DNA of 64,000 nt from Azospirillum brasilense. Its GTDB lineage: Bacteria; Pseudomonadota; Alphaproteobacteria; Azospirillales; Azospirillaceae. The stretch spans positions 623,001 to 687,000 of the forward strand of contig NZ_CP032345.1 of assembly GCF_005222205.1 (NCBI RefSeq), given 5' to 3'. The position numbers were made by a program, and so were the translations under genes. Below the pieces are notes generated by a model. The model made no database searches, was not told the DNA's origin, and saw nothing but the letters and a program-made list of their open reading frames with translations. Below are positions 1 through 64,000 of the stretch, piece after piece (the stretch's first letter is position 1; each line of letters starts with the position of its first letter).

Positions 1-260
1 TTCTTGCCGATTATGAGGCGAGCTTCTCCGCCTTCATGGCCGGCCAGCCGGAACCCTTCCGCGACTATCTGCGCAAGATCCGCTCGCATTACTGGCTTCT
101 CGGCTACTGCGTCTCCGCCTTGACCAGCGTGTCCCACCTGGACGCCCGCTGCATGAAGAACAACCCGCAACGCAAGCTCTACTTCGAAGCCACGCACAAG
201 CTGCTGCGCCAGTTCGAGGTGGCACTCGACCGCCGGCGTGAGCAGAAGGGCGCTTTTTAA
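1..260 (+). CDS. 3' end of an unknown protein (partial)
   Basis: The reading frame is open from the window edge (first full codon at base 3) to a TAA at 258-260 and encodes the last 86 residues of a protein. The tail is basic and helical-looking, rich in Arg, Lys, Leu and His, and ends RREQKGAF. An ATG at 36 lies in frame but has no ribosome binding site, so the gene probably starts upstream of the window. I recognise no domain. It is followed by aroC about 95 bases later on the same strand. Confidence 0.6.
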
Positions 261-355
261 GCCCCTCGCGCTTGACGCGCCGGCCGAAACGCCGCAAGAA
301 ACGCGCTCCACCGCACGTCGTGCGGACAGATCGTGTCGCATCGGGAGTCCTCGCC

Positions 356-1432
356 ATGGCCGGCAACAGCTTCGGAACGCTTTTCCGCTTCACCACCTGG
401 GGCGAAAGCCATGGGCCGGCGATCGGCGTGGTGGTGGACGGCTGCCCGTCGCTGCTCTCCCTGACCGAGGCGGACATCCAGCCCTGGCTCGACAAGCGCC
501 GCCCCGGCCAGTCGCGCTACACCACCCAGCGGCAGGAGCCGGATCAGGTCAAAATCCTCTCGGGCGTCTTCGAAGGCCAGACCACCGGCACGCCGCTCTC
601 GCTGATGATCGAGAACACCGACCAGCGCTCCAAGGACTACAGCGAGATCGCGTCCAAGTTCCGGCCCGGCCACGCCGACTACACCTATTGGAAGAAATAC
701 GGCATCCGCGATTACCGCGGCGGCGGGCGCTCCTCGGCGCGCGAGACGGCCTGCCGCGTGGCGGCGGGTGCGGTGGCGCGCAAGGTGCTGGGCGACGGCG
801 TGACCGTGCGTGGGGCGCTGGTGCAGATCGGCCCGCACAAGGTGGACCGCAGCCGCTGGGATTGGGAGGAGGTGGACAACAACCCCTTCTTCTGCCCCGA
901 CCCGCAGGCAGCCGCCGAATGGGCCGACTATCTGGACGGCATCCGCAAGAGCGGCTCGTCCATCGGCGCCGTGGTGGAGGTCGTGGCCTCCGGCCTGCCC
1001 GCCGGGCTCGGCGACCCGCTCTACGACAAGCTGGACGGCGATCTTGCCCGCGCCATGATGACGATCAACGCCGTGAAGGGCGTGGAGATCGGCAACGGCT
1101 TCGAGGCCGCCACCCTGACCGGTGAGCAGAACGCCGACGAGATGCGCGCCGGCCCCAACGGCGAGCCGGAGTTCCGCTCCAACTTGGCCGGCGGCATCCT
1201 CGGCGGCATCTCCACCGGGCAGGACGTCGTGGTGCGTTTCGCGGTGAAGCCGACCAGTTCCATCCTCACCCCGCGCCAGACGGTCGATCTGCAGGGCAAG
1301 GACACCGACATCCTGACCAAGGGCCGTCACGACCCTTGCGTCGGCATCCGGGCCGTCCCGGTCGGCGAGGCGATGATGGCCTGCGTGCTGGCCGACCATC
1401 TGCTGCGCCACCGCGCCTACGCGCGGGGCTGA
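356..1432 (+). CDS. aroC: chorismate synthase
   Basis: Seventh enzyme of the shikimate pathway: converts 5-enolpyruvylshikimate-3-phosphate to chorismate using reduced FMN, in the cytoplasm. The 358-residue protein has the family's N-terminal GESHGPAIG signature (His19), the RGGGRSSAR block in the middle and the C-terminal GRHDP motif, and is of normal length. ATG 356 is chosen because GGGAG lies eight bases upstream at 343-347 and homologues begin a few residues before FGTLFR; an in-frame ATG at 272 would add a basic 28-residue tail that does not look like the family. The next gene starts six bases after the stop, suggesting cotranscription. Confidence 0.96.
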
Positions 1433-1437
1433 GGCCG

Positions 1438-2001
1438 ATGCGGGGACCGGGACGCAGGACGGGTGCGTGGCGTGGTGCCGTGATCGCGGGGGTTCTGCTG
1501 GTCGCCGCTCTCCCAGCCATCGCCCAATCCCCGGCCTACCGCGAGCATGCGGAGACCTTCAAGGACTGGCGCCTCTACTGCCAGATCTGGAGCGAGCCGC
1601 GCCGCGTCGAATGCGAGCTGCTGTCCCGCCCCGGCAGCGACCGGCGATCGCGCCTCGTCTGGCTGCGCTCCAGCGAGCGCTGGCTGGAAGGGATGCGCTT
1701 CCGGCTGGACGAGCAGACGATGGACCTGTCGAAGATCGTCCGCGTCTGGGTGGACCGGGCGCTGTTCCGCCCCGAATACCCGTGCGAGCGCTTCGAGTGG
1801 GAGACCAACACCTGCGCGGTGGGCGATCCGGAGACCAACGCCAAGCTGGTCGAACGCCTGACTCCCGGCAAGGAGGTCTCCGCCGTCGGCTCCGCCCCGG
1901 CGGGCGGCAAGGCCGAGGTGCGCTTCTCCCTGACCGGCTTCAAGCCGGCGCTGGAGCGCATGGAGGAGATCCGCCGCGAGGCGGGAATCCGCTGGAAATA
2001 G
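1438..2001 (+). CDS. secreted IalB-like protein
   Basis: A 187-residue exported protein. An N-terminal signal peptide (basic start, hydrophobic stretch around residues 14-28, cleavage likely after AIAQ) is followed by the pattern FKDWRLYC...CELLSR, which resembles the invasion-associated locus B (IalB) domain of alphaproteobacterial periplasmic proteins. Four cysteines in the mature part could form two disulfides. Its molecular function is unknown even in better-studied relatives. It starts six bases after aroC, so it is probably read through from that promoter, and it ends nine bases from the convergent response regulator. Confidence 0.72.
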   Translation: MRGPGRRTGAWRGAVIAGVLLVAALPAIAQSPAYREHAETFKDWRLYCQIWSEPRRVECELLSRPGSDRRSRLVWLRSSERWLEGMRFRLDEQTMDLSKIVRVWVDRALFRPEYPCERFEWETNTCAVGDPETNAKLVERLTPGKEVSAVGSAPAGGKAEVRFSLTGFKPALERMEEIRREAGIRWK

Positions 2002-2010
2002 CGGCGGCGC

Positions 2011-3105
2011 TCAGGCCGGATCGCCCTCGCTCTCCGGCTTGGCGTACTTCTTCTTGGCGCGGTCCAGCGAGGCGAGAAGCTGCTGGCCGGTCGCTCCGCC
2101 GTCACCGCTGATCCGTCCGGCCATCACCGCCTTGATGGCGTCCACATGGGCCTTCAGCAGCAGGCGCTCGTTGCCGGTGACGGCGGGAAAGCCGCCCAGC
2201 GTCGCCTCGTAGAGCGACTTGGCGATCCGGGTGATCAGCGGGTAGCCGAAGATCCCGCCCTGCCCGCGCATCTCGTGGGCGGAGCGGTTGATCTGCGCCA
2301 TCAGCGCCGGCACCGCGATGGCGTCCGCGCCCAGCCGGTCGACGCGGCGGGCCAGTTCGTCCACCTCCCCGGCGATCCAGGTCGCGTAGTCGCCGGCCCG
2401 GTTCTGGATCTCCGCCTCCGCCGCCGCCAGCACCTCGTCGGGCAGGCTCGGCACGGGCTCCTTCGGCGCGATGCCCATCTTGGCGCCCAGCCGGTTGGGC
2501 AGATCGAAATGCACGACGGGGAAGCGGTCGATGCCCGCCGCCTTTGATTTGCTGTGCACCACCAGGACTTCAGCGGGTCCGGTCATCCGGCAGTCCATGG
2601 CCACGGGCCGTTGCGTCCGCCGCCGGTCCGGCCCGAAATAGCCCTTGGCGAGCACGAAGCGCCGCGGTCGGGCGATGGCGGCCAGCAGGCGGCTGGCGAT
2701 GATGGCGGCGGAAAAGGGCTTGGCGATGAAGTCGGTGGCGCCCAGGTCGCGCGCCTGCTCCACATACTGGCGATCGGCGGCGCCGGACAGGATCAGCACG
2801 GGCAGGAAGCGGTCCGGCGACCGCGGGCTGAAGCGCAGCCACCGCAGCAGCGTCAGCCCGTCCACCTCCGGCATCACCAGATCGGTGATGATCACGTCCA
2901 CCGGTGCCGTGCCGGGCGGCAGGGCGGCCCGCCGCTCCTCAAGGAAGCGGATGGCCTCCGCCCCGCCGGGCTCGGCGTGCACCGCGCCGACCCCGATGGT
3001 GCGCAGCGTGGCGGTCAGCACGTTGCGGATGAAGGCGCTGTCCTCGACCACCAGAACCGAAAGGAGGCCCAGCCTGGGCGCGCCCCTGCCGCCCGGATCG
3101 TTCAT
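2011..3105 (-). CDS. response regulator with degenerate Hpt-like C-terminus
   Basis: A 364-residue two-domain signalling protein. Residues 15-140 form a CheY-like receiver with acidic residues ED at 21-22, phosphoacceptor Asp75 in ITDLVMPE, and Lys129 in FIAKPF. A linker follows, then a helical C-terminal region (about 225-350) with HEMRGQGGIFGYP, which resembles a histidine phosphotransfer (Hpt) motif with His277 but carries Arg where Hpt proteins usually have Lys. There is no DNA-binding or GGDEF domain, so the output is probably protein-protein or phosphorelay. Start ATG 3105 is chosen because translation upstream gives non-receiver sequence. No kinase is adjacent; the partner is unknown. 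Confidence 0.82.
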   Translation of the reverse strand: MNDPGGRGAPRLGLLSVLVVEDSAFIRNVLTATLRTIGVGAVHAEPGGAEAIRFLEERRAALPPGTAPVDVIITDLVMPEVDGLTLLRWLRFSPRSPDRFLPVLILSGAADRQYVEQARDLGATDFIAKPFSAAIIASRLLAAIARPRRFVLAKGYFGPDRRRTQRPVAMDCRMTGPAEVLVVHSKSKAAGIDRFPVVHFDLPNRLGAKMGIAPKEPVPSLPDEVLAAAEAEIQNRAGDYATWIAGEVDELARRVDRLGADAIAVPALMAQINRSAHEMRGQGGIFGYPLITRIAKSLYEATLGGFPAVTGNERLLLKAHVDAIKAVMAGRISGDGGATGQQLLASLDRAKKKYAKPESEGDPA

Positions 3106-3320
3106 TGCCGGAACCACTGCGTTGCAACGGGACAAGTCTTCGCATGGGCGACGGTCCTTGGCGAGACACAACTTGGGAAAGGCTGGGTTGCAACTCCCCG
3201 GCGAGGCGCCATACCGCCTGACCGGAGGTGGGGCTTTGCGAAGCGCCGCTACCCGGCTACCCTGTCGGCCAAAACAGCACCGACCGCAACGAACCGAACA
3301 CGCCGGAGGAGACCACCGCG

Positions 3321-3893
3321 ATGCCCCAGCCCGATCACGTCATGGCCCTGCCCATTCCTGAGACGCCCGACCTCGACCCGGACATGGCCGCCCTCTTCGC
3401 CAAGTGCGAGGAGAAGCTGGGCTTCGTCCCCAACGTGCTGCGCGCCTACAGCCTGCGCCCGAAGAAGCTGCGCACCTTTGCCCAGCTCTACAACGAGCTG
3501 ATGGTCGGCGAGAGCGGCCTGTCAAAGCTGGAGCGCGAGATGATCGCCGTGGTCGTGTCCTCGGCCAACCATTGCTACTACTGCCTCGTCGCCCACGGGC
3601 AGGCGGTGCGCAAGCTGTCTGGCGATCCGGAACTGGGCGAGATGCTCGCCTTCAACTACCGCGCCGCCAAGCTGGAGCCGCGTCAACGCGCCATGCTCGA
3701 TTTCGCGTGGAAGCTGACCAAGGAGCCCTGGACCATGGGCGAACCGGACCGGCAGGCGCTGCGCGACGCCGGCTTCGGCGAGGAGGAGATCTTCGACATC
3801 GCCGACACCGCCGGCTTCTACAACATGTCGAACCGCGTCGCCTCGGCGGTGGACATGCTGCCGAACCACGACTACCACAAGCTGGACCGCTAA
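3321..3893 (+). CDS. peroxidase-related enzyme, AhpD-like
   Basis: A 190-residue all-helical protein of the carboxymuconolactone decarboxylase/AhpD superfamily. The active-site motif SSANHCYYCLVAH holds the redox pair Cys85 and Cys88 and His92, as in the uncharacterised peroxidase-related subfamily. It is expected to reduce peroxides using a thiol relay in the cytoplasm; its electron donor cannot be told from sequence. ATG 3321 is preceded by GGAGGA at 3305-3310. The stop codon lies inside a run of 15-bp tandem repeats. sppA follows on the same strand after 72 bases. Confidence 0.88.
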   Translation: MPQPDHVMALPIPETPDLDPDMAALFAKCEEKLGFVPNVLRAYSLRPKKLRTFAQLYNELMVGESGLSKLEREMIAVVVSSANHCYYCLVAHGQAVRKLSGDPELGEMLAFNYRAAKLEPRQRAMLDFAWKLTKEPWTMGEPDRQALRDAGFGEEEIFDIADTAGFYNMSNRVASAVDMLPNHDYHKLDR

Positions 3894-3936
3894 ACGCTGG
3901 GCCGATAAACGCTGGACCGCCAAACGCTGGACCGCT
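3882..3936 (+). repeat. 15-bp tandem repeat over the stop codon of the peroxidase-related gene
   Basis: Three full and one partial copy of CTGGACCGCTAAACG (3882-3896, 3897-3911, 3912-3926, 3927-3936) with one to three mismatches. The first copy contains the last three sense codons and the TAA stop; the second copy repeats the TAA in frame, and the third has CAA instead. This looks like slippage or unequal duplication of the gene end. Confidence 0.9.
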
Positions 3937-3965
3937 GTCGCCGCGCAACCACCGGAGCCCCCCGG

Positions 3966-5717
3966 ATGCTGAGGTTCTTTGTCCGCCTGTTCGCCCTCAT
4001 CGGCTTCCTCGTGGTGGCCGCCGTGGTCACCGGAGTCGTCCTGGCGGTCCGGCACGAGCCCTCCCTGCCCGACACCGTGGTGCTGGAGCTGGACCTCCGC
4101 GACCCGCTGGCGGAGGGCAGCGTCGACCGGCTGGGCAGCGTCCTCGGCCACGAGACGACCTTCCAGGAGGTGCTCGACGCGCTGGAGCGGGGGCGCACCG
4201 ACCCGCGGGTGAAGGGCGTGCTCGCCCGCTTCGGCGGCGACGGCGCCAGCTTCGCCCAGGTGCAGGAGCTGCGGGCGGCGGTGGAGCGGTTCCGCGCGTC
4301 GGGCCGCTTCGCCATCGCCTTCGCCGAATCCTACGGCGACACCGGGGCGGGCAACCGCTCCTACCTGCTGGCCAGCGCCTTCGACGAGGTGTGGATGCAG
4401 CCACTGGGCCTGCTCGGCCTGACCGGCCTGTCCGCCCAGATCCCCTTCGCCCGCGGCGCGCTGGACAAGCTGGACATCCAGCCGCAGGTCCTCCAGCGCG
4501 AGGAGTACAAGAGCCTCGCCGACAGCGTCATGCGGACGGACTTCACGCCCGCCCACCGCGAGATGATGGAATCGCTGCTCGGCGACCTGACCAACCAGAT
4601 CGTCGACGGGGTGGCGGTGAGCCGCCGCCTCCCTCCCGCCGCCGTCAAGGCGGCGATGGACCGCGCGCCCCTGATCGACCGCGAGGCGGTGGACGCCAAG
4701 CTGGTCGACCGGCTGGGCTACGCCGACGAGGCGCGGGAGGAGGCGCTGCGCCGCGCCGGCGCCGCGCCCGGCGCCGACACCATGGAAGCCGCGGACTATC
4801 TGGGCGTCGCCGGCCCGCCCAACCGCAGCGGCCCGACGATCGCCTTGATCCACGCCACCGGCACCATCACCGGCGGGGACAGCGGGAAGCCCGGCCTGGG
4901 CGAGGTCACCGCCGGCTCGGAGACGATCGTGTCGGCCATCGAGGACGCGGTGGACGATCCCGACGTCAAGGCGATCCTGTTTCGCATCGACAGCGGCGGC
5001 GGCAGCGTGACGGCGTCCGAAACGATCCGCCGCGCCCTGGTCAAGGCCCGCCAGTCGGGCAAGCCGGTGATCGCCACCATGGGCGGGACGGCGGCGTCCG
5101 GCGGCTATTGGATCGCGCTGGCCGCCGACCGCATCGTCGCCTCCCCCGCCACCGTGACCGGCTCCATCGGCGTGGTCGCCGGCAAGATGTCGGTGGCCGG
5201 CCTGTCGGAACGGCTGGGCGTGCATTGGGGCGTTCTCGACACCGCGCCCAACGCCGGCCTGTGGTCGCCCTTCCGCCCCTTCGGTCCCGCCGGGGAGGAA
5301 CGGCTGAACGCCATCATCGACAGCAGCTATTCCACCTTCCTGTCCCGCGTGGCGGAGGCGCGGCATCTCACCCCCGAGCAGGCGCGGGACGCCGCCAAGG
5401 GCCGCGTGTGGACCGGCGCCCAGGCCAAGAACCTCGGGCTGATCGACGAGCTGGGCGGAGTCTCAACCGCGCTGACGCTCGCCAAGCAGGCGGCGAAGCT
5501 GGGGCCGGACGACGCGGTCACCGTGACCGGCTACCCCCGGCCGAAGCCGTTGCTCCGGGAAATCCTCGACCTCGCCTCGGGCAAGGGCGATCTGGTGGAG
5601 GCCGCGGCGGTGCTGGCCGGGTTGCGGCCGGCGCTGGCCGAACTCGCCCCGCTGGTCAAGGCGGCCCGCAGCGGTGCGGTGGAAGCGCGCATGCCGCCGC
5701 TGGGACTCGAGCGGTAG
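3966..5717 (+). CDS. sppA: signal peptide peptidase SppA, 67K type
   Basis: A 583-residue membrane-anchored serine protease that degrades cleaved signal peptides. Residues 4-28 form one N-terminal transmembrane segment; two tandem ClpP/crotonase-like S49 domains follow. In the long SppA family the catalytic Lys comes from the first domain and the Ser from the second: here Lys182 in EEYKSLAD and Ser378 in GTAASGGYW, both in place. The start has CCGGAG upstream. A strong hairpin lies just after the stop. Confidence 0.94.
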   Translation: MLRFFVRLFALIGFLVVAAVVTGVVLAVRHEPSLPDTVVLELDLRDPLAEGSVDRLGSVLGHETTFQEVLDALERGRTDPRVKGVLARFGGDGASFAQVQELRAAVERFRASGRFAIAFAESYGDTGAGNRSYLLASAFDEVWMQPLGLLGLTGLSAQIPFARGALDKLDIQPQVLQREEYKSLADSVMRTDFTPAHREMMESLLGDLTNQIVDGVAVSRRLPPAAVKAAMDRAPLIDREAVDAKLVDRLGYADEAREEALRRAGAAPGADTMEAADYLGVAGPPNRSGPTIALIHATGTITGGDSGKPGLGEVTAGSETIVSAIEDAVDDPDVKAILFRIDSGGGSVTASETIRRALVKARQSGKPVIATMGGTAASGGYWIALAADRIVASPATVTGSIGVVAGKMSVAGLSERLGVHWGVLDTAPNAGLWSPFRPFGPAGEERLNAIIDSSYSTFLSRVAEARHLTPEQARDAAKGRVWTGAQAKNLGLIDELGGVSTALTLAKQAAKLGPDDAVTVTGYPRPKPLLREILDLASGKGDLVEAAAVLAGLRPALAELAPLVKAARSGAVEARMPPLGLER

Positions 5718-5735
5718 GATTCTCGGATAAAATTC

Positions 5736-5760
5736 AGGCCGGCGGGAAAACCGCCGGCCT
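5736..5760. terminator. hairpin between sppA and the small gene, possibly bidirectional
   Basis: Perfect 10-bp stem AGGCCGGCGG / CCGCCGGCCT with a GAAAA loop, 19 bases after the sppA stop. The plus side has no U-run after it; on the minus side a TTTT follows four bases after the stem. It could end sppA transcription, the convergent small gene, or both. Confidence 0.6.
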
Positions 5761-5815
5761 GCAGAAGAGTGGCTGCGTCGCGTCGTGACGAAGGCGCCTC
5801 GTCAAAAGGGCGTCA

Positions 5816-6061
5816 TCAATGGCGCGTCGCATGCCCCGCCGAACAGAGCATCATCAGCGGACCGGCGCTGGTCCGATTCTCACTTTCCAAGTAACTCTGA
5901 AATCCCGGTGAGCAGACCAACCGCGCAATTTCGTCTTTCGAAAAGACCGGCAGGAAGGGATTGTTCGACAGCTCCTCGTAAGCAGCCCTGGCCACTACTC
6001 TCAGGTTAAGCGGAATCGCCGTGATATATCGGTCGAGAGCACATTCGTCCTCGCGCTCCAT
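5816..6061 (-). CDS. small protein of unknown function
   Basis: An 81-residue protein starting MEREDECALDRY. I do not recognise it. Support for reality: a perfect AAGGAG (6070-6075 on the plus strand as CTCCTT) stands eight bases before ATG 6061, better than at most genes here. A GTG three codons upstream would collide with that site. The protein is mixed alpha-helical with no membrane segment or signal peptide; two Cys occur near each end. It lies in a visibly AT-richer stretch unlike its neighbours and converges on sppA. Possibly a recently acquired or lineage-specific gene. Confidence 0.6.
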   Translation of the reverse strand: MEREDECALDRYITAIPLNLRVVARAAYEELSNNPFLPVFSKDEIARLVCSPGFQSYLESENRTSAGPLMMLCSAGHATRH

Positions 6062-6706
6062 CTGGCGCACTCCTTTCCTACGTTTCTCATGATTAGTGGC
6101 TACGGATTAAAGATTGCGCAAAGCGCCAATCGCGTAAAGCGACATAAGCGAACGAGGCAACAGATCCTGCACAGTGTTGTGCCCGCATCACATCATACTT
6201 TCTGGGTAAGCTGTGCGCTGGTGGCAAATCCCATCGATTTTTATCTTTTATCGCCGTCACGAAACCCGGATTTCGGAAAGAGGATCGAGACACCGCGGCA
6301 CAATGAATTCACGCAGTCGATGCCGGGGCAGTCTGAGGGAATGAATATGGAAAATTACAACACATTCGAAAGTCTCAGTTTTCCGATCCCAGGAAACCGA
6401 ATTCGGGCTTTGCCAAGTGCATTTTCAAAAATCCATTGGTCATATGCGAAACGTTAAAGACGACGTGAAGCCCGCCTTATGCTTGATCTTTGGAATGCCG
6501 GCACCATGCGGACCTTCAAGGGGCGGATTGTCCGGATTGACTGGCAGGAAAGCTTCCTATATAGCCGCTAGACCCTCCACCGTTTCAAAGCTGCCGGCGC
6601 GTACGGAAAAGGAAAGGCGCCGCGCAAAGGGAGGGTTTGAATGTCACGGTGCGGCGGCAAATAATTCAATAGACCGTCCCTTACTCCCGCAGACCCGAAG
6701 TGCTCC
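6062..6706. other. AT-richer intergenic region
   Basis: About 640 bases without a gene I would defend. Base composition is clearly lower in GC than the flanks, with several A/T runs (for example around 6237-6252). A 36-codon ORF at 6347-6457 with GAGGGA six bases before its ATG is possible but has no other support. The right part carries the probable promoter of the downstream signalling operon. Confidence 0.6.
6537..6565 (+). promoter_or_regulatory. sigma70-type promoter for the cheB-cheR/kinase operon
   Basis: TTGACT at 6537-6542, a 17-base spacer, and TATAGC at 6560-6565. It would start transcription near 6572 and leave a leader of about 135 bases before the GTG at 6707. Prediction from consensus match only. 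Confidence 0.5.
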
Positions 6707-9700
6707 GTGGAACCAGAAGACAACGATCAGCCCATCACCGACGCCCCCACGCCAACCGACGAGGCTGAGGACACGGTTTCCGTCTATGGCCCCTATCCGG
6801 AGGGCCGGGATCGGGTCTGCTGCATCGTCGGCATCGGCGCGTCGGCCGGCGGGCTGGAGGCGCTCCAGCGCTTCTTCGACAATGTGCCGGGGGAGAGCGA
6901 CCTCGCCTATGTGGTGGTCCAGCATCTGTCGCCGGTCCACAAGAGCCTGATGGTCGATCTGCTGGCCAAGCACACCGCCATGTCGGTGGTGCAGGCCGCC
7001 GACGGCATGGCGGTCGAGCGCAACACCGTTTATCTGCTGCCCCCCGCCAAGCACCTGTCGATCGAGGACGGGCGGCTGATCCTGACCGCCAAGGACACCG
7101 CCGGGGGCATGAGCCTGCCCATCGACATCTTCTTCACCGCTCTCGCCAAGGACCAGGGGCCGCGGGCGCTGGGCGTGGTGCTGTCCGGCACCGGATCGGA
7201 CGGCACACGCGGCCTGCTGGCCATCAAGGCCGCGGGCGGCTTCGCCGCGGCGCAGGACCCCGAATCGGCGCAGTTCGACGGCATGCCGCGCAGCGCGATC
7301 GCCACCGGGCAGGTGGACGCCGTGAAGACGGCGGACCAGCTGCCGGGCTGTCTGATCGAACACGCCCGCCGGGTGCTGTCGCGCAACCTGCCCGCCCCGG
7401 CCCGACAGCAGGACCGCGACAACGATCCCCTGGCGCAGATCGTGGCGGCCATCCGCTCGGTCACCGGAGTCGACTTCTCGCATTACAAGCTGGCGACCCT
7501 GCTGCGCCGGATCGAACGGCGGATGCACACCGCCGGCCTCGACTCGATGAGCGATTACGCCGCCCTGCTCCGCCGCAACAGCGCCGAGACGGTCAGCCTC
7601 TACAAGGAGATGCTGATCGGCGTCACCCGATTCTTCCGCGACGAGGGCGCCTTCGCCTCGCTGGCCGACAAGGTGATCCCCACGCTGCTGGCCAAGCGCA
7701 GCACCACCGACATGGTGCGGGTGTGGGTCTGCGGCTGCGCGACCGGCGAGGAGGCCTATTCCATCGCCATCCTGTTCGCCGAGGCGCAGGAACGGATGGG
7801 GAGGTCCTTCGACGTCAAGATCTTCGCCACTGACATCGACCAGGACAGCATCGAGATCGCCAGCCTGGGCGAATACCCGCGCTCCATCGCGGAGGACGTG
7901 TCGCACGAGCGGCTGAGCCGCTACTTCATCGCCCGCGGCGACCATTATCTGGTGTCGCGCGACATCCGCCGCATGGTGGTCTTCGCCGCCCACAACATCA
8001 TGCGCGATCCGCCCTTCACCAAGATCGATCTGGTGAGCTGCCGGAACCTGCTGATCTACATGGACTCGCCGCTCCAGCGGAAGGTGCTCAGCCTGTTCCA
8101 GTACGCGCTGCGGCAGAGCGGCTTCCTGTTCCTCGGCACCAGCGAGACGCTGGGCGACCTGTCGGCGGAGTTCCACGTCCTGGACAGCCGGAACAAGCTG
8201 TTCCAGAGCCTGCGCACCGGATCGCACCGGCTGTCGCGGCTGCTCGTCCCCACGGTCGCCGCCCCGGTGCACCGCCACGGCGACGAGACCTTGTCGCAGG
8301 CGCAGGAGGAAGGGGCCGCCATCGACGAGGCGATCTCGACCCTGATGCGGGCCTATGTGCCGCCCAGCCTGCTGGTCAACGAGCAGATGAACATCATGCA
8401 CGTGTTCGGCGAGGCGTCGGCGATCCTGAAGGTGCCGCCGGGCGAGGCCACGCTGAACGCGCTGAAATTGCTGCCCTCCTCGGTCTCCATGGTCGTTGGG
8501 ACCGCGCTGACGCGGGCCTTCCGCTCCGGCGAGGAGTTCGCCCTGTCCAACATCCCGGTGAAGGACCGCGAGGGGCTTCCCGCCGTCAGCCTGCGCGTGA
8601 AGCCCTTCGTCGCCCGCAAGACCGGCCGGCGCTTCGCGCTGATCGTGCTCGACCCCAGCGCCCCGGCGCTGGCCCTGCCGGACAGCGACTTCGACTTCGA
8701 CACCGACACCGCGGAGCGCATCCGCGGGCTGGAGCAGGAGCTTGTGTCGCGCGGCGAGAACCTCCAGGCCACCATCGAGGAACTGGAGACCGCCAACGAG
8801 GAGCTGCAGGCGACCAACGAGGAGCTTCTCGCCTCCAACGAGGAATTGCAGAGCACCAACGAGGAGCTGCAGTCCGTCAATGAGGAGCTGTATTCCGTCA
8901 ACGCCGAGTATCAGGCGAAGGTGGAGGAGCTGACGGAGGTCACCAACGACCTGGACAACCTGCTGCGCTCGACCGAGATCGGCACGGTCTTCCTGGACGC
9001 CGGCATGGTGATCCGGCGCTTCACCCCGGCGGCGGCGCGCTTCATCAACATCATCCCGCGCGACGTCGGGCGGTCGATCTCGCACCTGTCCACCAACATC
9101 GACTATCCGGATTTCCTCAAGGACATCGAGCGGGTGTTCCATGACCACAACCCGGTGGAACGCCATGTCCCGGTGCGCGGAGACCGCTGGATCCAGACGC
9201 GCATCCTTCCCTACCTGACCGAGAAGAACCAGGTGGCCGGGGTGGTCGTCACCTTCGTGGACGTCACCGCCGCCAAGGCGGCGGAGCACCAGCTCCAGAC
9301 GGTGCTGGACAGCCTGCCGGAGCATGTGGCGGTCATCGATTCCGAAGGCGCCATCACCATGGTCAATCACGCCTGGCGCACGTTTGGCGAGAAGAACGGC
9401 GCCCCGGCGCTGGACCGCTGCGGACCGGGAACCAATTATCTGGATGTCTGCAACGCCGAGGAAGGAACCGAAGGCGAAGACATCGCCCGTGCCGTGAACG
9501 ACGGGCTGCGCCGGATCCTGTCCGGCGACATCGAGCAGTTCACCATCGAATACCCTTGTCATTCGGACGAGGAGGAGCGCTGGTTCATGATGCACGCCTG
9601 CCGTCTGGCCGGATTGTCAGGGGGAGCGGTGGTCAGCCACATCGACATCACCAACCGCAAACTGATGGAACTGCGGGCAAGCGGACGGTTGAACGGCCAA

Positions 9701-9829
9701 CGCAGGCAGGGCGTCCCTACCGTCAAGGAACCGGTGGCCAAGGACCCGGTGGCCAAGGAACCGGTGGCCAAGGCCCCGGCGACTAAGGAACCGGCGACTA
9801 AGGACCCGGCGGCCGGAGACGCGGCGTGA
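6707..9829 (+). CDS. CheB-CheR fusion with coiled coil and PAS domains
   Basis: A 1040-residue chemotaxis-type sensor. Order: CheB methylesterase domain without a receiver (about 38-225; catalytic Ser46 in GIGASAGG, His73 in VVQHLSP, Asp165 in GTGSDG), CheR methyltransferase (about 240-500; [15 protein letters not shown]-binding motif), a coiled coil of repeated NEELQ-type heptads (about 670-750), then two PAS-like segments (about 750-990). The tail has six 5-residue repeats of the KEPVA type. The start is GTG 6707 with a weak ribosome binding site. The stop overlaps the next gene's GTG, so the two are translationally coupled. Fusions like this usually act with a partner kinase rather than in flagellar chemotaxis; the signal is unknown. 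Confidence 0.93.
9725..9814 (+). repeat. six tandem 15-bp repeats coding KEPVA-like pentapeptides
   Basis: Units begin AAGGAACCGGTGGCC at 9725, 9740, 9755, 9770, 9785 and 9800. They keep the reading frame and encode a Lys/Pro/Ala-rich, probably disordered and charged C-terminal tail of the CheB-CheR protein. Copies vary at a few positions, mainly A/C at base 6 and the last four bases. Confidence 0.95.
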
Positions 9830-12372
9830 ACGGCTTCCGCAACGAACGGCTTCGCAAGCGCGCGGAACAGGCTCTCAACTCGGGCGGCTTCGAAGGGGCG
9901 GAGGTCTCGGCGACCACGCTCAAGGAGGTCCTGCACGAGCTGTACGTGCATCAGGCCGAGCTGGAAATCCAGAACGAGGAGCTGCGCACCGCCCAGCAGG
10001 CGCTGGAAGCCTCGCGCATCCAGTATCTCCAACTCTTCCAGTCGGTGCCGCTGGCCTGCTTCACCGTCAACGCCGCCGGCATCATCTGCGAGGCCAACGT
10101 CGCCGCGGAGCGGCAGTTCGGCCTGCCGCTCCGCCGCCTGAAGGGCCGCCCGCTGACCCTGATGGTCGAGTCGCTGGACCATGGCCGCCTGTTCACGGCG
10201 CTGACCCGGCTGCGCGACTCCGGGCAATGGACTCGCCAGGAATACGCTTTCGTCGGCGCCCACAGCGCCATCGACGGGCTGACCGACGCCCGGGTCGTCG
10301 AGTTGGAGGCCGGGCCGGACGGAGTCGACAAGGGCGACGTCCTGCTGACCATCACCGACGTTACGGAACGCAACGCCTGGGTCAGCGAGCTTCAGGACGC
10401 CCGCGACGAGGCGGAACGGACCCGCGCCGCCTACCACCACATCCTGCAGGCGGTGGCCGACGGCATCTGCGGCCTGGACGCGCGCGGCGCCGTCACCTTC
10501 GTGAACGCCGCGGCCCAGTCGATGACCGGCTTCGGCGCCAGCGAGCTGGTCGGCCGCTCCTTCGCCGCGCTGATCGGCGGCGACGCGGAGGAGGAAGGCC
10601 GGCGCGCCCTGACGCTGTCGTTGGCCGACGGCCTAGTCCGGCAGGTGACCGACGGACGCCTGCGCCGCCAGGGCGGCGAGGATTTCGTGGCGGAGCTGAC
10701 CGTGTCCCCGATTCTCCAGAACGGGGCGATCACCGGGGCGGTGGTGGCCTTCCGCGACGTGACCGCCCGCCGCGGCGCGGAACAGGCGCTGGCCGAGAGC
10801 GAGCGGCGGCACCGCACGCTGGTCCAGTCCCTGTCCGAAGGGCTGGTCATGCGCTCGGGCGATGGCACGGTGATGGTCGCCAACGCCATGGCGGAACGGC
10901 TGATGGCCGGCCCGGCGGGCGTGCTGCTCGATCCCCTGGCCCGTCCCTTCGAAAGCCGCAAGCCGGGTGACCGGGCGGGCCGCGCGGGCCGACGGCGCTT
11001 CATCGGCGCCGACGGCGCCCGGCTGACCGGGCTCCCGCCCGCCGCCAAGGCGGTGGACAGCGGAAAGCCGGTGGTCGAGCAGATCGTCGGCATCGCCGAG
11101 GGCGACGAGGCGGCGGCCCCCACCCGCTGGCTGCGCGTCTCCAGCCATCCGGTGCCGGGTGCGGACGGACGGCCCGAGGCCGTGGTGTCCAGTGTCACCG
11201 ACATCTCCGCCATCAAGTCGATGGAGCGCGACCTGAACGTGGCGTTGGACGCCAAGGAACGTTTCATGGCGGCGGCCAGCCACGACCTGCGCCAGCCGGC
11301 CCAGGCCCTGACCCTGCTGTCCGGGCTGCTGCTGAAGGAACCGATCCCCGAGGACGCGCGGCGCATCGCGACCCAGCTCCGCGACACGGTGGCCTCGCTC
11401 GGCGGGCTGCTCGACTGCCTGCTGGACATCTCCAAGCTGGAGGCCGGCCTCGTCACCCCCCACTCCGCACCGGTGGAGGTGGGGTCGATCATGGAGCGGC
11501 TGCACGGGGAGTTCCGGGCGGTCGCCGCCTCCTCCGGGCTGACGCTGCGCACCGTGCCGGTTCGGCTGGGCGCCTGCACCGACGGCGGGCTGCTGGAGCG
11601 GGTGCTGCGCAACCTGCTGACCAACGCCATCCGCTACACGAAGCAGGGCCGGGTGCTGTTCGGCGCGCGGCGGCGCGGCGGCGCCCTGCGGTTCGAGGTG
11701 TGGGACACCGGCATCGGCATTCCGGAAACCCAGCTCGACCGGATCTTCCAGGACTTCTACCAGATCGGAAACGTCGCCCGCGACCGGCGGGAGGGGCTGG
11801 GCATGGGGCTCAGCATCGCGCGGCGCCTCGTCCACATGCTGGGCGGCACCATCGAGGTGACCTCGACGCCGGGCAAGGGGTCCTGCTTCGCCGTTACCCT
11901 GCCGCAGGCGGCCATTCTCGACCAGCGGCACTGCGGCGACTCACCGGACGACGTCGCCTCGGGGAGCGGCGAGGCGGACGGCGATGCCTCCGTCCTGCTC
12001 GTCGAGGACGATGCGGTGATCCGCATGGCGCTGGCCCTGATGCTGGAGGGTTGGGGCTACCGCGTGACCGAGGCCGGCTCGGTGGCGGAAGCCCTGGAGC
12101 TGGTGGACGGCGCGCTGGCCCCCGACCTCGTGCTGACCGACTACCGCCTGCCGGACGGCGACACCGGGCTCATGCTGATGGACACGCTGCGCCGCCGCTT
12201 CGGTCCCGACCTGCCGGGGGTCCTGCTGACCGGCGACACCTCGTCCGACCGGCTGCGCGAGGCCGCCGGCGCGCAATGCGCCCTGCTGCACAAGCCCATC
12301 CAGCCGGACGACCTGCGCCGCACCGTGCGCGCCAGCCTGGAGCACCGCGACGTCGAGACGGAGGCGACGTAG
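9826..12372 (+). CDS. PAS-domain hybrid histidine kinase
   Basis: An 848-residue cytoplasmic sensor kinase with no membrane segment. An N-terminal coiled coil (about 35-65, HQAELEIQNEELRT) leads to three PAS regions (about 66-180, 200-320, 325-460), a HisKA domain with His486 in ASHDLRQP, an HATPase domain (NLLTNAIRYT, DTGIGIP, GLGMGLS) and a C-terminal receiver with Asp772 in LTDYRLPD and Lys in HKPI. The GTG at 9826 overlaps the stop of the CheB-CheR gene (GTGA), so stoichiometric synthesis is likely and the pair probably forms one signalling unit. No output regulator is adjacent, so phosphate probably passes to an unlinked protein. Confidence 0.93.
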   Translation: MNGFRNERLRKRAEQALNSGGFEGAEVSATTLKEVLHELYVHQAELEIQNEELRTAQQALEASRIQYLQLFQSVPLACFTVNAAGIICEANVAAERQFGLPLRRLKGRPLTLMVESLDHGRLFTALTRLRDSGQWTRQEYAFVGAHSAIDGLTDARVVELEAGPDGVDKGDVLLTITDVTERNAWVSELQDARDEAERTRAAYHHILQAVADGICGLDARGAVTFVNAAAQSMTGFGASELVGRSFAALIGGDAEEEGRRALTLSLADGLVRQVTDGRLRRQGGEDFVAELTVSPILQNGAITGAVVAFRDVTARRGAEQALAESERRHRTLVQSLSEGLVMRSGDGTVMVANAMAERLMAGPAGVLLDPLARPFESRKPGDRAGRAGRRRFIGADGARLTGLPPAAKAVDSGKPVVEQIVGIAEGDEAAAPTRWLRVSSHPVPGADGRPEAVVSSVTDISAIKSMERDLNVALDAKERFMAAASHDLRQPAQALTLLSGLLLKEPIPEDARRIATQLRDTVASLGGLLDCLLDISKLEAGLVTPHSAPVEVGSIMERLHGEFRAVAASSGLTLRTVPVRLGACTDGGLLERVLRNLLTNAIRYTKQGRVLFGARRRGGALRFEVWDTGIGIPETQLDRIFQDFYQIGNVARDRREGLGMGLSIARRLVHMLGGTIEVTSTPGKGSCFAVTLPQAAILDQRHCGDSPDDVASGSGEADGDASVLLVEDDAVIRMALALMLEGWGYRVTEAGSVAEALELVDGALAPDLVLTDYRLPDGDTGLMLMDTLRRRFGPDLPGVLLTGDTSSDRLREAAGAQCALLHKPIQPDDLRRTVRASLEHRDVETEAT

Positions 12373-12376
12373 TCGC

Positions 12377-12471
12377 TGCCCCTCGCCCCCTCCCCGGCCC
12401 TCCCCCGCTGACGCAGGGGAGGGAAATCGGTCCCCTCCACCTCGAAGGGGGGGAGGGTTAGGGTGGGGGCA
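12377..12471. repeat. GC-rich interspersed palindromic element, copy A
   Basis: Two successive imperfect hairpins: CCCTCCCCCGC / GCAGGGGAGGG at 12398-12423 and CCCCTCC / GGGGGAGGG at about 12432-12457, then GTTAGGG. The same order of blocks recurs at 27946-28050, again directly after a stop codon. Probably a dispersed extragenic repeat that can also act in mRNA 3'-end formation. Confidence 0.7.
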
Positions 12472-12483
12472 AAGTGAGCAGCC

Positions 12484-12696
12484 TTACGGACGCTCCAGAT
12501 CGGCCTGGGTGGCGCGCTTCAGGTGGTTCAGCCGCTCCTCGGCGTCGTTGCGGGCGTAGGGGCCTTCCACGTCCATGCCGAAGCTCACATAGAATCCATC
12601 GGCCTGGGCGATGTGGGTTCCGACGGGGAGATACTCATCGGTGGGCTCGTCGTTGCCGACGATCGCGCCGTTCCGGATTTCCACGATGTGCGCCAT
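12484..12696 (-). CDS. small conserved-looking hypothetical protein
   Basis: A 70-residue acidic protein beginning MAHIVEIRNGAIVGNDEP. The ATG at 12696 has GGGGAG seven bases upstream, which supports it over the in-frame ATG at 12741. There is no signal peptide or membrane helix. The compact N-terminal part looks like a small beta-rich fold and the C-terminal part (RNDAEERLNHLKRAT) like a helix. I do not recognise a family. It lies downstream of fetAB on the same strand, 75 bases away. Confidence 0.6.
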   Translation of the reverse strand: MAHIVEIRNGAIVGNDEPTDEYLPVGTHIAQADGFYVSFGMDVEGPYARNDAEERLNHLKRATQADLERP

Positions 12697-12771
12697 GACC
12701 CGCTCCCCCGCCGCCGTTGGTGAACACCAATCGGTGTTCAACGGCGGCGGTCCCGTCCGGGTTCCTTCCGC

Positions 12772-13569
12772 TCACCGCCGCCGCACCAGCCGATCGAGCC
12801 GCAACCGGTGCCGCCGGTCGCTGAGCCGCCGCACCGTCGCCAGCGACGCCGCCAGCACGCCCAGCCCGGTCGCGCCCGAGATCAGGAACATGATCAGGAT
12901 CTGATACTTCACCGCCTCCCCCGGATCGACGCCGGAGAGGATCTGGCCGGTCATCATGCCGGGCAGGGCCACCACCCCCATGGCCGCCATGCTGTTGATC
13001 GTCGGCATCAGCGCGGTGCGCAGCGCGTGGCGCAGGATGGGCCGCAGCGCCGTCCAGCGGGTGCGGCCGAGCGCGAGCTGCGCCTCGATGGCCGCCCGCT
13101 CCCGCGCCGCCGTCGCGGTCAGCGTGTGGAGGGCCAGCCCGACCCCGCTCATCGCGTTGCCCAGCACCATGCCCAGCATCGGAATGGCGTAGCGCGCGTC
13201 CCACCAGGGGTCGGGCCGCACCGCGGTGGACAGGCCCAGCAGCAGGACGATCCCCGCCGCCGTTCCCATGGCCCCGGTGCCGATGCCGTAGGACCACCAG
13301 CCGGAAAGCCGCCGCTCCTGCCGGGCCATCGTCTCCTGACCGGCGAACAGCAGCATGACCAGCGCCGCCCCCAGGGTCAGCCAGGGCGACTCCAGGGCGA
13401 ACAGCCGGGTCAGCACCAGCCCGACCAGCGACAGTTGGACCACCATCCGCAGCGCCGCCACCAGCAGCGGCCGCGCCAGCCCCAGATCCAGCGCCATGGA
13501 CAGGCCGCCGTTGACCAGCAGGAGCAGCCCGGCCACGGCGAGGTCGGTGTAATGCAGGGACACCAGCAT
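12772..13569 (-). CDS. fetB: FetB-like ABC transporter permease (UPF0014)
   Basis: A 265-residue integral membrane protein with about seven hydrophobic segments and the family's characteristic block around GQETMARQERRLSGWW and the downstream LPGMMTGQILSGVDP. Relatives of this family (E. coli FetB/YbbM) work with FetA in metal, probably iron, export that protects against oxidative stress. It starts four bases after the fetA stop, so the two form an operon. The C-terminus is strongly basic (RRLSDRRHRLRLDRLVRRR), possibly for the inner side of the membrane. Confidence 0.88.
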   Translation of the reverse strand: MLVSLHYTDLAVAGLLLLVNGGLSMALDLGLARPLLVAALRMVVQLSLVGLVLTRLFALESPWLTLGAALVMLLFAGQETMARQERRLSGWWSYGIGTGAMGTAAGIVLLLGLSTAVRPDPWWDARYAIPMLGMVLGNAMSGVGLALHTLTATAARERAAIEAQLALGRTRWTALRPILRHALRTALMPTINSMAAMGVVALPGMMTGQILSGVDPGEAVKYQILIMFLISGATGLGVLAASLATVRRLSDRRHRLRLDRLVRRR

Positions 13570-13573
13570 CGCC

Positions 13574-14179
13574 CTACCCCTCCGACATCACGCCATCTGC
13601 CACCACGCCGTCCGCGACGTGCAGATGCCGCCGGGCCAGACGGACGGCCTGTTCCGGCGCGTGGGTGACGATCAGCACCCCGGCCCCGCGGGCCAGCTCG
13701 CCGCGCAGCAGAGCCTCCACCCGCTCCGTCGCCTCGGCGTCCAGCGGGCCGGTCGGCTCGTCGAGCAGGAGCACCTCCGGCCCCTGGACCAGCGCACGGA
13801 CCAGCGCCAGCCTCTGCCGCTCCCCCGTGGACAGGCGGGCGACCGGCCAGTCCATCACCTCGCCCGGCAGGCCCAGCGCCCCGGCGAGCGCGGCGGCGCG
13901 GTCCGGCTGGGCGAAGTGGGCGCCCACCCGGTCCTCCCACCAGCCCGACTCGGCGGCGACGTAGGTCACCCGGCGGCGCCAGAGCGGCGCGGGCATGTCC
14001 TCGCGACGATCGCCGTTCAAGGAGACCTCGCCGGTCGACGGGTCGAGGTCGGCCAGGGCGCGCAGAAGCACGGACTTCCCCGATCCGGATTTCCCCTGAA
14101 CGGCGACGCACTCGCCGGCCTCCAGCCGGAAGGTGGCGGGCTTCAACACCGGGGTGGACAGGTTGCGGACGCTCAGCAT
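13574..14179 (-). CDS. fetA: FetA-like ABC transporter ATP-binding protein
   Basis: A 201-residue ATPase subunit. Walker A is GKSGSGKS (about 29-36), the signature is LSTGERQR, Walker B is VLLLDEPTG and the H-loop is VTHAP. Length and pairing with the UPF0014 permease fit FetA/YbbL of a metal exporter. The start is taken at ATG 14179; TTG at 14182 is one codon upstream and neither has a clear ribosome binding site. It is divergent from the MFS exporter gene, with about 130 bases between starts. Confidence 0.87.
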   Translation of the reverse strand: MLSVRNLSTPVLKPATFRLEAGECVAVQGKSGSGKSVLLRALADLDPSTGEVSLNGDRREDMPAPLWRRRVTYVAAESGWWEDRVGAHFAQPDRAAALAGALGLPGEVMDWPVARLSTGERQRLALVRALVQGPEVLLLDEPTGPLDAEATERVEALLRGELARGAGVLIVTHAPEQAVRLARRHLHVADGVVADGVMSEG

Positions 14180-14244
14180 CAAGGGTTACCGCGACTATTC
14201 CGGACTGTGGAAAGGGAGATTAGCAGCCATTCATGGCGGAGTCC

Positions 14245-14272
14245 TTGCACGGAACGTCCCGGGGGCTATGGT
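14245..14272 (+). promoter_or_regulatory. sigma70-type promoter of the MFS exporter gene
   Basis: TTGCAC (14245-14250), a 16-base spacer and TATGGT (14267-14272). Transcription would begin near 14279, which is downstream of an in-frame ATG at 14233 and so favours the start at 14308. Confidence 0.5.
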
Positions 14273-14307
14273 ACGCCCCACCGCTCATTCCGGCCCGAAC
14301 CGAGACC

Positions 14308-15849
14308 ATGACCGACGCCTCCAACGACCACGCCGTCTTCACCCACCGCGAGATCATGCGGGTGTTCAGCGGGGTGGCGCTCGCCATGCTGATGGCGGCG
14401 ATGGACCAGACCATCGTCGCGACGGCCCTGCCGACCATGGCCCACGATCTGGGAAGCCTGGAAAACCTGCCCTGGGTGGTCACCGCCTATCTGCTGGCCT
14501 CGACCTCCACCACCCCGATCTACGGCAAGCTGAGCGACCTCTACGGGCGCAAGCGCGTGCTCCAGGTGGCGATCTTCCTGTTCCTGGTCGGGTCGGTGCT
14601 GTGCGCGCTGGCGCAGAGCATGGGGCAGCTCATCCTGTTCCGCGGCATCCAGGGGCTGGGCGGCGGCGGTCTGATGGCGCTGGCCTTCACCATCATCGGC
14701 GATGTGGTGGCTCCGCGCGAGCGCGGGCGCTACCAGGGCTACATCGGCGGCATCTTCGCCCTGTCCAGCGTGGCCGGGCCGCTGCTGGGCGGCGTCTTCA
14801 CGGAACGGCTGAGCTGGCACTGGATCTTCCTCATCAATCTGCCGCTGGGGGCGGCGGCGCTGCTGATGACCAGCCGGGCGCTCGACCGCCTGCCGGCGGG
14901 GCGGGCGAAGCCGACCATCGACTATCTGGGGGCGGCGCTGCTGATGGGCACGGTGACCTCGCTGCTGTTCGTGGTGTCGCGCGCCGGCGTCGCCCTGCCC
15001 TGGACCTCCCCGACGATCCTCGGCCTGTGCGTCCTGGGCCTCGCCATGCTCGGGGTCTTCCTGTGGCACGAGCGGCGGGTGGATGAGCCGATCCTGCCGC
15101 TGCACCTGTTCCGCGAGCCGGTGGTGGCGGTCGCCAACCCGGTGGTGGCGGTGTCGGCCATGGTGCTGTTCGCCGGCATCGTCTATCTGCCGCTGCGCTC
15201 GCAGCTCGTCGCCGGGACCAGCGCCACGACGTCGGGCTTCCTGCTGCTGCCGATGGTGCTGGGCATGGTGCTGGGCGCGGGCGGCGGCGGGCGGCTGATC
15301 TCCAAGTCCGGCCGCTACAAGGTCTTCCCGCTGGCCGGTCTGGCGCTGGCGGCGGTGATGTATCTGACGCTCGGTCTGTCGCCGACGGTGTCGGAGAGCG
15401 GGCTGTGGTCCACGCTGATCCTGGTGCCGCTGGGCATCGGGCTGGGTCTGGTCATGCCGGTGATGACGGTCGCCGTGCAGAACGCAGTGGACCGCCGCGA
15501 CCTGGGTGCGGCCACGGCCTCGGTCGGCTTCTTCCGCTCGCTCGGCGGGTCGGTCGGGGTGGCGGTGTTCGGCGCGGTCTTCGCCGCCGACGTCGAGGCC
15601 CGGCTGAACGCCGCCGGCCTGCCCGGCATCAGCGGGCGCGAGGTGATGGAGCGCGGCCCGTCCGCCCTGGCCAATCTGGCCCCCGCCGCCCGCTCCACCG
15701 CCCAGTCGGTGTTCGAGCACGGCTTCTCGACGCTGTTCCTGCTGGCCGCCGGGCTGGCGGTGGTGTCCTTCGCGCTGACCCTGTTCCTGAAGGAGCTTCC
15801 CCTGCGCTCCGCCGCCGACGCCGCCAAGGCCGGGGCGGAGGTGGCCTGA
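14308..15849 (+). CDS. MFS drug exporter, DHA2 (14-helix) family
   Basis: A 513-residue inner-membrane proton antiporter. It has the DHA2 motif MAAMDQTIVATALPTM in helix 1, the loop motif YGKLSDLYGRKRV between helices 2 and 3, and hydrophobic segments consistent with 14 helices. This family exports hydrophobic or cationic toxic compounds; the substrate cannot be told. The start is ATG 14308, chosen because the predicted promoter overlaps the upstream coding possibility. No adjacent TetR-type regulator is present. Divergent from fetA. Confidence 0.88.
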   Translation: MTDASNDHAVFTHREIMRVFSGVALAMLMAAMDQTIVATALPTMAHDLGSLENLPWVVTAYLLASTSTTPIYGKLSDLYGRKRVLQVAIFLFLVGSVLCALAQSMGQLILFRGIQGLGGGGLMALAFTIIGDVVAPRERGRYQGYIGGIFALSSVAGPLLGGVFTERLSWHWIFLINLPLGAAALLMTSRALDRLPAGRAKPTIDYLGAALLMGTVTSLLFVVSRAGVALPWTSPTILGLCVLGLAMLGVFLWHERRVDEPILPLHLFREPVVAVANPVVAVSAMVLFAGIVYLPLRSQLVAGTSATTSGFLLLPMVLGMVLGAGGGGRLISKSGRYKVFPLAGLALAAVMYLTLGLSPTVSESGLWSTLILVPLGIGLGLVMPVMTVAVQNAVDRRDLGAATASVGFFRSLGGSVGVAVFGAVFAADVEARLNAAGLPGISGREVMERGPSALANLAPAARSTAQSVFEHGFSTLFLLAAGLAVVSFALTLFLKELPLRSAADAAKAGAEVA

Positions 15850-15863
15850 GGACCGGGATCAAC

Positions 15864-16946
15864 CTATGCCTTGTCCTCGCTGGGGAAGTGCCGCCCCTCC
15901 CCCAGCTTGTCCTCGATGTAGAGCATGTTGACGAGCACCAGCATCACCACCGCGAAGGGCGTGGCCAGGAACATGCCCATCAGCCCGAACAGCACGCCCC
16001 CCGCTGCGATGGCCGCGATGGTGATGACCGGGGGCAGGTCCACCACCTTCTTCTGCATCAGCGGCATGACGACGTTCCCCTCGACCTGCTGGATCGCCAG
16101 GTAGAGCAGCGCCACCCACAGCGCGTCCTGCGGCGATTGGGCGAAGGCGATGAGGATCGCCGGGACCGCCGCCAGGAAGGGGCCGATCAGCGGCACGAAC
16201 TCCAGGAGGGCCGCCAGCAGGCCAAGCGCCGGAGCGCTCGGGATGCCCAGCAGAAGCAGGCCCGTGGTGGTCAGAACGCCGACGATGGCCATGGCCGAAA
16301 GCTGCCCGATCAGCCACTTCCACAGCGAGTCCCCCATCACGTCCATCACCTCCCGCGCCCGCTCATGGCCGCGCGGCGGCACCAGCAGGATGACGCCGCG
16401 CTGGTAGACGCCGGGCGAGGCCGCGAGGTAGATGGCCGTGAACATCACCACAACCAGATCGCCCAGGAAGAACATCACGCTGGAGGCGACCGTCTGCAGC
16501 CGGTTCAGCCAGGAGGAGGCGTCCTGCCCCTGCTGCGCGATCTGGTCGCGCAGCGAGCCGGGAAGCTGCTGCACGGCGCCGGAAATCTGCTGGGAGAGCT
16601 GGTCGAACTGGCTGACCACCGACTGGCCCATCAGAACGCCGCCGCCGATCAGAAGCACCGCCAGAAGAAGCAGCACGACGCCGAGCGACCAACCCTGCGG
16701 CAGCCCGGTGAAGCGCCGCACCAGCCCCGCCATGCGCTGGAACAGGATCGCCAGGAGCACGCCGGCGAAGACCAACAGGAGCGCGTCGGCCACCTGCCAA
16801 GCCAGGAACAGCGTCCCGAGCACCCCGGCGGCGATCAGCATCTTCCAGGTGAACAGCTTCAGTTCGGTCGCGGTGTTCCGCCCGGCGGCTGCCGGCTCCC
16901 CAGCTTGCACGGAAGCCTGAAGGGGGGCCTGTCTCGTCGCGTCCAT
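15864..16946 (-). CDS. AI-2E family transporter
   Basis: A 360-residue membrane protein with about seven to eight hydrophobic segments of the AI-2E/PerM/TqsA family. Family hallmarks seen are the long amphipathic region in the middle (SQFDQLSQQISGAVQQL), then LEFVPLIGPFLAAVPA and QQVEGNVVMPLMQKK near the end. Some members export autoinducer-2, others are Na+/H+ antiporters, so the substrate is open. ATG 16946 has GGGAAGA upstream and is preferred to an in-frame ATG at 16991. It is convergent with the MFS gene (14 bases apart). Confidence 0.88.
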   Translation of the reverse strand: MDATRQAPLQASVQAGEPAAAGRNTATELKLFTWKMLIAAGVLGTLFLAWQVADALLLVFAGVLLAILFQRMAGLVRRFTGLPQGWSLGVVLLLLAVLLIGGGVLMGQSVVSQFDQLSQQISGAVQQLPGSLRDQIAQQGQDASSWLNRLQTVASSVMFFLGDLVVVMFTAIYLAASPGVYQRGVILLVPPRGHERAREVMDVMGDSLWKWLIGQLSAMAIVGVLTTTGLLLLGIPSAPALGLLAALLEFVPLIGPFLAAVPAILIAFAQSPQDALWVALLYLAIQQVEGNVVMPLMQKKVVDLPPVITIAAIAAGGVLFGLMGMFLATPFAVVMLVLVNMLYIEDKLGEGRHFPSEDKA

Positions 16947-17130
16947 CGTGTCTTCCCGCCGTGTTGCCCGGCATGCCGGTCCGATGGACAAACGCCACCC
17001 GCAGGAAACTGTTGCACCGCCAAGCCTCTAGCACCTTCGTGCTAATACGCTTATCCGAATGCGCCCGGACGGTTCGCGCCCCATATCATGTCTGACGCCA
17101 AGGAGTCATTCTCGCTGATGTCACCTTAAA

Positions 17131-17152
17131 AGCCCGCCGGAAACGGCGGGCT
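17131..17152 (-). terminator. intrinsic terminator after the degP-linked kinase gene
   Basis: Perfect 9-bp stem AGCCCGCCG / CGGCGGGCT around a 4-base loop, followed on the minus strand by TTTT. It lies 35 bases past the kinase stop. On the plus strand it is followed by CTTTTCTT, so it may work in both directions. Confidence 0.85.
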
Positions 17153-17186
17153 CTTTTCTTGTGGGGCGCGCCCCTTATGAAGAGCG

Positions 17187-18584
17187 TCAACCGGCGTCCG
17201 GCGGGAAGACGATGCCGACCTTCAGGCCCGGTTCGTTGTCCTCCAGCCGAAGCGACGCGTCGTGCAGGCGCGCCACCGCCTCCACGAGGCTGAGGCCCAG
17301 CCCGTTCCCCGGCGAGGCCCGCGCGGCGTCCAGCCGGACGAAGCGCTCCAGCACCTTCTCCCGCATCTCAGGCGGAATGCCGGGACCGTTGTCCGCCACG
17401 GTGACGCGGGCGGCCTGCCCCGGCCCGGCGCCCTCCAGCAGCAGAGTGATGCGCCCGCCTTCCGGCGTGTATTTGATGGCGTTGTCCAGCAGATTCGACA
17501 CCGCCTGGGCCAGCAGCTGCTCGTTCCCGCGCACGGTCGGCTCCGCCCGGATGTCGGTGACCAGGGTCAGGCCCTTCTCCTCCGCCACCGGCTCGTAGAG
17601 GTCGGCGGCCAGCCGGACCACGTCGGCCAGCCGCACCGGTTCCAGCGCCTTGCGGTTGGCGCCGGACTCCGCCTCGGCGATGGACAGCAGGGCGGTGAAG
17701 GTGGCGAGCAGCCGGTCGGCCTCCAGGATGGTGTCCTGCAGCACGGCGCGGTAGACCTCCGGGTCGTCGGTCTCACGGATCAGCGCCAGCTCGACGCGGG
17801 CGCGCAGGCGCGACAGCGGCGTGCGCAGGTCGTGCGCCACGCTCTCGGTGACCTGCCGCATGCCGGTCATCAGCCGCTCGATCTGGTCCAGCATGGCGTT
17901 CAGGTTGCCGGCCAGCCGGTCGATCTCGTCGCCGCCGCCGCCACGCGGGACGCGGCCCGACAGGTCGCCGGCCATGATGCGGTGGGTGGTGCGGTTGATC
18001 GCCTCGATCCGGTGCATGGCGCCGCGCGCCAGAAGCAGGCCGCCGCCCAGCCCCAGCACCACCGTCACCAGGAAGACCCAGCGCAGCGACACGACCATGC
18101 GCCCGCGGAGCTGGTCCAGCTCGCTCATGTCGCGGCCCACCAGAAGGCGGAACTGGCCCGGCAGGACGAAGCTGACCGCCATCGCGGTGGAGGGCCGGTT
18201 GTTCACCCCGCCATAGTCGGAAATCTTGAAATGGGTCCAGCCGCCCGGTCCCGCCGTGGCGTCGGGCCAGCCCGACAGGTTGCCCGCCAGGATGACGCCG
18301 CCCGGCGTGGTCAGCAGGTAGATGGAGTTGGTGTGCGAATAGCCGCTGCGCTCGCGCACGGAATCGACTAGCCCGCGCAGGCCGGCGCTGCGGTACTGGT
18401 CCTGAAGCCCGGCGACCTCCAGCGCGATGGTGGCGCCGATCTCCTCCTCCAGGAAGCCCGCGGTGGAGCGGTAGACGACCCCCAGGATCACTCCGACCGA
18501 AATGATGAACAGGCCGAGATACAGCAGGGCCAGCCGGAACGGCGTGGTGCGCAGAAGGCGCAGGGTGGGAAGGACCGCCTTCAC
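17187..18584 (-). CDS. sensor histidine kinase (degP-linked)
   Basis: A 465-residue inner-membrane kinase. Transmembrane segments at about 17-38 and 166-188 flank a periplasmic sensor of about 125 residues; a HAMP domain (190-240), HisKA with His251 in SVAHDLRTP, and an HATPase domain (NLLDNAIKYT, DNGPGIP, GLGLSLV) follow. Gene order degP - regulator - kinase on one strand resembles envelope-stress systems (CpxRA-degP in enterics, degP-feuPQ in rhizobia), so an envelope signal is likely. The stop is followed by a terminator. Confidence 0.92.
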   Translation of the reverse strand: MKAVLPTLRLLRTTPFRLALLYLGLFIISVGVILGVVYRSTAGFLEEEIGATIALEVAGLQDQYRSAGLRGLVDSVRERSGYSHTNSIYLLTTPGGVILAGNLSGWPDATAGPGGWTHFKISDYGGVNNRPSTAMAVSFVLPGQFRLLVGRDMSELDQLRGRMVVSLRWVFLVTVVLGLGGGLLLARGAMHRIEAINRTTHRIMAGDLSGRVPRGGGGDEIDRLAGNLNAMLDQIERLMTGMRQVTESVAHDLRTPLSRLRARVELALIRETDDPEVYRAVLQDTILEADRLLATFTALLSIAEAESGANRKALEPVRLADVVRLAADLYEPVAEEKGLTLVTDIRAEPTVRGNEQLLAQAVSNLLDNAIKYTPEGGRITLLLEGAGPGQAARVTVADNGPGIPPEMREKVLERFVRLDAARASPGNGLGLSLVEAVARLHDASLRLEDNEPGLKVGIVFPPDAG

Positions 18585-18632
18585 GCGTCCCGGCCCATCG
18601 CCACGGACGCCGCCGCCATCACCGCAGCACCA

Positions 18633-19310
18633 TCATTGCGGCGCCCGCAGGCTGTAGCCGGCGCCGCGCACCGTGTGGATCAGCGGCGTCGGGAAATCCT
18701 TGTCGATCTTCTGGCGCAGGCGGGCGATGTGCACATCGATGACGTTGGTCTGCGGGTCGAAGTGATAGTCCCACACATTCTCCAGCATCATGGTGCGGGT
18801 CACCACGCTGCCGGCGTTGCGCATCAAATACTCCAACAGGGCGAATTCCCGCGGCAGCAGGTCGATGGACTTGCCGGCCCGCCGGACGGTGCGCGACAGC
18901 AGGTCCAGCTCCAGGTCGGCGACCGAAAGGCGGGTCTGCGGCTGGGCGGCGCTGCGGCGGCGCACCAGCACCTCGATCCGGGCGAGCAGCTCGGAAAAGG
19001 CGAAGGGCTTGGTCAGGTAATCGTCGCCGCCAGCCTTCAGCCCCTTCACCCGGTCGTCGACGCTGCCGAGCGCGGAGAGGAACAGCACCGGCGTGTCGTT
19101 GCCGGTGGCGCGCAGGATCTCGACCAACGACAGCCCGTCGCGGCCCGGCAGCATGCGGTCCACGATCATGACGTCGTAATGCTCGGAGCCGGCCAGGAAC
19201 AGCCCCTCCTTGCCGTCGTTGGCGGCGTCCACGACATGCCCGGCCTCCTTCAGCCCCTTGGCCAGATAGGAGGCGGCCTGCTGGTCGTCTTCGATGACGA
19301 GGACTTTCAT
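18633..19310 (-). CDS. OmpR-family response regulator (degP-linked)
   Basis: A 225-residue transcription factor. The receiver has Asp8-Asp9, phosphoacceptor Asp51 in MIVDRMLPG and Lys in YLTKPF; the winged-helix DNA-binding domain (about 128-222) ends with IHTVRGAGYSL, typical of OmpR/PhoB. Start ATG 19310 is chosen because homologues begin MKVLVIEDD; an ATG two codons upstream is also possible. It lies 48 bases before the cognate kinase and 178 bases after degP, all on one strand. Likely to control degP or other envelope genes. Confidence 0.93.
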   Translation of the reverse strand: MKVLVIEDDQQAASYLAKGLKEAGHVVDAANDGKEGLFLAGSEHYDVMIVDRMLPGRDGLSLVEILRATGNDTPVLFLSALGSVDDRVKGLKAGGDDYLTKPFAFSELLARIEVLVRRRSAAQPQTRLSVADLELDLLSRTVRRAGKSIDLLPREFALLEYLMRNAGSVVTRTMMLENVWDYHFDPQTNVIDVHIARLRQKIDKDFPTPLIHTVRGAGYSLRAPQ

Positions 19311-19339
19311 GAGCATGAGTCTACCGCATCCTTCCGCGA

Positions 19340-19418
19340 GTCCAAAGGTGAATGCCCCCGCCCCTGCGGGGAGGGGAAAGGGCCAAACGACACGAAGGGG
19401 GAGGACGTCCGCGCGGCG
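19340..19418. repeat. GC-rich hairpin resembling the interspersed element
   Basis: The segment between degP and the regulator gene holds CCCCGCCCCTGCGGGGAGGGG and GGGGGAGGA blocks like half of the elements at 12377 and 27946. It may be a degenerate copy. It could attenuate transcription between degP and the regulator. Confidence 0.4.
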
Positions 19419-19488
19419 GGGGTTCGCACCGCGGACATCCTCCACCCCATCACACCGGAGACGGGAGGATCGCCGGTGTTACCCTGCG

Positions 19489-21045
19489 TCACGCCTTGAC
19501 GAGCTTCAGCGGGACGAAACTCTCGTTGCCGCCGCGGTTGACCAGCAGCAGGACCGCCTTGCGGCCATCCTTCTCGGCCTCGTGCAGGCTCTTGGTCACC
19601 TCCGCGGGGGAGGTCACGCTGTGGTCGCCGACCTTGACGATCACGTCGCCCGGACGGACGGGCAGATCACCGGCCTGCGGCGACACCGAGGTGACGACCA
19701 CACCCTTGACGCCCTCGCCCAGGCCGAGGCGGCTGCGGGTGGCGCCGTCCAGCGGGGCCAGCTTCAGCCCGTTGACGGTCTCCACCGCGCTGTCGGCGGC
19801 GGGGCCGGCCCCCTCGGCGGCGGCCATGCGCTGCTCGGCGGGCAGCGGAGCGATGTGGGCGGTGAGCGTCGTCTCCTTGCCCTTGCGCACCACGGTCATG
19901 TCCACCGTGTCGCCGGCCTTGGTGTCGGCCACCCGGCGGGTCAGGTCGCGCAGCGTGTTCACCGGCTTGCCGCCGTAGGCCAGGATCACGTCGCCCTGGC
20001 GCACGCCGGCCTTGGCGGCCGGGCTGTCCGGTGTCACCTCGGCGACCAGGGCACCCTTGCTCTGGGACAGGCCGACCGACTCGGCGATCTCCGGCGAGAT
20101 CTCCTGGATCTTCACGCCCAGCCAGCCGCGCTCGACATGGCCGTTCTCCTTGAGCTGGGCGACGACCTGCTTGGCGATGTTCGACGGGATGGCGAAGCCG
20201 ATGCCGACCGAACCGCCGTTGGGCGAATAGATGGCGGTGTTGATGCCGATCACCCGGCCGTCGAGGGTAAAGGTCGGACCGCCCGAGTTGCCGCGGTTGA
20301 TGGCGGCGTCGAGCTGCAGATAGTCGTCATAGGGGCCGCTGTGGATGTCGCGCCCGCGGGCCGAGATGATGCCCTTGGTCACCGTTCCGCCCAGCCCGAA
20401 GGGGTTGCCGACGGCCATCACCCAATCGCCGACGCGGGCGGCGTCGCTGTCGCCCCAATCCAATGCGGGCAGCGCCTTGTCGGACTTCACCTTCAGCAGC
20501 GCGATGTCGGTCTTGGCGTCGCGCCCGACCAGCGTGGCGGGCAGCTCCGTCCCGTCCTGGAGCGTGACCTTGATCTCGTCGGCGCCGTCGATGACATGGT
20601 TGTTGGTCACCACATAGCCGGCCGCGTCGATGATGAAGCCTGAGCCGAGCGAGCCGATCTTGCCGCGCGGCTGGCCCTCGGGCTGGTTGTCGGACTGGTC
20701 GTCGCCACCCGGAGCGCCGTTTTGGCCGAACTGGTCCTGGAACTGGCGGAAGAACTCTTCGAACGGCGACCCCGGCGGGAAGCCGGGCATGCGCGGGGTG
20801 CCGCGCTCGGCCTTGGCCTGCTGGGTGGTGGAGACGTTCACCACGGCGGGCGACACCTTGGCCGCCAGATCGGCGAAGCTGCCCGGCATGTTCTGCGTCA
20901 GGGCGCTTTCGGCGGCCGCGGCGGTGGACTGGTTGGCGATCAGGAACGGACCGGTCAGCACCGTGGTGCCGAGGAGGACGGCGGCGATGGTACGCCGCAC
21001 CCGGCTCGACCGCGGGACGCGTCCGGCGTTGGCGGGGGTGGACAT
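19489..21045 (-). CDS. degP: periplasmic serine protease DegP (Do/HtrA family)
   Basis: A 518-residue periplasmic protease and chaperone. The N-terminal signal/anchor segment (about 17-45) has an Ala-rich end. The trypsin-like domain carries His150 in TNNHVIDG, Asp180 in TDIALLK and Ser254 in RGNSGGP. Two PDZ domains follow (about 310-400 and 425-515). A Gln/Gly/Pro-rich loop (about 85-130) precedes the protease core, as in the LA loop of DegP. ATG 21045 has GGAGAG upstream; an in-frame ATG at 21108 is less likely. First gene of a probable operon with the regulator and kinase. Confidence 0.95.
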   Translation of the reverse strand: MSTPANAGRVPRSSRVRRTIAAVLLGTTVLTGPFLIANQSTAAAAESALTQNMPGSFADLAAKVSPAVVNVSTTQQAKAERGTPRMPGFPPGSPFEEFFRQFQDQFGQNGAPGGDDQSDNQPEGQPRGKIGSLGSGFIIDAAGYVVTNNHVIDGADEIKVTLQDGTELPATLVGRDAKTDIALLKVKSDKALPALDWGDSDAARVGDWVMAVGNPFGLGGTVTKGIISARGRDIHSGPYDDYLQLDAAINRGNSGGPTFTLDGRVIGINTAIYSPNGGSVGIGFAIPSNIAKQVVAQLKENGHVERGWLGVKIQEISPEIAESVGLSQSKGALVAEVTPDSPAAKAGVRQGDVILAYGGKPVNTLRDLTRRVADTKAGDTVDMTVVRKGKETTLTAHIAPLPAEQRMAAAEGAGPAADSAVETVNGLKLAPLDGATRSRLGLGEGVKGVVVTSVSPQAGDLPVRPGDVIVKVGDHSVTSPAEVTKSLHEAEKDGRKAVLLLVNRGGNESFVPLKLVKA

Positions 21046-21150
21046 CGGTTGCTCTCCGTGACTGGCATGCGTTGTTCGTTGTCCTGAACCTAGCGGACGC
21101 CGAGTCACGGGGGGCTTGCAGGCGGATTAAAAGTTTTTCAGGGAGGGATT

Positions 21151-21263
21151 AAAGCGGATTGCAATCCGCTTTGGACCGCGCCGGCGGTCCCGGTCGCACA
21201 TGCGACCGGAGTCCGCCGGCGAATGAGGCGCTAAGAGTCTAAAGCGAACGGAAGTTCGCTTTA
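21151..21263. repeat. array of three palindromes upstream of degP
   Basis: A perfect 22-bp palindrome AAAGCGGATTGCAATCCGCT(TT) at 21151-21172, a long two-part hairpin at 21179-21221 (CGCCGGCGG / CCGCCGGCG outside, CCGGTCGCA / TGCGACCGG inside), and TAAAGCGAAC / GTTCGCTTTA at 21240-21263. The outer two are related in sequence (AAAGCG ends). It lies between the TPR gene's stop and the degP start and is probably a mobile-type extragenic repeat. Confidence 0.75.
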
Positions 21264-21279
21264 GGACGCCGCCTCGCGT

Positions 21280-21852
21280 TCACAGGGCCGAACCGGCCAT
21301 GCGCAGGCGGATGTTGGCGGCCTGCTGGCGGACGCGGTCGAGGTGCGGGTTGATGGCCAGCGCGGCATCGAAGGCGCGCAGCGCGCCCGCCGGCTGGTCG
21401 ATGGCGAGGTAGACGAGGCCCAGCCCGGCCAAAGCCCCGAAATGCCGCGGCTCCAGCGCCAGCACCCGGCGGATGTCGCGCACCGCGGCGTCGTAATCGC
21501 CCAGCATGTATTCGGCGTTGGCCCGCTTGTTCCAACCCTCGGCGTAGGCCGGGTCGGCGGCGACCACCTGATCGAAGGCGGCCAGCGCCTCTCCGTAGCG
21601 GTCGGCGTTCAGGCTCTGCACGCCATGGTGCATCAGCACGATGAGGTCGTCGTTGGGATGCTCCAGCCAGACATCCCAGATGCGGTCCTCGACCGCCTCC
21701 GCCGCGACCGCGTCGCCGGCGGTCTGCAGGTCCTGGAACAAGCCACCAAGTCGCGCGTCCTCCTGCCCTGCCCAGGCCCGCGAACCGGGGCCGGTAGCGC
21801 CGAGGAGCAGAAGGGCCAGGAAGGCCACGGGCAAGAAGATTCGCTGGGTCAT
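21280..21852 (-). CDS. exported TPR protein
   Basis: A 190-residue protein with a signal peptide (hydrophobic region about 5-22, cleavage likely near AWAGQ). The mature part carries three to four tetratricopeptide repeats (for example GVQSLNADRYGEALAAFDQV, then YAEGWNKRANAEYMLGDYDAA, then FGALAGLGLVYLAIDQPAGA). It is probably a periplasmic scaffold protein with an unknown partner. ATG 21852 is preferred to an upstream in-frame start at 21927, which would put 25 non-signal residues before the signal peptide. Confidence 0.82.
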   Translation of the reverse strand: MTQRIFLPVAFLALLLLGATGPGSRAWAGQEDARLGGLFQDLQTAGDAVAAEAVEDRIWDVWLEHPNDDLIVLMHHGVQSLNADRYGEALAAFDQVVAADPAYAEGWNKRANAEYMLGDYDAAVRDIRRVLALEPRHFGALAGLGLVYLAIDQPAGALRAFDAALAINPHLDRVRQQAANIRLRMAGSAL

Positions 21853-21972
21853 TCCCAAAAACTGGGATGCGTCACCTGCCGGCAACACTGATCCGAAAGG
21901 AGTATCGCCGCAAGAAGAATCCCTCATCCCGCCGGGGTGGCGCCGGCAAAGTTCCCGCCGGACAAAGAAAAA

Positions 21973-21998
21973 GGGCCGGCGAATCGCTTCGCCGGCCC
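21973..21998 (-). terminator. intrinsic terminator of the EF-G gene
   Basis: 11-bp stem GGGCCGGCGAA / TTCGCCGGCCC with a 4-base loop, followed on the minus strand by TTTTTCTTT. It lies about 27 bases after the EF-G stop. Confidence 0.92.
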
Positions 21999-22024
21999 CT
22001 TCCCCTATAAGCAGCAGCCCGTTA

Positions 22025-24166
22025 TCAGGCGGCCTTGCTGCGGCCCGCCACGATTTCGTCGGTGACGTTGCGCGGCACCGGCTCGTAGTGGCTGAACTCC
22101 ATCGAGTAGGACGCGCGGCCCGAGGTCATGCCACGGAGCTGGCCGATGTAGCCGAACATCTCGTTCAGCGGCACATGGGCCTCCACGGCGATGTTGGTGC
22201 CACGCTCGAGCTGGCCCAGCACCGTGCCGCGGCGGCGGTTCACGTCGCCGATGACGTCGCCCAGGTAATCGTCCGGGGTGACGACCTCGACCTTCATGAC
22301 CGGCTCGAGCAGGATCGGGCCGGCCTGCTTGAGGGCCTCACGGAAGCAGGCCTTGGCGGCGATTTCGAACGTCAGGGCGTTCGAGTCGACGTCGTGGTAC
22401 TTGCCGTCCACCAGGCGGGCGCTGAAGTCGACCGTCGGATAGGAGGCGAGCACGCCTTCTTCCTTCTGCATCTCCAGGCCCTTCTGGACCGACGGGACGT
22501 ACTCGCGCGGCACCGTGCCACCGACCGTCTCGTCCTTGAACACGAAGCCCTCACCGCGCTCCAGCGGCGCGAAGATGATCTTGACTTCGGCGAACTGGCC
22601 CGAACCGCCGGTCTGCTTCTTGTGGGTGTAGGTGTACTCGACCGGCTTGGTGATCGTCTCGCGGTAGGCGACCTGGGGCTTGCCCATGTTGCCTTCCACG
22701 CCGAACTCCGTGCGCAGACGGTCCAGCGTCACTTCCAGGTGCAGCTCGCCCATGCCGCGCAGAATGGTCTGACCGGTTTCACGGTCGGTCTCCAGACGCA
22801 GCGACGGGTCCGCGCGAACCATCTTGCCCAGCGCGATGGAGAACTTCTCCTGCTCGCCCTTGGTCTTCGGCTCGACCGAGACGCTGATGACGGGGTCGGG
22901 GAAGCGCATGCGCTCCAGGATCACCGGCGCCGAGGCGTCGCAGAGCGTGTCACCGGTGTCGGTCTCCTGCAGGGAGACGAGCGCGATGATGTCGCCGGCG
23001 CGGGCTTCCTCGATCGGGTTGGCCTGGGCGGCGAACATCTCGACCATGCGGCCGATCTTCTCGCGCTTGCCGCGGGTGGTGTTCAGGACCGACATGCCCT
23101 TGGTCAGCACGCCCGAATAGACGCGGACGAAGGTCAGCGAGCCGTAGGTGTCGTTCAGCACCTTGAAGGCCAGCGCCGAGAAGGGCGCGTCGTCGGAGCT
23201 GAGACGCTCGCCGTTCGGGTTGCCGTCCTCGTCCACCGTCTTGATGGCCTCGACGTCCGTCGGGGCCGGCAGGAAGTCGACGACCGCGTCCAGGACCTGC
23301 TGCACGCCCTTGTTCTTGTAGGACGAGCCGCAGAGGACCGGGGTGAAGGTGCTGGTGATCGTGCCCTTGCGGATGCAGGCGCGCAGGACCTCCGGCGAGG
23401 GCTCCTCACCGGACTCCAGGTAGGCCTCCATCGCGGCCTCGTCCATCTCCAGGGCGGTGTCGACCAGCTCGGAGCGGAGCGCCGGGATGCTCTCGATGTT
23501 GTCGAGGTCTTCCTTGACGGTCAGGTTCAGCTTCGCGGCCAGATCGTCGGTGATCTCCCAGATCTCCCACTTGGAGTCCTTGTCGTCGGAGAACCAGACG
23601 TAGGCCTTCATCTCGATCAGATCGACCATGCCGCGGAAGTTGTCTTCCGAGCCCAGCGGAACCTGCAGGCAGAGCGGACGGGCGCCCAGGCGGGTCTTGA
23701 TCATGTCGACGCAACGACGGAAGTTCGCGCCCGAACGGTCCATCTTGTTGACGTAGCACATGCGCGGAACGTTGTAGTTGTCCGCGAGGCGCCAGTTGGT
23801 CTCGGACTGCGGCTCAACGCCGGCCACGCCGTCGAACACGACGACCGCGCCGTCGAGCACGCGGAGCGAGCGGTTCACCTCGATGGTGAAGTCCACGTGG
23901 CCCGGGGTGTCGATGACGTTGATCTTCTTGCCGCGCCAGAAGGCCGAGACGGCAGCCGACTGAATCGTGATGCCGCGCTTCTGCTCCTGCTCCATGTAGT
24001 CGGTCGTCGTCGAGGACTTCAGGTCCTTCGTCTCGTGCACGTCGATGATCGTGTGCTTACGACCGGTGTAGTAGAGGATGCGCTCGGTGGTCGTCGTCTT
24101 GCCGGCATCGACGTGGGCGATGATGCCGATGTTCCGGATGTCAGAAAGAGGCGTTTGGCGCGGCAT
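22025..24166 (-). CDS. fusA: elongation factor G (EF-G), outside a str operon
   Basis: A 713-residue translational GTPase. G1 is AHVDAGKT (17-24), G2 lies in RGITIQS, G3 is DTPGH and G4 is NKMD; domains II-V follow, ending in a short basic tail. EF-G drives tRNA-mRNA translocation and ribosome recycling. It stands alone here with a TPR gene and ridA as neighbours; rpsL, rpsG and tuf are absent. The switch I stretch ([19 protein letters not shown]) is a few residues longer than I recall for canonical bacterial EF-G (VHDGAATMDWMEQE). Both points suggest a second, divergent EF-G rather than the main one, but I cannot confirm a paralogue exists. Confidence 0.92.
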
Positions 24167-24283
24167 GTTGCGAATCCATTACTGTAACGCAGCTATCGAA
24201 GCGCAACGACGGTCGTCCGCTCCGGCGGCAGAGGTTGGTCGGGGTTTTACGGATGATCTGTTAAGGCGTGATTAACGTTCTGT

Positions 24284-24315
24284 AAATCCGGAAGGTCAAG
24301 CCTTCCGGATTTTTT
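24284..24315 (+). terminator. intrinsic terminator facing plus with no plus-strand gene before it
   Basis: Perfect 12-bp stem AAATCCGGAAGG / CCTTCCGGATTT with loop TCAAG, followed on the plus strand by further T's (24310-24315 are all T). The nearest plus-strand coding gene upstream is far away. On the minus strand it lies about 80 bases after ridA and could end that gene, with a weaker T-run. Confidence 0.75.
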
Positions 24316-24395
24316 CGAAGCACGCGGCCCTCACAGTCTGGTGGGCCACGCCGGCAAACCCCAACCGAGGGAGCCGGGTCGCCCCGTCACGCAGC

Positions 24396-24743
24396 TTATT
24401 TGGCCGCGGTCACCTGAATTTCAACGAGGTACTCCGGCGCGGCGAGCTTCGCTTCGACCGTCGCGCGGGCGGGCGGGTTGGCCGTATCGACCCAGGCTTC
24501 CCACGCCTTGTTCATCGCGCCGAAGCCGGCCATGTCCGTCAGATAGATGGTGGCGGACAGCAGCTTGCTCTTGTCGGAGCCGCCCTCGGCCAGCAGGGCG
24601 TCGATCTGGCCCAGGATCTGGCGGGTCTGCGTCTCCACGTCCGGAGTCGGATCGTTGGCCACCTGGCCGGCCAGATAGACCGTGTCCTTGTGGATGACCA
24701 TCTGGCTCATGCGCGGTCCGGAATGGAAGCGCTGGATCGACAT
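24396..24743 (-). CDS. RidA/YjgF/UK114 family protein
   Basis: A 115-residue trimeric-type enamine/imine deaminase homologue. RidA removes reactive 2-aminoacrylate released by PLP enzymes. The conserved Arg of the active site is present as Arg93 in PPARATVEAKL, followed by the family's EYLVEIQVTA strand. MVIHKDTVYLAGQV matches the first strands. Length is slightly below typical RidA (about 128), as in the YoaB-like subgroup, so the physiological substrate may differ. It lies upstream of the EF-G gene on the same strand, separated by a terminator. Confidence 0.85.
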   Translation of the reverse strand: MSIQRFHSGPRMSQMVIHKDTVYLAGQVANDPTPDVETQTRQILGQIDALLAEGGSDKSKLLSATIYLTDMAGFGAMNKAWEAWVDTANPPARATVEAKLAAPEYLVEIQVTAAK

Positions 24744-24855
24744 CGGTACGGCTCCGGTTACGGGGTCTTGAACGCGCGTACGTCTATGCGATTCACGCCC
24801 AGGGGCCTAGCAAAAAATGAGGCGCCACCGCTCAAAGCTGCCCCGCGCCCGTGCA

Positions 24856-25689
24856 TCACCGCAAAGAAGGCGTATTTCCCTCCACCGCGGCCACGAAAGC
24901 GGCGCTCGGCACGGCGATGTTGCGGGGATTGGGGCCGCTGACCGCGGCGACCGCGATGCCGGCGACCGCCCAGCCCTCCCCCGCCCCATCCCCGCCCCCA
25001 TTCCCGCCCCCATTCCCGCCCCCATTCCCGCTGGGCGTGCGCACCAGCAGCGCCGCGCCGCTGACCCCGCGCGTCCCGTCGCAGTCGTGGACGAGCAGCG
25101 GCCCGCGGTCGGTGTCATTGATGCCGCGCGCCGCGCAGGCGGTGTCGGCGGTGACGAGGTGGGCGCGGTCCTGGCTGTAGCCGCCCAGCATCAGCGGCGT
25201 GCCGGCGTCCGGCGGGACTCGGGCGAGCGGCAGCGGCGGCATCCCCTCAGGCGCGTCGCCGTCCAGCGTCAGCACCGCCCAGTCGCCGACGAGTCCGTCG
25301 AGACGCCTTTCCGTGTCATAGGGGCCGCCGGTCTCCAGCGCGGCGACGGCGCGGTGCTGCCGGTACTCCCCGCGCTCGTAACCGAACAGCACGTGCAGGG
25401 AGGAGGCCGGCAGGAAACGCTGCGCCCGGTTGATCAGGCAATGGGCGGCGGTGACCACCCGGCGCGGCGCCACCAGCACGCCGGTGCAGCGCGCGCCGAG
25501 ATTGCTCTGCACCTTGACGAGGCTGTTCCACGGCGCGTGCGTGGCGTCCACCACCACCCGCCGGTCCTTCGCCCCGATCCCCGGCAGCAGCGGGTTCTGC
25601 GCCGCCGCCGGAAGGGCAGCGGCGAGAAGCGGCGCCGCGACCAGGAGTCCGCGCAGAACAGCCATCATGTGTTCTTGATACGTTTTCAT
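24856..25689 (-). CDS. secreted trypsin-like serine protease
   Basis: A 277-residue S1-type protease. After a signal peptide (MAVLRGLLVAAPLLAAALPAAA) come His in VTAAHC, Asp in GDWAVLTLD and Ser in GVSGAALL, the last replacing the textbook GDSGGP as in V8-like proteases. Paired cysteines frame the domain. A loop between the Ser and the last strands has tandem GGGN units encoded by a 12-bp DNA repeat. ATG 25689 is listed; ATG 25668 or 25665 would start closer to the signal peptide and is equally possible. It is divergent from topB with only about 20 bases between starts. Confidence 0.82.
   Translation of the reverse strand: MKTYQEHMMAVLRGLLVAAPLLAAALPAAAQNPLLPGIGAKDRRVVVDATHAPWNSLVKVQSNLGARCTGVLVAPRRVVTAAHCLINRAQRFLPASSLHVLFGYERGEYRQHRAVAALETGGPYDTERRLDGLVGDWAVLTLDGDAPEGMPPLPLARVPPDAGTPLMLGGYSQDRAHLVTADTACAARGINDTDRGPLLVHDCDGTRGVSGAALLVRTPSGNGGGNGGGNGGGDGAGEGWAVAGIAVAAVSGPNPRNIAVPSAAFVAAVEGNTPSLR
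24983..25032. repeat. 12-bp tandem repeat inside the protease gene
   Basis: About four units of CCCCATTCCCGC on the plus strand encode Gly-Gly-Gly-Asn repeats on the minus strand. The unit keeps the frame, so copy number could vary without breaking the protein. Confidence 0.85.
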
Positions 25690-25710
25690 GTTCGTCTTAC
25701 CATGGCGGCC

Positions 25711-27936
25711 ATGGCCACGCTCATCATCACGGAAAAATCCAGTCAGGCAAAGGACCTGCGCGCCGCGCTGGGGGATCGCTACGGGCGCATCCTGCCGGCC
25801 GAGGGCCACCTGCTGCGGCTGGCCGAGCCGGACGAGGTCAATCCGGACTGGAAGCGCTGGTCGCCCACCCTGCTGAAGCCGGACGGACTCTACCCGACCC
25901 GGCCGGACAGCGGCGGTAACAAAACGGCGAAGCTGGCGGCGATCAAGGCGGCCCTGAAGGGCTGCGACCAGGTCATCCTCGCCACCGACTGCGACCGCGA
26001 GGGGCAGCTGATCGGGCAGGAGATCCTGGAGCATCTGGGCTTCCGCGGGCGGGTGCAGCGCGCCCTGTTCACCGCCCAGGACCCCAAGACGATCCGCGAT
26101 GCCTTCGCCAAGCTGAAGCCGAACACCGAGCTTCGCCCGCTCTACGAGGCGGCGGTGGCGCGCCAGCAGGCCGACCAGATCTTCAACCTCTCCCTGACCC
26201 GCACGGCGACCAAGACGCTGCTGGCGCCGGGGACGCGCGGGGTGATCGGCATCGGGCGGGTGAAGACGCCGACCCTGTCCATCGTCTGCCTGCGCGAGTT
26301 GGAGATCCGCAACTTCAAGCCGGAGGATTATTTCGAGGTGGTGGCGACGGCCACCGCCGCCGGCGGCTCCTTCCTGATGCGCCACGCTCCGCCGCCGAAG
26401 GACCGCATCAAGGACCGCGCCCGCGCCGAGGCTATCGCCCGCGCCGCCGATGGCCATGGCGGCCCCCTGTCGGTGACGGTGGAGGACCGGCGGCAGGCCC
26501 CGCCGAAGCTCTACGACCTGCCCGCGCTGCAGAAGACCTGCGGCCAACGCTGGGGCTGGACCGCCGACCGCACGCTGGAGGTCGCGCAGGAGCTTTACGA
26601 CGGCGAGGGCAAGAAGCTCATCACCTACCCGCGCGCCGAGGCGCGCTACCTCTCGGAGAACCAGATCGCCGACGTTCCGGCGATCACCGGGGCGCTGACC
26701 CGGCTGCGCGGCTTCGCCCATCTGGACATTTCCCGCCCGGTGATCCGCCGCGGCAAGTCCGGCCATTTCTGCGACAAGGCGCTGGAGGGCGTGTCGCACC
26801 ACGCCATCGTGCCCAACGTCAATGTCCTGGATGACCTGGAAAGCCGGCTGAACCGCCTGACCGACGACGAGAAGCGGCTCTACGCGCTGATCTGCCGCTC
26901 CTACCTCGCCGCGGTCATGCCCGACTACGAGTACCGCCAGACCACCGTCCTGATGGACGTGCCCGTCGAGGGCAAGCCGGTGGTCTTCCGCGCGGTCGGG
27001 CGCATCCCCCTGAAGCTCGGCTGGAAGGCGGCCTTCGGCTCCGCCGAGACGGACGGCAAGCCCGACGAGAAGGAGGAGGAGCAGACCCTGCCCCCGCTGG
27101 CCGACGGCGAGCCCGCCCGCCTGTCCGAGCCGCGGGTGGAGGCCAAGCGGACCCAAGCGCCGCCGCGCTACAACGAGGGCACGCTGGTCGACGCCATGCA
27201 GAACGCCTGGCGCTTCGTCGAGGACCCGGCGCTGCGCGACCGGCTGAAGGAGGCCAAGGGCATCGGCACCCCGGCCACCCGCGCCGAGATCATCAAGGGC
27301 CTGCGGCGGCAGAACCTGCTGGGCGCCGACGGCAAGTGGCTGGTGCCCACCCCCGCCGGGCTGCAGCTGTTCGAGACGCTGCGCGGCGCCGCCCCCACGC
27401 TGGTCGATCCCGGCACCACCGCCCTGTGGGAGATGCGGCTGGACGAGGTGGTCGTCGGGCGGGCCGACTTCCGCAGCGTCATCGACGGCATCGCCGACGA
27501 GGCTGGACGGCTGATCGGCGTGCTGGTCGGCAACCGGGGTCCCGCGGTGGACCTCGGCGTCCGCGGCGGCCCGATCCGCGCCGGACGGGGAGTCGGGCGG
27601 CGCCGTTCCGCCAGCCCGCGCGCCACCGGAACGGCGCCGCGCCGGACACGGAAGGCGGCGGTTGCCATCGTCGGTATGGATGGCGAAGCGCCGAAGACGC
27701 CCCGGCGCAGCCGCAAGAAGGCCGCGCCGGAGGTCTCCGACTCGATCAGCCCGGTGGCCGACACCGTCCCGCCGGCCCCCGCCGCACCGTCGAGCGGTGC
27801 ACGGCGCAAGGCCCCGACCGACAAGATGGTCGCCTTCGCCCGCAGCCTCGCCGACCGCAAGGGCGTGGAGTTGCCGGACGCCGTGACCCAGGACTTCGAT
27901 TCCTGCCGCCAATTCCTGGACCAACACGCGCGCTGA
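25711..27936 (+). CDS. topB: DNA topoisomerase III
   Basis: A 741-residue type IA topoisomerase that decatenates and relaxes DNA through a covalent 5'-tyrosyl link. The TOPRIM part has Glu8 in LIITEKSSQ and the metal site TDCDREG; the catalytic Tyr is Tyr306 in ITYPRAEARYL. Family members usually have S/T-D after YPR; here it is A-E. The C-terminal part carries a basic low-complexity linker (RRTRKAA, RRSRKK) and a small end domain (PTDKMVAFARSLADRKG) seen in TopB proteins. ATG 25711 is chosen; ATG 25702 three codons upstream is equally possible. No clear ribosome binding site precedes either. Confidence 0.93.
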   Translation: MATLIITEKSSQAKDLRAALGDRYGRILPAEGHLLRLAEPDEVNPDWKRWSPTLLKPDGLYPTRPDSGGNKTAKLAAIKAALKGCDQVILATDCDREGQLIGQEILEHLGFRGRVQRALFTAQDPKTIRDAFAKLKPNTELRPLYEAAVARQQADQIFNLSLTRTATKTLLAPGTRGVIGIGRVKTPTLSIVCLRELEIRNFKPEDYFEVVATATAAGGSFLMRHAPPPKDRIKDRARAEAIARAADGHGGPLSVTVEDRRQAPPKLYDLPALQKTCGQRWGWTADRTLEVAQELYDGEGKKLITYPRAEARYLSENQIADVPAITGALTRLRGFAHLDISRPVIRRGKSGHFCDKALEGVSHHAIVPNVNVLDDLESRLNRLTDDEKRLYALICRSYLAAVMPDYEYRQTTVLMDVPVEGKPVVFRAVGRIPLKLGWKAAFGSAETDGKPDEKEEEQTLPPLADGEPARLSEPRVEAKRTQAPPRYNEGTLVDAMQNAWRFVEDPALRDRLKEAKGIGTPATRAEIIKGLRRQNLLGADGKWLVPTPAGLQLFETLRGAAPTLVDPGTTALWEMRLDEVVVGRADFRSVIDGIADEAGRLIGVLVGNRGPAVDLGVRGGPIRAGRGVGRRRSASPRATGTAPRRTRKAAVAIVGMDGEAPKTPRRSRKKAAPEVSDSISPVADTVPPAPAAPSSGARRKAPTDKMVAFARSLADRKGVELPDAVTQDFDSCRQFLDQHAR

Positions 27937-27945
27937 GCGCCGGCT

Positions 27946-28050
27946 TGCCCCCACCCCGGCCCTCCCCCGCTACCGCAGGGGAGGGAGATTTCTGCGAAGC
28001 GGCGGCAGTCCCCTCCCCTGCGAAGCGGGGGAGGGTTAGGGAGCGGGCAA
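27946..28050. repeat. GC-rich interspersed palindromic element, copy B
   Basis: Starts nine bases after the topB stop. It has the blocks CGGCCCTCCCCCGCT, GCAGGGGAGGGAGAT, CCCCTCCC and GCGGGGGAGGGTTAGGG in the same order as at 12377-12471. The sequence folds into two hairpins. Confidence 0.75.
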
Positions 28051-28083
28051 CACCTCCCACAAACCGCCCGAATCACCCTCCGA

Positions 28084-28105
28084 CTGTGGCCCAGGCCACA
28101 GCGGC
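28084..28105 (+). promoter_or_regulatory. palindromic promoter-region element, copy 1
   Basis: CTGTGG then a spacer then CACAGCGGC, including the perfect inverted repeat TGTGGCC-CA-GGCCACA. A near copy (17 of 22 bases identical) lies at 29055-29076 before the third gene of the cluster. In both, CCTA follows at nearly the same distance (36 and 37 bases from the left end). Probably an operator or part of a shared promoter. Confidence 0.55.
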
Positions 28106-28171
28106 GGGGGCGGCATCCGCCTACCCTCTCCTCCACGGACATCGCCCCACACCCCGGAGGAGACCCTGCCC

Positions 28172-28621
28172 ATGCGCCGCCTGACCCTGATCGCCGTCGC
28201 CGCCACCACGCTGCTCGCCGCGCCCCACGCCTTCGCCAACGACCTCAAGACCGGCGGCATGCCGGTCAACCCGATGATGATGCAGCCGGGCTTCGGCAGC
28301 CCCTTCGCCGCGGCGCCCTCGCTCTCCAACACCAACGTCGGTGTCGCGACGAACCTCGCGGCGGGGATCGGCAACAAGGCCAAGCAGAACGTCTTCACCA
28401 TGCAGCAGGGCACCGGCGGGTCGCTGGTGAACACCAACGTCGGCGTCGCCACCAACGTCGCCGCCGGGATCGGCAACAAGGCCAAGCAGAACGTCACCGG
28501 CGTCACCTTCGGCTTCGGCAAGGGCGGCCTGCTCGACACCAACGTCGGGGTGACGACCAACGTCGCCGCCGGCATCGGCAACGCCGCCGGGCAGAGTCTG
28601 TTTGGTCTCAAGGCCCAGTGA
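28172..28621 (+). CDS. exported protein with three NVGxAxNxAxGxGNxAxQ repeats
   Basis: A 149-residue protein with a clear signal peptide (cleavage likely after AFA, about residue 22). The mature part is mostly three copies of a 22-residue unit of the form NTNVGVATNVAAGIGNKAKQ, starting at 53, 87 and 122 (spacing 34 and 35), joined by Gly-rich linkers. There are no cysteines. Alternating small and polar residues suggest beta strands stacked as a solenoid or amyloid-like fibre; the G-x-GN-x-A-x-Q part is reminiscent of curlin repeats but with a shorter NxA-to-Q spacing. The function is not known to me. A good GGAGGAG site precedes the ATG. First of three similarly organised exported proteins. 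Confidence 0.88.
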   Translation: MRRLTLIAVAATTLLAAPHAFANDLKTGGMPVNPMMMQPGFGSPFAAAPSLSNTNVGVATNLAAGIGNKAKQNVFTMQQGTGGSLVNTNVGVATNVAAGIGNKAKQNVTGVTFGFGKGGLLDTNVGVTTNVAAGIGNAAGQSLFGLKAQ

Positions 28622-28633
28622 TCCACCCCACCC

Positions 28634-28660
28634 GGCGCCGCCGATCCACCCGGCGGCGCC
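28634..28660 (+). terminator. hairpin between the first and second repeat-protein genes
   Basis: 10-bp stem GGCGCCGCCG / CGGCGGCGCC with a 7-base loop, followed by TCCTTCC rather than a clean T-run. It could be a weak terminator or a stabiliser of the upstream mRNA. Confidence 0.5.
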
Positions 28661-28693
28661 TCCTTCCGGATTCCTCATTGGAGGACTGCCGCC

Positions 28694-29044
28694 ATGCTCC
28701 GCTTCGCCCTGCCGGTCTTCGGTGCGCTCGCCGCCATCCTGACCCTGGCCGGAACCCCGCAGACCGCCGCCGCCGAAAACCTCGCCTGCCAGACGGTCAA
28801 CGGGAAGACGGTGTGCAGCCGCGGCTCGGGCTCGCTGTCGTGCCAGACGGTCAACGACCGGACGACCTGCGTGACCGGGCCGGGCGCGCTGACCTGCGAG
28901 ACCGTGAACGGCCACACCGCCTGCCGCCGCGGCCCGTCGCAGCCGGACCTGAAGCCGATGCCCATGCCGCCGATGCCCCCGCAGGCCGCCCCGATGCCCG
29001 ACCGCCCCTTCGGCAAGAACTTCCCTTTTGAGGAAGAGGCGTAA
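28694..29044 (+). CDS. exported protein with six evenly spaced cysteines
   Basis: A 116-residue protein with a signal peptide (cleavage likely after TAAA, about 27). Residues 30-83 are three 18-residue repeats (LACQTVNGKTVCSRGSGS and two variants). Cysteines fall at 32, 41, 50, 59, 68 and 77, each exactly nine apart. Each CQTVNGKTVC unit looks like a beta hairpin with an NG turn that a disulfide could close. The tail is rich in Pro and Met (PMPMPPMPP) and ends acidic. The family is not recognised. GGAGGA precedes the ATG by nine bases. It sits between two other exported repeat proteins. Confidence 0.86.
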   Translation: MLRFALPVFGALAAILTLAGTPQTAAAENLACQTVNGKTVCSRGSGSLSCQTVNDRTTCVTGPGALTCETVNGHTACRRGPSQPDLKPMPMPPMPPQAAPMPDRPFGKNFPFEEEA

Positions 29045-29054
29045 AGCGCCCCAC

Positions 29055-29076
29055 CTGTGGTCCGCCTCACAGCGGC
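29055..29076 (+). promoter_or_regulatory. palindromic promoter-region element, copy 2
   Basis: CTGTGG, ten-odd variable bases in the middle, then CACAGCGGC, matching the element at 28084-28105. It lies 77 bases before the third gene's ATG (88 for the first). It begins 11 bases after the second gene's stop, indicating that the third gene has its own promoter under the same control. Confidence 0.55.
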
Positions 29077-29131
29077 TCCCCGCCCGGGCGCCCTAGGATC
29101 AGCGCACACCGCCGAACAGAGGAGCCCCGCC

Positions 29132-29980
29132 ATGATCCGCATCCGCCGCTTCGCGCCGCTGCTGTCCGGCCTCGCCGCCCTGGCGCTGCTGGGCGGGACC
29201 GCCGCCGCCCAGGATGCCGGCGGCTTCTCCGTCAACCCTCAGCTCGGCGCGGCGGTTGGCATGTCGATGGGCATGGGCATGGGGATGCCGCCGCTGCTGC
29301 CGCGCCAGCCCGTCTTCGTCAACGCCACCCGGCGCGGCGCGCCTCCGGGGGCGACGGTGACCAACCCCAACGTCAGCCGGCAGGCGACGCACCAGCAGGC
29401 CATCGCCAAGATCCGCGGCGACGCCGGCTTCCTGGGCGGCTTCAACAAGGGCCAGGCGCTGGCCGCCAGCCGCCAGCCGCCGCCGGAACCGATCGTGCCG
29501 AACTTCACCTTCATCGACGCGCCCTTCATCGTGAACAACTTCGACAGCTCGCTGGCCCTGTCCTTCGGCGACAGCAACGTGACGGAGCAATTCATCATCC
29601 AGGGTGCGGACGGGTCCGCCGGCGGTGGCGGCGGCGCTGGTGGTGTCGCAGAGCAGCCTGCCGTGCCGGCCTCCTCCGGGCAGACGCCAACCCCGCTCCA
29701 GGCCGCCGCTCCGGTGCAGGCTCCACCCCCGGTGCAGGCGAAGGCTCCGACTCCGAAGCCCCAGCCGGGGGTGACCACCGGCAACGGCGGCCCGCCGCCC
29801 GAGGGCTTCTTCGACCCGGTGATGAGCAACTTCGGTCCGCTGCCGCATCTGCCCGCGGCGCTGGCCAGCGGCGGCATCCAGTTCAACAACGTCGGCAGCG
29901 CCTTCAACGCCGCCATGGGCCAGGGCAACGTTGCCTCCCAGCAGATCACCAGCATCCAGGGAAAGAAGGGCAAGCGCTGA
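29132..29980 (+). CDS. exported protein sharing the NVGxAxNxAxGxGNxAxQ motif
   Basis: A 282-residue protein with a signal peptide (cleavage likely after TAAA). It has a Met/Gly stretch (GMSMGMGMGMPP), a central segment with NFDSSLALSFGDSNVTEQ, a Gly run then a Pro/Ala/Gln-rich linker, and near the C-terminus NVGSAFNAAMGQGNVASQ, which aligns without gaps to the repeat of the protein encoded at 28172. The central segment also keeps the motif's N, G, N and Q positions (1, 11, 14, 18). The function is unknown; it may nucleate, cap or anchor the first protein. GAGGAG precedes ATG 29132. It ends at a strong bidirectional terminator. Confidence 0.87.
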   Translation: MIRIRRFAPLLSGLAALALLGGTAAAQDAGGFSVNPQLGAAVGMSMGMGMGMPPLLPRQPVFVNATRRGAPPGATVTNPNVSRQATHQQAIAKIRGDAGFLGGFNKGQALAASRQPPPEPIVPNFTFIDAPFIVNNFDSSLALSFGDSNVTEQFIIQGADGSAGGGGGAGGVAEQPAVPASSGQTPTPLQAAAPVQAPPPVQAKAPTPKPQPGVTTGNGGPPPEGFFDPVMSNFGPLPHLPAALASGGIQFNNVGSAFNAAMGQGNVASQQITSIQGKKGKR

Positions 29981-29994
29981 GCCTTCGACAAAGA

Positions 29995-30025
29995 AAAGCC
30001 CCCTTGCCGGCGGCAAGGGGGCTTT
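29995..30025. terminator. bidirectional terminator between the repeat-protein cluster and the glucan synthase
   Basis: 14-bp stem AAAGCCCCCTTGCC / GGCAAGGGGGCTTT around GGC. The plus side reads on TTTCTCC, the minus side TTTTCTTT. It lies 15 bases after one stop and 21 before the other, between convergent genes. Confidence 0.9.
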
Positions 30026-30045
30026 CTCCGTTCAGGGTTGCGCGA

Positions 30046-32697
30046 TTACGCGGCGACCGGCTCGTTGGCGCCCTTGGCCGGGGCGGCGGCGGGCTGGGCC
30101 ACGCCCTGCGGGGCGGGCAGCGGCGCCGGGCGCGGGGTGCCGGCGGGCAGCATGTCCCCGATCGCGAGGCCCACGGCCATCAGGTTGGGCACGGCCATCG
30201 CGGTCAGCAGGATCGCCCACAGCTCCAGCGACAGGGTGCCCAGCGGGTTGGCGAACCATGCGGTCACCGCGGAGACCAGCAGCGCACCCGAGAGCCAGGC
30301 TTCCGGCTTGGCGCAGAAGGCCCCCTGGGTCCGCTTGCCGCCCTTGGCGGTGACGCGGAAGGCGTCGCGCTTGCGGACCACGCCGCGCAGAGCGGCCAGC
30401 GCCACCGTGGTGGACAGCGCCATGCCGACGGCGCAGGCCCCGAAGCTCTCCTTCCACGAGTTGCCGGAGGCGTAGCGCGAGGCCAGCAGGCTCGACCCGG
30501 CGCGCAGGACCAGGGCGCCCAGCACCGCGGCGGTGGCCTGGACCGGCGGCAGGTGCAGCGGCAGGACCAGCGAGGCGAAGGTCCAGGTGACCGCCGCACC
30601 GGCGGCCAGCACGCCCACCGCGTCGGACCACCAGCGCGCCCAGTTGGTCAGGTAGCCGATCTTCTGGCCGACCGTCAGCTCCTTGGCGCCGGGCAGGAAC
30701 TTCCGCCAGTGGGCGCGCAGGATCTGCGTGGAGCCGAACACCCAGCGGTCGCGCTGCTTGCGGAACTGCATGAAGTTGTCGGGGGCGAGGCCCTGGCCGA
30801 GACGCTCGTCCGTGTAGGCGGCGCGGTAGCCGGCCGACAGGATGCGGATGCCCAGTTCCGTGTCCTCGCAGATGCCCTCTTCCGACCAGCCGCCGACCTG
30901 CTCCATGGCGGAGCGGCGCAGCATGATCATCGTGCCGTGGCAGACGAAGGCCTGGGAGGTCAGACCCTCCTGCATGCCGACGTCGAAGAAGGGGCGGTAC
31001 TCGGCGGTCATGGCGGCCTTCAGCGGCGTCTCATGGCCGTCGCGGTGCTCCTGCGGGGCCTGGACGATGCCGACGCGCGGGTCGGCGAAGGTAGGGGCCA
31101 GCTTGTTCAGCCAGTCCGGCTCCACCGTGTAGTCGGCGTCGAGCACGGCGACAATCTCGGCGCGCGGGTCGGTGTGGCGCAGCGCGGCGTTCAGCGCGCC
31201 GGCCTTGAAGCCGCTGATCTTCTTGTACCAGTGGAACTTGAACTTCGGGCCCAGCTCGGCGCACAGCTCCTCGACCGGGCGGACCAGCGCCTCGTCCTCG
31301 GTGTTGTTGATGAGGACGACGACCTCGTAGTCCGGGTAGTCGACGCGGGCCAGCGAGGTCAGCGTGGCGGCCAGCACGTCCGGCTGCTCGCGGCAGGCGG
31401 CGATGTGCACGGACACCATCGGCTTGTGCTCCGGCACCGCGGGAACCCGCGGCAGCAGGGCCGGGGCGCGGCCGGTGAACAGGCGGCGGGCCACCTCGGT
31501 CAGGTCGGCGAAGGCCACCGACATCATCAGCGCGCCCAGCAGGAAGGCGGAGCCCCAGGTGGTCGCGGCGCCGAAGGTGAAGTATTCCGCGTAGGCGCCG
31601 GCGACGGCCGAACCGACGCCGAAGCCGACGATGTTGGCGCCCACCGACGCGGCCAGCGCGTAGGTCATGTTGGTGCGGCGGCGGAAGGCGGCGAAGGCCG
31701 ACAAAGCGAGGCCGAGGGCCAGCGCCACGGCGGCGCCCGCACGGTCGCCCCAGGGGGCCGGGACGTCGCCGGCCAGCGGCCATTTCGGCGCGCGGTCGGC
31801 GTCGAGCACGCCCCAGGTCGGGCCCGGCGAGCCTTCGATGCTCGACTTCCACACGCCGTCGAACGCCTCGACCACGTTGTAGTCGATGCCGAGCATCCCC
31901 GCCTCGGCGGCGAAGTTGCGGACGACGAAGGCCTGGGCCTGCGGCGTCGGATAGGCGTCGTGGAAGTTCTCGCCGCCCGACGGCCAGCCCACCTCGCCCA
32001 CGAACAGCGGCTTGCCCGGATGCGCCTTGCGCACGGTGTCCAGCCGGTCGCGGATCCAGGTCAGCGCGTTCTCCACGGGCACGCCTTCCCAGTAGGGCAG
32101 GACGTGGACGCCCATATAGTCGGACGCCGCGATGGTCTCCTTGGCCTTGACGATCTCCGACCACACGTCGGCGGTGCCGACCTTGATGTGCTTCGGCACG
32201 CCGGCGCGGACGCGGCGGATGTAGGAGGCCAGCTCCGCGTCGGTCAGCTCGGCGCGCAGCAGCGTCTCGTTGCCGACCACGACGCGCTCGATGCCGCGCA
32301 CGGTGCGCGACAGCACGATGGCGCGGGCGACCTCGCGCTCGTTGCGGGCCTTGTCGTCGCTCAGCCAGACGCCCAGCGTGACATCCAGGCCATGCTTGGC
32401 GGCGATGGCCGGCACGTCGCCCTGGGAGCCCAGCGTGGAGTAGGTCCGGACACCGTCGGCGAAGCCGGCGATGGCGGTCATGTCGCGGTCCAGCTCCACC
32501 GCGTCGACCACCGGCTGGTGGTTCGGGTCGTAGCTGCGGCCCGACGGGGAGTAGGAGACGGATTCGATGCGACCCGGCACGGCGTCCACAGGAGTGGGCG
32601 CGTTGCGCCAGGACCAGAAGGACGCGTGGCCGGCAGTCACGGCGAGCATCGCCGCGGCCAAGGCCGCAGACCGGATCGAACGCTTCGGGTTGCTCAT
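30046..32697 (-). CDS. membrane GH17-GT2 fusion, probable cyclic beta-1,3-glucan synthase
   Basis: An 883-residue inner-membrane protein resembling NdvB of Bradyrhizobium and Pseudomonas. An N-terminal signal/anchor is followed by a glycoside hydrolase family 17 domain (about 40-330) with candidate catalytic Glu144 in VVVGNE and Glu235 in FVGEVGWPS, two or three transmembrane helices, a GT2 glycosyltransferase (about 430-690; LDADY and QRDRW motifs), and a block of C-terminal helices. The GT2 part probably polymerises beta-1,3-glucan from UDP-glucose and the GH17 part probably branches or cyclises it. Periplasmic glucans of this type matter for osmoadaptation and root association. ATG 32697 is followed directly by a basic then hydrophobic leader. 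Confidence 0.87.
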   Translation of the reverse strand: MSNPKRSIRSAALAAAMLAVTAGHASFWSWRNAPTPVDAVPGRIESVSYSPSGRSYDPNHQPVVDAVELDRDMTAIAGFADGVRTYSTLGSQGDVPAIAAKHGLDVTLGVWLSDDKARNEREVARAIVLSRTVRGIERVVVGNETLLRAELTDAELASYIRRVRAGVPKHIKVGTADVWSEIVKAKETIAASDYMGVHVLPYWEGVPVENALTWIRDRLDTVRKAHPGKPLFVGEVGWPSGGENFHDAYPTPQAQAFVVRNFAAEAGMLGIDYNVVEAFDGVWKSSIEGSPGPTWGVLDADRAPKWPLAGDVPAPWGDRAGAAVALALGLALSAFAAFRRRTNMTYALAASVGANIVGFGVGSAVAGAYAEYFTFGAATTWGSAFLLGALMMSVAFADLTEVARRLFTGRAPALLPRVPAVPEHKPMVSVHIAACREQPDVLAATLTSLARVDYPDYEVVVLINNTEDEALVRPVEELCAELGPKFKFHWYKKISGFKAGALNAALRHTDPRAEIVAVLDADYTVEPDWLNKLAPTFADPRVGIVQAPQEHRDGHETPLKAAMTAEYRPFFDVGMQEGLTSQAFVCHGTMIMLRRSAMEQVGGWSEEGICEDTELGIRILSAGYRAAYTDERLGQGLAPDNFMQFRKQRDRWVFGSTQILRAHWRKFLPGAKELTVGQKIGYLTNWARWWSDAVGVLAAGAAVTWTFASLVLPLHLPPVQATAAVLGALVLRAGSSLLASRYASGNSWKESFGACAVGMALSTTVALAALRGVVRKRDAFRVTAKGGKRTQGAFCAKPEAWLSGALLVSAVTAWFANPLGTLSLELWAILLTAMAVPNLMAVGLAIGDMLPAGTPRPAPLPAPQGVAQPAAAPAKGANEPVAA

Positions 32698-32887
32698 GTG
32701 GGGATTTCGCAAGCCTGGGTAGGATGGGTGGCGGGCGCCACCGGACACACAGACGAACGTGCGCTGCAAAAAACTATTCCCGCACCCGCGTCGATTTTTT
32801 TCGGCTGGCTGCATGGATTACCAAATCGGGAACGGCGACCGCTCCGCTCCTGTTGGCTTCACCAACCGCAACGACGGAGACGACGAA

Positions 32888-33151
32888 ATGACCGGCAAAA
32901 AGGTCGATGTGACCGCGCTGGAGGAAACGATGGACGAGGTGGTCGAAACCCTCGATCTCGCCGAGCAGGCCGCCGGCTATGTCCGGAAGGAAAGCAGCGA
33001 CCCCATGGACCAGGCCCGCGCCGCCGCCGTGCAGAAGCAGGCCGAAGCCATGCTCGACGCCGCCGAGCAGGCCGCGACGGGAGAACGCTCGCAGCGCAGC
33101 AACCCCTCCCCCCTGCCGGGCATGCGCCGCCCGCCCTCCCTCATCAATTGA
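32888..33151 (+). CDS. small helical hydrophilic protein
   Basis: An 87-residue protein starting MTGKKVDVTALEETMDEVVETL. Residues 5-65 are predicted as long amphipathic helices rich in Glu, Ala and Asp; the tail is Pro/Ser/Arg-rich and ends in LIN. There is no signal peptide and no Cys. GGAGA stands before the ATG. The next gene, 25 bases on, also begins MTGK and encodes a small charged protein, so the two probably share an operon. I recognise no family. Such proteins are often stress-related, but that is a guess. Confidence 0.65.
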   Translation: MTGKKVDVTALEETMDEVVETLDLAEQAAGYVRKESSDPMDQARAAAVQKQAEAMLDAAEQAATGERSQRSNPSPLPGMRRPPSLIN

Positions 33152-33175
33152 CGATCATTCGGCAAGGAGACATTC

Positions 33176-33397
33176 ATGACCGGCAAGCATGAACAGAGTC
33201 CCGAGCACCGCAAAGCCCACGATCTCGCTGAAGAGGCTATAGAGACGGCGGCCCAGGGCGATACGCGCAAGGCCAAGAGCTTGGCGGACGAAGCGAAATC
33301 CATCGACCCGAAGATCGATCAGGAGATGGCGCGCGAACTGCAAGACGACCGCCGTCAGGCCGAAAACTACAAGGGGAAGGCAGGCGAGACCCCCTGA
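33176..33397 (+). CDS. small charged helical protein
   Basis: A 73-residue protein (MTGKHEQSPEHRKAHDLAEEA...). It is strongly hydrophilic, nearly all helical, with alternating acidic and basic residues and TPR-like spacing (AEEAIETAAQGDTRKAKSLADEA). AAGGAGA precedes ATG 33176. It is convergent with the endonuclease III homologue, four bases apart. It may be a single TPR-like hairpin protein; no function is assigned. Confidence 0.68.
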   Translation: MTGKHEQSPEHRKAHDLAEEAIETAAQGDTRKAKSLADEAKSIDPKIDQEMARELQDDRRQAENYKGKAGETP

Positions 33398-33401
33398 CTC
33401 C

Positions 33402-34175
33402 TTATCCCCGGCTCTCCTGGGGCGGTGGCCCACCCGCCATCCGCCCCTGCCCCTCCGGGCACAGCTCCAGCAGGACACACCGCTCACAGGCCGGGTTGCG
33501 GTAGAAGCAGACCCGCTGCCCGTGCAGCATCATCACCTCGTGATGGTCGTATATCTGCTGGGCCGTCCACTCCGGGGGAAGACGCGCCTCCAGGACGGTG
33601 TGCGACGGACCGACCGCCACGCTGGGCGGGATCAGCCCGGTGCGCACGGCGACGCGATGGTGGTGACTGTCCACCGGCAGAGCGGGACGGCGCAGGCTGC
33701 TGAAGCTCATCACCGCGGCGCTGGTCTTCGGGCCGACGCCGGGAAGCGCCTGCAGCCAGGCCCGCGCCTCCGGCACCGTCATCTCCGCAAGAAAGTCCAG
33801 GGAGAGTTCGCCGCGCAACTCGGTGATCCGGCGAAGGATCGCCTGGATGCGCGGCGCCTTCTGTTCCGGCCACGTCACCCCGGCGATGACCGCCTCGACC
33901 TCCGCCGGGTCGGCGTCGCGCACCGCCGCCCAGTCCTCCCCCCAGCGCGCCCGCAAGGCGCGGAAGGCCGCGCCGGACGCCGCGTTGCGCGTGCGGTGCG
34001 ACAGCAGCGAGGACACCAACTCGCTGAGCGGGTCGAGCGCGCGGAAATAGGCGATCGGACAGCCGAAGATCAGGCAGAGCCGGCGGTGGATCTCCAGCAG
34101 CCTCTCGTCGGGCAAAACCGGGGGCGACAGCGCGAAGGACGCCTGCTCGTCGTCGGCCTTGAGACGGCGCTTCAC
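33402..34175 (-). CDS. endonuclease III-like DNA glycosylase (HhH-GPD, 4Fe-4S)
   Basis: A 257-residue base-excision repair enzyme. The helix-hairpin-helix reads LPGVGPKTSAAV with catalytic Lys150, and Asp169 follows in LPVDSHHHRV. The iron-sulfur loop has Cys223, Cys230, Cys233 and Cys239 with the C-x6-C-x2-C-x5-C spacing of EndoIII. With Lys150 it should be a bifunctional glycosylase/AP lyase acting on oxidised pyrimidines. It is somewhat longer than E. coli Nth (211) and divergent, so it is probably a second paralogue rather than Nth itself. Its start overlaps the stop of the upstream gene by four bases. Confidence 0.86.
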   Translation of the reverse strand: MKRRLKADDEQASFALSPPVLPDERLLEIHRRLCLIFGCPIAYFRALDPLSELVSSLLSHRTRNAASGAAFRALRARWGEDWAAVRDADPAEVEAVIAGVTWPEQKAPRIQAILRRITELRGELSLDFLAEMTVPEARAWLQALPGVGPKTSAAVMSFSSLRRPALPVDSHHHRVAVRTGLIPPSVAVGPSHTVLEARLPPEWTAQQIYDHHEVMMLHGQRVCFYRNPACERCVLLELCPEGQGRMAGGPPPQESRG

Positions 34176-34711
34176 GGAGCCGTCACACCGCCGGACCGGC
34201 CGCCCTGTGGCAGCATCAGCCCCTCGTCCGCCGCCATGGCGCGGGCGCGGGGATCCGCCTGCACGGCACGGGCGGTGCTGCGGGCGCGCTCCTGGACGCG
34301 GCGGAAGGCGCGCAGCAGGGCCTGGGCCTCCGCCCGCTCCTGCGCGTCGCGCCGCGACTCGGCCGCTTCCGACGCGGCGATCTTGCCGGCGGTGGAGCGC
34401 TGCGTCTCGCTGTAGCCGAACAGGCCGGGTTCCCAGCGCTTCAGGTTGGCGTAGGCCAGGGCGCGGGACGTGCCGTCCAGCCCCTGCCCCTCTTCCCAGG
34501 CGGCACGGGCGGCGCGCAGCTCGTCGGCCAGCACCCGCTGGGGCGGGCGCGGTGGTGGTGGCGGCGGCTGGTGCAGCCGGGTGCGCGCCGCCTTCAGGGC
34601 GGCCACGCGGTCGGGATCGTCACGCCAACGGCGGGCGTCCGCGGCGGCGTCGCGCCACGCGCCGATGAGCCGTTCCGGATCGGGTGCGGTGTCCCGCTTC
34701 GTCGATGCCAT
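34172..34711 (-). CDS. hypothetical protein coupled to the glycosylase
   Basis: A 179-residue, very Arg/Ala-rich protein with a poly-proline stretch (PPPPPPRPP, about 49-57) and helical segments (for example RDAQERAEAQALLRAFRRVQERAR). There is no signal peptide, Cys or membrane helix. GGGGAGG stands just before ATG 34711. Its stop overlaps the start of the endonuclease III homologue (ATGA), indicating translational coupling and possibly a role in DNA repair. I recognise no family. Confidence 0.65.
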   Translation of the reverse strand: MASTKRDTAPDPERLIGAWRDAAADARRWRDDPDRVAALKAARTRLHQPPPPPPRPPQRVLADELRAARAAWEEGQGLDGTSRALAYANLKRWEPGLFGYSETQRSTAGKIAASEAAESRRDAQERAEAQALLRAFRRVQERARSTARAVQADPRARAMAADEGLMLPQGGRSGGVTAP

Positions 34712-34819
34712 GGCCCTCCCCGTTGCAAGGGAAACGAACGCAGTGCTTTCGTCTTCAAGGATCTATGCCATGGACCGGCAAAGGCCAGACCGGGAAGGGC
34801 GGTAATCCCGAGGGTTTGG

Positions 34820-37800
34820 TCAGTCCGCCGCCCTACCCAGCAGATAGTCGATGTCCCCGCCTTCAAGTGCACTGATGAGACCGGTGCCCTCGATGGTTGC
34901 GTCGGACAGGTTTCCTTTGCGCCGTTGCAAGTCGAGGATGCGCTCCTCCACCGTGTCGGCGGCGATCAGCTTGTAGACGAAGACCGGCTTGTCCTGCCCG
35001 ATTCGGTAGGCGCGGTCGGTCGCCTGATCCTCCGCCGCGGGATTCCACCAGGGATCGTAGTGGATCACCGTGTCCGCCGCCGTCAGGTTGAGGCCGCGCC
35101 CGCCCGCCTTCAGACTGATGAGGAAGACCGGCACCTCGCGGTTCTGGAAGCGGTTGACCGGCTCGGCGCGGTCCAGCGTGCGCCCGGTCAGCTCGACATA
35201 GCCGATCTTCGCCTCCTCCAGCCGCAGCTTGATGAGGTCGAGCATGGTGGTGAACTGCGAGAAGATCAGGATGCGCCGGCCTTCCGGCACCATCTCCAGC
35301 ACCATGTCGGTCAGCGCGTCGAGCTTCGCGGTCTCCTTCACCTTGCCGGCGGCGGGGATCTTGACCAGACGCGGGTCGCAGCAGACCTGCCGCAGCTTCA
35401 GAAGCGCGTCGATGATGGTGATGGCGTTGCGCGACACGCCGCTGACCGCCAGCGCCGCCCGCACCGTCTCGTTCACCGACAGGCGGATGGTCTCGTAGAG
35501 GTCGCGCTGCGCCGGCTCCAGGTCGATGCGCACCACCACCTCGGTCTTCGGCGGCAGCTCCTTGGCCACCGCCTCCTTGGTGCGGCGCAGCAGGAAGGGG
35601 CGGATGCGGCGCATCAGCTGCTTGGCGCGGGTGCCGTCGGCGCGCTTCTCGATGGGCGTGCGGTAGCGGCGCCCGAACTCCTTGCGGTCGCCGAGCAGGC
35701 CGGGCATCAGGAAGGCGAACTGGCTCCACAGCTCGCCGAGATTGTTCTCCACCGGCGTGCCGGACAGGCAGAGCCGGTTGCGGGCGTTCAGCGCGCAGAC
35801 GGCGCGCGTCGCCTTGCTGTCCGGGTTCTTGATCGCCTGCGCCTCGTCGAGGATCAGCATGTGCCAGTCCCGGCGCTTCAGCACCTCGACGTCGCGGCCG
35901 ACCACGCCGTAGGTGGTCACCACGATGTGGGCACGGTCGAGGTCGCCCAGCTTCTCGTGCCGGTCCAGACCGTGCAGCACGACCACCCGCAGATGCGGCG
36001 TGAAGCGCTGCGCCTCGGCCACCCAGTTGGGGACGAGGCTGGTCGGCACGACGACGAGGCAGGGATCGGTCAGCCGCCCCTCCTTCTCCTCCATGGCGAT
36101 GTGGGCCAGCGTCTGCGCGGTCTTGCCCAGCCCCATGTCGTCGGCCAGGATGCCGGCCACCCGGTTGGCCCGCAGCCCCTGCATCCAGGCCAGACCGACG
36201 CGCTGGTAGTCGCGCAGCGTCCCCTGGAAGCCCGGCGGCGGGTCCATCTCCGCCGGCATCTCCTGCTCCTGGATGGTGCGCAGGTAGCGGTCGATCTGGC
36301 CGGTGTCCTCGGTGCGCCGCGCGATCAGGTCGTCGATGTCCAGCAGCCCGTCGGCCTCGGTCAGCGGCACCTTCAGCGTGTCGTCGAGCCGCCGCCCGCT
36401 GTCGAGCATGGATTCCAGGACGCTGAGCAGCCGCTCCACCCGCTCCGCCGGCAGGGCCAGCACGTTGCCGTCGTCCAGCACCAGATGGGCGCGCCCGTCG
36501 ATGACGCGGGTCGCCTCCATGCCGCCGCGCTCGATCAGCGTCGCCAGGATGGGCAGCAGGGCGCGGCGCTCCCCGTCGATCTCCACGCCGACGTCGAGGT
36601 CGAACCAGCCGTCGCCGGAATCGCGCACGGCGACCGCCACCTCCTCGTTCGCCTCGACCACGCGGGTGCCGAAGTCGGCGCCGATCTCGACGGTCCAGCC
36701 GTCCTTGCGCAGGGCCGGCACCTCGGTCTTCAGAAAGGCCGCCCAGCGTTCGTCGGCGTCCTTGCCGGTCAGCCAGTGCACGCGGGTGCCGCGGGCGTTC
36801 AACTGGCCCTTGGGCGGCTCGATGCGCGCCTGAGCGAAGCCGAAGGCGGCCAGACGGTCCAGCGCGCCCTGCTCCAGCGCCTTGTCACGGCGGACGAAGA
36901 CCGCCCCGGCGGGCTCCTCGACGCGGGCGAACTGACGCTGGTCGTCGGGCTCGATCTCCGAGGGGGAATCCTCCTCGCCATAGTCGAAGGCCAGCCGCAG
37001 CACGTCCACAAGCCCGCCGTCCGGCGACACCACCCGGCCCAGCCGGGCGACGACGCGCGGGTCGCGCTCGACGATGGTCGCGGCGGGATCGGAGCCCATG
37101 CGCACGCCGCCGGGCATGCCCGCGGCGAAGGCGGAGGCCGCCGGGAAGTCCGGTCGCTCCAGTGCGGGCCGGGCCGCCGCGGGCCGGGCGGAGGCCTTCA
37201 GGGGCGCCGCCTTCGCGGGAGCCGCCTTGGCGGGGGGCGGAGCGACGGCGGCCTTGGGCTTCGGCACCTCGACGACCTGCAGCTCGACGGGGCAGACGGT
37301 GCCGCCCTTCGGATCGACGCACCAATAACCCTGCCCCTTGATCAGCGCGGCGCCGGGCGGCAGTCCGGTCGGGCGCAGCTTGCGCGTCGCCGGGTCGCGG
37401 AAAGCGCGGATGGTCATCCCCGCTCCCTCCGCCAGCATCGTGCCGCCGCGCCAGCGCAGCCGCCCGCAGCCGAGCAGCCGGCGCAGGATGCGGTCCACCA
37501 CGTCGCCGCGGCTCTTGGCGACCGGCGTGCGCACCACCCCGCCGCCACCGAGCAGCCGGGCGATGGCGCGGTCCACGTCGCCGTCCAGGCTGCGCGGCGC
37601 GCGGGCCAGCACGTCGCGCGGGCTGGCGGGCGTGGAGACGTCGTCGCCCTCCCCCGCCCCTTCCACCGCGATGACGGCGGAGACGAACATCGCCGCGTCG
37701 TCCTTCCCCGGCTCCAGGGTCCAGCGGACGCTGAGCACCGGATCGGGGGCGGGCGGCGGAGGTGGCGGAGGCTGCACCGGTTCGGCAATCGGCGGCGGCA

Positions 37801-38203
37801 CGGGGACCGGGTCGGGAACCGCCTGGAGCGCCGGCGGCTCCGCGGCCGGGGGCGCGTCGAACAGGGACATCTGCCGCCCTTCCGGACGGGCGTCCAGCGT
37901 GATCAGCGCCGCCGCGGCCATATGGGCGCAGGCGTTGCGCCCGCAGGTGCAGCTCTTGTCGAAGACCACCCGGCTGCGCCCGCGCACCGGGACGACCGTC
38001 ACCGACAGGGTCCGGCCGAGGTCGGTCACCGTGGCGGCGATCCGCCCCTCCGCCTCCAGCAGCGTCACCGCTCCGGTCAGGATGAGCGTACGGCCGCGCT
38101 GCAACGTCTTCGCATCGAAGACGCGCGCCAGATCCTCCTGCGAAAAGGAGACCGGCGCGCTGGCGGTGGCGGCGGCGCGAGGAAGGGAACCGAACAGCGA
38201 CAT
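34820..38203 (-). CDS. SWIM zinc finger SNF2-family helicase
   Basis: A 1127-residue DNA-dependent ATPase. Near the N-terminus a SWIM finger has Cys85, Cys87, Cys92 and His94 (CTCGRNACAH). A Pro/Ala-rich linker and a long middle region follow, then the SNF2 motor: motif I DDMGLGKT, motif II ILDEAQ, and the helicase C half with LTAADTVIHYDPWWNP and ATDRAYRIGQ. This matches bacterial HepA/RapA-like SWI2/SNF2 proteins thought to remodel nucleoprotein complexes or help repair. ATG 38203 begins MSLFGSLPR. No partner gene is obvious; the repair glycosylase operon is downstream on the same strand. Confidence 0.92.
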   Translation of the reverse strand: MSLFGSLPRAAATASAPVSFSQEDLARVFDAKTLQRGRTLILTGAVTLLEAEGRIAATVTDLGRTLSVTVVPVRGRSRVVFDKSCTCGRNACAHMAAAALITLDARPEGRQMSLFDAPPAAEPPALQAVPDPVPVPPPIAEPVQPPPPPPPAPDPVLSVRWTLEPGKDDAAMFVSAVIAVEGAGEGDDVSTPASPRDVLARAPRSLDGDVDRAIARLLGGGGVVRTPVAKSRGDVVDRILRRLLGCGRLRWRGGTMLAEGAGMTIRAFRDPATRKLRPTGLPPGAALIKGQGYWCVDPKGGTVCPVELQVVEVPKPKAAVAPPPAKAAPAKAAPLKASARPAAARPALERPDFPAASAFAAGMPGGVRMGSDPAATIVERDPRVVARLGRVVSPDGGLVDVLRLAFDYGEEDSPSEIEPDDQRQFARVEEPAGAVFVRRDKALEQGALDRLAAFGFAQARIEPPKGQLNARGTRVHWLTGKDADERWAAFLKTEVPALRKDGWTVEIGADFGTRVVEANEEVAVAVRDSGDGWFDLDVGVEIDGERRALLPILATLIERGGMEATRVIDGRAHLVLDDGNVLALPAERVERLLSVLESMLDSGRRLDDTLKVPLTEADGLLDIDDLIARRTEDTGQIDRYLRTIQEQEMPAEMDPPPGFQGTLRDYQRVGLAWMQGLRANRVAGILADDMGLGKTAQTLAHIAMEEKEGRLTDPCLVVVPTSLVPNWVAEAQRFTPHLRVVVLHGLDRHEKLGDLDRAHIVVTTYGVVGRDVEVLKRRDWHMLILDEAQAIKNPDSKATRAVCALNARNRLCLSGTPVENNLGELWSQFAFLMPGLLGDRKEFGRRYRTPIEKRADGTRAKQLMRRIRPFLLRRTKEAVAKELPPKTEVVVRIDLEPAQRDLYETIRLSVNETVRAALAVSGVSRNAITIIDALLKLRQVCCDPRLVKIPAAGKVKETAKLDALTDMVLEMVPEGRRILIFSQFTTMLDLIKLRLEEAKIGYVELTGRTLDRAEPVNRFQNREVPVFLISLKAGGRGLNLTAADTVIHYDPWWNPAAEDQATDRAYRIGQDKPVFVYKLIAADTVEERILDLQRRKGNLSDATIEGTGLISALEGGDIDYLLGRAAD

Positions 38204-38389
38204 GGGCCGGAAGGGATACCGAAAAAGCAGAACGGGTCAGGAACGGGGGCGTCGGTATAAGCCCACACCATGCCCCGTCGCAAGCCCGCTCTCAACCCTC
38301 AACCGACTCTCCAAGGCAAACATTCCGGTTGCCAAGTCCCGGGAAGTCCAGCCATGGACCACGGCCGCATCCAACAAGGAAAACCCCCG

Positions 38390-39043
38390 CTACAGCCGTT
38401 CCAGGAAACTGTTCAGCGGCGGCATCGGGCCGCAGACCGGGGATTCCTCACGCAGCAGATAGGCGAAATGCTTCAGCATCGGCTCCGCGTTGGTGCGATC
38501 GCCGAGCGCGTAGGTGGCGACGCCGAACAGCACGACCAGGGCGAGGACCAGCGGGCTGAGGTTCAGGCGGGACGGGGTCAGCCGGTTGAAGCTCTGCGCG
38601 AAGGCCGCCACCGCCAGCCCGCCGAGGACGAGGCCGACCACCACCTCCGTCACCGAATGGTAGCGCAGCAGGATTCGCGAGGCGGCCACGCCCACCACCA
38701 GGCCAAGCGCGCCGAGGACCACCACGCCGCGCCGCCAGCCGTCCAGCGAGCGCGCCGCCATCACCCCGACCGCCCCATAGACGGCGGCGGCGAGGGCGGC
38801 GTGGCCGCTGGGGCTGGTCAGCCGGTCATCGAACAGACGGATGCCGCAGGCGTGCCCCAGGATCTTCAGAAGCGCCACCGAGCCCATCAGCATGGCCAGC
38901 ACGGCCAGCCACCGTGCCGCCGAGACCGCCGAATGGCGGCGCCACAGCATCACGATCAGGATGCCCGCCACCGGCAGCACGAAGGACGTGCTGCCGAGAA
39001 GCGAGATCGCCTTGTTGACGTGCCAGAGGTTCAGATGTCCCAC
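38390..39043 (-). CDS. PAP2-family membrane phosphatase
   Basis: A 217-residue integral membrane protein with about six hydrophobic segments. PAP2 signatures: SPSGHAA (second motif) and SRILLRYHSVTE (third motif, SRxxxxxHxxxD) with Glu in place of the usual Asp; the first KxxxxxxRP motif is not well matched. It may dephosphorylate a lipid such as phosphatidic acid or undecaprenyl diphosphate, or be a divergent member. GTG 39043 is proposed because AGGACC and GGGAG lie just upstream and the segment before it does not look coding; the start is uncertain. Confidence 0.78.
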   Translation of the reverse strand: MGHLNLWHVNKAISLLGSTSFVLPVAGILIVMLWRRHSAVSAARWLAVLAMLMGSVALLKILGHACGIRLFDDRLTSPSGHAALAAAVYGAVGVMAARSLDGWRRGVVVLGALGLVVGVAASRILLRYHSVTEVVVGLVLGGLAVAAFAQSFNRLTPSRLNLSPLVLALVVLFGVATYALGDRTNAEPMLKHFAYLLREESPVCGPMPPLNSFLERL

Positions 39044-39066
39044 GGTCCTCGCGGCTCCCTTTCCGT

Positions 39067-39564
39067 TCAGCGCATGCGAACGAGCATTCCGTCCCGGTAG
39101 TTCCAGGCCGCCGTGCTCTTTCCGTCGGACGCCGGCAATGAAACGGTCAGCGTCCGGTCCGCCTGCTCCACCTTCGGCGCGTCGCTGCAGGTCCCGAAGG
39201 GCAGCGAGACGGAAGGCTTGGTCCCGCCGAGGTCGAGCACGCGGAAGCGCGCGGCGCACTTGCCGTCCACGCTCTCCTGGAGCAGCACCAGCCAGCGCCC
39301 TTCCATGTTGTACGCGTTCACGAAGGACAGGGTGCGCCCCTCGCGGTCCTCGTAGACGACGCGGTCGTTGACGGTCACCTGGATGACCTTCGGGCCGAGT
39401 TCGACCATCTGGACGACCTCGTTGCCGATGGCCGCGGACACCAGAACCGCGGCGCCGGCCCGGTCGTCCGCCGCCTGCGCCGTGCCGATCGCCGCCATCA
39501 AGGAAACCGCCATCAGCGAACCCACCGGCCCCATGACGGCACGGCTCAGAAACGTCATACCCAT
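39067..39564 (-). CDS. exported protein of unknown function
   Basis: A 165-residue protein with a signal peptide (MTFLSRAVMGPVGSLMAVSL, cleavage likely after AQA) and a mature part of about 135 residues rich in Val, with two Cys that may pair (CAARF and GTCSD). It looks like a small all-beta periplasmic domain; the pattern VQVTVNDRVVYEDREGRTLSF repeats a strand-turn-strand form. I recognise no family. It lies directly upstream of the PAP2 gene (23 bases), probably cotranscribed. ATG 39564 or 39558. Confidence 0.72.
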   Translation of the reverse strand: MGMTFLSRAVMGPVGSLMAVSLMAAIGTAQAADDRAGAAVLVSAAIGNEVVQMVELGPKVIQVTVNDRVVYEDREGRTLSFVNAYNMEGRWLVLLQESVDGKCAARFRVLDLGGTKPSVSLPFGTCSDAPKVEQADRTLTVSLPASDGKSTAAWNYRDGMLVRMR

Positions 39565-39770
39565 AGCTGTTCTCAATTGCCCTTCTGGCTGGTCGATCTC
39601 CACGCCAAGGTAAGCCCAACCGCCGCCATTCTGTAGTCCGTCAAAGGGCTGACATCCGCTTGCCGGAAAAATTTCACGAGCCGGACGATTTTGGTTGCCT
39701 TCCGGCGACGCCACGATTAAAAACCGCGCCACCGCAGACGACGGCCCCGCCGGCGCCGCGGCAGAGAGAA

Positions 39771-39847
39771 GCGCCCGTAGCTCAGCTGGATAGAGCACCA
39801 GACTACGAATCTGGGGGTCAGGAGTTCGAATCTCTTCGGGCGCGCCA
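39771..39847 (+). tRNA. tRNA-Arg (ACG)
   Basis: Cloverleaf of 77 bases with acceptor GCGCCCG / CGGGCGC, anticodon ACG (in CCAGACTACGAATCTGG), T-loop TTCGAAT and an encoded 3' CCA. Reads CGN arginine codons after A-to-I editing of the wobble base. Confidence 0.97.
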
Positions 39848-39980
39848 CTCTCCTCTTCCCGTAAAAATCTTCCATGACGCTGTGCTGAACGCGGTTGGAT
39901 CAGGCGATCCGACGGCGTTATTCTTGTTTTCGGGAATTGTTCGCACCCGCCGCGGACGGACCGAAGGGGAGGAAGCCGTC

Positions 39981-40487
39981 ATGACGGGACCACGGACGGC
40001 CACGCCGCTGACGAAGCGGGAGTTGCCGGCTCTCGCGGCTCTTCTCGCCATAGAGGGCCTGCCGAACCAGGACATCGCCGACGCAGGGCGGCGCTTCTGG
40101 CGCGTCGACGACCCGGATGGGCTCCTGGGTTACGGCGGCTTGGAGGTCTATGGGCGCGACGGGCTGCTCCGCTCGGTCGTCGTGCCGCCGGAGCGCCGCG
40201 GCAAGGGCGATGGTCATGCGGTCGTGGACGCACTCTCCCGCGAGGCCCTGGCGCTCGGCCTGGAGCGGCTGTGGCTGCTGACCATCGGCGCCGCCGGCTT
40301 CTTTGAACGCATCGGCTTCACGCGTGCGGAACGCGGCGATGCGCCGCCGGACATCCGCGCCAGCGCGCAGTTCGCCGGCCTCTGCCCCGGCAGCGCCGTC
40401 TGCCTGCGCCACGACCTTGGGCTGCCCGCGGAGGGAACAGCCTCCGCCGTCACGGCTATCCCGCCAGAAACCGCTCCAGTCCGGTGA
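39981..40487 (+). CDS. GNAT acetyltransferase, ArsN2-like
   Basis: A 168-residue GNAT-fold protein. The acetyl-CoA binding motif is VVVPPERRGKGDGHAVVDAL and the fold ends with LTIGAAGFFERIGFTRAER. Length and the LLTIGAAGFFERIGF block match the ArsN2 subgroup annotated in arsenic-resistance loci. Here no ars operon is adjacent, so the substrate is open. GGGAGGA precedes ATG 39981. The 3' end overlaps the convergent TPR/glycosyltransferase-like gene by 32 bases. Confidence 0.78.
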   Translation: MTGPRTATPLTKRELPALAALLAIEGLPNQDIADAGRRFWRVDDPDGLLGYGGLEVYGRDGLLRSVVVPPERRGKGDGHAVVDALSREALALGLERLWLLTIGAAGFFERIGFTRAERGDAPPDIRASAQFAGLCPGSAVCLRHDLGLPAEGTASAVTAIPPETAPVR

Positions 40488-42816
40488 TGGTCGCCCGATC
40501 ACGATAGACGACGGGAAGGGCGGCGGTCTGGCGGGATCTGCGGATGGTTCGCGCCGCGGGGTCGAGCCCCAGGCGAACGGCGTCGGCAATGAAGTCGTCC
40601 GGACCTTGGGCGACCACATCGGCCATCCCGAGGCGGTCCAACAGGGCGGCGGCAAGCCGTCCCCGCATGAAGCCCCCCCGCAGGGTAACCACCGGAAGCC
40701 CCGCCTCCACCGCCTGCAAGGCCGTGTTGAATCCGGAAAAGCCGATGCTGTCGAGATAGACGTCCATCACCCGCAGCGTCGCAAGATACGCGTCATGGTC
40801 GAGCGGATCGGCGAAGACACAGCGCTCCCGGCTGTCGATTCCCTGGAGAGCGAAGGCCCGCTCCAGCCGGTCCTCAAAGACGCGGGTGACGGTGGATTGG
40901 CTGTGCCGGAAAAAGAGGAACCGGCTTCCCGGCACGGCGGCGGCGATGGCGGGAAACACAGGATCGTGCTGCGGCAGGTACTTGAACAGGCTTTGGCTGC
41001 ACAGAAAAGCCGGCGCCCCGTCGGGCAGGCCGAACCGCCCGCGCGTGACCGACGCGACGGGCTGCCGCGTGGGCTCGACGTAGCAACCAAGGTTGGGAAG
41101 CCGGTGCAGGCGCTCGCTGTAGAAGGCCTCTCCATCCGGCGGCTCCAGCAGGTCGCCCGACAGATAATGGTCGAGCGTGGGCAGCCCCGTCGTGTCGGGG
41201 TGTCCCCAGGCCACCGCCTGCACCGGCGCGAGGCGGAGCGCCGCGAGCCGATAGGTCATCGGCTCCATGCCGACCTCGGGGAACAGCAGCGCGTCGGGCC
41301 TGTCGGCGACGATGGTCTCCGCCCAGCGCTCCACGGTACCGAGGCCGCGCCGGAACACCGCGCAACGCGACGCGGCCAGAGCGGTGCAGGCGTCCTCCTC
41401 GCCGGTGACATGGTATCCCAGAAGGGTGAAGCGCTCCGGATCGAGCTGGGTGAGCCAGCCGGCCAGGATCGCCCGCCACACCGAATGGTCGTGGAAGTAG
41501 GACGAGACGATCCCGACCCGCAACCGCGTCCGGGCTGCCCGGGGTCGGGCCGATGCGCCAGGCGTTTCCAGGCGGGTCTTTTCCGGGAGGGCCGTCTGCG
41601 AGATGGACGGGATAAGGCTCCCCAGACGCGTTTCCATCAGCCCGGCCATGATGCCGCCGTAGGTTTCCTGCAAAGCCCGGTTGTCCAAGCCCTGATAGGC
41701 CAGCAGGAAGGGCAGATGCGCGCCCGCGAGGTCCGCGGCGCTCCGCCGCGCCTCGGCCGGAGCACCGGGGCCGATCAGCCCGTCGAGCGCGGCGAGATGG
41801 TGCGCGTAGACCGTCCGTCTGGACGCCAGTTCCGCGCCGTCGGCGTAGACGTGGCGGAGTTGCGCGACGCACAAGGCCAGTCGGCACGCGGCGTCCCACG
41901 GCGCGGCCTCCACCCCCCGGGTCAGAAGGCCGGCGGCGACAGCGTCGTCGCCGCGGCCGGCGTGGAGCACACCCAAGGCGTACAGCAGGCCCGGATGGTC
42001 CGGGGCGGCGCGCAGCCCCTGGTTCAACACCCGCAGACGGTCGGATGGGCAAGGCCCGGATGACGCGCCGCCCAACCCGAAATAGGCGTCGCCGTTGTCG
42101 GGCTGGCAGGTGACCGCCCGACGGAACGCGACCATCGCCGCCTCGGTGCGCCCGAGATCGGCGAGCGCCGCGCCGAGATTGACCAGCACCATCGCCGAGC
42201 CGGGCGAGAGCCGCGCGGCGCAGCGGAAGGAGACCGCCGCCTGCGCCACGGCACCGCCGGCGCGCAGGAGATTGCCAAGATTGTTGCAGGCCGCGCCATG
42301 ACCCGGGTCGAGCGCGATGAGACGGCGATAGGCCGCCGCCGCTTCCCGCTCCTCCCCCCGCGCCCGCAGCATCCGCGCGAGGGAGAAGCACAGGCCGCCG
42401 TCCTCGGGCCTTAGGCGCAGGAGTTGCCGGAACACCGACACGGCCTCGTCGGTCGGAGGCCCTTCGGCCAGCAGCGGCGCCAGAGCGGCCAGCGCGTCCG
42501 GGTGGCCGGGGCGCAACGTCAGCGCCCGGCGGTGGAGCGCCGCCGCCTCGTCCGTCCGGCCCATCGCCAGGACCAGCTTGCCGAAGTTGGCGTGGAAGTC
42601 GGCGATGTCCGGGGCACTGGCGATGGCGCGACGAATCCGCGCCATCGCCTCCACCGGGCGGCCCTGCTGCCCATCGAGCACGCCCAACAGATGCAGCGCG
42701 TGAGGCTGGTCCGGCTCGACGGCGAGGATTCGTCCGTAAAGTTCCCTGGCCTCCGTCAGTGCACCCTGGAGATGATACTCGACCGCAAGCCCCAGCGCTT
42801 CCTGCACCGTCGCCAT
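40456..42816 (-). CDS. TPR protein with O-GlcNAc transferase (SPINDLY-like) domain
   Basis: A 786-residue cytoplasmic protein. About eight tetratricopeptide repeats fill residues 1-340 (for example PHALHLLGVLDGQQGRPVEA and ACNNLGNLLRAGGAVAQA). The C-terminal half (about 400-786) resembles the OGT/SPY catalytic region: RVGIVSSYFHDHSV, PVQAVAWGHPDTTGLPTLDH and VYLDSIGFSGFNT motifs. Bacterial members occur in pairs or clusters with glycan genes and may glycosylate proteins such as flagellin or adhesins; the acceptor here is unknown. No glycan cluster is adjacent. Confidence 0.83.
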   Translation of the reverse strand: MATVQEALGLAVEYHLQGALTEARELYGRILAVEPDQPHALHLLGVLDGQQGRPVEAMARIRRAIASAPDIADFHANFGKLVLAMGRTDEAAALHRRALTLRPGHPDALAALAPLLAEGPPTDEAVSVFRQLLRLRPEDGGLCFSLARMLRARGEEREAAAAYRRLIALDPGHGAACNNLGNLLRAGGAVAQAAVSFRCAARLSPGSAMVLVNLGAALADLGRTEAAMVAFRRAVTCQPDNGDAYFGLGGASSGPCPSDRLRVLNQGLRAAPDHPGLLYALGVLHAGRGDDAVAAGLLTRGVEAAPWDAACRLALCVAQLRHVYADGAELASRRTVYAHHLAALDGLIGPGAPAEARRSAADLAGAHLPFLLAYQGLDNRALQETYGGIMAGLMETRLGSLIPSISQTALPEKTRLETPGASARPRAARTRLRVGIVSSYFHDHSVWRAILAGWLTQLDPERFTLLGYHVTGEEDACTALAASRCAVFRRGLGTVERWAETIVADRPDALLFPEVGMEPMTYRLAALRLAPVQAVAWGHPDTTGLPTLDHYLSGDLLEPPDGEAFYSERLHRLPNLGCYVEPTRQPVASVTRGRFGLPDGAPAFLCSQSLFKYLPQHDPVFPAIAAAVPGSRFLFFRHSQSTVTRVFEDRLERAFALQGIDSRERCVFADPLDHDAYLATLRVMDVYLDSIGFSGFNTALQAVEAGLPVVTLRGGFMRGRLAAALLDRLGMADVVAQGPDDFIADAVRLGLDPAARTIRRSRQTAALPVVYRDRATITGLERFLAG

Positions 42817-42975
42817 GGAGAAGCCCCCGCGCGCACCGTGATCGATCAGAGCAACCTAGGGTGATTCCCGCTTTCCGGACAGCTTCTCGGCGTTGCCAAC
42901 GCTCGGTTGGGATCCGCGTGAGGCCGCCAACCGGCCGCCTTCCCATTCACAGCGGCGGCAACCCGTTGGAAAGCT

Positions 42976-43051
42976 TGGTGGGCCCGGCCGGATTCGAACC
43001 GACGACAACACCGTTATGAGCGGCGCGTTCTAACCGCTGAACTACAGGCCC
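42976..43051 (-). tRNA. tRNA with CAT anticodon, probably tRNA-Ile2 (lysidine)
   Basis: 76-base cloverleaf: acceptor GGGCCTG / CGGGCCC, discriminator A, encoded CCA, D-arm GTTC / GAAC, anticodon stem CGCCG / CGGTG around CTCATAA, T-loop TTCGAAT. The acceptor sequence and A73 fit alphaproteobacterial tRNA-Ile(CAU), read as AUA after lysidine modification, better than elongator or initiator Met; the sequence alone cannot fully separate Ile2 from Met. Confidence 0.93.
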
Positions 43052-43145
43052 CCACCAAGGGATGCCGAATGTGCCCAGAACCGGGGGCTTATGCAACCCC
43101 GTTCGATAAAGGCCGCAGCCAAAATAAAGGCGCCCAAAATGAAAA

Positions 43146-43165
43146 GGGGGACCCGAAGGCCCCCC
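43146..43165 (-). terminator. intrinsic terminator of rpoD
   Basis: Eight-bp stem (one G-T pair) closed by a TTCG tetraloop on the minus strand, followed by TTTTCATTTT. It lies about 50 bases after the rpoD stop. Confidence 0.88.
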
Positions 43166-43214
43166 GCTTTCCATACGACCGCATTCCGTGCGGCGCACTC
43201 GCCTCCCGGACCCC

Positions 43215-45176
<1,962 letters not shown>

Positions 45177-45361
45177 GCGATCGATGCCCCCGCATTACCC
45201 CATAAGAAAAACCCATAGCGCGCACCGCAGCGGCCCCCCGCTGTCGATCCGCACCTGCTTAAACCGGTTGTGAACCGTTCCGGAGCTTGTCCGGACAGAC
45301 CCCTCCGGGTCTCATTCCCTCCGGCCCTTCCCTTCCGCACCACGCCCGGCGGCGCTGGCCG

Positions 45362-47284
45362 CTAGGCATCGTCGAGATCCTCGTCATCCGTCATACCCAT
45401 TCCGGACCTGATGACCTCCTGTTGAAGGGCCACGACCCGCGCGAAGTTCGCCTCGCTGTTGTCACGGGCCAAAGCCGCCTCCGCTTCTCTCAAATCGGCC
45501 ATCACCTGCCTGTGGTGCAGGTGATGCCATGTCGGCCACCACCCCCGTTTCGCGTCCAGGGAGGACGCGTCCGGGCGTGCAAAGCCGGCATGGACATAGG
45601 TCGACTCGCTGAGCAGAGAGCGGACAATGGTATCATAGCCGGCGGAAGACAAGTGGCGACAAAGCGATGCGGCGTCAAGTCCCGAGTCGTTTTCCCGCCG
45701 TTCAGCAAGCAATCCGATGACCGCTTGGCGCAATTCCTCCAGTTCCCGGTCGGGAAACGGCAACATGCCCAGCGATTCGCCCAACTCGTCGAACAGGTCG
45801 GGGTGATTGATGATCACCGCCAGCAGAACGCGCTCCCGCGCGGCGGCCAGATTGCCGGGGTTGCGGCGGCGGTGGCCGGGCGGTGGCGCCGTGCGCAGAC
45901 CGGGCAGGCCCGGCGTGTGCCGGCGCGCCGGCTGGCCGAAGCGCCCCCCGCCCTGCCATTGCCCATTGGGAACCCAGGGACCGCGCTCGTTGCGCTGGCG
46001 CGGCGGCGGGGCGAAGGCCTCGTCGACGCGGCGGCGCATCTCTGTGCGGTAGAAGACCTGCACGTCGCGGTCGGCGATCTGCCCGACCCGCGCGTCCAAG
46101 GCGGCCTTCACCGCCGCCTTCGATTCGGGGGTGTCGGTGGGCTTGCCTTCGGTCTCCATGCGCCAGACCGCCTCGGACAGCGGGATGGCCTCGCCCAGCA
46201 CCTCCTGCATGGCGCGGGGGCCGTGCAGGCGGATCAGGCTGTCGGGGTCCTCCCCTTCCGGCAGGAAGGCGACGCGGGCGGAATGGCCGGGGGCGAGGTG
46301 CGGCAGGATGCGCTCCACCGCCCGCCACGCCGCCCGGCGCCCGGCGTTGTCGCCGTCGAAGCAGAGGAAGGGCACCTTCTCCGCGTCGGGGATCAGCTTC
46401 CACAGCTCCTGGACCTGCGTCTCGGTCAGGGCAGTGCCGAGCGGCGCCACCGCGCCCTCGAAGCCGGCGCGGACCAGCGCGATGACGTCCATGTAGCCTT
46501 CGGCGACGATCACCGGCTTGCCGTCCGCCGCCGCCTGCCGCGCCCGCGACAGGCCGTACAACAGCGTTCCCTTGTGGAACAGCGGCGTGTCGGCGGTGTT
46601 GACGTATTTCGGGCCGTCGCCCTCCAGGATGCGCCCGCCGAAGGCGACCACCCGGCCGCGCCGGTCGGTCACCGGGAAGATCACCCGGTTGCGGAAGAAG
46701 CTGTAGGGCGTGCGCCCGTCGTCCGGCCGCTTCAGCAGGCCGGCGGTCACCATGTCCTCTTCCGAGAAGCCCTGCTTCAGAAGCTGGCTGCGCAGCGCGC
46801 CGGAATCGCCGGGGGCGAAGCCCAGGCGGAAGCGCGCCATGCCATCGGTGTCCAGCCCGCGGCGCTGGAAATACTCCAGTCCGGCGCGGCCTGCGGGGGC
46901 GTGGAGCTGCTGCTCGAACCAGCGGGCGGCCTGCTCCACCAGATCGTGCAGCGTCTTGCGCCGCTCGTAGCGCTGCTTGTCCTCCTCGGTGGCGCGGGGG
47001 ACCGGCAGCCCCGCCTCGCCGGCCAGCGCTTCCACCGCCTCCGGGAAGGCGAGGTTGTCGTGGCGCATGACGAAGCCGATGATGTCGCCGTGCGCCCCGC
47101 AGCCGAAGCAATGGAAGAAGCCCTTCTGGTCGTTGACGTAGAAGGAGGGCGACTTCTCGTTGTGGAAGGGGCACGGCGCCTTGTACTCGCGGCCGGCGCG
47201 GATCAGGCGCAGGCGCTTGCCCACCACGTCCGACAAAGCGAGACGGGTGCGCAGCTCTTCCAGGAATTGGGGCGGGAAGGCCAT
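45362..47284 (-). CDS. dnaG: DNA primase
   Basis: A 640-residue primase that makes RNA primers for replication. The zinc-binding CHC2 domain has Cys38, His41, Cys59 and Cys62; the TOPRIM catalytic core has VAEGYMDV (Glu) and FDGDNAG (Asp); the C-terminal region is the DnaB-binding domain. A low-complexity stretch (about 420-475, Arg/Pro/Gly-rich) separates them. Lies between yqeY and rpoD on the same strand, the alphaproteobacterial macromolecular-synthesis arrangement. Confidence 0.97.
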   Translation of the reverse strand: MAFPPQFLEELRTRLALSDVVGKRLRLIRAGREYKAPCPFHNEKSPSFYVNDQKGFFHCFGCGAHGDIIGFVMRHDNLAFPEAVEALAGEAGLPVPRATEEDKQRYERRKTLHDLVEQAARWFEQQLHAPAGRAGLEYFQRRGLDTDGMARFRLGFAPGDSGALRSQLLKQGFSEEDMVTAGLLKRPDDGRTPYSFFRNRVIFPVTDRRGRVVAFGGRILEGDGPKYVNTADTPLFHKGTLLYGLSRARQAAADGKPVIVAEGYMDVIALVRAGFEGAVAPLGTALTETQVQELWKLIPDAEKVPFLCFDGDNAGRRAAWRAVERILPHLAPGHSARVAFLPEGEDPDSLIRLHGPRAMQEVLGEAIPLSEAVWRMETEGKPTDTPESKAAVKAALDARVGQIADRDVQVFYRTEMRRRVDEAFAPPPRQRNERGPWVPNGQWQGGGRFGQPARRHTPGLPGLRTAPPPGHRRRNPGNLAAARERVLLAVIINHPDLFDELGESLGMLPFPDRELEELRQAVIGLLAERRENDSGLDAASLCRHLSSAGYDTIVRSLLSESTYVHAGFARPDASSLDAKRGWWPTWHHLHHRQVMADLREAEAALARDNSEANFARVVALQQEVIRSGMGMTDDEDLDDA

Positions 47285-47322
47285 GGGCGGGCGGAACCCG
47301 TGCTAGATCGGAAACCGCACCG

Positions 47323-47784
47323 TCAGCAGGCCGACAGCTGCTGCTTCACGGTGCCGCTGACCTTGGCGAAGTCCATCTGGCCGGCGTAGCGGGTCTTCAG
47401 CTCCGCCATCACCTTGCCCATGTCCTTGATGCAGGTGGCGCCGATCTCGTCCACCACCGTCTTCACGGCGGCGGCCACCTCCTCCTCCGACATCTGCTTG
47501 GGCAGGAAGCCCTCGATGATGGTGATCTCCTCGCGCTCCTGCTCGGCCAGCTCCAGGCGGCCGCCCTGCTCGTACAGCTTGATCGACTCGCCGCGCTGCT
47601 TGATCATCGTCTGCAGCATGGAGAGGATCTCGGCCTCGTCGATGCCGTCGGTGACGCCGCGCGAACGCGCCGCGATGTCCCGGTCCTTCAGCGCGGCCAG
47701 GATCAGGCGCACGGTCGAGACGGCGCGCTGGTTCTTGGCGAGCATCGCCTGCTTCAAAGCCTCGTTCAGGCGCGTGCGCAGCAT
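47323..47784 (-). CDS. GatB/YqeY-domain protein
   Basis: A 153-residue helical protein of the YqeY family, related to the tail domain of GatB in the tRNA-dependent amidotransferase. Landmarks are KNQRAVSTVRLILAALKDRDI, EREEITIIEGFLPKQMSEEEV and MGKVMAELKTRYAGQMDF. It probably binds tRNA, but the free-standing function is not established. It begins the yqeY-dnaG-rpoD run (38 bases to dnaG) and is divergent from carA. Confidence 0.93.
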   Translation of the reverse strand: MLRTRLNEALKQAMLAKNQRAVSTVRLILAALKDRDIAARSRGVTDGIDEAEILSMLQTMIKQRGESIKLYEQGGRLELAEQEREEITIIEGFLPKQMSEEEVAAAVKTVVDEIGATCIKDMGKVMAELKTRYAGQMDFAKVSGTVKQQLSAC

Positions 47785-48133
47785 TGCGTGTGTCCTTCGT
47801 GTTCGTCAGGTGTGTTCAACAGGTCGAAACGATAACGGCCGCTCGGCAGCGTCCGCACCGTCTCCATCCGTGGGATGGCGCGGAAGACGCGACGCGAACC
47901 GGCAATATTCCTAAATTTGCGCCGGATTGCCACGTCAATTCCGAAGGGCCGATTTCCACCCCCCGCCAGCGCATTCCACAGCCCCTCCAAAGGCCAAGCC
48001 CCACCGGAGAAGCACGGCGATTATGCAAACGCGCCGCTGGAAATCGGGGTACCAATCGTCATATACGGTTGACCGGCTCACCCGTCCCGACTAATCGATC
48101 CAGGCTCAGACACCCGAACCGCAAGGAACCGGG
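47785..48133. other. divergent promoter region between yqeY and carA
   Basis: About 350 bases with no gene. On the plus strand TTGACC at 48069-48074 and TAATCG at 48092-48097 (17-base spacer) form a plausible carA promoter that would leave a leader of about 140 bases. AT-rich blocks (AATATTCCTAAATTTG near 47905; CATATACGG near 48060) probably hold other promoter parts. Confidence 0.5.
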
Positions 48134-48244
48134 ATGGCGGGGCGCGGACCGACGACGACGCGTGCGCCCAGCGGGGCGGGACGCGGCGCCGACGCTCCGC
48201 AAGGCAGGAATATGTGGCCCGCGGCGGCTCTTGATAAGGTCTGA
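48134..48244 (+). CDS. 36-residue upstream ORF before carA, possible leader peptide
   Basis: ATG 48134 follows AAGGA (48123-48127) at a six-base spacing, a better ribosome binding site than carA itself has. It runs 36 codons in the same frame as carA to a TGA at 48242-48244; three bases later comes the carA ATG. Four codons are for Arg (positions 4, 10, 17, 25). Because carA's likely ribosome binding site lies inside the end of this ORF, translation of the two should be coupled. Arginine control would make sense for carA but is not shown by the sequence. Confidence 0.45.
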   Translation: MAGRGPTTTRAPSGAGRGADAPQGRNMWPAAALDKV

Positions 48245-48247
48245 AGG

Positions 48248-49423
48248 ATGGCTCAATCGACTCTCCCGGCGGGCGATGCCGGCGCTTACACCGGTGTCCT
48301 GGTTCTGGCCGACGGCACCGTCTTCAAGGGCCGAGGCATCGGTGCGGTGGGGGATTCGGTGGGCGAGGTGTGCTTCAACACCTCGATGACCGGCTATCAG
48401 GAAATCCTGACCGACCCCAGCTACGCCGGGCAGATCATCACCTTCACCTTTCCGCACATCGGCAACACCGGCGCCAACCCGGAAGACATCGAGACGGTGA
48501 CCCCCGCCGCGCGCGGCCTGATCCTGCGCGCCGACGTCACCGATCCGTCGAACTGGCGCGCCACCCGCCATCTCGACGACTGGCTGAAGAGCTACGGGCT
48601 GGTCGGTCTGGCCGGGGTGGACACCCGCCGCCTGACCCGGCGCATCCGCGACCTGGGCGCCCCGAACGGCGTCGTCGCCCACGCGCCGGACGGCAAGTTC
48701 GACCTCGACGCGCTGGTCGCCAAGGCCAAGGGCTGGCCGGGGCTGGAGGGCATGGACCTCGCCAAGGACGTCTCCTGCCGCCAGACCTACGGCTGGGATG
48801 AGGGCGCCTGGACGCTCGGCGCCGGCTACGCCACGCAGGAGAGCCCGCGCTTCCACGTCGTGGCGATCGATTTCGGCGCCAAGCGCAACATCCTGCGCTG
48901 CCTCGCCGCGGCCGGCTGCAAGGTCACCGTGGTTCCGGGCACCGCCACGGTGGAAGAGGTGATGCGCCACAAGCCGGACGGCGTCTTCCTGTCGAACGGC
49001 CCCGGCGACCCCGCGGCCACCGGCGAATACGCCGTGCCGACGATCAAGGGCCTGCTGGACACCGGCCTGCCGATGTTCGGCATCTGCCTGGGCCACCAGA
49101 TGCTCTCGCTGGCGCTCGGCGCCAAGACGAAGAAGATGCCGCTGGGCCACCGCGGCGCCAACCATCCGGTGAAGGACCTGGCCTCCGGCCGGGTGGAGAT
49201 CACCAGCCAGAACCACGGCTTCGTGGTGATGGAGGAGACCCTGCCCGCCGACGCCGAGGTGACCCATGTCAGCCTGTTCGACGGCACCAACGAGGGCATC
49301 CGGTTGAAGAACAAGCCGGTCTTCTCGGTGCAGTACCACCCGGAGGCCTCGCCCGGCCCGCAGGACAGCCACTATCTCTTCGACCGCTTCGTGGCGCTGA
49401 TGGACGGCAAGCAGCCGGCCTGA
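48248..49423 (+). CDS. carA: carbamoyl-phosphate synthase small subunit
   Basis: A 391-residue glutaminase subunit that feeds ammonia to CarB for carbamoyl phosphate, used in arginine and pyrimidine synthesis. The N-terminal CPSase small domain (GEVCFNTSMTGYQEILTDPSY) is followed by a class I glutamine amidotransferase with nucleophile Cys280 in GICLGHQ and His-Glu in QYHPEASPGP. carB is not adjacent; a hybrid kinase gene follows instead, after a strong terminator, so the two subunits are encoded apart. Confidence 0.97.
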   Translation: MAQSTLPAGDAGAYTGVLVLADGTVFKGRGIGAVGDSVGEVCFNTSMTGYQEILTDPSYAGQIITFTFPHIGNTGANPEDIETVTPAARGLILRADVTDPSNWRATRHLDDWLKSYGLVGLAGVDTRRLTRRIRDLGAPNGVVAHAPDGKFDLDALVAKAKGWPGLEGMDLAKDVSCRQTYGWDEGAWTLGAGYATQESPRFHVVAIDFGAKRNILRCLAAAGCKVTVVPGTATVEEVMRHKPDGVFLSNGPGDPAATGEYAVPTIKGLLDTGLPMFGICLGHQMLSLALGAKTKKMPLGHRGANHPVKDLASGRVEITSQNHGFVVMEETLPADAEVTHVSLFDGTNEGIRLKNKPVFSVQYHPEASPGPQDSHYLFDRFVALMDGKQPA

Positions 49424-49456
49424 CGCCCGGCGGACGCACCGACCGAAGACGAGAAG

Positions 49457-49478
49457 GGAGCCGCTTGCGGCTCCTTTT
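49457..49478 (+). terminator. intrinsic terminator of carA
   Basis: Stem GGAGCCGC / GCGGCTCC with a very short TT loop (realistically TTGC with six paired bases), followed by TTTTTCTTTT. It lies 33 bases after the carA stop. Confidence 0.93.
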
Positions 49479-49671
49479 TCTTTTCACAAACACGGGGGCT
49501 ACGCGCCCTTCGCTTTTCCGCTTCCGCCGACCTCATTCGATCGAATGGGTTGGCTGAGTTTTTACCCCCTTCGATAAAAACCCTGCTCCGTCAAAGGTGT
49601 GTCCTTTGCTGCCGGACTCTGCGATGGTTACGGACGCGTCCCTCGCCATGCATACCGGAGCATGACATCCC

Positions 49672-52600
49672 TTGCCTCTGCACGCTCAGGATGACAACGC
49701 ACCCGCTGTGAACGATGGCGTGGCGGGCGACGACCGGCCCCATGCCGGCGGACTGTCGCTTCGCACGGGACTGGTGCTGCTGGTCATGGCGGCGCTGCTG
49801 CCGATGCTGGGCTTCGCCGGCTGGACGGTCTTCCGCATGGCCGAGACGCAGAGCGCCGCGATCGAGCGGTCCGGCCAGGATCTGGCCCGGACGCTGGCCG
49901 TCGCCATCGACCGGGAACTCATGGCGATGGAGACGGCGCTCCAGGTTCTCACCACCTCCCCCCACTTGGCGAAGGGCGATCTCGCAGCCTTCCACCGGCA
50001 GGCGATCGAGGTGCTCCAGCACAAGGGCTCCCGGCGCGAGGGCGTCCACATCGTGCTGAGCAACGCCCAAGGCCAGCAGTTGATCAACACGCGCCGCCCG
50101 TTCGGGGAGCCGCTTCCCCGCACCGCGGTGACGGGCCTCGTCCGGCGGACGGCGGACAGCGGTCAGACCCAGATTTCCGAGATCTTCATGGGCGTTGTCG
50201 CCCAACGTCCCCTGGTCGCCGTCGCGTTGCCGATCACGCGGAACGGACCCTCGGAGCATGTGCTTGCCATGAGCATCCCGACCGAGATGTTCATCGAGGT
50301 GCTGCGCCAGCAGAGCCTGCCGGAGGGATGGATCGCCGCCCTATGGGACCGGCAAGGAGTCGTCATCACCCGGACCGCGGCCTCCGACACCTTCACCGGC
50401 ACGCCGATTTCAGCGGAGGTGTTCCGCCGGACCGCCTCGGCGAGTTCCGGGACCTTCACCGCCGTGGCGCGGGACGGCACGCCGCTGTTCAACGCCTTTG
50501 CCCGATCGGAGCTGTCGGGCTGGACCGTCGCCGTCGGTGTGCCGCAGACGCTGATCGCCGAGCCCATGCGCCGCTCGGTCGCGCTGGTGTTGTGCGGCGG
50601 CGGCATCCTGCTGCTGGTCAGTCTGGCGATGGCGCTGGTGGTCGGGCGGCGCATCGCCGATCCGGTCGCGGCGCTCGCCGGTTCCGCCCTGGCGCTGGGG
50701 CGCGACGGCCCGCATGCTTCGCCGGTGATGACCGCGCCCACGCCGATCCGCGAGGTCAACGCGGTGGCCGGCGCGCTGAACCGGGCGGCCCGCCGCCTGC
50801 GCGACAGCGAGGCGCAGCAGCGGCTGGTGATGGAGGTCGTCGGGCTGGGGGTCTGGCGTTTCGACACGCGCAGCCGCCGCTTCCACGGGTCGGACCACAC
50901 CGCGGCCCTGCTGGGCGTTCCGGTGCTCGACGGTGCTTCTGTCGAATCCTGGATCCGCAACGTCGCGGCGGACCACCGCAACGCCATCCGCGCCGCCCTC
51001 TTCCGCGACGACCCGTCGAAGGGCGAGCTGGAAGCGGAGTTCCCCGTCGGGTCGCCCGACGGTCAGGTGCGCTGGCTGGCCATGCGCGGGTCCTGCCTGA
51101 CCGACCCGGACGGCACCACCCGCGCCGTCGGCATCCTGGAGGACGTGACGGAGCGGCGGCGCGCCCATGAGATGCAGCTGGGCGAGCTGGTGGACCGCCA
51201 CGCCTCCGACCGCCGCCTGTTCGCCGCGATCATCGAAAGCTCCACCGACCTGATCGTCGCGGTGGACCAGGAGTGCCGCTACATCCTCTTCAACGGCGCC
51301 TACCAGCGGGAGGTCGAGGCTCTGTACGGCCACCGTCCGGCCATCGGCCAGCGCCTGCTGGAGATGATGGATCATCTGCCCACCGCACAGATCACCATGG
51401 AGTCGTTGTGGAGCCGCGCGCTCGGCGGGGAGCGCTTCACCATCGTGGAGGAGCTGGGCGACCCCACGGTGCAGCGCAAACGCTACGAGATGGCCTTCGG
51501 CACCATCCTGGACTCCAGCGGTCGGCGCATCGGCGCCTATCACGTCGGCCGTGACGTCGAGGAGCGGGAGCGCACCGGCCAAGCCCTGCGCGAGATCGAG
51601 GAGACGCTGCACCAGGCCCGCAAGATGGAGGCGATCGGCCAGCTCACCGGCGGCATCGCCCATGACTTCAACAACCTGCTCCAGGCCATCGGGACCTCCC
51701 TCTACCTGCTGCGCACCGCCGGCGAAGGCGGTGGGTCCTCCCATCCCCAGGCCCTGGACATGGCGGAGAAGGCGGTGGAGCGCGGCGCCACCCTGACCCA
51801 GCACCTCCTGGCCTTCTCCCGCCGGCAGCGGCTGGAGCCAAAGACGGTGGACGTCGGCGCCCTGGTCACCGGCATGGGCGGGCTGCTGGAGCGCACTCTG
51901 GGCGGTACCACCCGCATCGTCACCGAGACCGACCCCAGCCTGTGGCCGGCGCGGGTCGATCCGAACCAGCTCGAAATGGCCATCCTCAACCTCGCCATCA
52001 ACGCGCGGGATGCCATGACCGCGGGCGGCACCCTGACCATCCGCACCGGCAATTGCCCGGACGACATGGAGGGACGGCCGCTCGATCTCGCCGCCGGGGA
52101 CTGCGTGTCCATCGCCGTCGCCGACACCGGCAGCGGGATGAGCGAGGAAACGGCGGCCCGCGCCTTCGAACCCTTCTTCACGACGAAGGGGGTCGGGCAC
52201 GGCACCGGCCTGGGCCTGTCGATGGTGCACGGGCTGGCCGCGCAATCCGGCGGGACGGTGGTGCTGACGACCCGGCTGGGCAGCGGCACGACGGTAACGC
52301 TCTATCTGCCGCGAGCCGACGCCGAGGAGGACGCGGGCCAGGACGCCGCGCTTCCCGCCGCCGTCCAGTCCCCGCCCCGCCCCGCCACCATCCTGCTGGT
52401 GGAGGACGAGGCTTTGGTCCGGATGGCGACCGCAACGGTTCTGGAGCAGTCCGGTTTCCGCATCATGGAGGCGTCGAGCGGCCCCGACGCGCTGGACGCC
52501 TTCGCCCGCGATCCGGAGGTGGACCTCGTGCTGACCGATTACGCGATGCCCGGCATGACGGGGCTGGAGCTGGTGCGGGAGCTGCGCGCCCGGCGCCCCG

Positions 52601-52746
52601 GCCTGCCGGTCCTGATGGTCACCGGCTACGCGGAGATCCAACGCGCCTCGGCCCTGGACGGGCTGCCCATCCTGCAGAAGCCCTATCAGGCCAACGAGCT
52701 GGTCGCGCGCATCCGCGCCGCTCTGCCCGCGGCGCCCTCCGCCTGA
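49672..52746 (+). CDS. membrane hybrid histidine kinase with Cache-like sensor
   Basis: A 1024-residue kinase. Two membrane segments (about 33-55 and 302-325) flank a periplasmic region of about 245 residues of dCache type (for example MALPITRN-like and GWTVAVGVP features). A HAMP-like linker, two PAS regions (about 380-500 and 510-640), HisKA with His664 in [12 protein letters not shown], HATPase ([23 protein letters not shown]) and a receiver with Asp956 in LTDYAMPG follow. The first possible start is TTG 49672; GTG 49708 also fits and neither has a strong ribosome binding site. Target and ligand unknown; no regulator gene is next to it. Confidence 0.9.
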
Positions 52747-52769
52747 CGGCCGCCACCCGAACGGACGCC

Positions 52770-53075
52770 ATGCCGCATCCGCCCTCGTTCCATCCGCCTT
52801 GCCCACTCTGCGGCCGCCCGATGGTGCCCGGCCCCAGCCTGAACGAGCATCATCTGATCCCGCGCACCTACGGCGGACGGGACACCGTGACCATGCACCG
52901 CATCTGCCACGCCAAGATCCACGCGGTGCTGAGCGAGGCGGAGTTGCGCGACCACTACCACACCATCGCCAGCCTGCGCGCCCACCCGGACATCGCCGCC
53001 TTCCTGCGCTGGGTGTCCCGCAAGCCGCCGGAATTCATCGACCGCCACGCCTCCGGGCGCGGGCGCCGGCGGTGA
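52770..53075 (+). CDS. small HNH-type nuclease-like protein
   Basis: A 101-residue protein with a zinc-ribbon and HNH pattern: Cys11 and Cys14 (CPLC), His27-His28 in LNEHHLIPRTYGG, His43, Cys46 and His51 in MHRICHAKIH. This is the core of HNH endonucleases in a compact stand-alone form common in bacteria. The C-terminus is strongly basic. It lies 24 bases after the hybrid kinase, possibly cotranscribed. The DNA target and role (restriction, repair) are unknown. Confidence 0.83.
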   Translation: MPHPPSFHPPCPLCGRPMVPGPSLNEHHLIPRTYGGRDTVTMHRICHAKIHAVLSEAELRDHYHTIASLRAHPDIAAFLRWVSRKPPEFIDRHASGRGRRR

Positions 53076-53091
53076 CGCAGCCGCCAATGGG

Positions 53092-53841
53092 TCAGACGCG
53101 CCCGAGGTAGCGGTTGATCTCGCCGTTGCAGGATTGGCTGATGCGCTCGTATTCGGCCGGGGTGTCGATGCGGGCTTGGCGCGCGTTGCGCTCGCGCCCG
53201 AATTCCTCCATCAGCTGGCGCATCGCCGCCTTGATCGGTTGCTCGATCGCCGCCATGACCTGCCGCTCGGAGCGGCCCTGGACCGGGCGGGCACGGCCGA
53301 CCACATCCTCCAGCCGGCGCTTCAGGACCGGCACATACTCGCGCAGAAGCTGCTCATCCACCGTGACGTGCCGCATCTCGTGGGCCAGCACCTCGCCATG
53401 GATGCAACTGCCCTGCGGCAGCTCGCGGGCGACGTAGACGGTCCGCTCGTCGTAGCCGAAGGTGACGGTCAGGGTCTGCGCCGCGCCGCAATAGCGGCCC
53501 TGCCCCAGCGACGCCGTCATGACGCCGGCCTGCCATTGCTGATTGTATTGGATCGCCGCCAGCCCCAGCGTGTGGGAATTGGCGGTCCGCCCCGCGACGG
53601 GCCGCCGCCCCGGTTTCTGGGCCAGTTGGCGGATCGACTGGCTGTAGTCGGTGCGCAGCGGGGCGATCTGCAGATCGAGGATCACGCGGGCCGGCGCGAA
53701 GTCCGGACAGGCGGCGATCCCGTTCTGGGCGACCGCGGTTTGCGCGGCCGCGGGCACCGTGAAGCAAAGCCCTCCCCCACCCAGGCACAGGAGCGTCAGG
53801 AGGCCGGCGCGCAGACGCGGTCGAAAGGGGCAGAGGGTCAT
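53092..53841 (-). CDS. secreted HExxH zinc metallopeptidase
   Basis: A 249-residue exported protein. A signal peptide (cleavage likely after PAAAQ) precedes a domain with the zinc motif His154-Glu155-x-x-His158 in LAHEMRHVT. The upstream pattern (NSHTLGLAAIQYNQQWQ, RYCGAAQTLTVTFGYDE, GSCIHGEVLAHE) resembles the DUF922 Zn-protease family. Three Cys near the motif may hold the fold. It is convergent with the HNH gene (16 bases apart). The natural substrate is unknown. Confidence 0.76.
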   Translation of the reverse strand: MTLCPFRPRLRAGLLTLLCLGGGGLCFTVPAAAQTAVAQNGIAACPDFAPARVILDLQIAPLRTDYSQSIRQLAQKPGRRPVAGRTANSHTLGLAAIQYNQQWQAGVMTASLGQGRYCGAAQTLTVTFGYDERTVYVARELPQGSCIHGEVLAHEMRHVTVDEQLLREYVPVLKRRLEDVVGRARPVQGRSERQVMAAIEQPIKAAMRQLMEEFGRERNARQARIDTPAEYERISQSCNGEINRYLGRV

Positions 53842-53894
53842 TCCGCCTATGTCGGTGCGGCCCCAGCCGACGGCAAGGGCCGCGTCGCCCGACC

Positions 53895-55142
53895 TCAGCG
53901 CTTGCCCGGATAGAGGAAGCGGGCCTTCAGCGTGCCCTCGATGGCGCGCAGGTCGCTCGCCACCTCGTTCTCGTCCACGTCGCCGTCGACATCCACCACG
54001 ACGTAGCCCAGCTCCGGGTCGGTCTGGAGATACTGCGCGGCGATGTTCAGGTTGCGGCCCGAGAACACCTCGTTGATCTTGCGCAGCACGCCCGGACGGT
54101 TCTCGTGGACGTGCAGGAAGCGGGTGGAGCCGGCGTGGACCACCGGCAGGCCGACCTGCGGGAAGTTCACGGCGCCCATGGTCGAGCCGTTGTCCGAATA
54201 CTCGATCAGCTTCTGCGACACCTCGGTGCCGATGTTGGCCTGCGCCTCCATCGTCGAGCCGCCGATGTGCGGGGTCAGGATGACGTTGTCGAGCCCGCGC
54301 AGCGCGCTCTCGAACACCTCCTTGTCGCCTCCCGGCTCCTTCGGGAACACGTCGATGGCGGCACCCAGCAGATGCTTGTCCCTCAGGGCGGCGGCCAGCG
54401 CCTCGATCATCACGACCTTGCCGCGGGCGGCGTTGATCAGGTGGGCGCCCTTCTTCATGGCGCGGATCTGCGCCTCGCCGATCATGTCGCGGGTCTGCGG
54501 CGTGTCGGGAACGTGCAGGGTCACCACGTCGGAGACCGCCAGCAGTTCCTCCAGCGAGTGGCAGGGCTGGGCGTTGCCGAGCGCCAGCTTGTTCACGACG
54601 TCGTAGTAGCGGACCTTCATGCCCATCGATTCGGCCATGATCGACACCTGGGTGCCGATGTGGCCGTAGCCGACGATGCCCAGCGTCTTGCCGCGGATCT
54701 CGTAGCTGTCCTTGGCCGACTTCATCCAGCCGCCGCCATGCACGAGGTTCGACTTCGAGAAGATGCCGCGCATCAGCATGATGATCTCGCCGATCACCAG
54801 CTCCGCCACCGACCGGGTGTTCGAATAGGGCGCGTTGAAGACCGGGATGCCGAGTCGGCGCGCGGCCTTCAGATCGACCTGATTGGTGCCGATGCAGAAG
54901 CAGCCGACGCTGAACAGGCGGGTCGCGGCTTCCAGCACCTTGGCGGTCAGATGGGTGCGCGAGCGGATGCCCAGCATGTGGACGGACCCGATGCGCTCCA
55001 GCAGCTCCGATTCGTCCAGCGCGTGCGGCAGACGCTCCACGGTGGCGTAGCCGCCATGCGCCAACTCGTTGATGGCGTTGTCGTGAACGCCTTCGAGCAG
55101 CAGGATGTTGATCTTGTCCTTGGAGAGCGAGAGCTTCGTCAC
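53895..55142 (-). CDS. serA: D-3-phosphoglycerate dehydrogenase
   Basis: A 415-residue enzyme catalysing the first step of serine synthesis, 3-phosphoglycerate to 3-phosphohydroxypyruvate. It has an NAD-binding GYGHIGTQV, active-site Arg/Glu/His elements (RSRTHLT, PHIGGSTMEAQ) and a C-terminal ACT domain (ENRPGVLRKINEVFSGRNLNIA), the E. coli type that serine inhibits allosterically. Start GTG 55142 is chosen because it gives the family's usual N-terminus; the upstream ribosome binding site is weak. serC is not adjacent. Confidence 0.95.
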   Translation of the reverse strand: MTKLSLSKDKINILLLEGVHDNAINELAHGGYATVERLPHALDESELLERIGSVHMLGIRSRTHLTAKVLEAATRLFSVGCFCIGTNQVDLKAARRLGIPVFNAPYSNTRSVAELVIGEIIMLMRGIFSKSNLVHGGGWMKSAKDSYEIRGKTLGIVGYGHIGTQVSIMAESMGMKVRYYDVVNKLALGNAQPCHSLEELLAVSDVVTLHVPDTPQTRDMIGEAQIRAMKKGAHLINAARGKVVMIEALAAALRDKHLLGAAIDVFPKEPGGDKEVFESALRGLDNVILTPHIGGSTMEAQANIGTEVSQKLIEYSDNGSTMGAVNFPQVGLPVVHAGSTRFLHVHENRPGVLRKINEVFSGRNLNIAAQYLQTDPELGYVVVDVDGDVDENEVASDLRAIEGTLKARFLYPGKR

Positions 55143-55350
55143 GGCCGGAATCCGTCGAAATGAATGGCCCCGCACGCGGCGGGCCGCCAATAATGCGAGC
55201 GCGCAAGGTAATGCCAAGCGCCGGCCTTGTCACGCGAGGGATGTTGCGCTGCCGCCGCCATTCCGCATGGCGGGTTGGCGCCGCACGCGGAGCGGGTGTA
55301 TTGCTGCCACCGACAAAGCCATGGCTGGGAAGAGCGAGGGAAACACCGGG

Positions 55351-55692
55351 ATGAGCGACGTCACCATCTACCACAACCCGCGCTGCACCAAGTCGCGCCA
55401 GACGCTGGAGCTTCTGAGGTCCAGGGGCGTCGAGCCCACCGTCGTGGAGTATCTGAAGACCCCGCCCGGCCCGGCGGAGCTGAAGGCCATCCTGGCCAAG
55501 CTGGGCAAGGGTCCCCGCGACATCCTGCGCGCCAAGGAGGCGGCGGAGGCCGGGATCGCCAAGGATCTCGACGGCGACGCCCTGATCGACGCATTGTCCG
55601 CCAACCCCGCCGCCATCGAGCGGCCCATCGTCGTCACGGGCGACAAGGCCCGCGTGGGCCGCCCGCCGGAAAGCGTTCTGGAGATCCTGTAA
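55351..55692 (+). CDS. arsC: arsenate reductase, glutaredoxin-coupled type
   Basis: A 113-residue thioredoxin-fold reductase with nucleophile Cys12 in HNPRCTKSR and the conserved RPIVVTGDKARVGRPPE block containing the arsenate-binding Arg residues. It reduces arsenate to arsenite with glutathione/glutaredoxin. Some relatives are Spx/YffB-type and not arsenate reductases, but the RCTKSR sequence and RPxV motif favour ArsC. No ars operon surrounds it. Its TAA is immediately followed by the GTG of prmB, so the two are cotranscribed. Confidence 0.88.
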   Translation: MSDVTIYHNPRCTKSRQTLELLRSRGVEPTVVEYLKTPPGPAELKAILAKLGKGPRDILRAKEAAEAGIAKDLDGDALIDALSANPAAIERPIVVTGDKARVGRPPESVLEIL

Positions 55693-56634
55693 GTGACCAA
55701 GCCCGCCCTGGACCTCACCCCCGCCGACGCGGCGACCGAGCTGCGCACCGTCCGCGACCTGATCCGCTACGGCGTCAGCCGCTTCAATGAGGCCGACCTG
55801 GATTACGGCCACGGCACCACCAACGCCCATGACGAGGCGGTGTTCATGGTGCTGGAAGGGTTGAGCCTGCCCATCGACCAGCTCGACCCCTATGTGGACG
55901 CCCGGCTGACCCTGGCGGAGCGCCGCAAGGTCGCCGACCTGCTGCACGCCCGCGTGGAGACGCGCAAGCCGGCGTCCTACCTGCTGAACAAGGCCTACAT
56001 CCAGGGCATCCCCTTCTATGTGGACGAGCGGGTGATCGTGCCGCGCTCCTACATCGGGGAAATCCTGTTCTCCGACCTGATCGGCGGCGACGACTTCACG
56101 CTGGTGGAGGACCCGACCGAGGTCGAGCGGGTGCTCGACCTCTGCACCGGCTCCGGCTGCCTCGCCATCCTGGCCGCGCAGATCTTCCCGGAGGCCCATG
56201 TGGACGCGGTGGACCTGTCCGCCGACGCGCTGGAGGTGGCCAGGCGCAACGTCGCCGACAGCGGGTTCGAGGACCGCATCGCCCTGCACCACGGCGACCT
56301 GTTCGCGCCGCTGAAGAACCGCAAGTACGACGTCATCATCACCAACCCGCCCTATGTGGACGCCGAGGCGATGGCCAACCTGCCGCCGGAATTCCGCCAT
56401 GAGCCGCAGATGGCCCTGGCGTCGGGCGAGGACGGGCTGGACATCGTGCGCCGCATCCTGAAAGAGGCGCCCAAGCACCTGACTCCGGAGGGCGGCCTGC
56501 TCTGCGAGTTCGGCACCGGCCGGGAGATCCTGGAGGCCGAGTATCCGGACCTCGACTTCTTCTGGGTCGAGACCGCCAACAGCTTCGGCGAGGTCTTCTG
56601 GCTGACCCGCGACCAGCTGAAGCCGGGCCGGTAA
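55693..56634 (+). CDS. prmB: ribosomal protein L3 N5-glutamine methyltransferase
   Basis: A 313-residue SAM-dependent methyltransferase. Motif I is VLDLCTGSGCLAI, and the glutamine-binding TNPPY is followed by VDAEAMANLPPEFRHEP, characteristic of PrmB. It modifies Gln of ribosomal protein L3 during 50S assembly. The GTG start directly abuts the arsC stop. It is convergent with the GNAT gene, 12 bases apart. Confidence 0.94.
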   Translation: MTKPALDLTPADAATELRTVRDLIRYGVSRFNEADLDYGHGTTNAHDEAVFMVLEGLSLPIDQLDPYVDARLTLAERRKVADLLHARVETRKPASYLLNKAYIQGIPFYVDERVIVPRSYIGEILFSDLIGGDDFTLVEDPTEVERVLDLCTGSGCLAILAAQIFPEAHVDAVDLSADALEVARRNVADSGFEDRIALHHGDLFAPLKNRKYDVIITNPPYVDAEAMANLPPEFRHEPQMALASGEDGLDIVRRILKEAPKHLTPEGGLLCEFGTGREILEAEYPDLDFFWVETANSFGEVFWLTRDQLKPGR

Positions 56635-56646
56635 CTAGACCGCTGA

Positions 56647-57237
56647 TCAGATCGGGCGCCGGAGCAGCACGCTTCCCCCCTGGTGCGGCAGACGCTCGTG
56701 CCAGGGGATGTCGGCGCGGCCGATCTCGGCGAAGCCTTCCTTGGCGTAGAGTTGGCGGGCGTCGGCGTTGTCGGCCCAGACATGCAGCGTCACCCGGTCG
56801 AACCGGCCGCGCCGCGCCCGTTCATAGACCCAGGCGAGAAGCCGGGAGGCGATGCCGCGGCGGCGCCACGCCGGATCCACGGCCAGCGCCGACAGGAAGT
56901 AGCTGCCCCAGTCGTGCACCCGGTTGAAATCCTCCATGTGGGCCAGCCGGTCGGCGGGCAGTCCGGTGTAGTCCTGGGTCTTGATCCAGTCCACGGGATA
57001 GGCGTGGACGATCCCGACGATGCGCCCCGCCGCCTCCGCCACGCCCGAATGGCGGTGGGAGAAGGACCCCGACGTGCCCGCCAGCCCCGGCACCAGCATC
57101 TCCGCCGCCGTCTGGCCGGGCACCAGCCCGTCGAGCAGGAACTCGTAGACACCGCCGCCGGCCATGTCGATCAGCCGCGCCAAGTCCGGCGCGTCGTCCG
57201 GCTCGGCCGGGCGGATGTGAATGCCGTTGTCGTTCAT
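56647..57237 (-). CDS. GNAT N-acetyltransferase
   Basis: A 196-residue GNAT-fold protein. The acetyl-CoA site appears as LAVDPAWRRRGIASRLLAWVYERAR, with VTLHVWADNADARQLYAKEGF before the last strands. The N-terminal half has IRPAEPDDAPDLARLIDMAGGG. Substrate unknown. Start ATG 57237 is chosen over 57357 because homologous sequence begins near it and the intervening part is not protein-like. Confidence 0.84.
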   Translation of the reverse strand: MNDNGIHIRPAEPDDAPDLARLIDMAGGGVYEFLLDGLVPGQTAAEMLVPGLAGTSGSFSHRHSGVAEAAGRIVGIVHAYPVDWIKTQDYTGLPADRLAHMEDFNRVHDWGSYFLSALAVDPAWRRRGIASRLLAWVYERARRGRFDRVTLHVWADNADARQLYAKEGFAEIGRADIPWHERLPHQGGSVLLRRPI

Positions 57238-57261
57238 GACCCGCGTTTCCAGTTGACTGCG

Positions 57262-57300
57262 CTTGTGCCCCTCCCCGGGGGCGGGAGAGGGAATTTCCTG
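57262..57300. repeat. partial copy of the GC-rich interspersed element
   Basis: CCCCTCCCCGGGGGCGGGAG followed by AGGGAATTTC resembles half of the elements at 12377 and 27946. It lies just upstream of the GNAT gene start. Confidence 0.4.
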
Positions 57301-57342
57301 ACTCCATTGACCATGGCCGCCCATCGCCCTATCCTGACGCCC

Positions 57343-57399
57343 ATGATGGACCGTCACCTTACCCTGGGTCTGCGAATTAGCAGCCCGGTTCTCCTGTGA
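57343..57399 (+). CDS. 18-residue leucine-rich leader peptide
   Basis: The ORF MMDRHLTLGLRISSPVLL has five Leu, one Ile and one Val in 18 codons. Its TGA sits in the loop of a terminator-like hairpin (57384-57407), and 72 bases later starts a gene for a protein resembling the IlvM small subunit. That is the layout of a branched-chain amino acid attenuator. No clear ribosome binding site precedes either ATG (57343 or 57346), so translation is not certain. Confidence 0.5.
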   Translation: MMDRHLTLGLRISSPVLL

Positions 57400-57412
57400 G
57401 AGCCGGGGTTTT
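57384..57412 (+). terminator. terminator-like hairpin in the leader of the ACT-protein gene
   Basis: 10-bp stem CCCGGTTCTC / GAGAGCCGGG (one G-T pair) with loop CTGT, followed by GTTTTC. An alternative hairpin, GGTCTGC / GCAGCCC at 57367-57386, shares the CCC at 57384-57386, so the two exclude each other. Which one forms under starvation cannot be decided by eye. Confidence 0.55.
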
Positions 57413-57471
57413 CGCGCGTCTGCAGGTCTGACCCTGCACTCATCGACTCAAGACCAAGGTAAGAGCGACCC

Positions 57472-57810
57472 ATGTCCACCGTCACGTTGTCCACCGTCAC
57501 GCTGGCGGCGCCCGCCGCCGAATCTCGTCCGACCGATCCGAACCGCCTCGTCCGCTTCGCCGTGCAGGCCGACGCCGATCCCGGCAGCCTGCCCCGCGTG
57601 CTGGAGCTGTTCGCCAAGCGCGGCCTCGTCCCCCTGTCGCTGAACAGCCGCCTGCTGGGCGAGACGCTCACCGTCGAGGTCGAAATGGCCGGCATGGTCG
57701 CTGCGGAGTCGAACCATGTCGGCAATTGCCTGCGCCAGATCCCGATGGTCCTGACGGTCGCCGTGACCGAACGGACCCTGCCGCTGGACCTGCCCGCCGC
57801 CGCCGAGTGA
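57472..57810 (+). CDS. ACT-domain protein resembling acetolactate synthase small subunit
   Basis: A 112-residue protein with one ACT-like domain (about 25-100). DADPGSLPRVLELFAKRGLVPLS and the strand LTVEVEMAG match the IlvM pattern (an N-terminal ACT with LxRVL and RG). No large subunit gene is nearby. The leucine-rich leader and hairpin just upstream support a role in branched-chain amino acid metabolism or its control. AAGGTAAG precedes the ATG. It is convergent with pssA. Confidence 0.68.
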   Translation: MSTVTLSTVTLAAPAAESRPTDPNRLVRFAVQADADPGSLPRVLELFAKRGLVPLSLNSRLLGETLTVEVEMAGMVAAESNHVGNCLRQIPMVLTVAVTERTLPLDLPAAAE

Positions 57811-57832
57811 CGGCAACGGCGGGCCTGCCGCT

Positions 57833-57874
57833 CAGTCGTTGGCCATTCAGTCGTTGGCCATTCAGTCGTTGGCC
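57833..57874. repeat. 15-bp tandem repeat over the stop codon of pssA
   Basis: CAGTCGTTGGCCATT at 57833-57847 and 57848-57862, and a partial third copy (12 bases) at 57863-57874. On the pssA strand each copy ends the reading frame with GCCAACGAC-TGA, so the last residues and stop of pssA are repeated downstream of the true stop. Confidence 0.95.
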
Positions 57875-58770
57875 GTCTTCGTGACGTCGGCCGTCTTTGC
57901 GGCTTCCGACGAGGACGGCACGTCCGGAGTGGCGGGCGCGGGTTCCTCCGCCGGCGTCTCCTCCGTCTCCTTCATCAGCTGGGCGGCCTGCTGCAGCTTG
58001 CGGAACTGCGCCACCGAGAAGGGCAGGCTCGCCAGATAGGCCAGCCCGAGGAAGGCGAGCGTCCACCAGGGCTGGCTGACCAGCGAGGCGGCGAGCAGGC
58101 CGACGCCGACCAGACCCGGCACCACATACTGGGTCGGCACCCGCATGCCCTTGAAGGAGAAGGTCGGCAGCGTGCTGACCATCAGCCCGCCCATCGCCAG
58201 CGTCCAGGGCACCACGACGGCCGGGTGGCCGGCGATGTCCGGCCCGGCCTCGAAGCCGATGACCATGGGAAGGATGGCCAGACCGGCGCCCGCCGGGGCG
58301 GGAACGCCGGTGAAGTAGTTGAAGGCCCAGGGCGGCAGGTCGACGTCCAGGCGTGAGTTGAAGCGGGCCAGCCGCAGCGCCGCGCAGACCGCGTAGGCCA
58401 TGGCGGCGATCCAGCCCAGGCTGCCGGCGCCGTTCAGCGCCCACAGATACATCATGAAGGCGGGGGCCACGCCGAAGCTGATGACGTCGGACAGGCTGTC
58501 CAGCTCCGCGCCGAACTTGCTCTGCCCGTTCAGCAGGCGGGCGATCCGTCCGTCCAGCGCGTCGAAGATCGCCGCGATGACGATGCAGACGACCGCCTGC
58601 TCCCACCGCTCGTGCATGGCGAAGCGGATGGCCGTCAGGCCGGAGCACAGCGCCAGCACCGTCAGCACGTTGGGCAGAAGATGGTTGATCGACAACCCCT
58701 TCAGCCGCGGATGCGGGCGGCGCGCCCGGCGCTTGCGGAACACTGCCGGCTTGAAGACCGGACGCTTCAT
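57862..58770 (-). CDS. pssA: CDP-diacylglycerol-serine O-phosphatidyltransferase
   Basis: A 302-residue membrane enzyme making phosphatidylserine from CDP-diacylglycerol and serine. The CDP-alcohol phosphotransferase motif [26 protein letters not shown] is intact (D-G-x2-A-R, G-x3-D-x3-D). About seven hydrophobic segments follow. An acidic Glu/Ala/Pro-rich tail (about 262-302) is unusual. Its start overlaps the psd stop by four bases, so psd and pssA form one operon for phosphatidylethanolamine. Confidence 0.94.
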
Positions 58771-59465
58771 CGGCGGACATCCCCCTGCCGTTGCGGTTCG
58801 GTGGCGGTCAGGTCGGCCAGCACGGTCTCGCCGCCGATCGCCGTCTGCCCGACGCAGACCAGCGGAACCACGCCGTCCGGCAGATAGACGTCGGTGCGGC
58901 TGCCGAATCGGATCAGGCCGAACCGCTCGCCCGCCTTGACCTCCTGGCCGGCCTTCACCCAGTAGAGGATGCGGCGGGCGACGAGGCCGGCGATCTGCAC
59001 ATAGGCGATCTCACGCCCGTCGGGAAGGCGGTGGCGGAAGGCGGCGCGCTCGTTCTCCTCGCTGGCCTTGTCCAGCGCGGCGTTCACGAAGGTGCCCTTG
59101 TGATACTCCGCCGCGACCACCGTTCCGTCCGCCGGCACGCGGTTGACGTGCACGTTGAAGACGTTGAGGAAAATGCTGACGCGGGTCAGCGGCGTGTCGC
59201 CCATGCCCAGCTCCGGCGGCGGAACCGCGGGAACGATCATGGTCACGCGCCCGTCGGCGGGGCTGACCAGCAGGCCGGGGCGCGTCGGCGTCACGCGATC
59301 GGGATCGCGGAAGAAATACACGCACCACAGGGTGAGCACGAGACCCAGCCAGCCCAGCGGCTTCGCCACGGCAAGCCCGAGAATCAGGGAGACCACGGCG
59401 AAGGCGGCGATGAAGGGCCAGCCGGCGCGGTGGATCGGAACGACTACGGTGTTGAGGGCGGACAT
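58767..59465 (-). CDS. psd: phosphatidylserine decarboxylase, short proenzyme type
   Basis: A 232-residue proenzyme. It self-cleaves at a Gly-Ser pair to form the pyruvoyl group; here Gly188-Ser189 in [11 protein letters not shown]. The N-terminal part has two hydrophobic segments for membrane attachment, then VSPADGRV and [12 protein letters not shown] as in the archaeal/alphaproteobacterial short type. It decarboxylates phosphatidylserine to phosphatidylethanolamine. First gene of the psd-pssA pair. Confidence 0.94.
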
Positions 59466-59592
59466 CGCCGGTTACTTCAGCCTCGGATCGTTGGAGCGGC
59501 GCATTCTAGACAGCATCCCCCGCCCTTTACAGAATTTTAGCAGGGAAGGTGGAGAGTGACGCCACCGACACCACAGGAATGAGCGAGCCCCC

Positions 59593-60057
59593 GTGTCCGT
59601 TCCCGCCGCCCGCCTTCAGGCCATGCCGTCGCTCGCGCAGGTCTCGCAGACCGCCCTGCCCTTCAGCCCCGACACCTTCGTGATGACCCCCGAAGGCGTG
59701 CTGGGCATCGCCCAGCCTCCGCGTCCGGCGCGGCTGCACTTCATGGCCGACGGGCTGCCCTTCAGCATCGCCGTGGGCTTCGACGGGGAGAAATCGCGCT
59801 CGCAGGTGTGGGCGGAGATCGGCCACATCCCCTACACCGCCCAGTCGCCGGAGCGGCGCCGCCAACTCCTGGCGATCCTGCGCGGCATCCAGGACCGCCG
59901 GGGCACCCGCTTCCTCGTCCAGGAGGGCCAGAAGATCCTGCTGTTCTCCGAAGCGGAGTTCGAGGGGCAGGCGACGCCGGAGGATCTGATCCACCAGACG
60001 GTGGTCGCGCTCCAGCAGGCGCGCCCCTTCCTGCGCCTGCTCGCTCCTTATCTCTAA
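59593..60057 (+). CDS. hypothetical protein, possibly YbjN-like
   Basis: A 154-residue protein from GTG 59593. A compact domain (about 40-150) with ARLHFMADGLPFSIAVGFDGEKSRSQVWAEIGHIPYTA and later FEGQATPEDLIHQTVVALQQARPFLRLL resembles the mixed alpha/beta fold of YbjN or type III chaperone-like proteins. There is no signal peptide. The ribosome binding site is weak (GAGCGAG). The function is unknown; the similarity is a guess from pattern only. Confidence 0.62.
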   Translation: MSVPAARLQAMPSLAQVSQTALPFSPDTFVMTPEGVLGIAQPPRPARLHFMADGLPFSIAVGFDGEKSRSQVWAEIGHIPYTAQSPERRRQLLAILRGIQDRRGTRFLVQEGQKILLFSEAEFEGQATPEDLIHQTVVALQQARPFLRLLAPYL

Positions 60058-60064
60058 GACCCGG

Positions 60065-60103
60065 TTCGAAAAAAGCTCAGTTCGAAAAAGCTCAGTTCGA
60101 AAC
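60065..60103. repeat. 15-bp tandem repeat over the stop codon of the LysM gene
   Basis: TTCGAAAAAAGCTCAG (16) at 60065-60080, TTCGAAAAAGCTCAG at 60081-60095, and a partial third copy from 60096. On the gene strand the unit carries TCGAAC-TGA, so the stop of the LysM gene (60092-60094) is repeated once more downstream. Confidence 0.93.
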
Positions 60104-61156
60104 CGGCAGCGCGAAGATCTGGCCGGGATAGATGAGATCCGGGTCGCGGATCTGGCCGCGGTTGGCCTCGTAGATCAGCGTGTACTGCACGCCGTGCCCG
60201 TAGGTGGAGCGGGCGATCCGCCACAGGCTGTTGCCGGGCTGGACGACCATCGACCGGCCGTCCGGCAGGCTGGCCGGAACCTCCGACACCTGAACCGGCA
60301 GTTCGACGCGGGCGGTGACCTTGCCCGAGTCGGTGACCTGATCGGCGCGCAGCGTGTAGACGCCCGGCGGCACGGCCCGTTCCGGACGCAGCCGCCACTG
60401 GCCGTTCGGGTCGGTGTGGGCGCTGCCGACCAGCAGATTGTCGAGATAGAGCTGCACGGCGCTTCCCGGCTGCGCGCGGCCGCCCATGGCGACCTGCCCC
60501 GAGGCGTCGTAATCCATGCTTTCCAGCGACACGCCCCCCGGCGGCGGCGGGGCCGCCACGCCGCGGGTCGCCGGGGCGGCGGGACCCTTCGGGGCCTGCA
60601 GGATCGTGCTGCCCAGCCCGTCGCGCGGCACAGCCACGGCCAGCGGACCTGTGGGCGCTTCCGAAGACGCGCCGCCGGTGGCGGGCGGCGGCTCGGGCAC
60701 GACGACGACGACGACGCGCTCCGCCGGAACCGGCTCGGCGTCGGGGGCCGCCTTCTCCGACAGGCTCAGTTCTCGGGCGCCGGGGGTCAGGGGCTGGTCG
60801 GGAAGGAGGACCCATTCGCCGCGCGCGTCGGCGTTGACGGAGCCGAGCGCGCGCTCCCCGTCATGGACGGTCACCGACGAGCCCGGCGTGGCGCGGCCGG
60901 CCATCACGGTGGCGCCGTCCGGGGAGACGCGCACGATGTCGAAGCGCGGACCGGCGGGCTCCTCCGCGGCTTTCGCCGGGGCGGGCGCGGTGGCCGGCGG
61001 CTTGGCCGGGGCCACGCTGCCCAGCGCGACGGTCGTTCCAGACCCGGCCGTTCCGGCGCGGGAGCCCGGCGCGGGCGCCGGATCGATGGCCACATACGCG
61101 ACCGCGGCAGCGGCGATCACCGCCGCCGCACCGCCGAACAGGAGAGCTTGCTTCAC
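60092..61156 (-). CDS. LysM-domain envelope protein
   Basis: A 354-residue protein with an N-terminal membrane anchor (LLFGGAAAVIAAAAVAYVAI, about 5-24), an Ala/Pro-rich linker, two carbohydrate/Ig-like beta segments (for example VMAGRATPGSSVTVHDGERALGS and VAMGGRAQPGSAVQLYLDN), and a C-terminal LysM domain (VVQPGNSLWRIARSTYGHGVQYTLIYEAN, about 306-352). It probably binds peptidoglycan from the inner membrane. The Ig-like segments repeat the pattern A-T/Q-P-G-S-x-V. A 15-bp tandem repeat covers its stop codon. Confidence 0.86.
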   Translation of the reverse strand: MKQALLFGGAAAVIAAAAVAYVAIDPAPAPGSRAGTAGSGTTVALGSVAPAKPPATAPAPAKAAEEPAGPRFDIVRVSPDGATVMAGRATPGSSVTVHDGERALGSVNADARGEWVLLPDQPLTPGARELSLSEKAAPDAEPVPAERVVVVVVPEPPPATGGASSEAPTGPLAVAVPRDGLGSTILQAPKGPAAPATRGVAAPPPPGGVSLESMDYDASGQVAMGGRAQPGSAVQLYLDNLLVGSAHTDPNGQWRLRPERAVPPGVYTLRADQVTDSGKVTARVELPVQVSEVPASLPDGRSMVVQPGNSLWRIARSTYGHGVQYTLIYEANRGQIRDPDLIYPGQIFALPVSN

Positions 61157-61325
61157 CGGAGCACCGCCGCATCATTGCCGGCGGACACGCCGGCTTGCGG
61201 CAGGATAGCAGATTGCGGCGGCGGAACTGAACACCGCCGATGGAGCAGACGCCTAGCCGCATCGGGACCGGCCCACCGCCTTCGCGCCGCCGGGCGGGGC
61301 GGTTCCCCCGCCGACCTCTCCGGAC

Positions 61326-61550
61326 TCACTTCTCCAGCTTGGCGACCGTCTCGGAATGGCGGCCGGAGGACAGGTCGCCCGAGGACATGTCGGCCGCGGA
61401 GACGCTGGTTTCCGCAGCCCGAACCGTCGTGGCGCCGCCCGCGTTCGCCTTGCCCCCGCCGGTCAGGAAGCCGATCCCGCCGCCGAAGCCGAGGAACAGG
61501 AACGTGGCCACCGAAATGGCGGCCAGGGCGTTGACGACGCGCGAATCCAT
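61326..61550 (-). CDS. small membrane-anchored protein
   Basis: A 74-residue protein: MDSRVVNALAAISVATFLFL begins a hydrophobic segment (about 7-30) with Gly-rich end, followed by a Ser/Thr/Ala/Asp-rich tail. GGGAGG precedes the ATG by seven bases. Possibly a single-pass membrane or exported peptide. I recognise no family. It stands alone between the LysM gene (minus) and the LOG gene (plus). Confidence 0.68.
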   Translation of the reverse strand: MDSRVVNALAAISVATFLFLGFGGGIGFLTGGGKANAGGATTVRAAETSVSAADMSSGDLSSGRHSETVAKLEK

Positions 61551-61692
61551 AATGATCCCTCCCGATGGGCTGAAGTCCGATGTCCGGGTAGACGCCGCCC
61601 CGGCTTTGCTATTCCCTTGCTTTAGGTGACCCCGCCGGACGCACCGGAACAGTCACCGGAACGTGTACCCAACCGGCGAGAAAGGGTGAGCG

Positions 61693-62277
61693 ATGAAAGC
61701 CCTGAATTCCGTCTGCGTCTATTGCGGCTCATCCAGCCGCGTCGCCGCTGTCCACAAGGAGGCCGCCCATATGTTGGGCGACGGACTCGCCCGGCGGGGC
61801 ATCCAGCTCGTCTACGGCGGCGGGCGGGTCGGGCTGATGGGCATCGCCGCCGACGCGGCACTCGCCGCCGGGGGGCAGGTGGTCGGCATCATCCCGGAGC
61901 ACATCCAGTCCGCCGAGATCGAGCACACCGGCCTGACCGAACTGCACGTCGTCGACAGCATGCACACCCGCAAGCGCATGATGGTCGACCGGGCCGACGC
62001 CTTCGTCGTGCTGCCGGGTGGCCTCGGCACGCTGGACGAGGCGTTCGAGACATTGACCTGGAAACAGTTGGGCCTGCACGACAAGCCGGTGGTGATCGCG
62101 GATGTGGACGGTTACTGGCGCCCCCTGCTCGGCCTGATCGACCATACGGTGGCGCAGGGTTTCACCCAGCCGGCGCACCGCGCGCTGTACACCGTCGTCG
62201 ATGACGTGGACGACGTGTTTGCCGCGCTGGCCTATGAACCGGAGCCCACGTTGAAGATTCCCACACAAAAGCTCTGA
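61693..62277 (+). CDS. LOG family protein (cytokinin-activating phosphoribohydrolase type)
   Basis: A 194-residue Rossmann-fold protein. Signature PGGLGTLDE(A)FE is present, with VYCGSSSR at the N-terminus and GRVGLMG for nucleotide binding. Plant and bacterial LOG proteins hydrolyse cytokinin riboside 5'-monophosphates to active cytokinin; related proteins act on AMP. In a plant-associated bacterium a link to cytokinin is attractive but unproven. The ATG is preceded by GAAAGGGTGAG. Confidence 0.9.
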   Translation: MKALNSVCVYCGSSSRVAAVHKEAAHMLGDGLARRGIQLVYGGGRVGLMGIAADAALAAGGQVVGIIPEHIQSAEIEHTGLTELHVVDSMHTRKRMMVDRADAFVVLPGGLGTLDEAFETLTWKQLGLHDKPVVIADVDGYWRPLLGLIDHTVAQGFTQPAHRALYTVVDDVDDVFAALAYEPEPTLKIPTQKL

Positions 62278-62378
62278 AAAGGCCAAGTGGTAGGACCAGA
62301 TCGCGCAAATTGCGCCGTTTTCAGCGCGATATCGTCTGTTTTGATGCCCCGCGGTCCTTTCTTTCGGCGGTGCCCCGG

Positions 62379-62387
62379 TGCTATATA
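62379..62387 (+). promoter_or_regulatory. extended -10 element upstream of icd
   Basis: TG-C-TATATA, an extended -10 box, about 130 bases before the icd ATG. A poor -35 is expected in this class. A GC hairpin (CCGGGGC ... GCCCCGG, about 62413-62450) follows in the leader. Confidence 0.45.
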
Positions 62388-62517
62388 ACCGCCATCCGTT
62401 TCCGTCCGGGGAACCGGGGCCCGTCTTCGGATGGACGCCCCGGCCCGTGCCCTCGCACAGCGCGCCCGGCGTCCAAGCATAAGACAACCCCTACCCGTTC
62501 GGGGAGAACTCGCACCC

Positions 62518-63741
62518 ATGACGAAGATCAAGGTAGCCAATCCGGTCGTCGAACTCGACGGCGACGAGATGACGCGCATCATCTGGCAGTTCATCAAGGA
62601 CAAGCTGATCCTGCCGTACCTCGACATCGAGCTGAAGTACTACGATCTCGGCATCGAGAACCGCGACAAGACCGACGACCGGGTGACGGTCGAATCGGCC
62701 AACGCGATCAAGCAGTACGGCGTCGGCGTCAAGTGCGCGACCATCACCCCGGACGAGGCGCGGGTGACCGAGTTCAGCCTCAAGAAGATGTGGAAGTCGC
62801 CGAACGGCACGATCCGCAACATCCTGGGCGGCACCGTCTTCCGCGAGCCGATCGTCTGCTCCAACGTTCCGCGCTACGTTCCGGGCTGGACCAAGCCGAT
62901 CATCATCGGCCGTCACGCCTTCGGCGACCAGTACAAGGCCACCGACTTCGTCGTTCCCGGCAAGGGCAAGCTGACGATCAAGTGGGTGCCGGAAGGCGGC
63001 GGCGAGCCGATCGAGCACGAGGTCTATGATTTCCCCGGCGGCGGCGTCGCCATGGGCATGTACAACCTGGACGAGTCGATCGAGGGCTTCGCCCACTCCA
63101 GCTTCATGTACGGCCTGGAGCGCGGCTACCCGGTCTACCTGTCCACCAAGAACACGATCCTCAAGGCCTATGACGGGCGCTTCAAGGACATCTTCCAGAA
63201 GGTGTTCGACGAGCATTACGCCGCCCAGTTCAAGGCCAAGGGCCTCGTCTACGAGCACCGCCTGATCGACGACATGGTCGCCTCGGCCCTGAAGTGGGAA
63301 GGCGGCTTCGTGTGGGCCTGCAAGAACTACGACGGCGACGTGGAGTCGGACGTCGTGGCGCAGGGCTTCGGCTCGCTGGGCCTGATGACCTCGGTGCTGA
63401 TCACGCCGGACGGCAAGACCGTCGAGGCGGAGGCCGCCCACGGCACGGTGACCCGCCACTACCGCGAGCACCAGAAGGGCAAGGAGACCTCCACCAACCC
63501 GATCGCCTCGATCTACGCCTGGACGCAGGGTCTGGCCTACCGCGGCAAGTTCGACAACACGCCGGACGTCGTGAAGTTCGCCGAGACGCTGGAGCGCGTC
63601 TGCGTCGAGACCGTCGAGTCGGGCTTCATGACCAAGGATCTCGCGATCCTCATCGGTCCGGAGCAGCCCTGGCTGACCACCAAGCAGTTCCTCGACAAGC
63701 TGGACGAGAACCTGCAGAAGAAGATGGCCGCCTGGGCGTAA
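62518..63741 (+). CDS. icd: isocitrate dehydrogenase (NADP), eukaryote-like type
   Basis: A 407-residue TCA cycle enzyme converting isocitrate to 2-oxoglutarate and CO2. The sequence ([38 protein letters not shown]) belongs to the homodimeric eukaryote-like subfamily found in many alphaproteobacteria, not the E. coli type. The metal site is in [12 protein letters not shown] and NADP determinants follow. GGGGAGAA precedes the ATG. A strong terminator follows the stop. Confidence 0.97.
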
Positions 63742-63810
63742 CGCGACGTCCGCGTCAGGTGCGACGACGCGTCCCGGTCAAACGGGACGCCCGGTCGATG
63801 TAAGGTTGCG

Positions 63811-63838
63811 GCGGGGAGTTTCGGCTCCCCGCTTTTTT
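63811..63838 (+). terminator. intrinsic terminator of icd
   Basis: 8-bp stem GCGGGGAG / CTCCCCGC with a 6-base loop, followed by six T's. It lies 70 bases after the icd stop. Confidence 0.93.
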
Positions 63839-63898
63839 CTTGCCCGCGCGGCCTGGACGGCGACGCGGACCTGACGAACCGGAATTCGAGACTTTCCC

Positions 63899-64000
63899 AT
63901 GGCCAAGGACATCTTCCGCATCGCCGTGATCGGCGCCGGCGAAACCGGAACGCCCCTGCTGACGCAGCTTCTGGACGCACCCTTCGTCGAGATCCTCGGC
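63899..64000 (+). CDS. N-terminus of a Rossmann-fold oxidoreductase (partial)
   Basis: The last 102 bases encode MAKDIFRIAVIGAGETGTPL and 14 further residues. The GxGxxG nucleotide-binding fingerprint suggests an NAD(P)-dependent oxidoreductase. The gene runs off the window edge; the exact family cannot be told. Confidence 0.68.
   Translation, partial: MAKDIFRIAVIGAGETGTPLLTQLLDAPFVEILG

What the first reader, a model, noticed from the sequence alone, without database searches (positions are those of the whole stretch)
28172..29980. Three adjacent exported repeat proteins, two sharing the motif NVGxAxNxAxGxGNxAxQ
Three consecutive genes encode signal-peptide proteins built from simple internal repeats. 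The first has three copies of the motif. The third has one full copy near its C-terminus (NVGSAFNAAMGQGNVASQ) that aligns without gaps, and an older-looking copy (NFDSSLALSFGDSNVTEQ) keeping N1, G11, N14 and Q18. Alternating small/polar residues with fixed Asn and Gln suggest stacked beta strands, as in solenoids or functional amyloids. It is not classical curlin, since the N-x-A to Q spacing is shorter. I know of no described system with this makeup.
Basis: partly seen in the sequence, partly recalled or inferred. Interest (0 to 1): 0.78.

Follow-up and report, generated by a model that had tools for sequence, protein, structure and literature searches.

The report
Azospirillum CsgG-linked amyloid-like repeat proteins
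Three neighbouring genes of a soil bacterium seem to encode the building blocks of a surface fibre that resembles two known bacterial amyloids but comes with its own export channel and gene switch, and no such system turned up in the papers searched.

Summary
Gene 1 (28172-28621) has three exact motif copies and gene 3 (29132-29980) one; gene 3's second copy is chance-level alone but clearer in orthologs. The genome is Azospirillum brasilense-like. The three gene families occur in the same 34 of 45 genomes of the genus and in 0 of 37 others of the order, under purifying selection.

(1) A lipoprotein whose predicted fold is nearest to CsgG, the curli export channel, shares the trio's cluster in relatives and lies about 175 kb away here; strong matches are in 33 of the 34 genomes and 0 of the 11 others. 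(2) A Crp-type palindrome, TGTGR-N6-YCACA, lies upstream of genes 1 and 3, both gene 1 paralogs and two spots in the channel cluster: 6 of the genome's 16 sites.

The repeats resemble the functional amyloid FapC more than curlin. Best reading: substrates of an undescribed CsgG-type surface-fibre system, probably amyloid-like and Crp-controlled. Fibre formation, export and Crp binding are inferred, not shown. New variant of a known kind.

The parts
28085..28100 (.). Crp-type palindrome TGTGGCCCAGGCCACA, 87 bp before the gene 1 ATG
   Evidence: one of 16 such sites in the genome; a strict site before 48 of 50 tested gene 1-family genes
28172..28621 (+). gene 1: signal peptide plus three ~34-residue beta-arc repeats; proposed main fibre subunit
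   Evidence: motif; model; distribution; dN/dS 0.12-0.40
28334..28387 (+). repeat core 1, NVGVATNLAAGIGNKAKQ
28436..28489 (+). repeat core 2, NVGVATNVAAGIGNKAKQ
28541..28594 (+). repeat core 3, NVGVTTNVAAGIGNAAGQ
28694..29044 (+). gene 2: exported protein with three CxTVNxxTxC units (Cys 32/41, 50/59, 68/77); role unknown
   Evidence: alignment; distribution; dN/dS 0.14-0.60
28787..28924 (+). the three Cys-pair units of gene 2
   Evidence: sequence
29056..29071 (.). Crp-type palindrome TGTGGTCCGCCTCACA, 76 bp before the gene 3 ATG
   Evidence: a strict site before 15 of 16 tested gene 3-family genes
29132..29980 (+). gene 3: exported protein with a conserved non-repeat domain (RGDAGFLxGFxxGQ..SRQ) and one to two repeat copies; proposed nucleator or anchor
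   Evidence: dN/dS 0.17-0.35
29537..29590 (+). degenerate repeat copy in gene 3, NFDSSLALSFGDSNVTEQ
   Evidence: 4/9 here; N, G, N, Q invariant in 7 aligned Azospirillum sequences
29888..29941 (+). full repeat copy in gene 3, NVGSAFNAAMGQGNVASQ
   Evidence: 9/9
29995..30025 (.). G+C-rich inverted repeat between gene 3 and the convergent next gene, possible terminator
   Evidence: seen in the sequence; not listed by the pattern scan

Best explanation
Genes 1-3 encode exported components of a CsgG-type surface-fibre system of Azospirillum and a few relatives. SHOWN by computation: signal peptides, repeats, conservation, a CsgG-fold lipoprotein fused to peptidoglycan-binding and DUF4384 domains elsewhere in the genome that co-occurs with the trio, and a shared Crp-type palindrome. 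INFERRED: Sec exports the three proteins; the CsgG-like lipoprotein forms the outer-membrane channel; gene 1 stacks its Asn/Gln-laddered beta arcs into an amyloid-like fibre; gene 3, with a non-repeat domain and one or two repeat copies, nucleates or anchors it; gene 2 is a disulfide-bonded accessory protein; the Crp-family regulator of the cluster, perhaps fed by its CHASE2-cyclase, switches on gene 1, gene 3, the dispersed gene 1 paralogs and part of the channel cluster.
Against: No experiment. The gene 1 model has mean pLDDT 59; its Foldseek matches are weak (0 of 62 at E <= 0.001; best E 5e-3, TM 0.13) and VIA ranks SufB/SufD above both amyloids. CsgG similarity by sequence is weak: three orthologs score E 0.003-0.02 against PF03783, under the cut-off, and the own genome has no match at E <= 0.001, although the orthologs in G026 and G034 pass the cut-off; hhalign probability 51%, E 1.6e-4. 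The two membrane-hairpin regions of the CsgG-like model have pLDDT under 50, so a pore is not demonstrated. In A. brasilense the trio and the channel gene are about 175 kb apart. Two of nine channel loci in other genera (L191, L193) lack such a repeat protein. Co-occurrence within one genus partly reflects descent. No strict palindrome stands before gene 2, the Crp, caspase, DUF4399 or CsgG-like genes, nor before four outgroup genes in L094 and L117. Genomes without the trio hold the palindrome too (G003 9, G011 15 sites), and the reversed control pattern occurs 9 times in the own genome, so the palindrome is not peculiar to this system.
Confidence: 0.66

Rival explanations
1. A Hfa-like anchor rather than a fibre: the repeat proteins form a small SDS-resistant patch on the CsgG-like lipoprotein that tethers a polysaccharide to the outer membrane, as HfaA/HfaD on HfaB do for the Caulobacter holdfast.
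For: HfaB is CsgG-like, HfaA curlin-like and forms resistant multimers (PMC6707917, passages); the channel here carries a peptidoglycan-binding domain; the gene after the trio looks like a glycosyltransferase (my reading).
Against: Several gene 1 paralogs in many genomes suit a bulk polymer better; that neighbour is not kept beside gene 3 in L033 and L138, where a caspase-FGE gene follows.
Confidence: 0.17
2. A diverged Fap system: gene 1 is a FapC homolog using Fap-type secretion.
For: NVGV--NVAAGxGNxxKxN alignment above all 3000 shuffles; FapC is Foldseek rank 1.
Against: A 2013 survey found Fap only in Beta-, Gamma- and Deltaproteobacteria, with a fapABCDEF operon (PMC3792158, passages); I noticed no FapD- or FapF-like neighbour, without a model search; the gene 1-family profile finds no FapC chain at E up to 10, though two are in that set. 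Motif convergence is possible.
Confidence: 0.07
3. Periplasmic or outer-membrane beta-solenoid proteins that are neither secreted by the CsgG-like protein nor polymerise; the CsgG-fold lipoprotein is a non-pore scaffold like PelC or FlgT.
Against: CsgG structures score best; both hairpin regions are kept in length (my reading); exported repeat proteins recur beside the channel in other genera.
Confidence: 0.1

Closest known systems
Fap functional amyloid (FapC/FapB) of Pseudomonas
   Same: Imperfect repeats with N-psi-G-psi...N-psi-A-A-G-x-G-N, Asn/Gln framework, three repeats in gene 1 (consensus in PMC12392863 section 2.1; sequences)
   Different: Two-residue insertion, Q at N+4 instead of QN at N+2/+3, about 34-residue unit; a CsgG-like protein is linked instead of FapF; alphaproteobacterial
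Curli (CsgA/CsgB/CsgG/CsgF/CsgE)
   Same: Exported beta-arc repeats with GxGNxA, a CsgG-fold lipoprotein, two or more repeat proteins per genome
   Different: No curlin, CsgG or CsgF model match in the own genome at E <= 0.001; the channel carries PG_binding_1 and DUF4384; different gene set; true curli coexists separately in A. rugosum (L140)
Caulobacter holdfast anchor HfaABD
   Same: Alphaproteobacterial CsgG-like protein with amyloid-like partners (PMC6707917, passages)
   Different: No direct sequence comparison was made; how far it is related is open

Membership tests
Curli system (csg) | Curlin repeat (PF07012) in the subunits | tested here: not met
   No Pfam match at E <= 1 for genes 1 and 3, only a Clip-domain hit (E 0.037) for gene 2; no PF07012 match in the genome, E. 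coli control rings
Curli system (csg) | CsgG channel recognised by PF03783 | tested here: inconclusive
   0 matches in the own genome at E <= 0.001; orthologs of its CsgG-like protein in G026 and G034 pass the cut-off, three others do not
Curli system (csg) | CsgF (PF10614) | tested here: not met
   0 matches in the own genome, E. coli control rings; about half of alphaproteobacterial curli genera lack it (PMC3521004, passages)
Curli system (csg) | CsgE (PF10627) | not tested
   reported absent from alphaproteobacterial curli anyway (PMC3521004, passages)
CsgG-fold secretion lipoproteins (structural class) | CsgG fold, lipoprotein signal | tested here: met
CsgG-fold secretion lipoproteins (structural class) | Two transmembrane hairpins forming an oligomeric pore | tested here: inconclusive
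   Regions 143-169 and 202-225 present but pLDDT < 50
Fap system | FapB/C repeat | tested here: inconclusive
   Pairwise score above 3000 shuffles; gene 1-family profile does not find FapC in the PDB set
Fap system | fapABCDEF operon with FapD and FapF | not tested
   No FapD or FapF model was at hand; no such neighbour noticed
Functional amyloid | Cross-beta fibres in vitro or on cells | not testable with these tools
   needs experiment

The most novel reading that the evidence does not exclude
A third class of secreted bacterial functional amyloid beside curli and Fap: a CsgG-fold channel with built-in peptidoglycan-binding and DUF4384 domains serves several unrelated families of Asn-rich repeat proteins across Alphaproteobacteria, under a dedicated cyclic-nucleotide/Crp regulon and coupled to a caspase-FGE protein and a CHASE2 cyclase.
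Probability: 0.42. Interest if true: 0.86.

Novelty: new variant of a known kind. Interest (0 to 1): 0.74.

Why it matters
Azospirillum is widely used as a plant inoculant, and root attachment and flocculation bear on its usefulness (recalled). A surface-fibre system with a candidate promoter element, channel and regulator can be tested directly by gene deletion. If fibres form, it would show that a FapC-like Asn/Gln repeat and a CsgG-type channel can be combined, which bears on how functional amyloid systems evolve. The channel-plus-repeat pattern also gives a way to find hidden amyloid substrates that no family model covers.

Tried and rejected
Profile searches that found nothing: Pfam and NCBIfam for the trio (only a Clip-domain hit, E 0.037, for gene 2), PDB sequences for gene 1 and for the family (two weak matches, E 0.8 and 1.5). 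Curlin as closest relative: gene 1 against an Azospirillum curlin scored 69, reached by 29 of 1000 shuffles, so I do not claim curlin homology. VIA-align 2 on the gene 1 model gave SufB 5.9, CsgA 4.2, FapC 3.3, not decisive. Promoter/terminator scan: nothing useful. Defence system: PADLOC gives caspase and Pycsar-cyclase domain matches for two cluster proteins, none for the trio, the DUF4384 or the CsgG-like protein; I read these as shared domains.

Papers searched: GVNXAA + FapC 0; functional amyloid + Azospirillum 5; FapC/amyloid/repeat/motif/GVN 73, 20 listed; CsgG + DUF4384 0; curli + Azospirillum + amyloid 15; HfaB/CsgG/HfaA/HfaD 5; CsgG + homolog + functional amyloid + Alphaproteobacteria + operon 4; DUF4384/caspase/DUF4399 3; Azospirillum brasilense/Crp/biofilm/extracellular/cyclic AMP 481, 10 listed. 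By listing none describes this system; I opened only PMC12392863 (section 2.1 and passages), PMC9268375, PMC3792158, PMC3521004 and PMC6707917 (passages). Most subscription papers are not in that library.

Limits of counts: the '7 of 9' rests on L169-L171 (one genome each; G071, G101 and G103-G105, which also match, were not examined) and L188-L193 (from; G103 and three genomes matching only the DUF4384 part were not fetched). One search also scanned L094, L117 and L099, brought in by the gene 1 family: 2 of 3 (L099's repeat gene lacks its start at the contig end), so 9 of 12 in all; L097 was not scanned. The thresholds were the same for the 20 control loci, chosen by hand. The palindrome was noticed in the window first and then tested in other genomes; the 66 genes include close orthologs and are not independent.

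Full report
What is there. The window lies at C1:623001-687000 of a 7.2-Mb, six-contig genome; gene 1 is 99% identical to its counterpart in Azospirillum brasilense HAMBI_3172. Between an ORF that reads like a topoisomerase on the same strand and a convergent ORF that reads like a glycosyltransferase (my reading) lie three exported proteins. Gene 1 has three ~34-residue repeats, gene 2 three CxTVNxxTxC units, gene 3 a conserved non-repeat domain with one clear and one degenerate copy of the gene 1 motif. The motif is far beyond chance for the four full copies and not for the degenerate one, which rests on orthologs. dN/dS is 0.12-0.60 in 12 pairwise comparisons, so all three are genes under purifying selection.

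Who has it. The gene 3 and gene 2 families match exactly the same 34. In all 14 loci L001-L014 the three stand in the same order. Gene 1 paralogs are frequent; here two nearly identical copies stand alone at C1:1874479 and C4:23368. Plasmid records call the relatives hypothetical protein (7 of 7 records). A named scan gave 72 loci: 61 titled Azospirillum, 3 Roseomonas genomospecies 6, the rest Caenispirillum (2), Telmatospirillum (2), Rhodospirillales MAGs (3) and one Magnetospirillum MAG that looks mislabelled.

In L094, L097 and L117 the repeat genes and gene 3 (with gene 2 in L094), and in L099 a repeat gene, sit beside a lipoprotein; in L094, L117 and L099 it was shown to have PG_binding_1, DUF4384 and a weak CsgG match (E 0.003-0.02). 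In A. agricola (L138) and A. doebereinerae (L139; names) one cluster holds gene 1 copies, gene 2, a Crp-type regulator, gene 3, a caspase-FGE protein, a CHASE2 class III cyclase, a DUF4384 protein, an OmpA-type protein (seen in L139) and this CsgG-like gene. The own genome keeps the second half at about C1:465-479 kb, some 175 kb from the trio. Strong matches to the CsgG-like protein occur in 33 of the 34 trio genomes and in 0 of the 11 of the genus without the trio, of which G028 has a 36% homolog. In G013, the exception, the contig with the neighbouring DUF4384 gene ends at 210,527, short of the place expected from the own genome; no other copy was found. Five genomes of another genus, g37, have the protein at 57-59% identity without the trio.

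Held-out check. Where this protein occurs without the trio, an exported internal-repeat protein lies within 7.4 kb at 7 of 9 loci (four of them within 0.5 kb), e.g. GGVKIGGNANQTTTVLGTTNTTALGLGSEAKTRIGSV units beside it in L189. At 20 control loci of 20 kb, 15 from seven of the same nine genomes and 5 from the own genome, 2 had one, a membrane protein and a WD40-like protein by my reading. L191 and L193 lack one in that scan; L191 has longer repeat proteins of another kind 2-4 kb away. So the channel tends to keep repeat-protein company even when the repeats are no longer recognisable by sequence.

The switch. A palindrome TGTGR-N6-YCACA, which resembles the E. coli CRP site (recalled), stands 87 bp before gene 1 and 76 bp before gene 3; these are the only strict matches in the window. 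The genome has 16, six of them at this system: gene 1, gene 3, both paralogs, one between divergent DUF1150 and DUF4384 genes of the channel cluster and one before its OmpA-type gene. In G019 6 of 14 and in G035 6 of 14 sites (13 listed) lie at the same genes; in G014 3 of 15 and in G007 3 of 18 lie before gene 1- and gene 3-family genes, and one more in each 1.8 kb beyond the CsgG-like gene. Of 66 gene 1- and gene 3-family genes with enough upstream DNA, 63 carry a strict site within 200 bp. The 20 control loci, 400 kb, hold one. The cluster encodes a cNMP-binding/HTH_Crp_2 regulator (own genome and L138) and a class III cyclase (tested in L138). This links the separated halves without relying on gene order. 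Against it: no strict site before gene 2, the CsgG-like, caspase, DUF4399 and Crp genes or before four outgroup genes; two genomes without the trio hold 9 and 15 sites.

What the repeats resemble. FapC of Pseudomonas sp. UK4 has SSGNVGVNVAAGQGNQQKNNLAI; aligned to gene 1, NVGV--NVAAGxGNxxKxN, it scores 58, above all 3000 shuffles. The published FapC motif and its Asn/Gln framework (PMC12392863, section 2.1 and passages) read much the same. The gene 1 model has three strand-turn-strand layers (mean pLDDT 59; blocks of the repeat region 55-78). Foldseek's first two hits among 350,542 chains are FapC and the CsgA fibril, but weakly (E 0.005 and 0.059), and VIA does not confirm them. I take this as support for a beta-arc stack, not as proof of amyloid.

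How it probably works. Crp-type activation makes gene 1, gene 3 and the paralogs; Sec exports them; the CsgG-like channel passes them; gene 1 stacks into a fibre started or anchored by gene 3; gene 2 assists. All of these steps are inference. Alphaproteobacterial curli lack csgC, D and E, and about half the genera lack csgF (PMC3521004, passages), so a reduced export set has precedent, and HfaABD shows a CsgG-like protein serving amyloid-like partners (PMC6707917, passages).

Verdict. It looks like curli or Fap in its working; it is not a member of curli by the curlin and CsgF tests, its CsgG is divergent, and Fap membership is unresolved. New variant of a known kind.

Noticed in passing
L087 (JANQAI010000005.1): A locus titled Magnetospirillum MAG carries a gene 1 paralog and flanking genes nearly the same as the A. 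brasilense-like locus L031; probably a misbinned or mislabelled contig.
   Followed up: no
L138 2371-2967 (+) and 19043-19639 (-): The A. agricola cluster is bracketed by two nearly identical inverted copies of a gene 1 paralog, suggesting recent duplication or inversion around it.
   Followed up: no
L140 5785-10142: A. rugosum has a canonical curli locus (CsgG, and a curlin with 11 matched stretches of PF07012) about 6 kb from gene 1-family copies, so both systems coexist.
   Followed up: partly
window 27955-28045; L167 8900-9035: G+C-rich intergenic palindromic element (CCCTCCCC...GGGGAGGG) upstream of gene 1 and again in the channel cluster; looks like a dispersed REP-like repeat.
   Followed up: no
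L225 1501-2010 (own genome C1:1044730): Another exported protein without a Pfam match (144 aa) has a strict Crp-type palindrome 75 bp before its ATG and may belong to the regulon; G019 and G035 have a site with the same sequence.
   Followed up: partly
L219, L227, L232: Three related small proteins (SSKKLRNV.VAGKRTSMRLE..FW) stand beside other palindromes of the same pattern (TGTGAGATCCATCACA twice, TGTGAAGTTCATCACA), perhaps self-regulating repressors.
   Followed up: no
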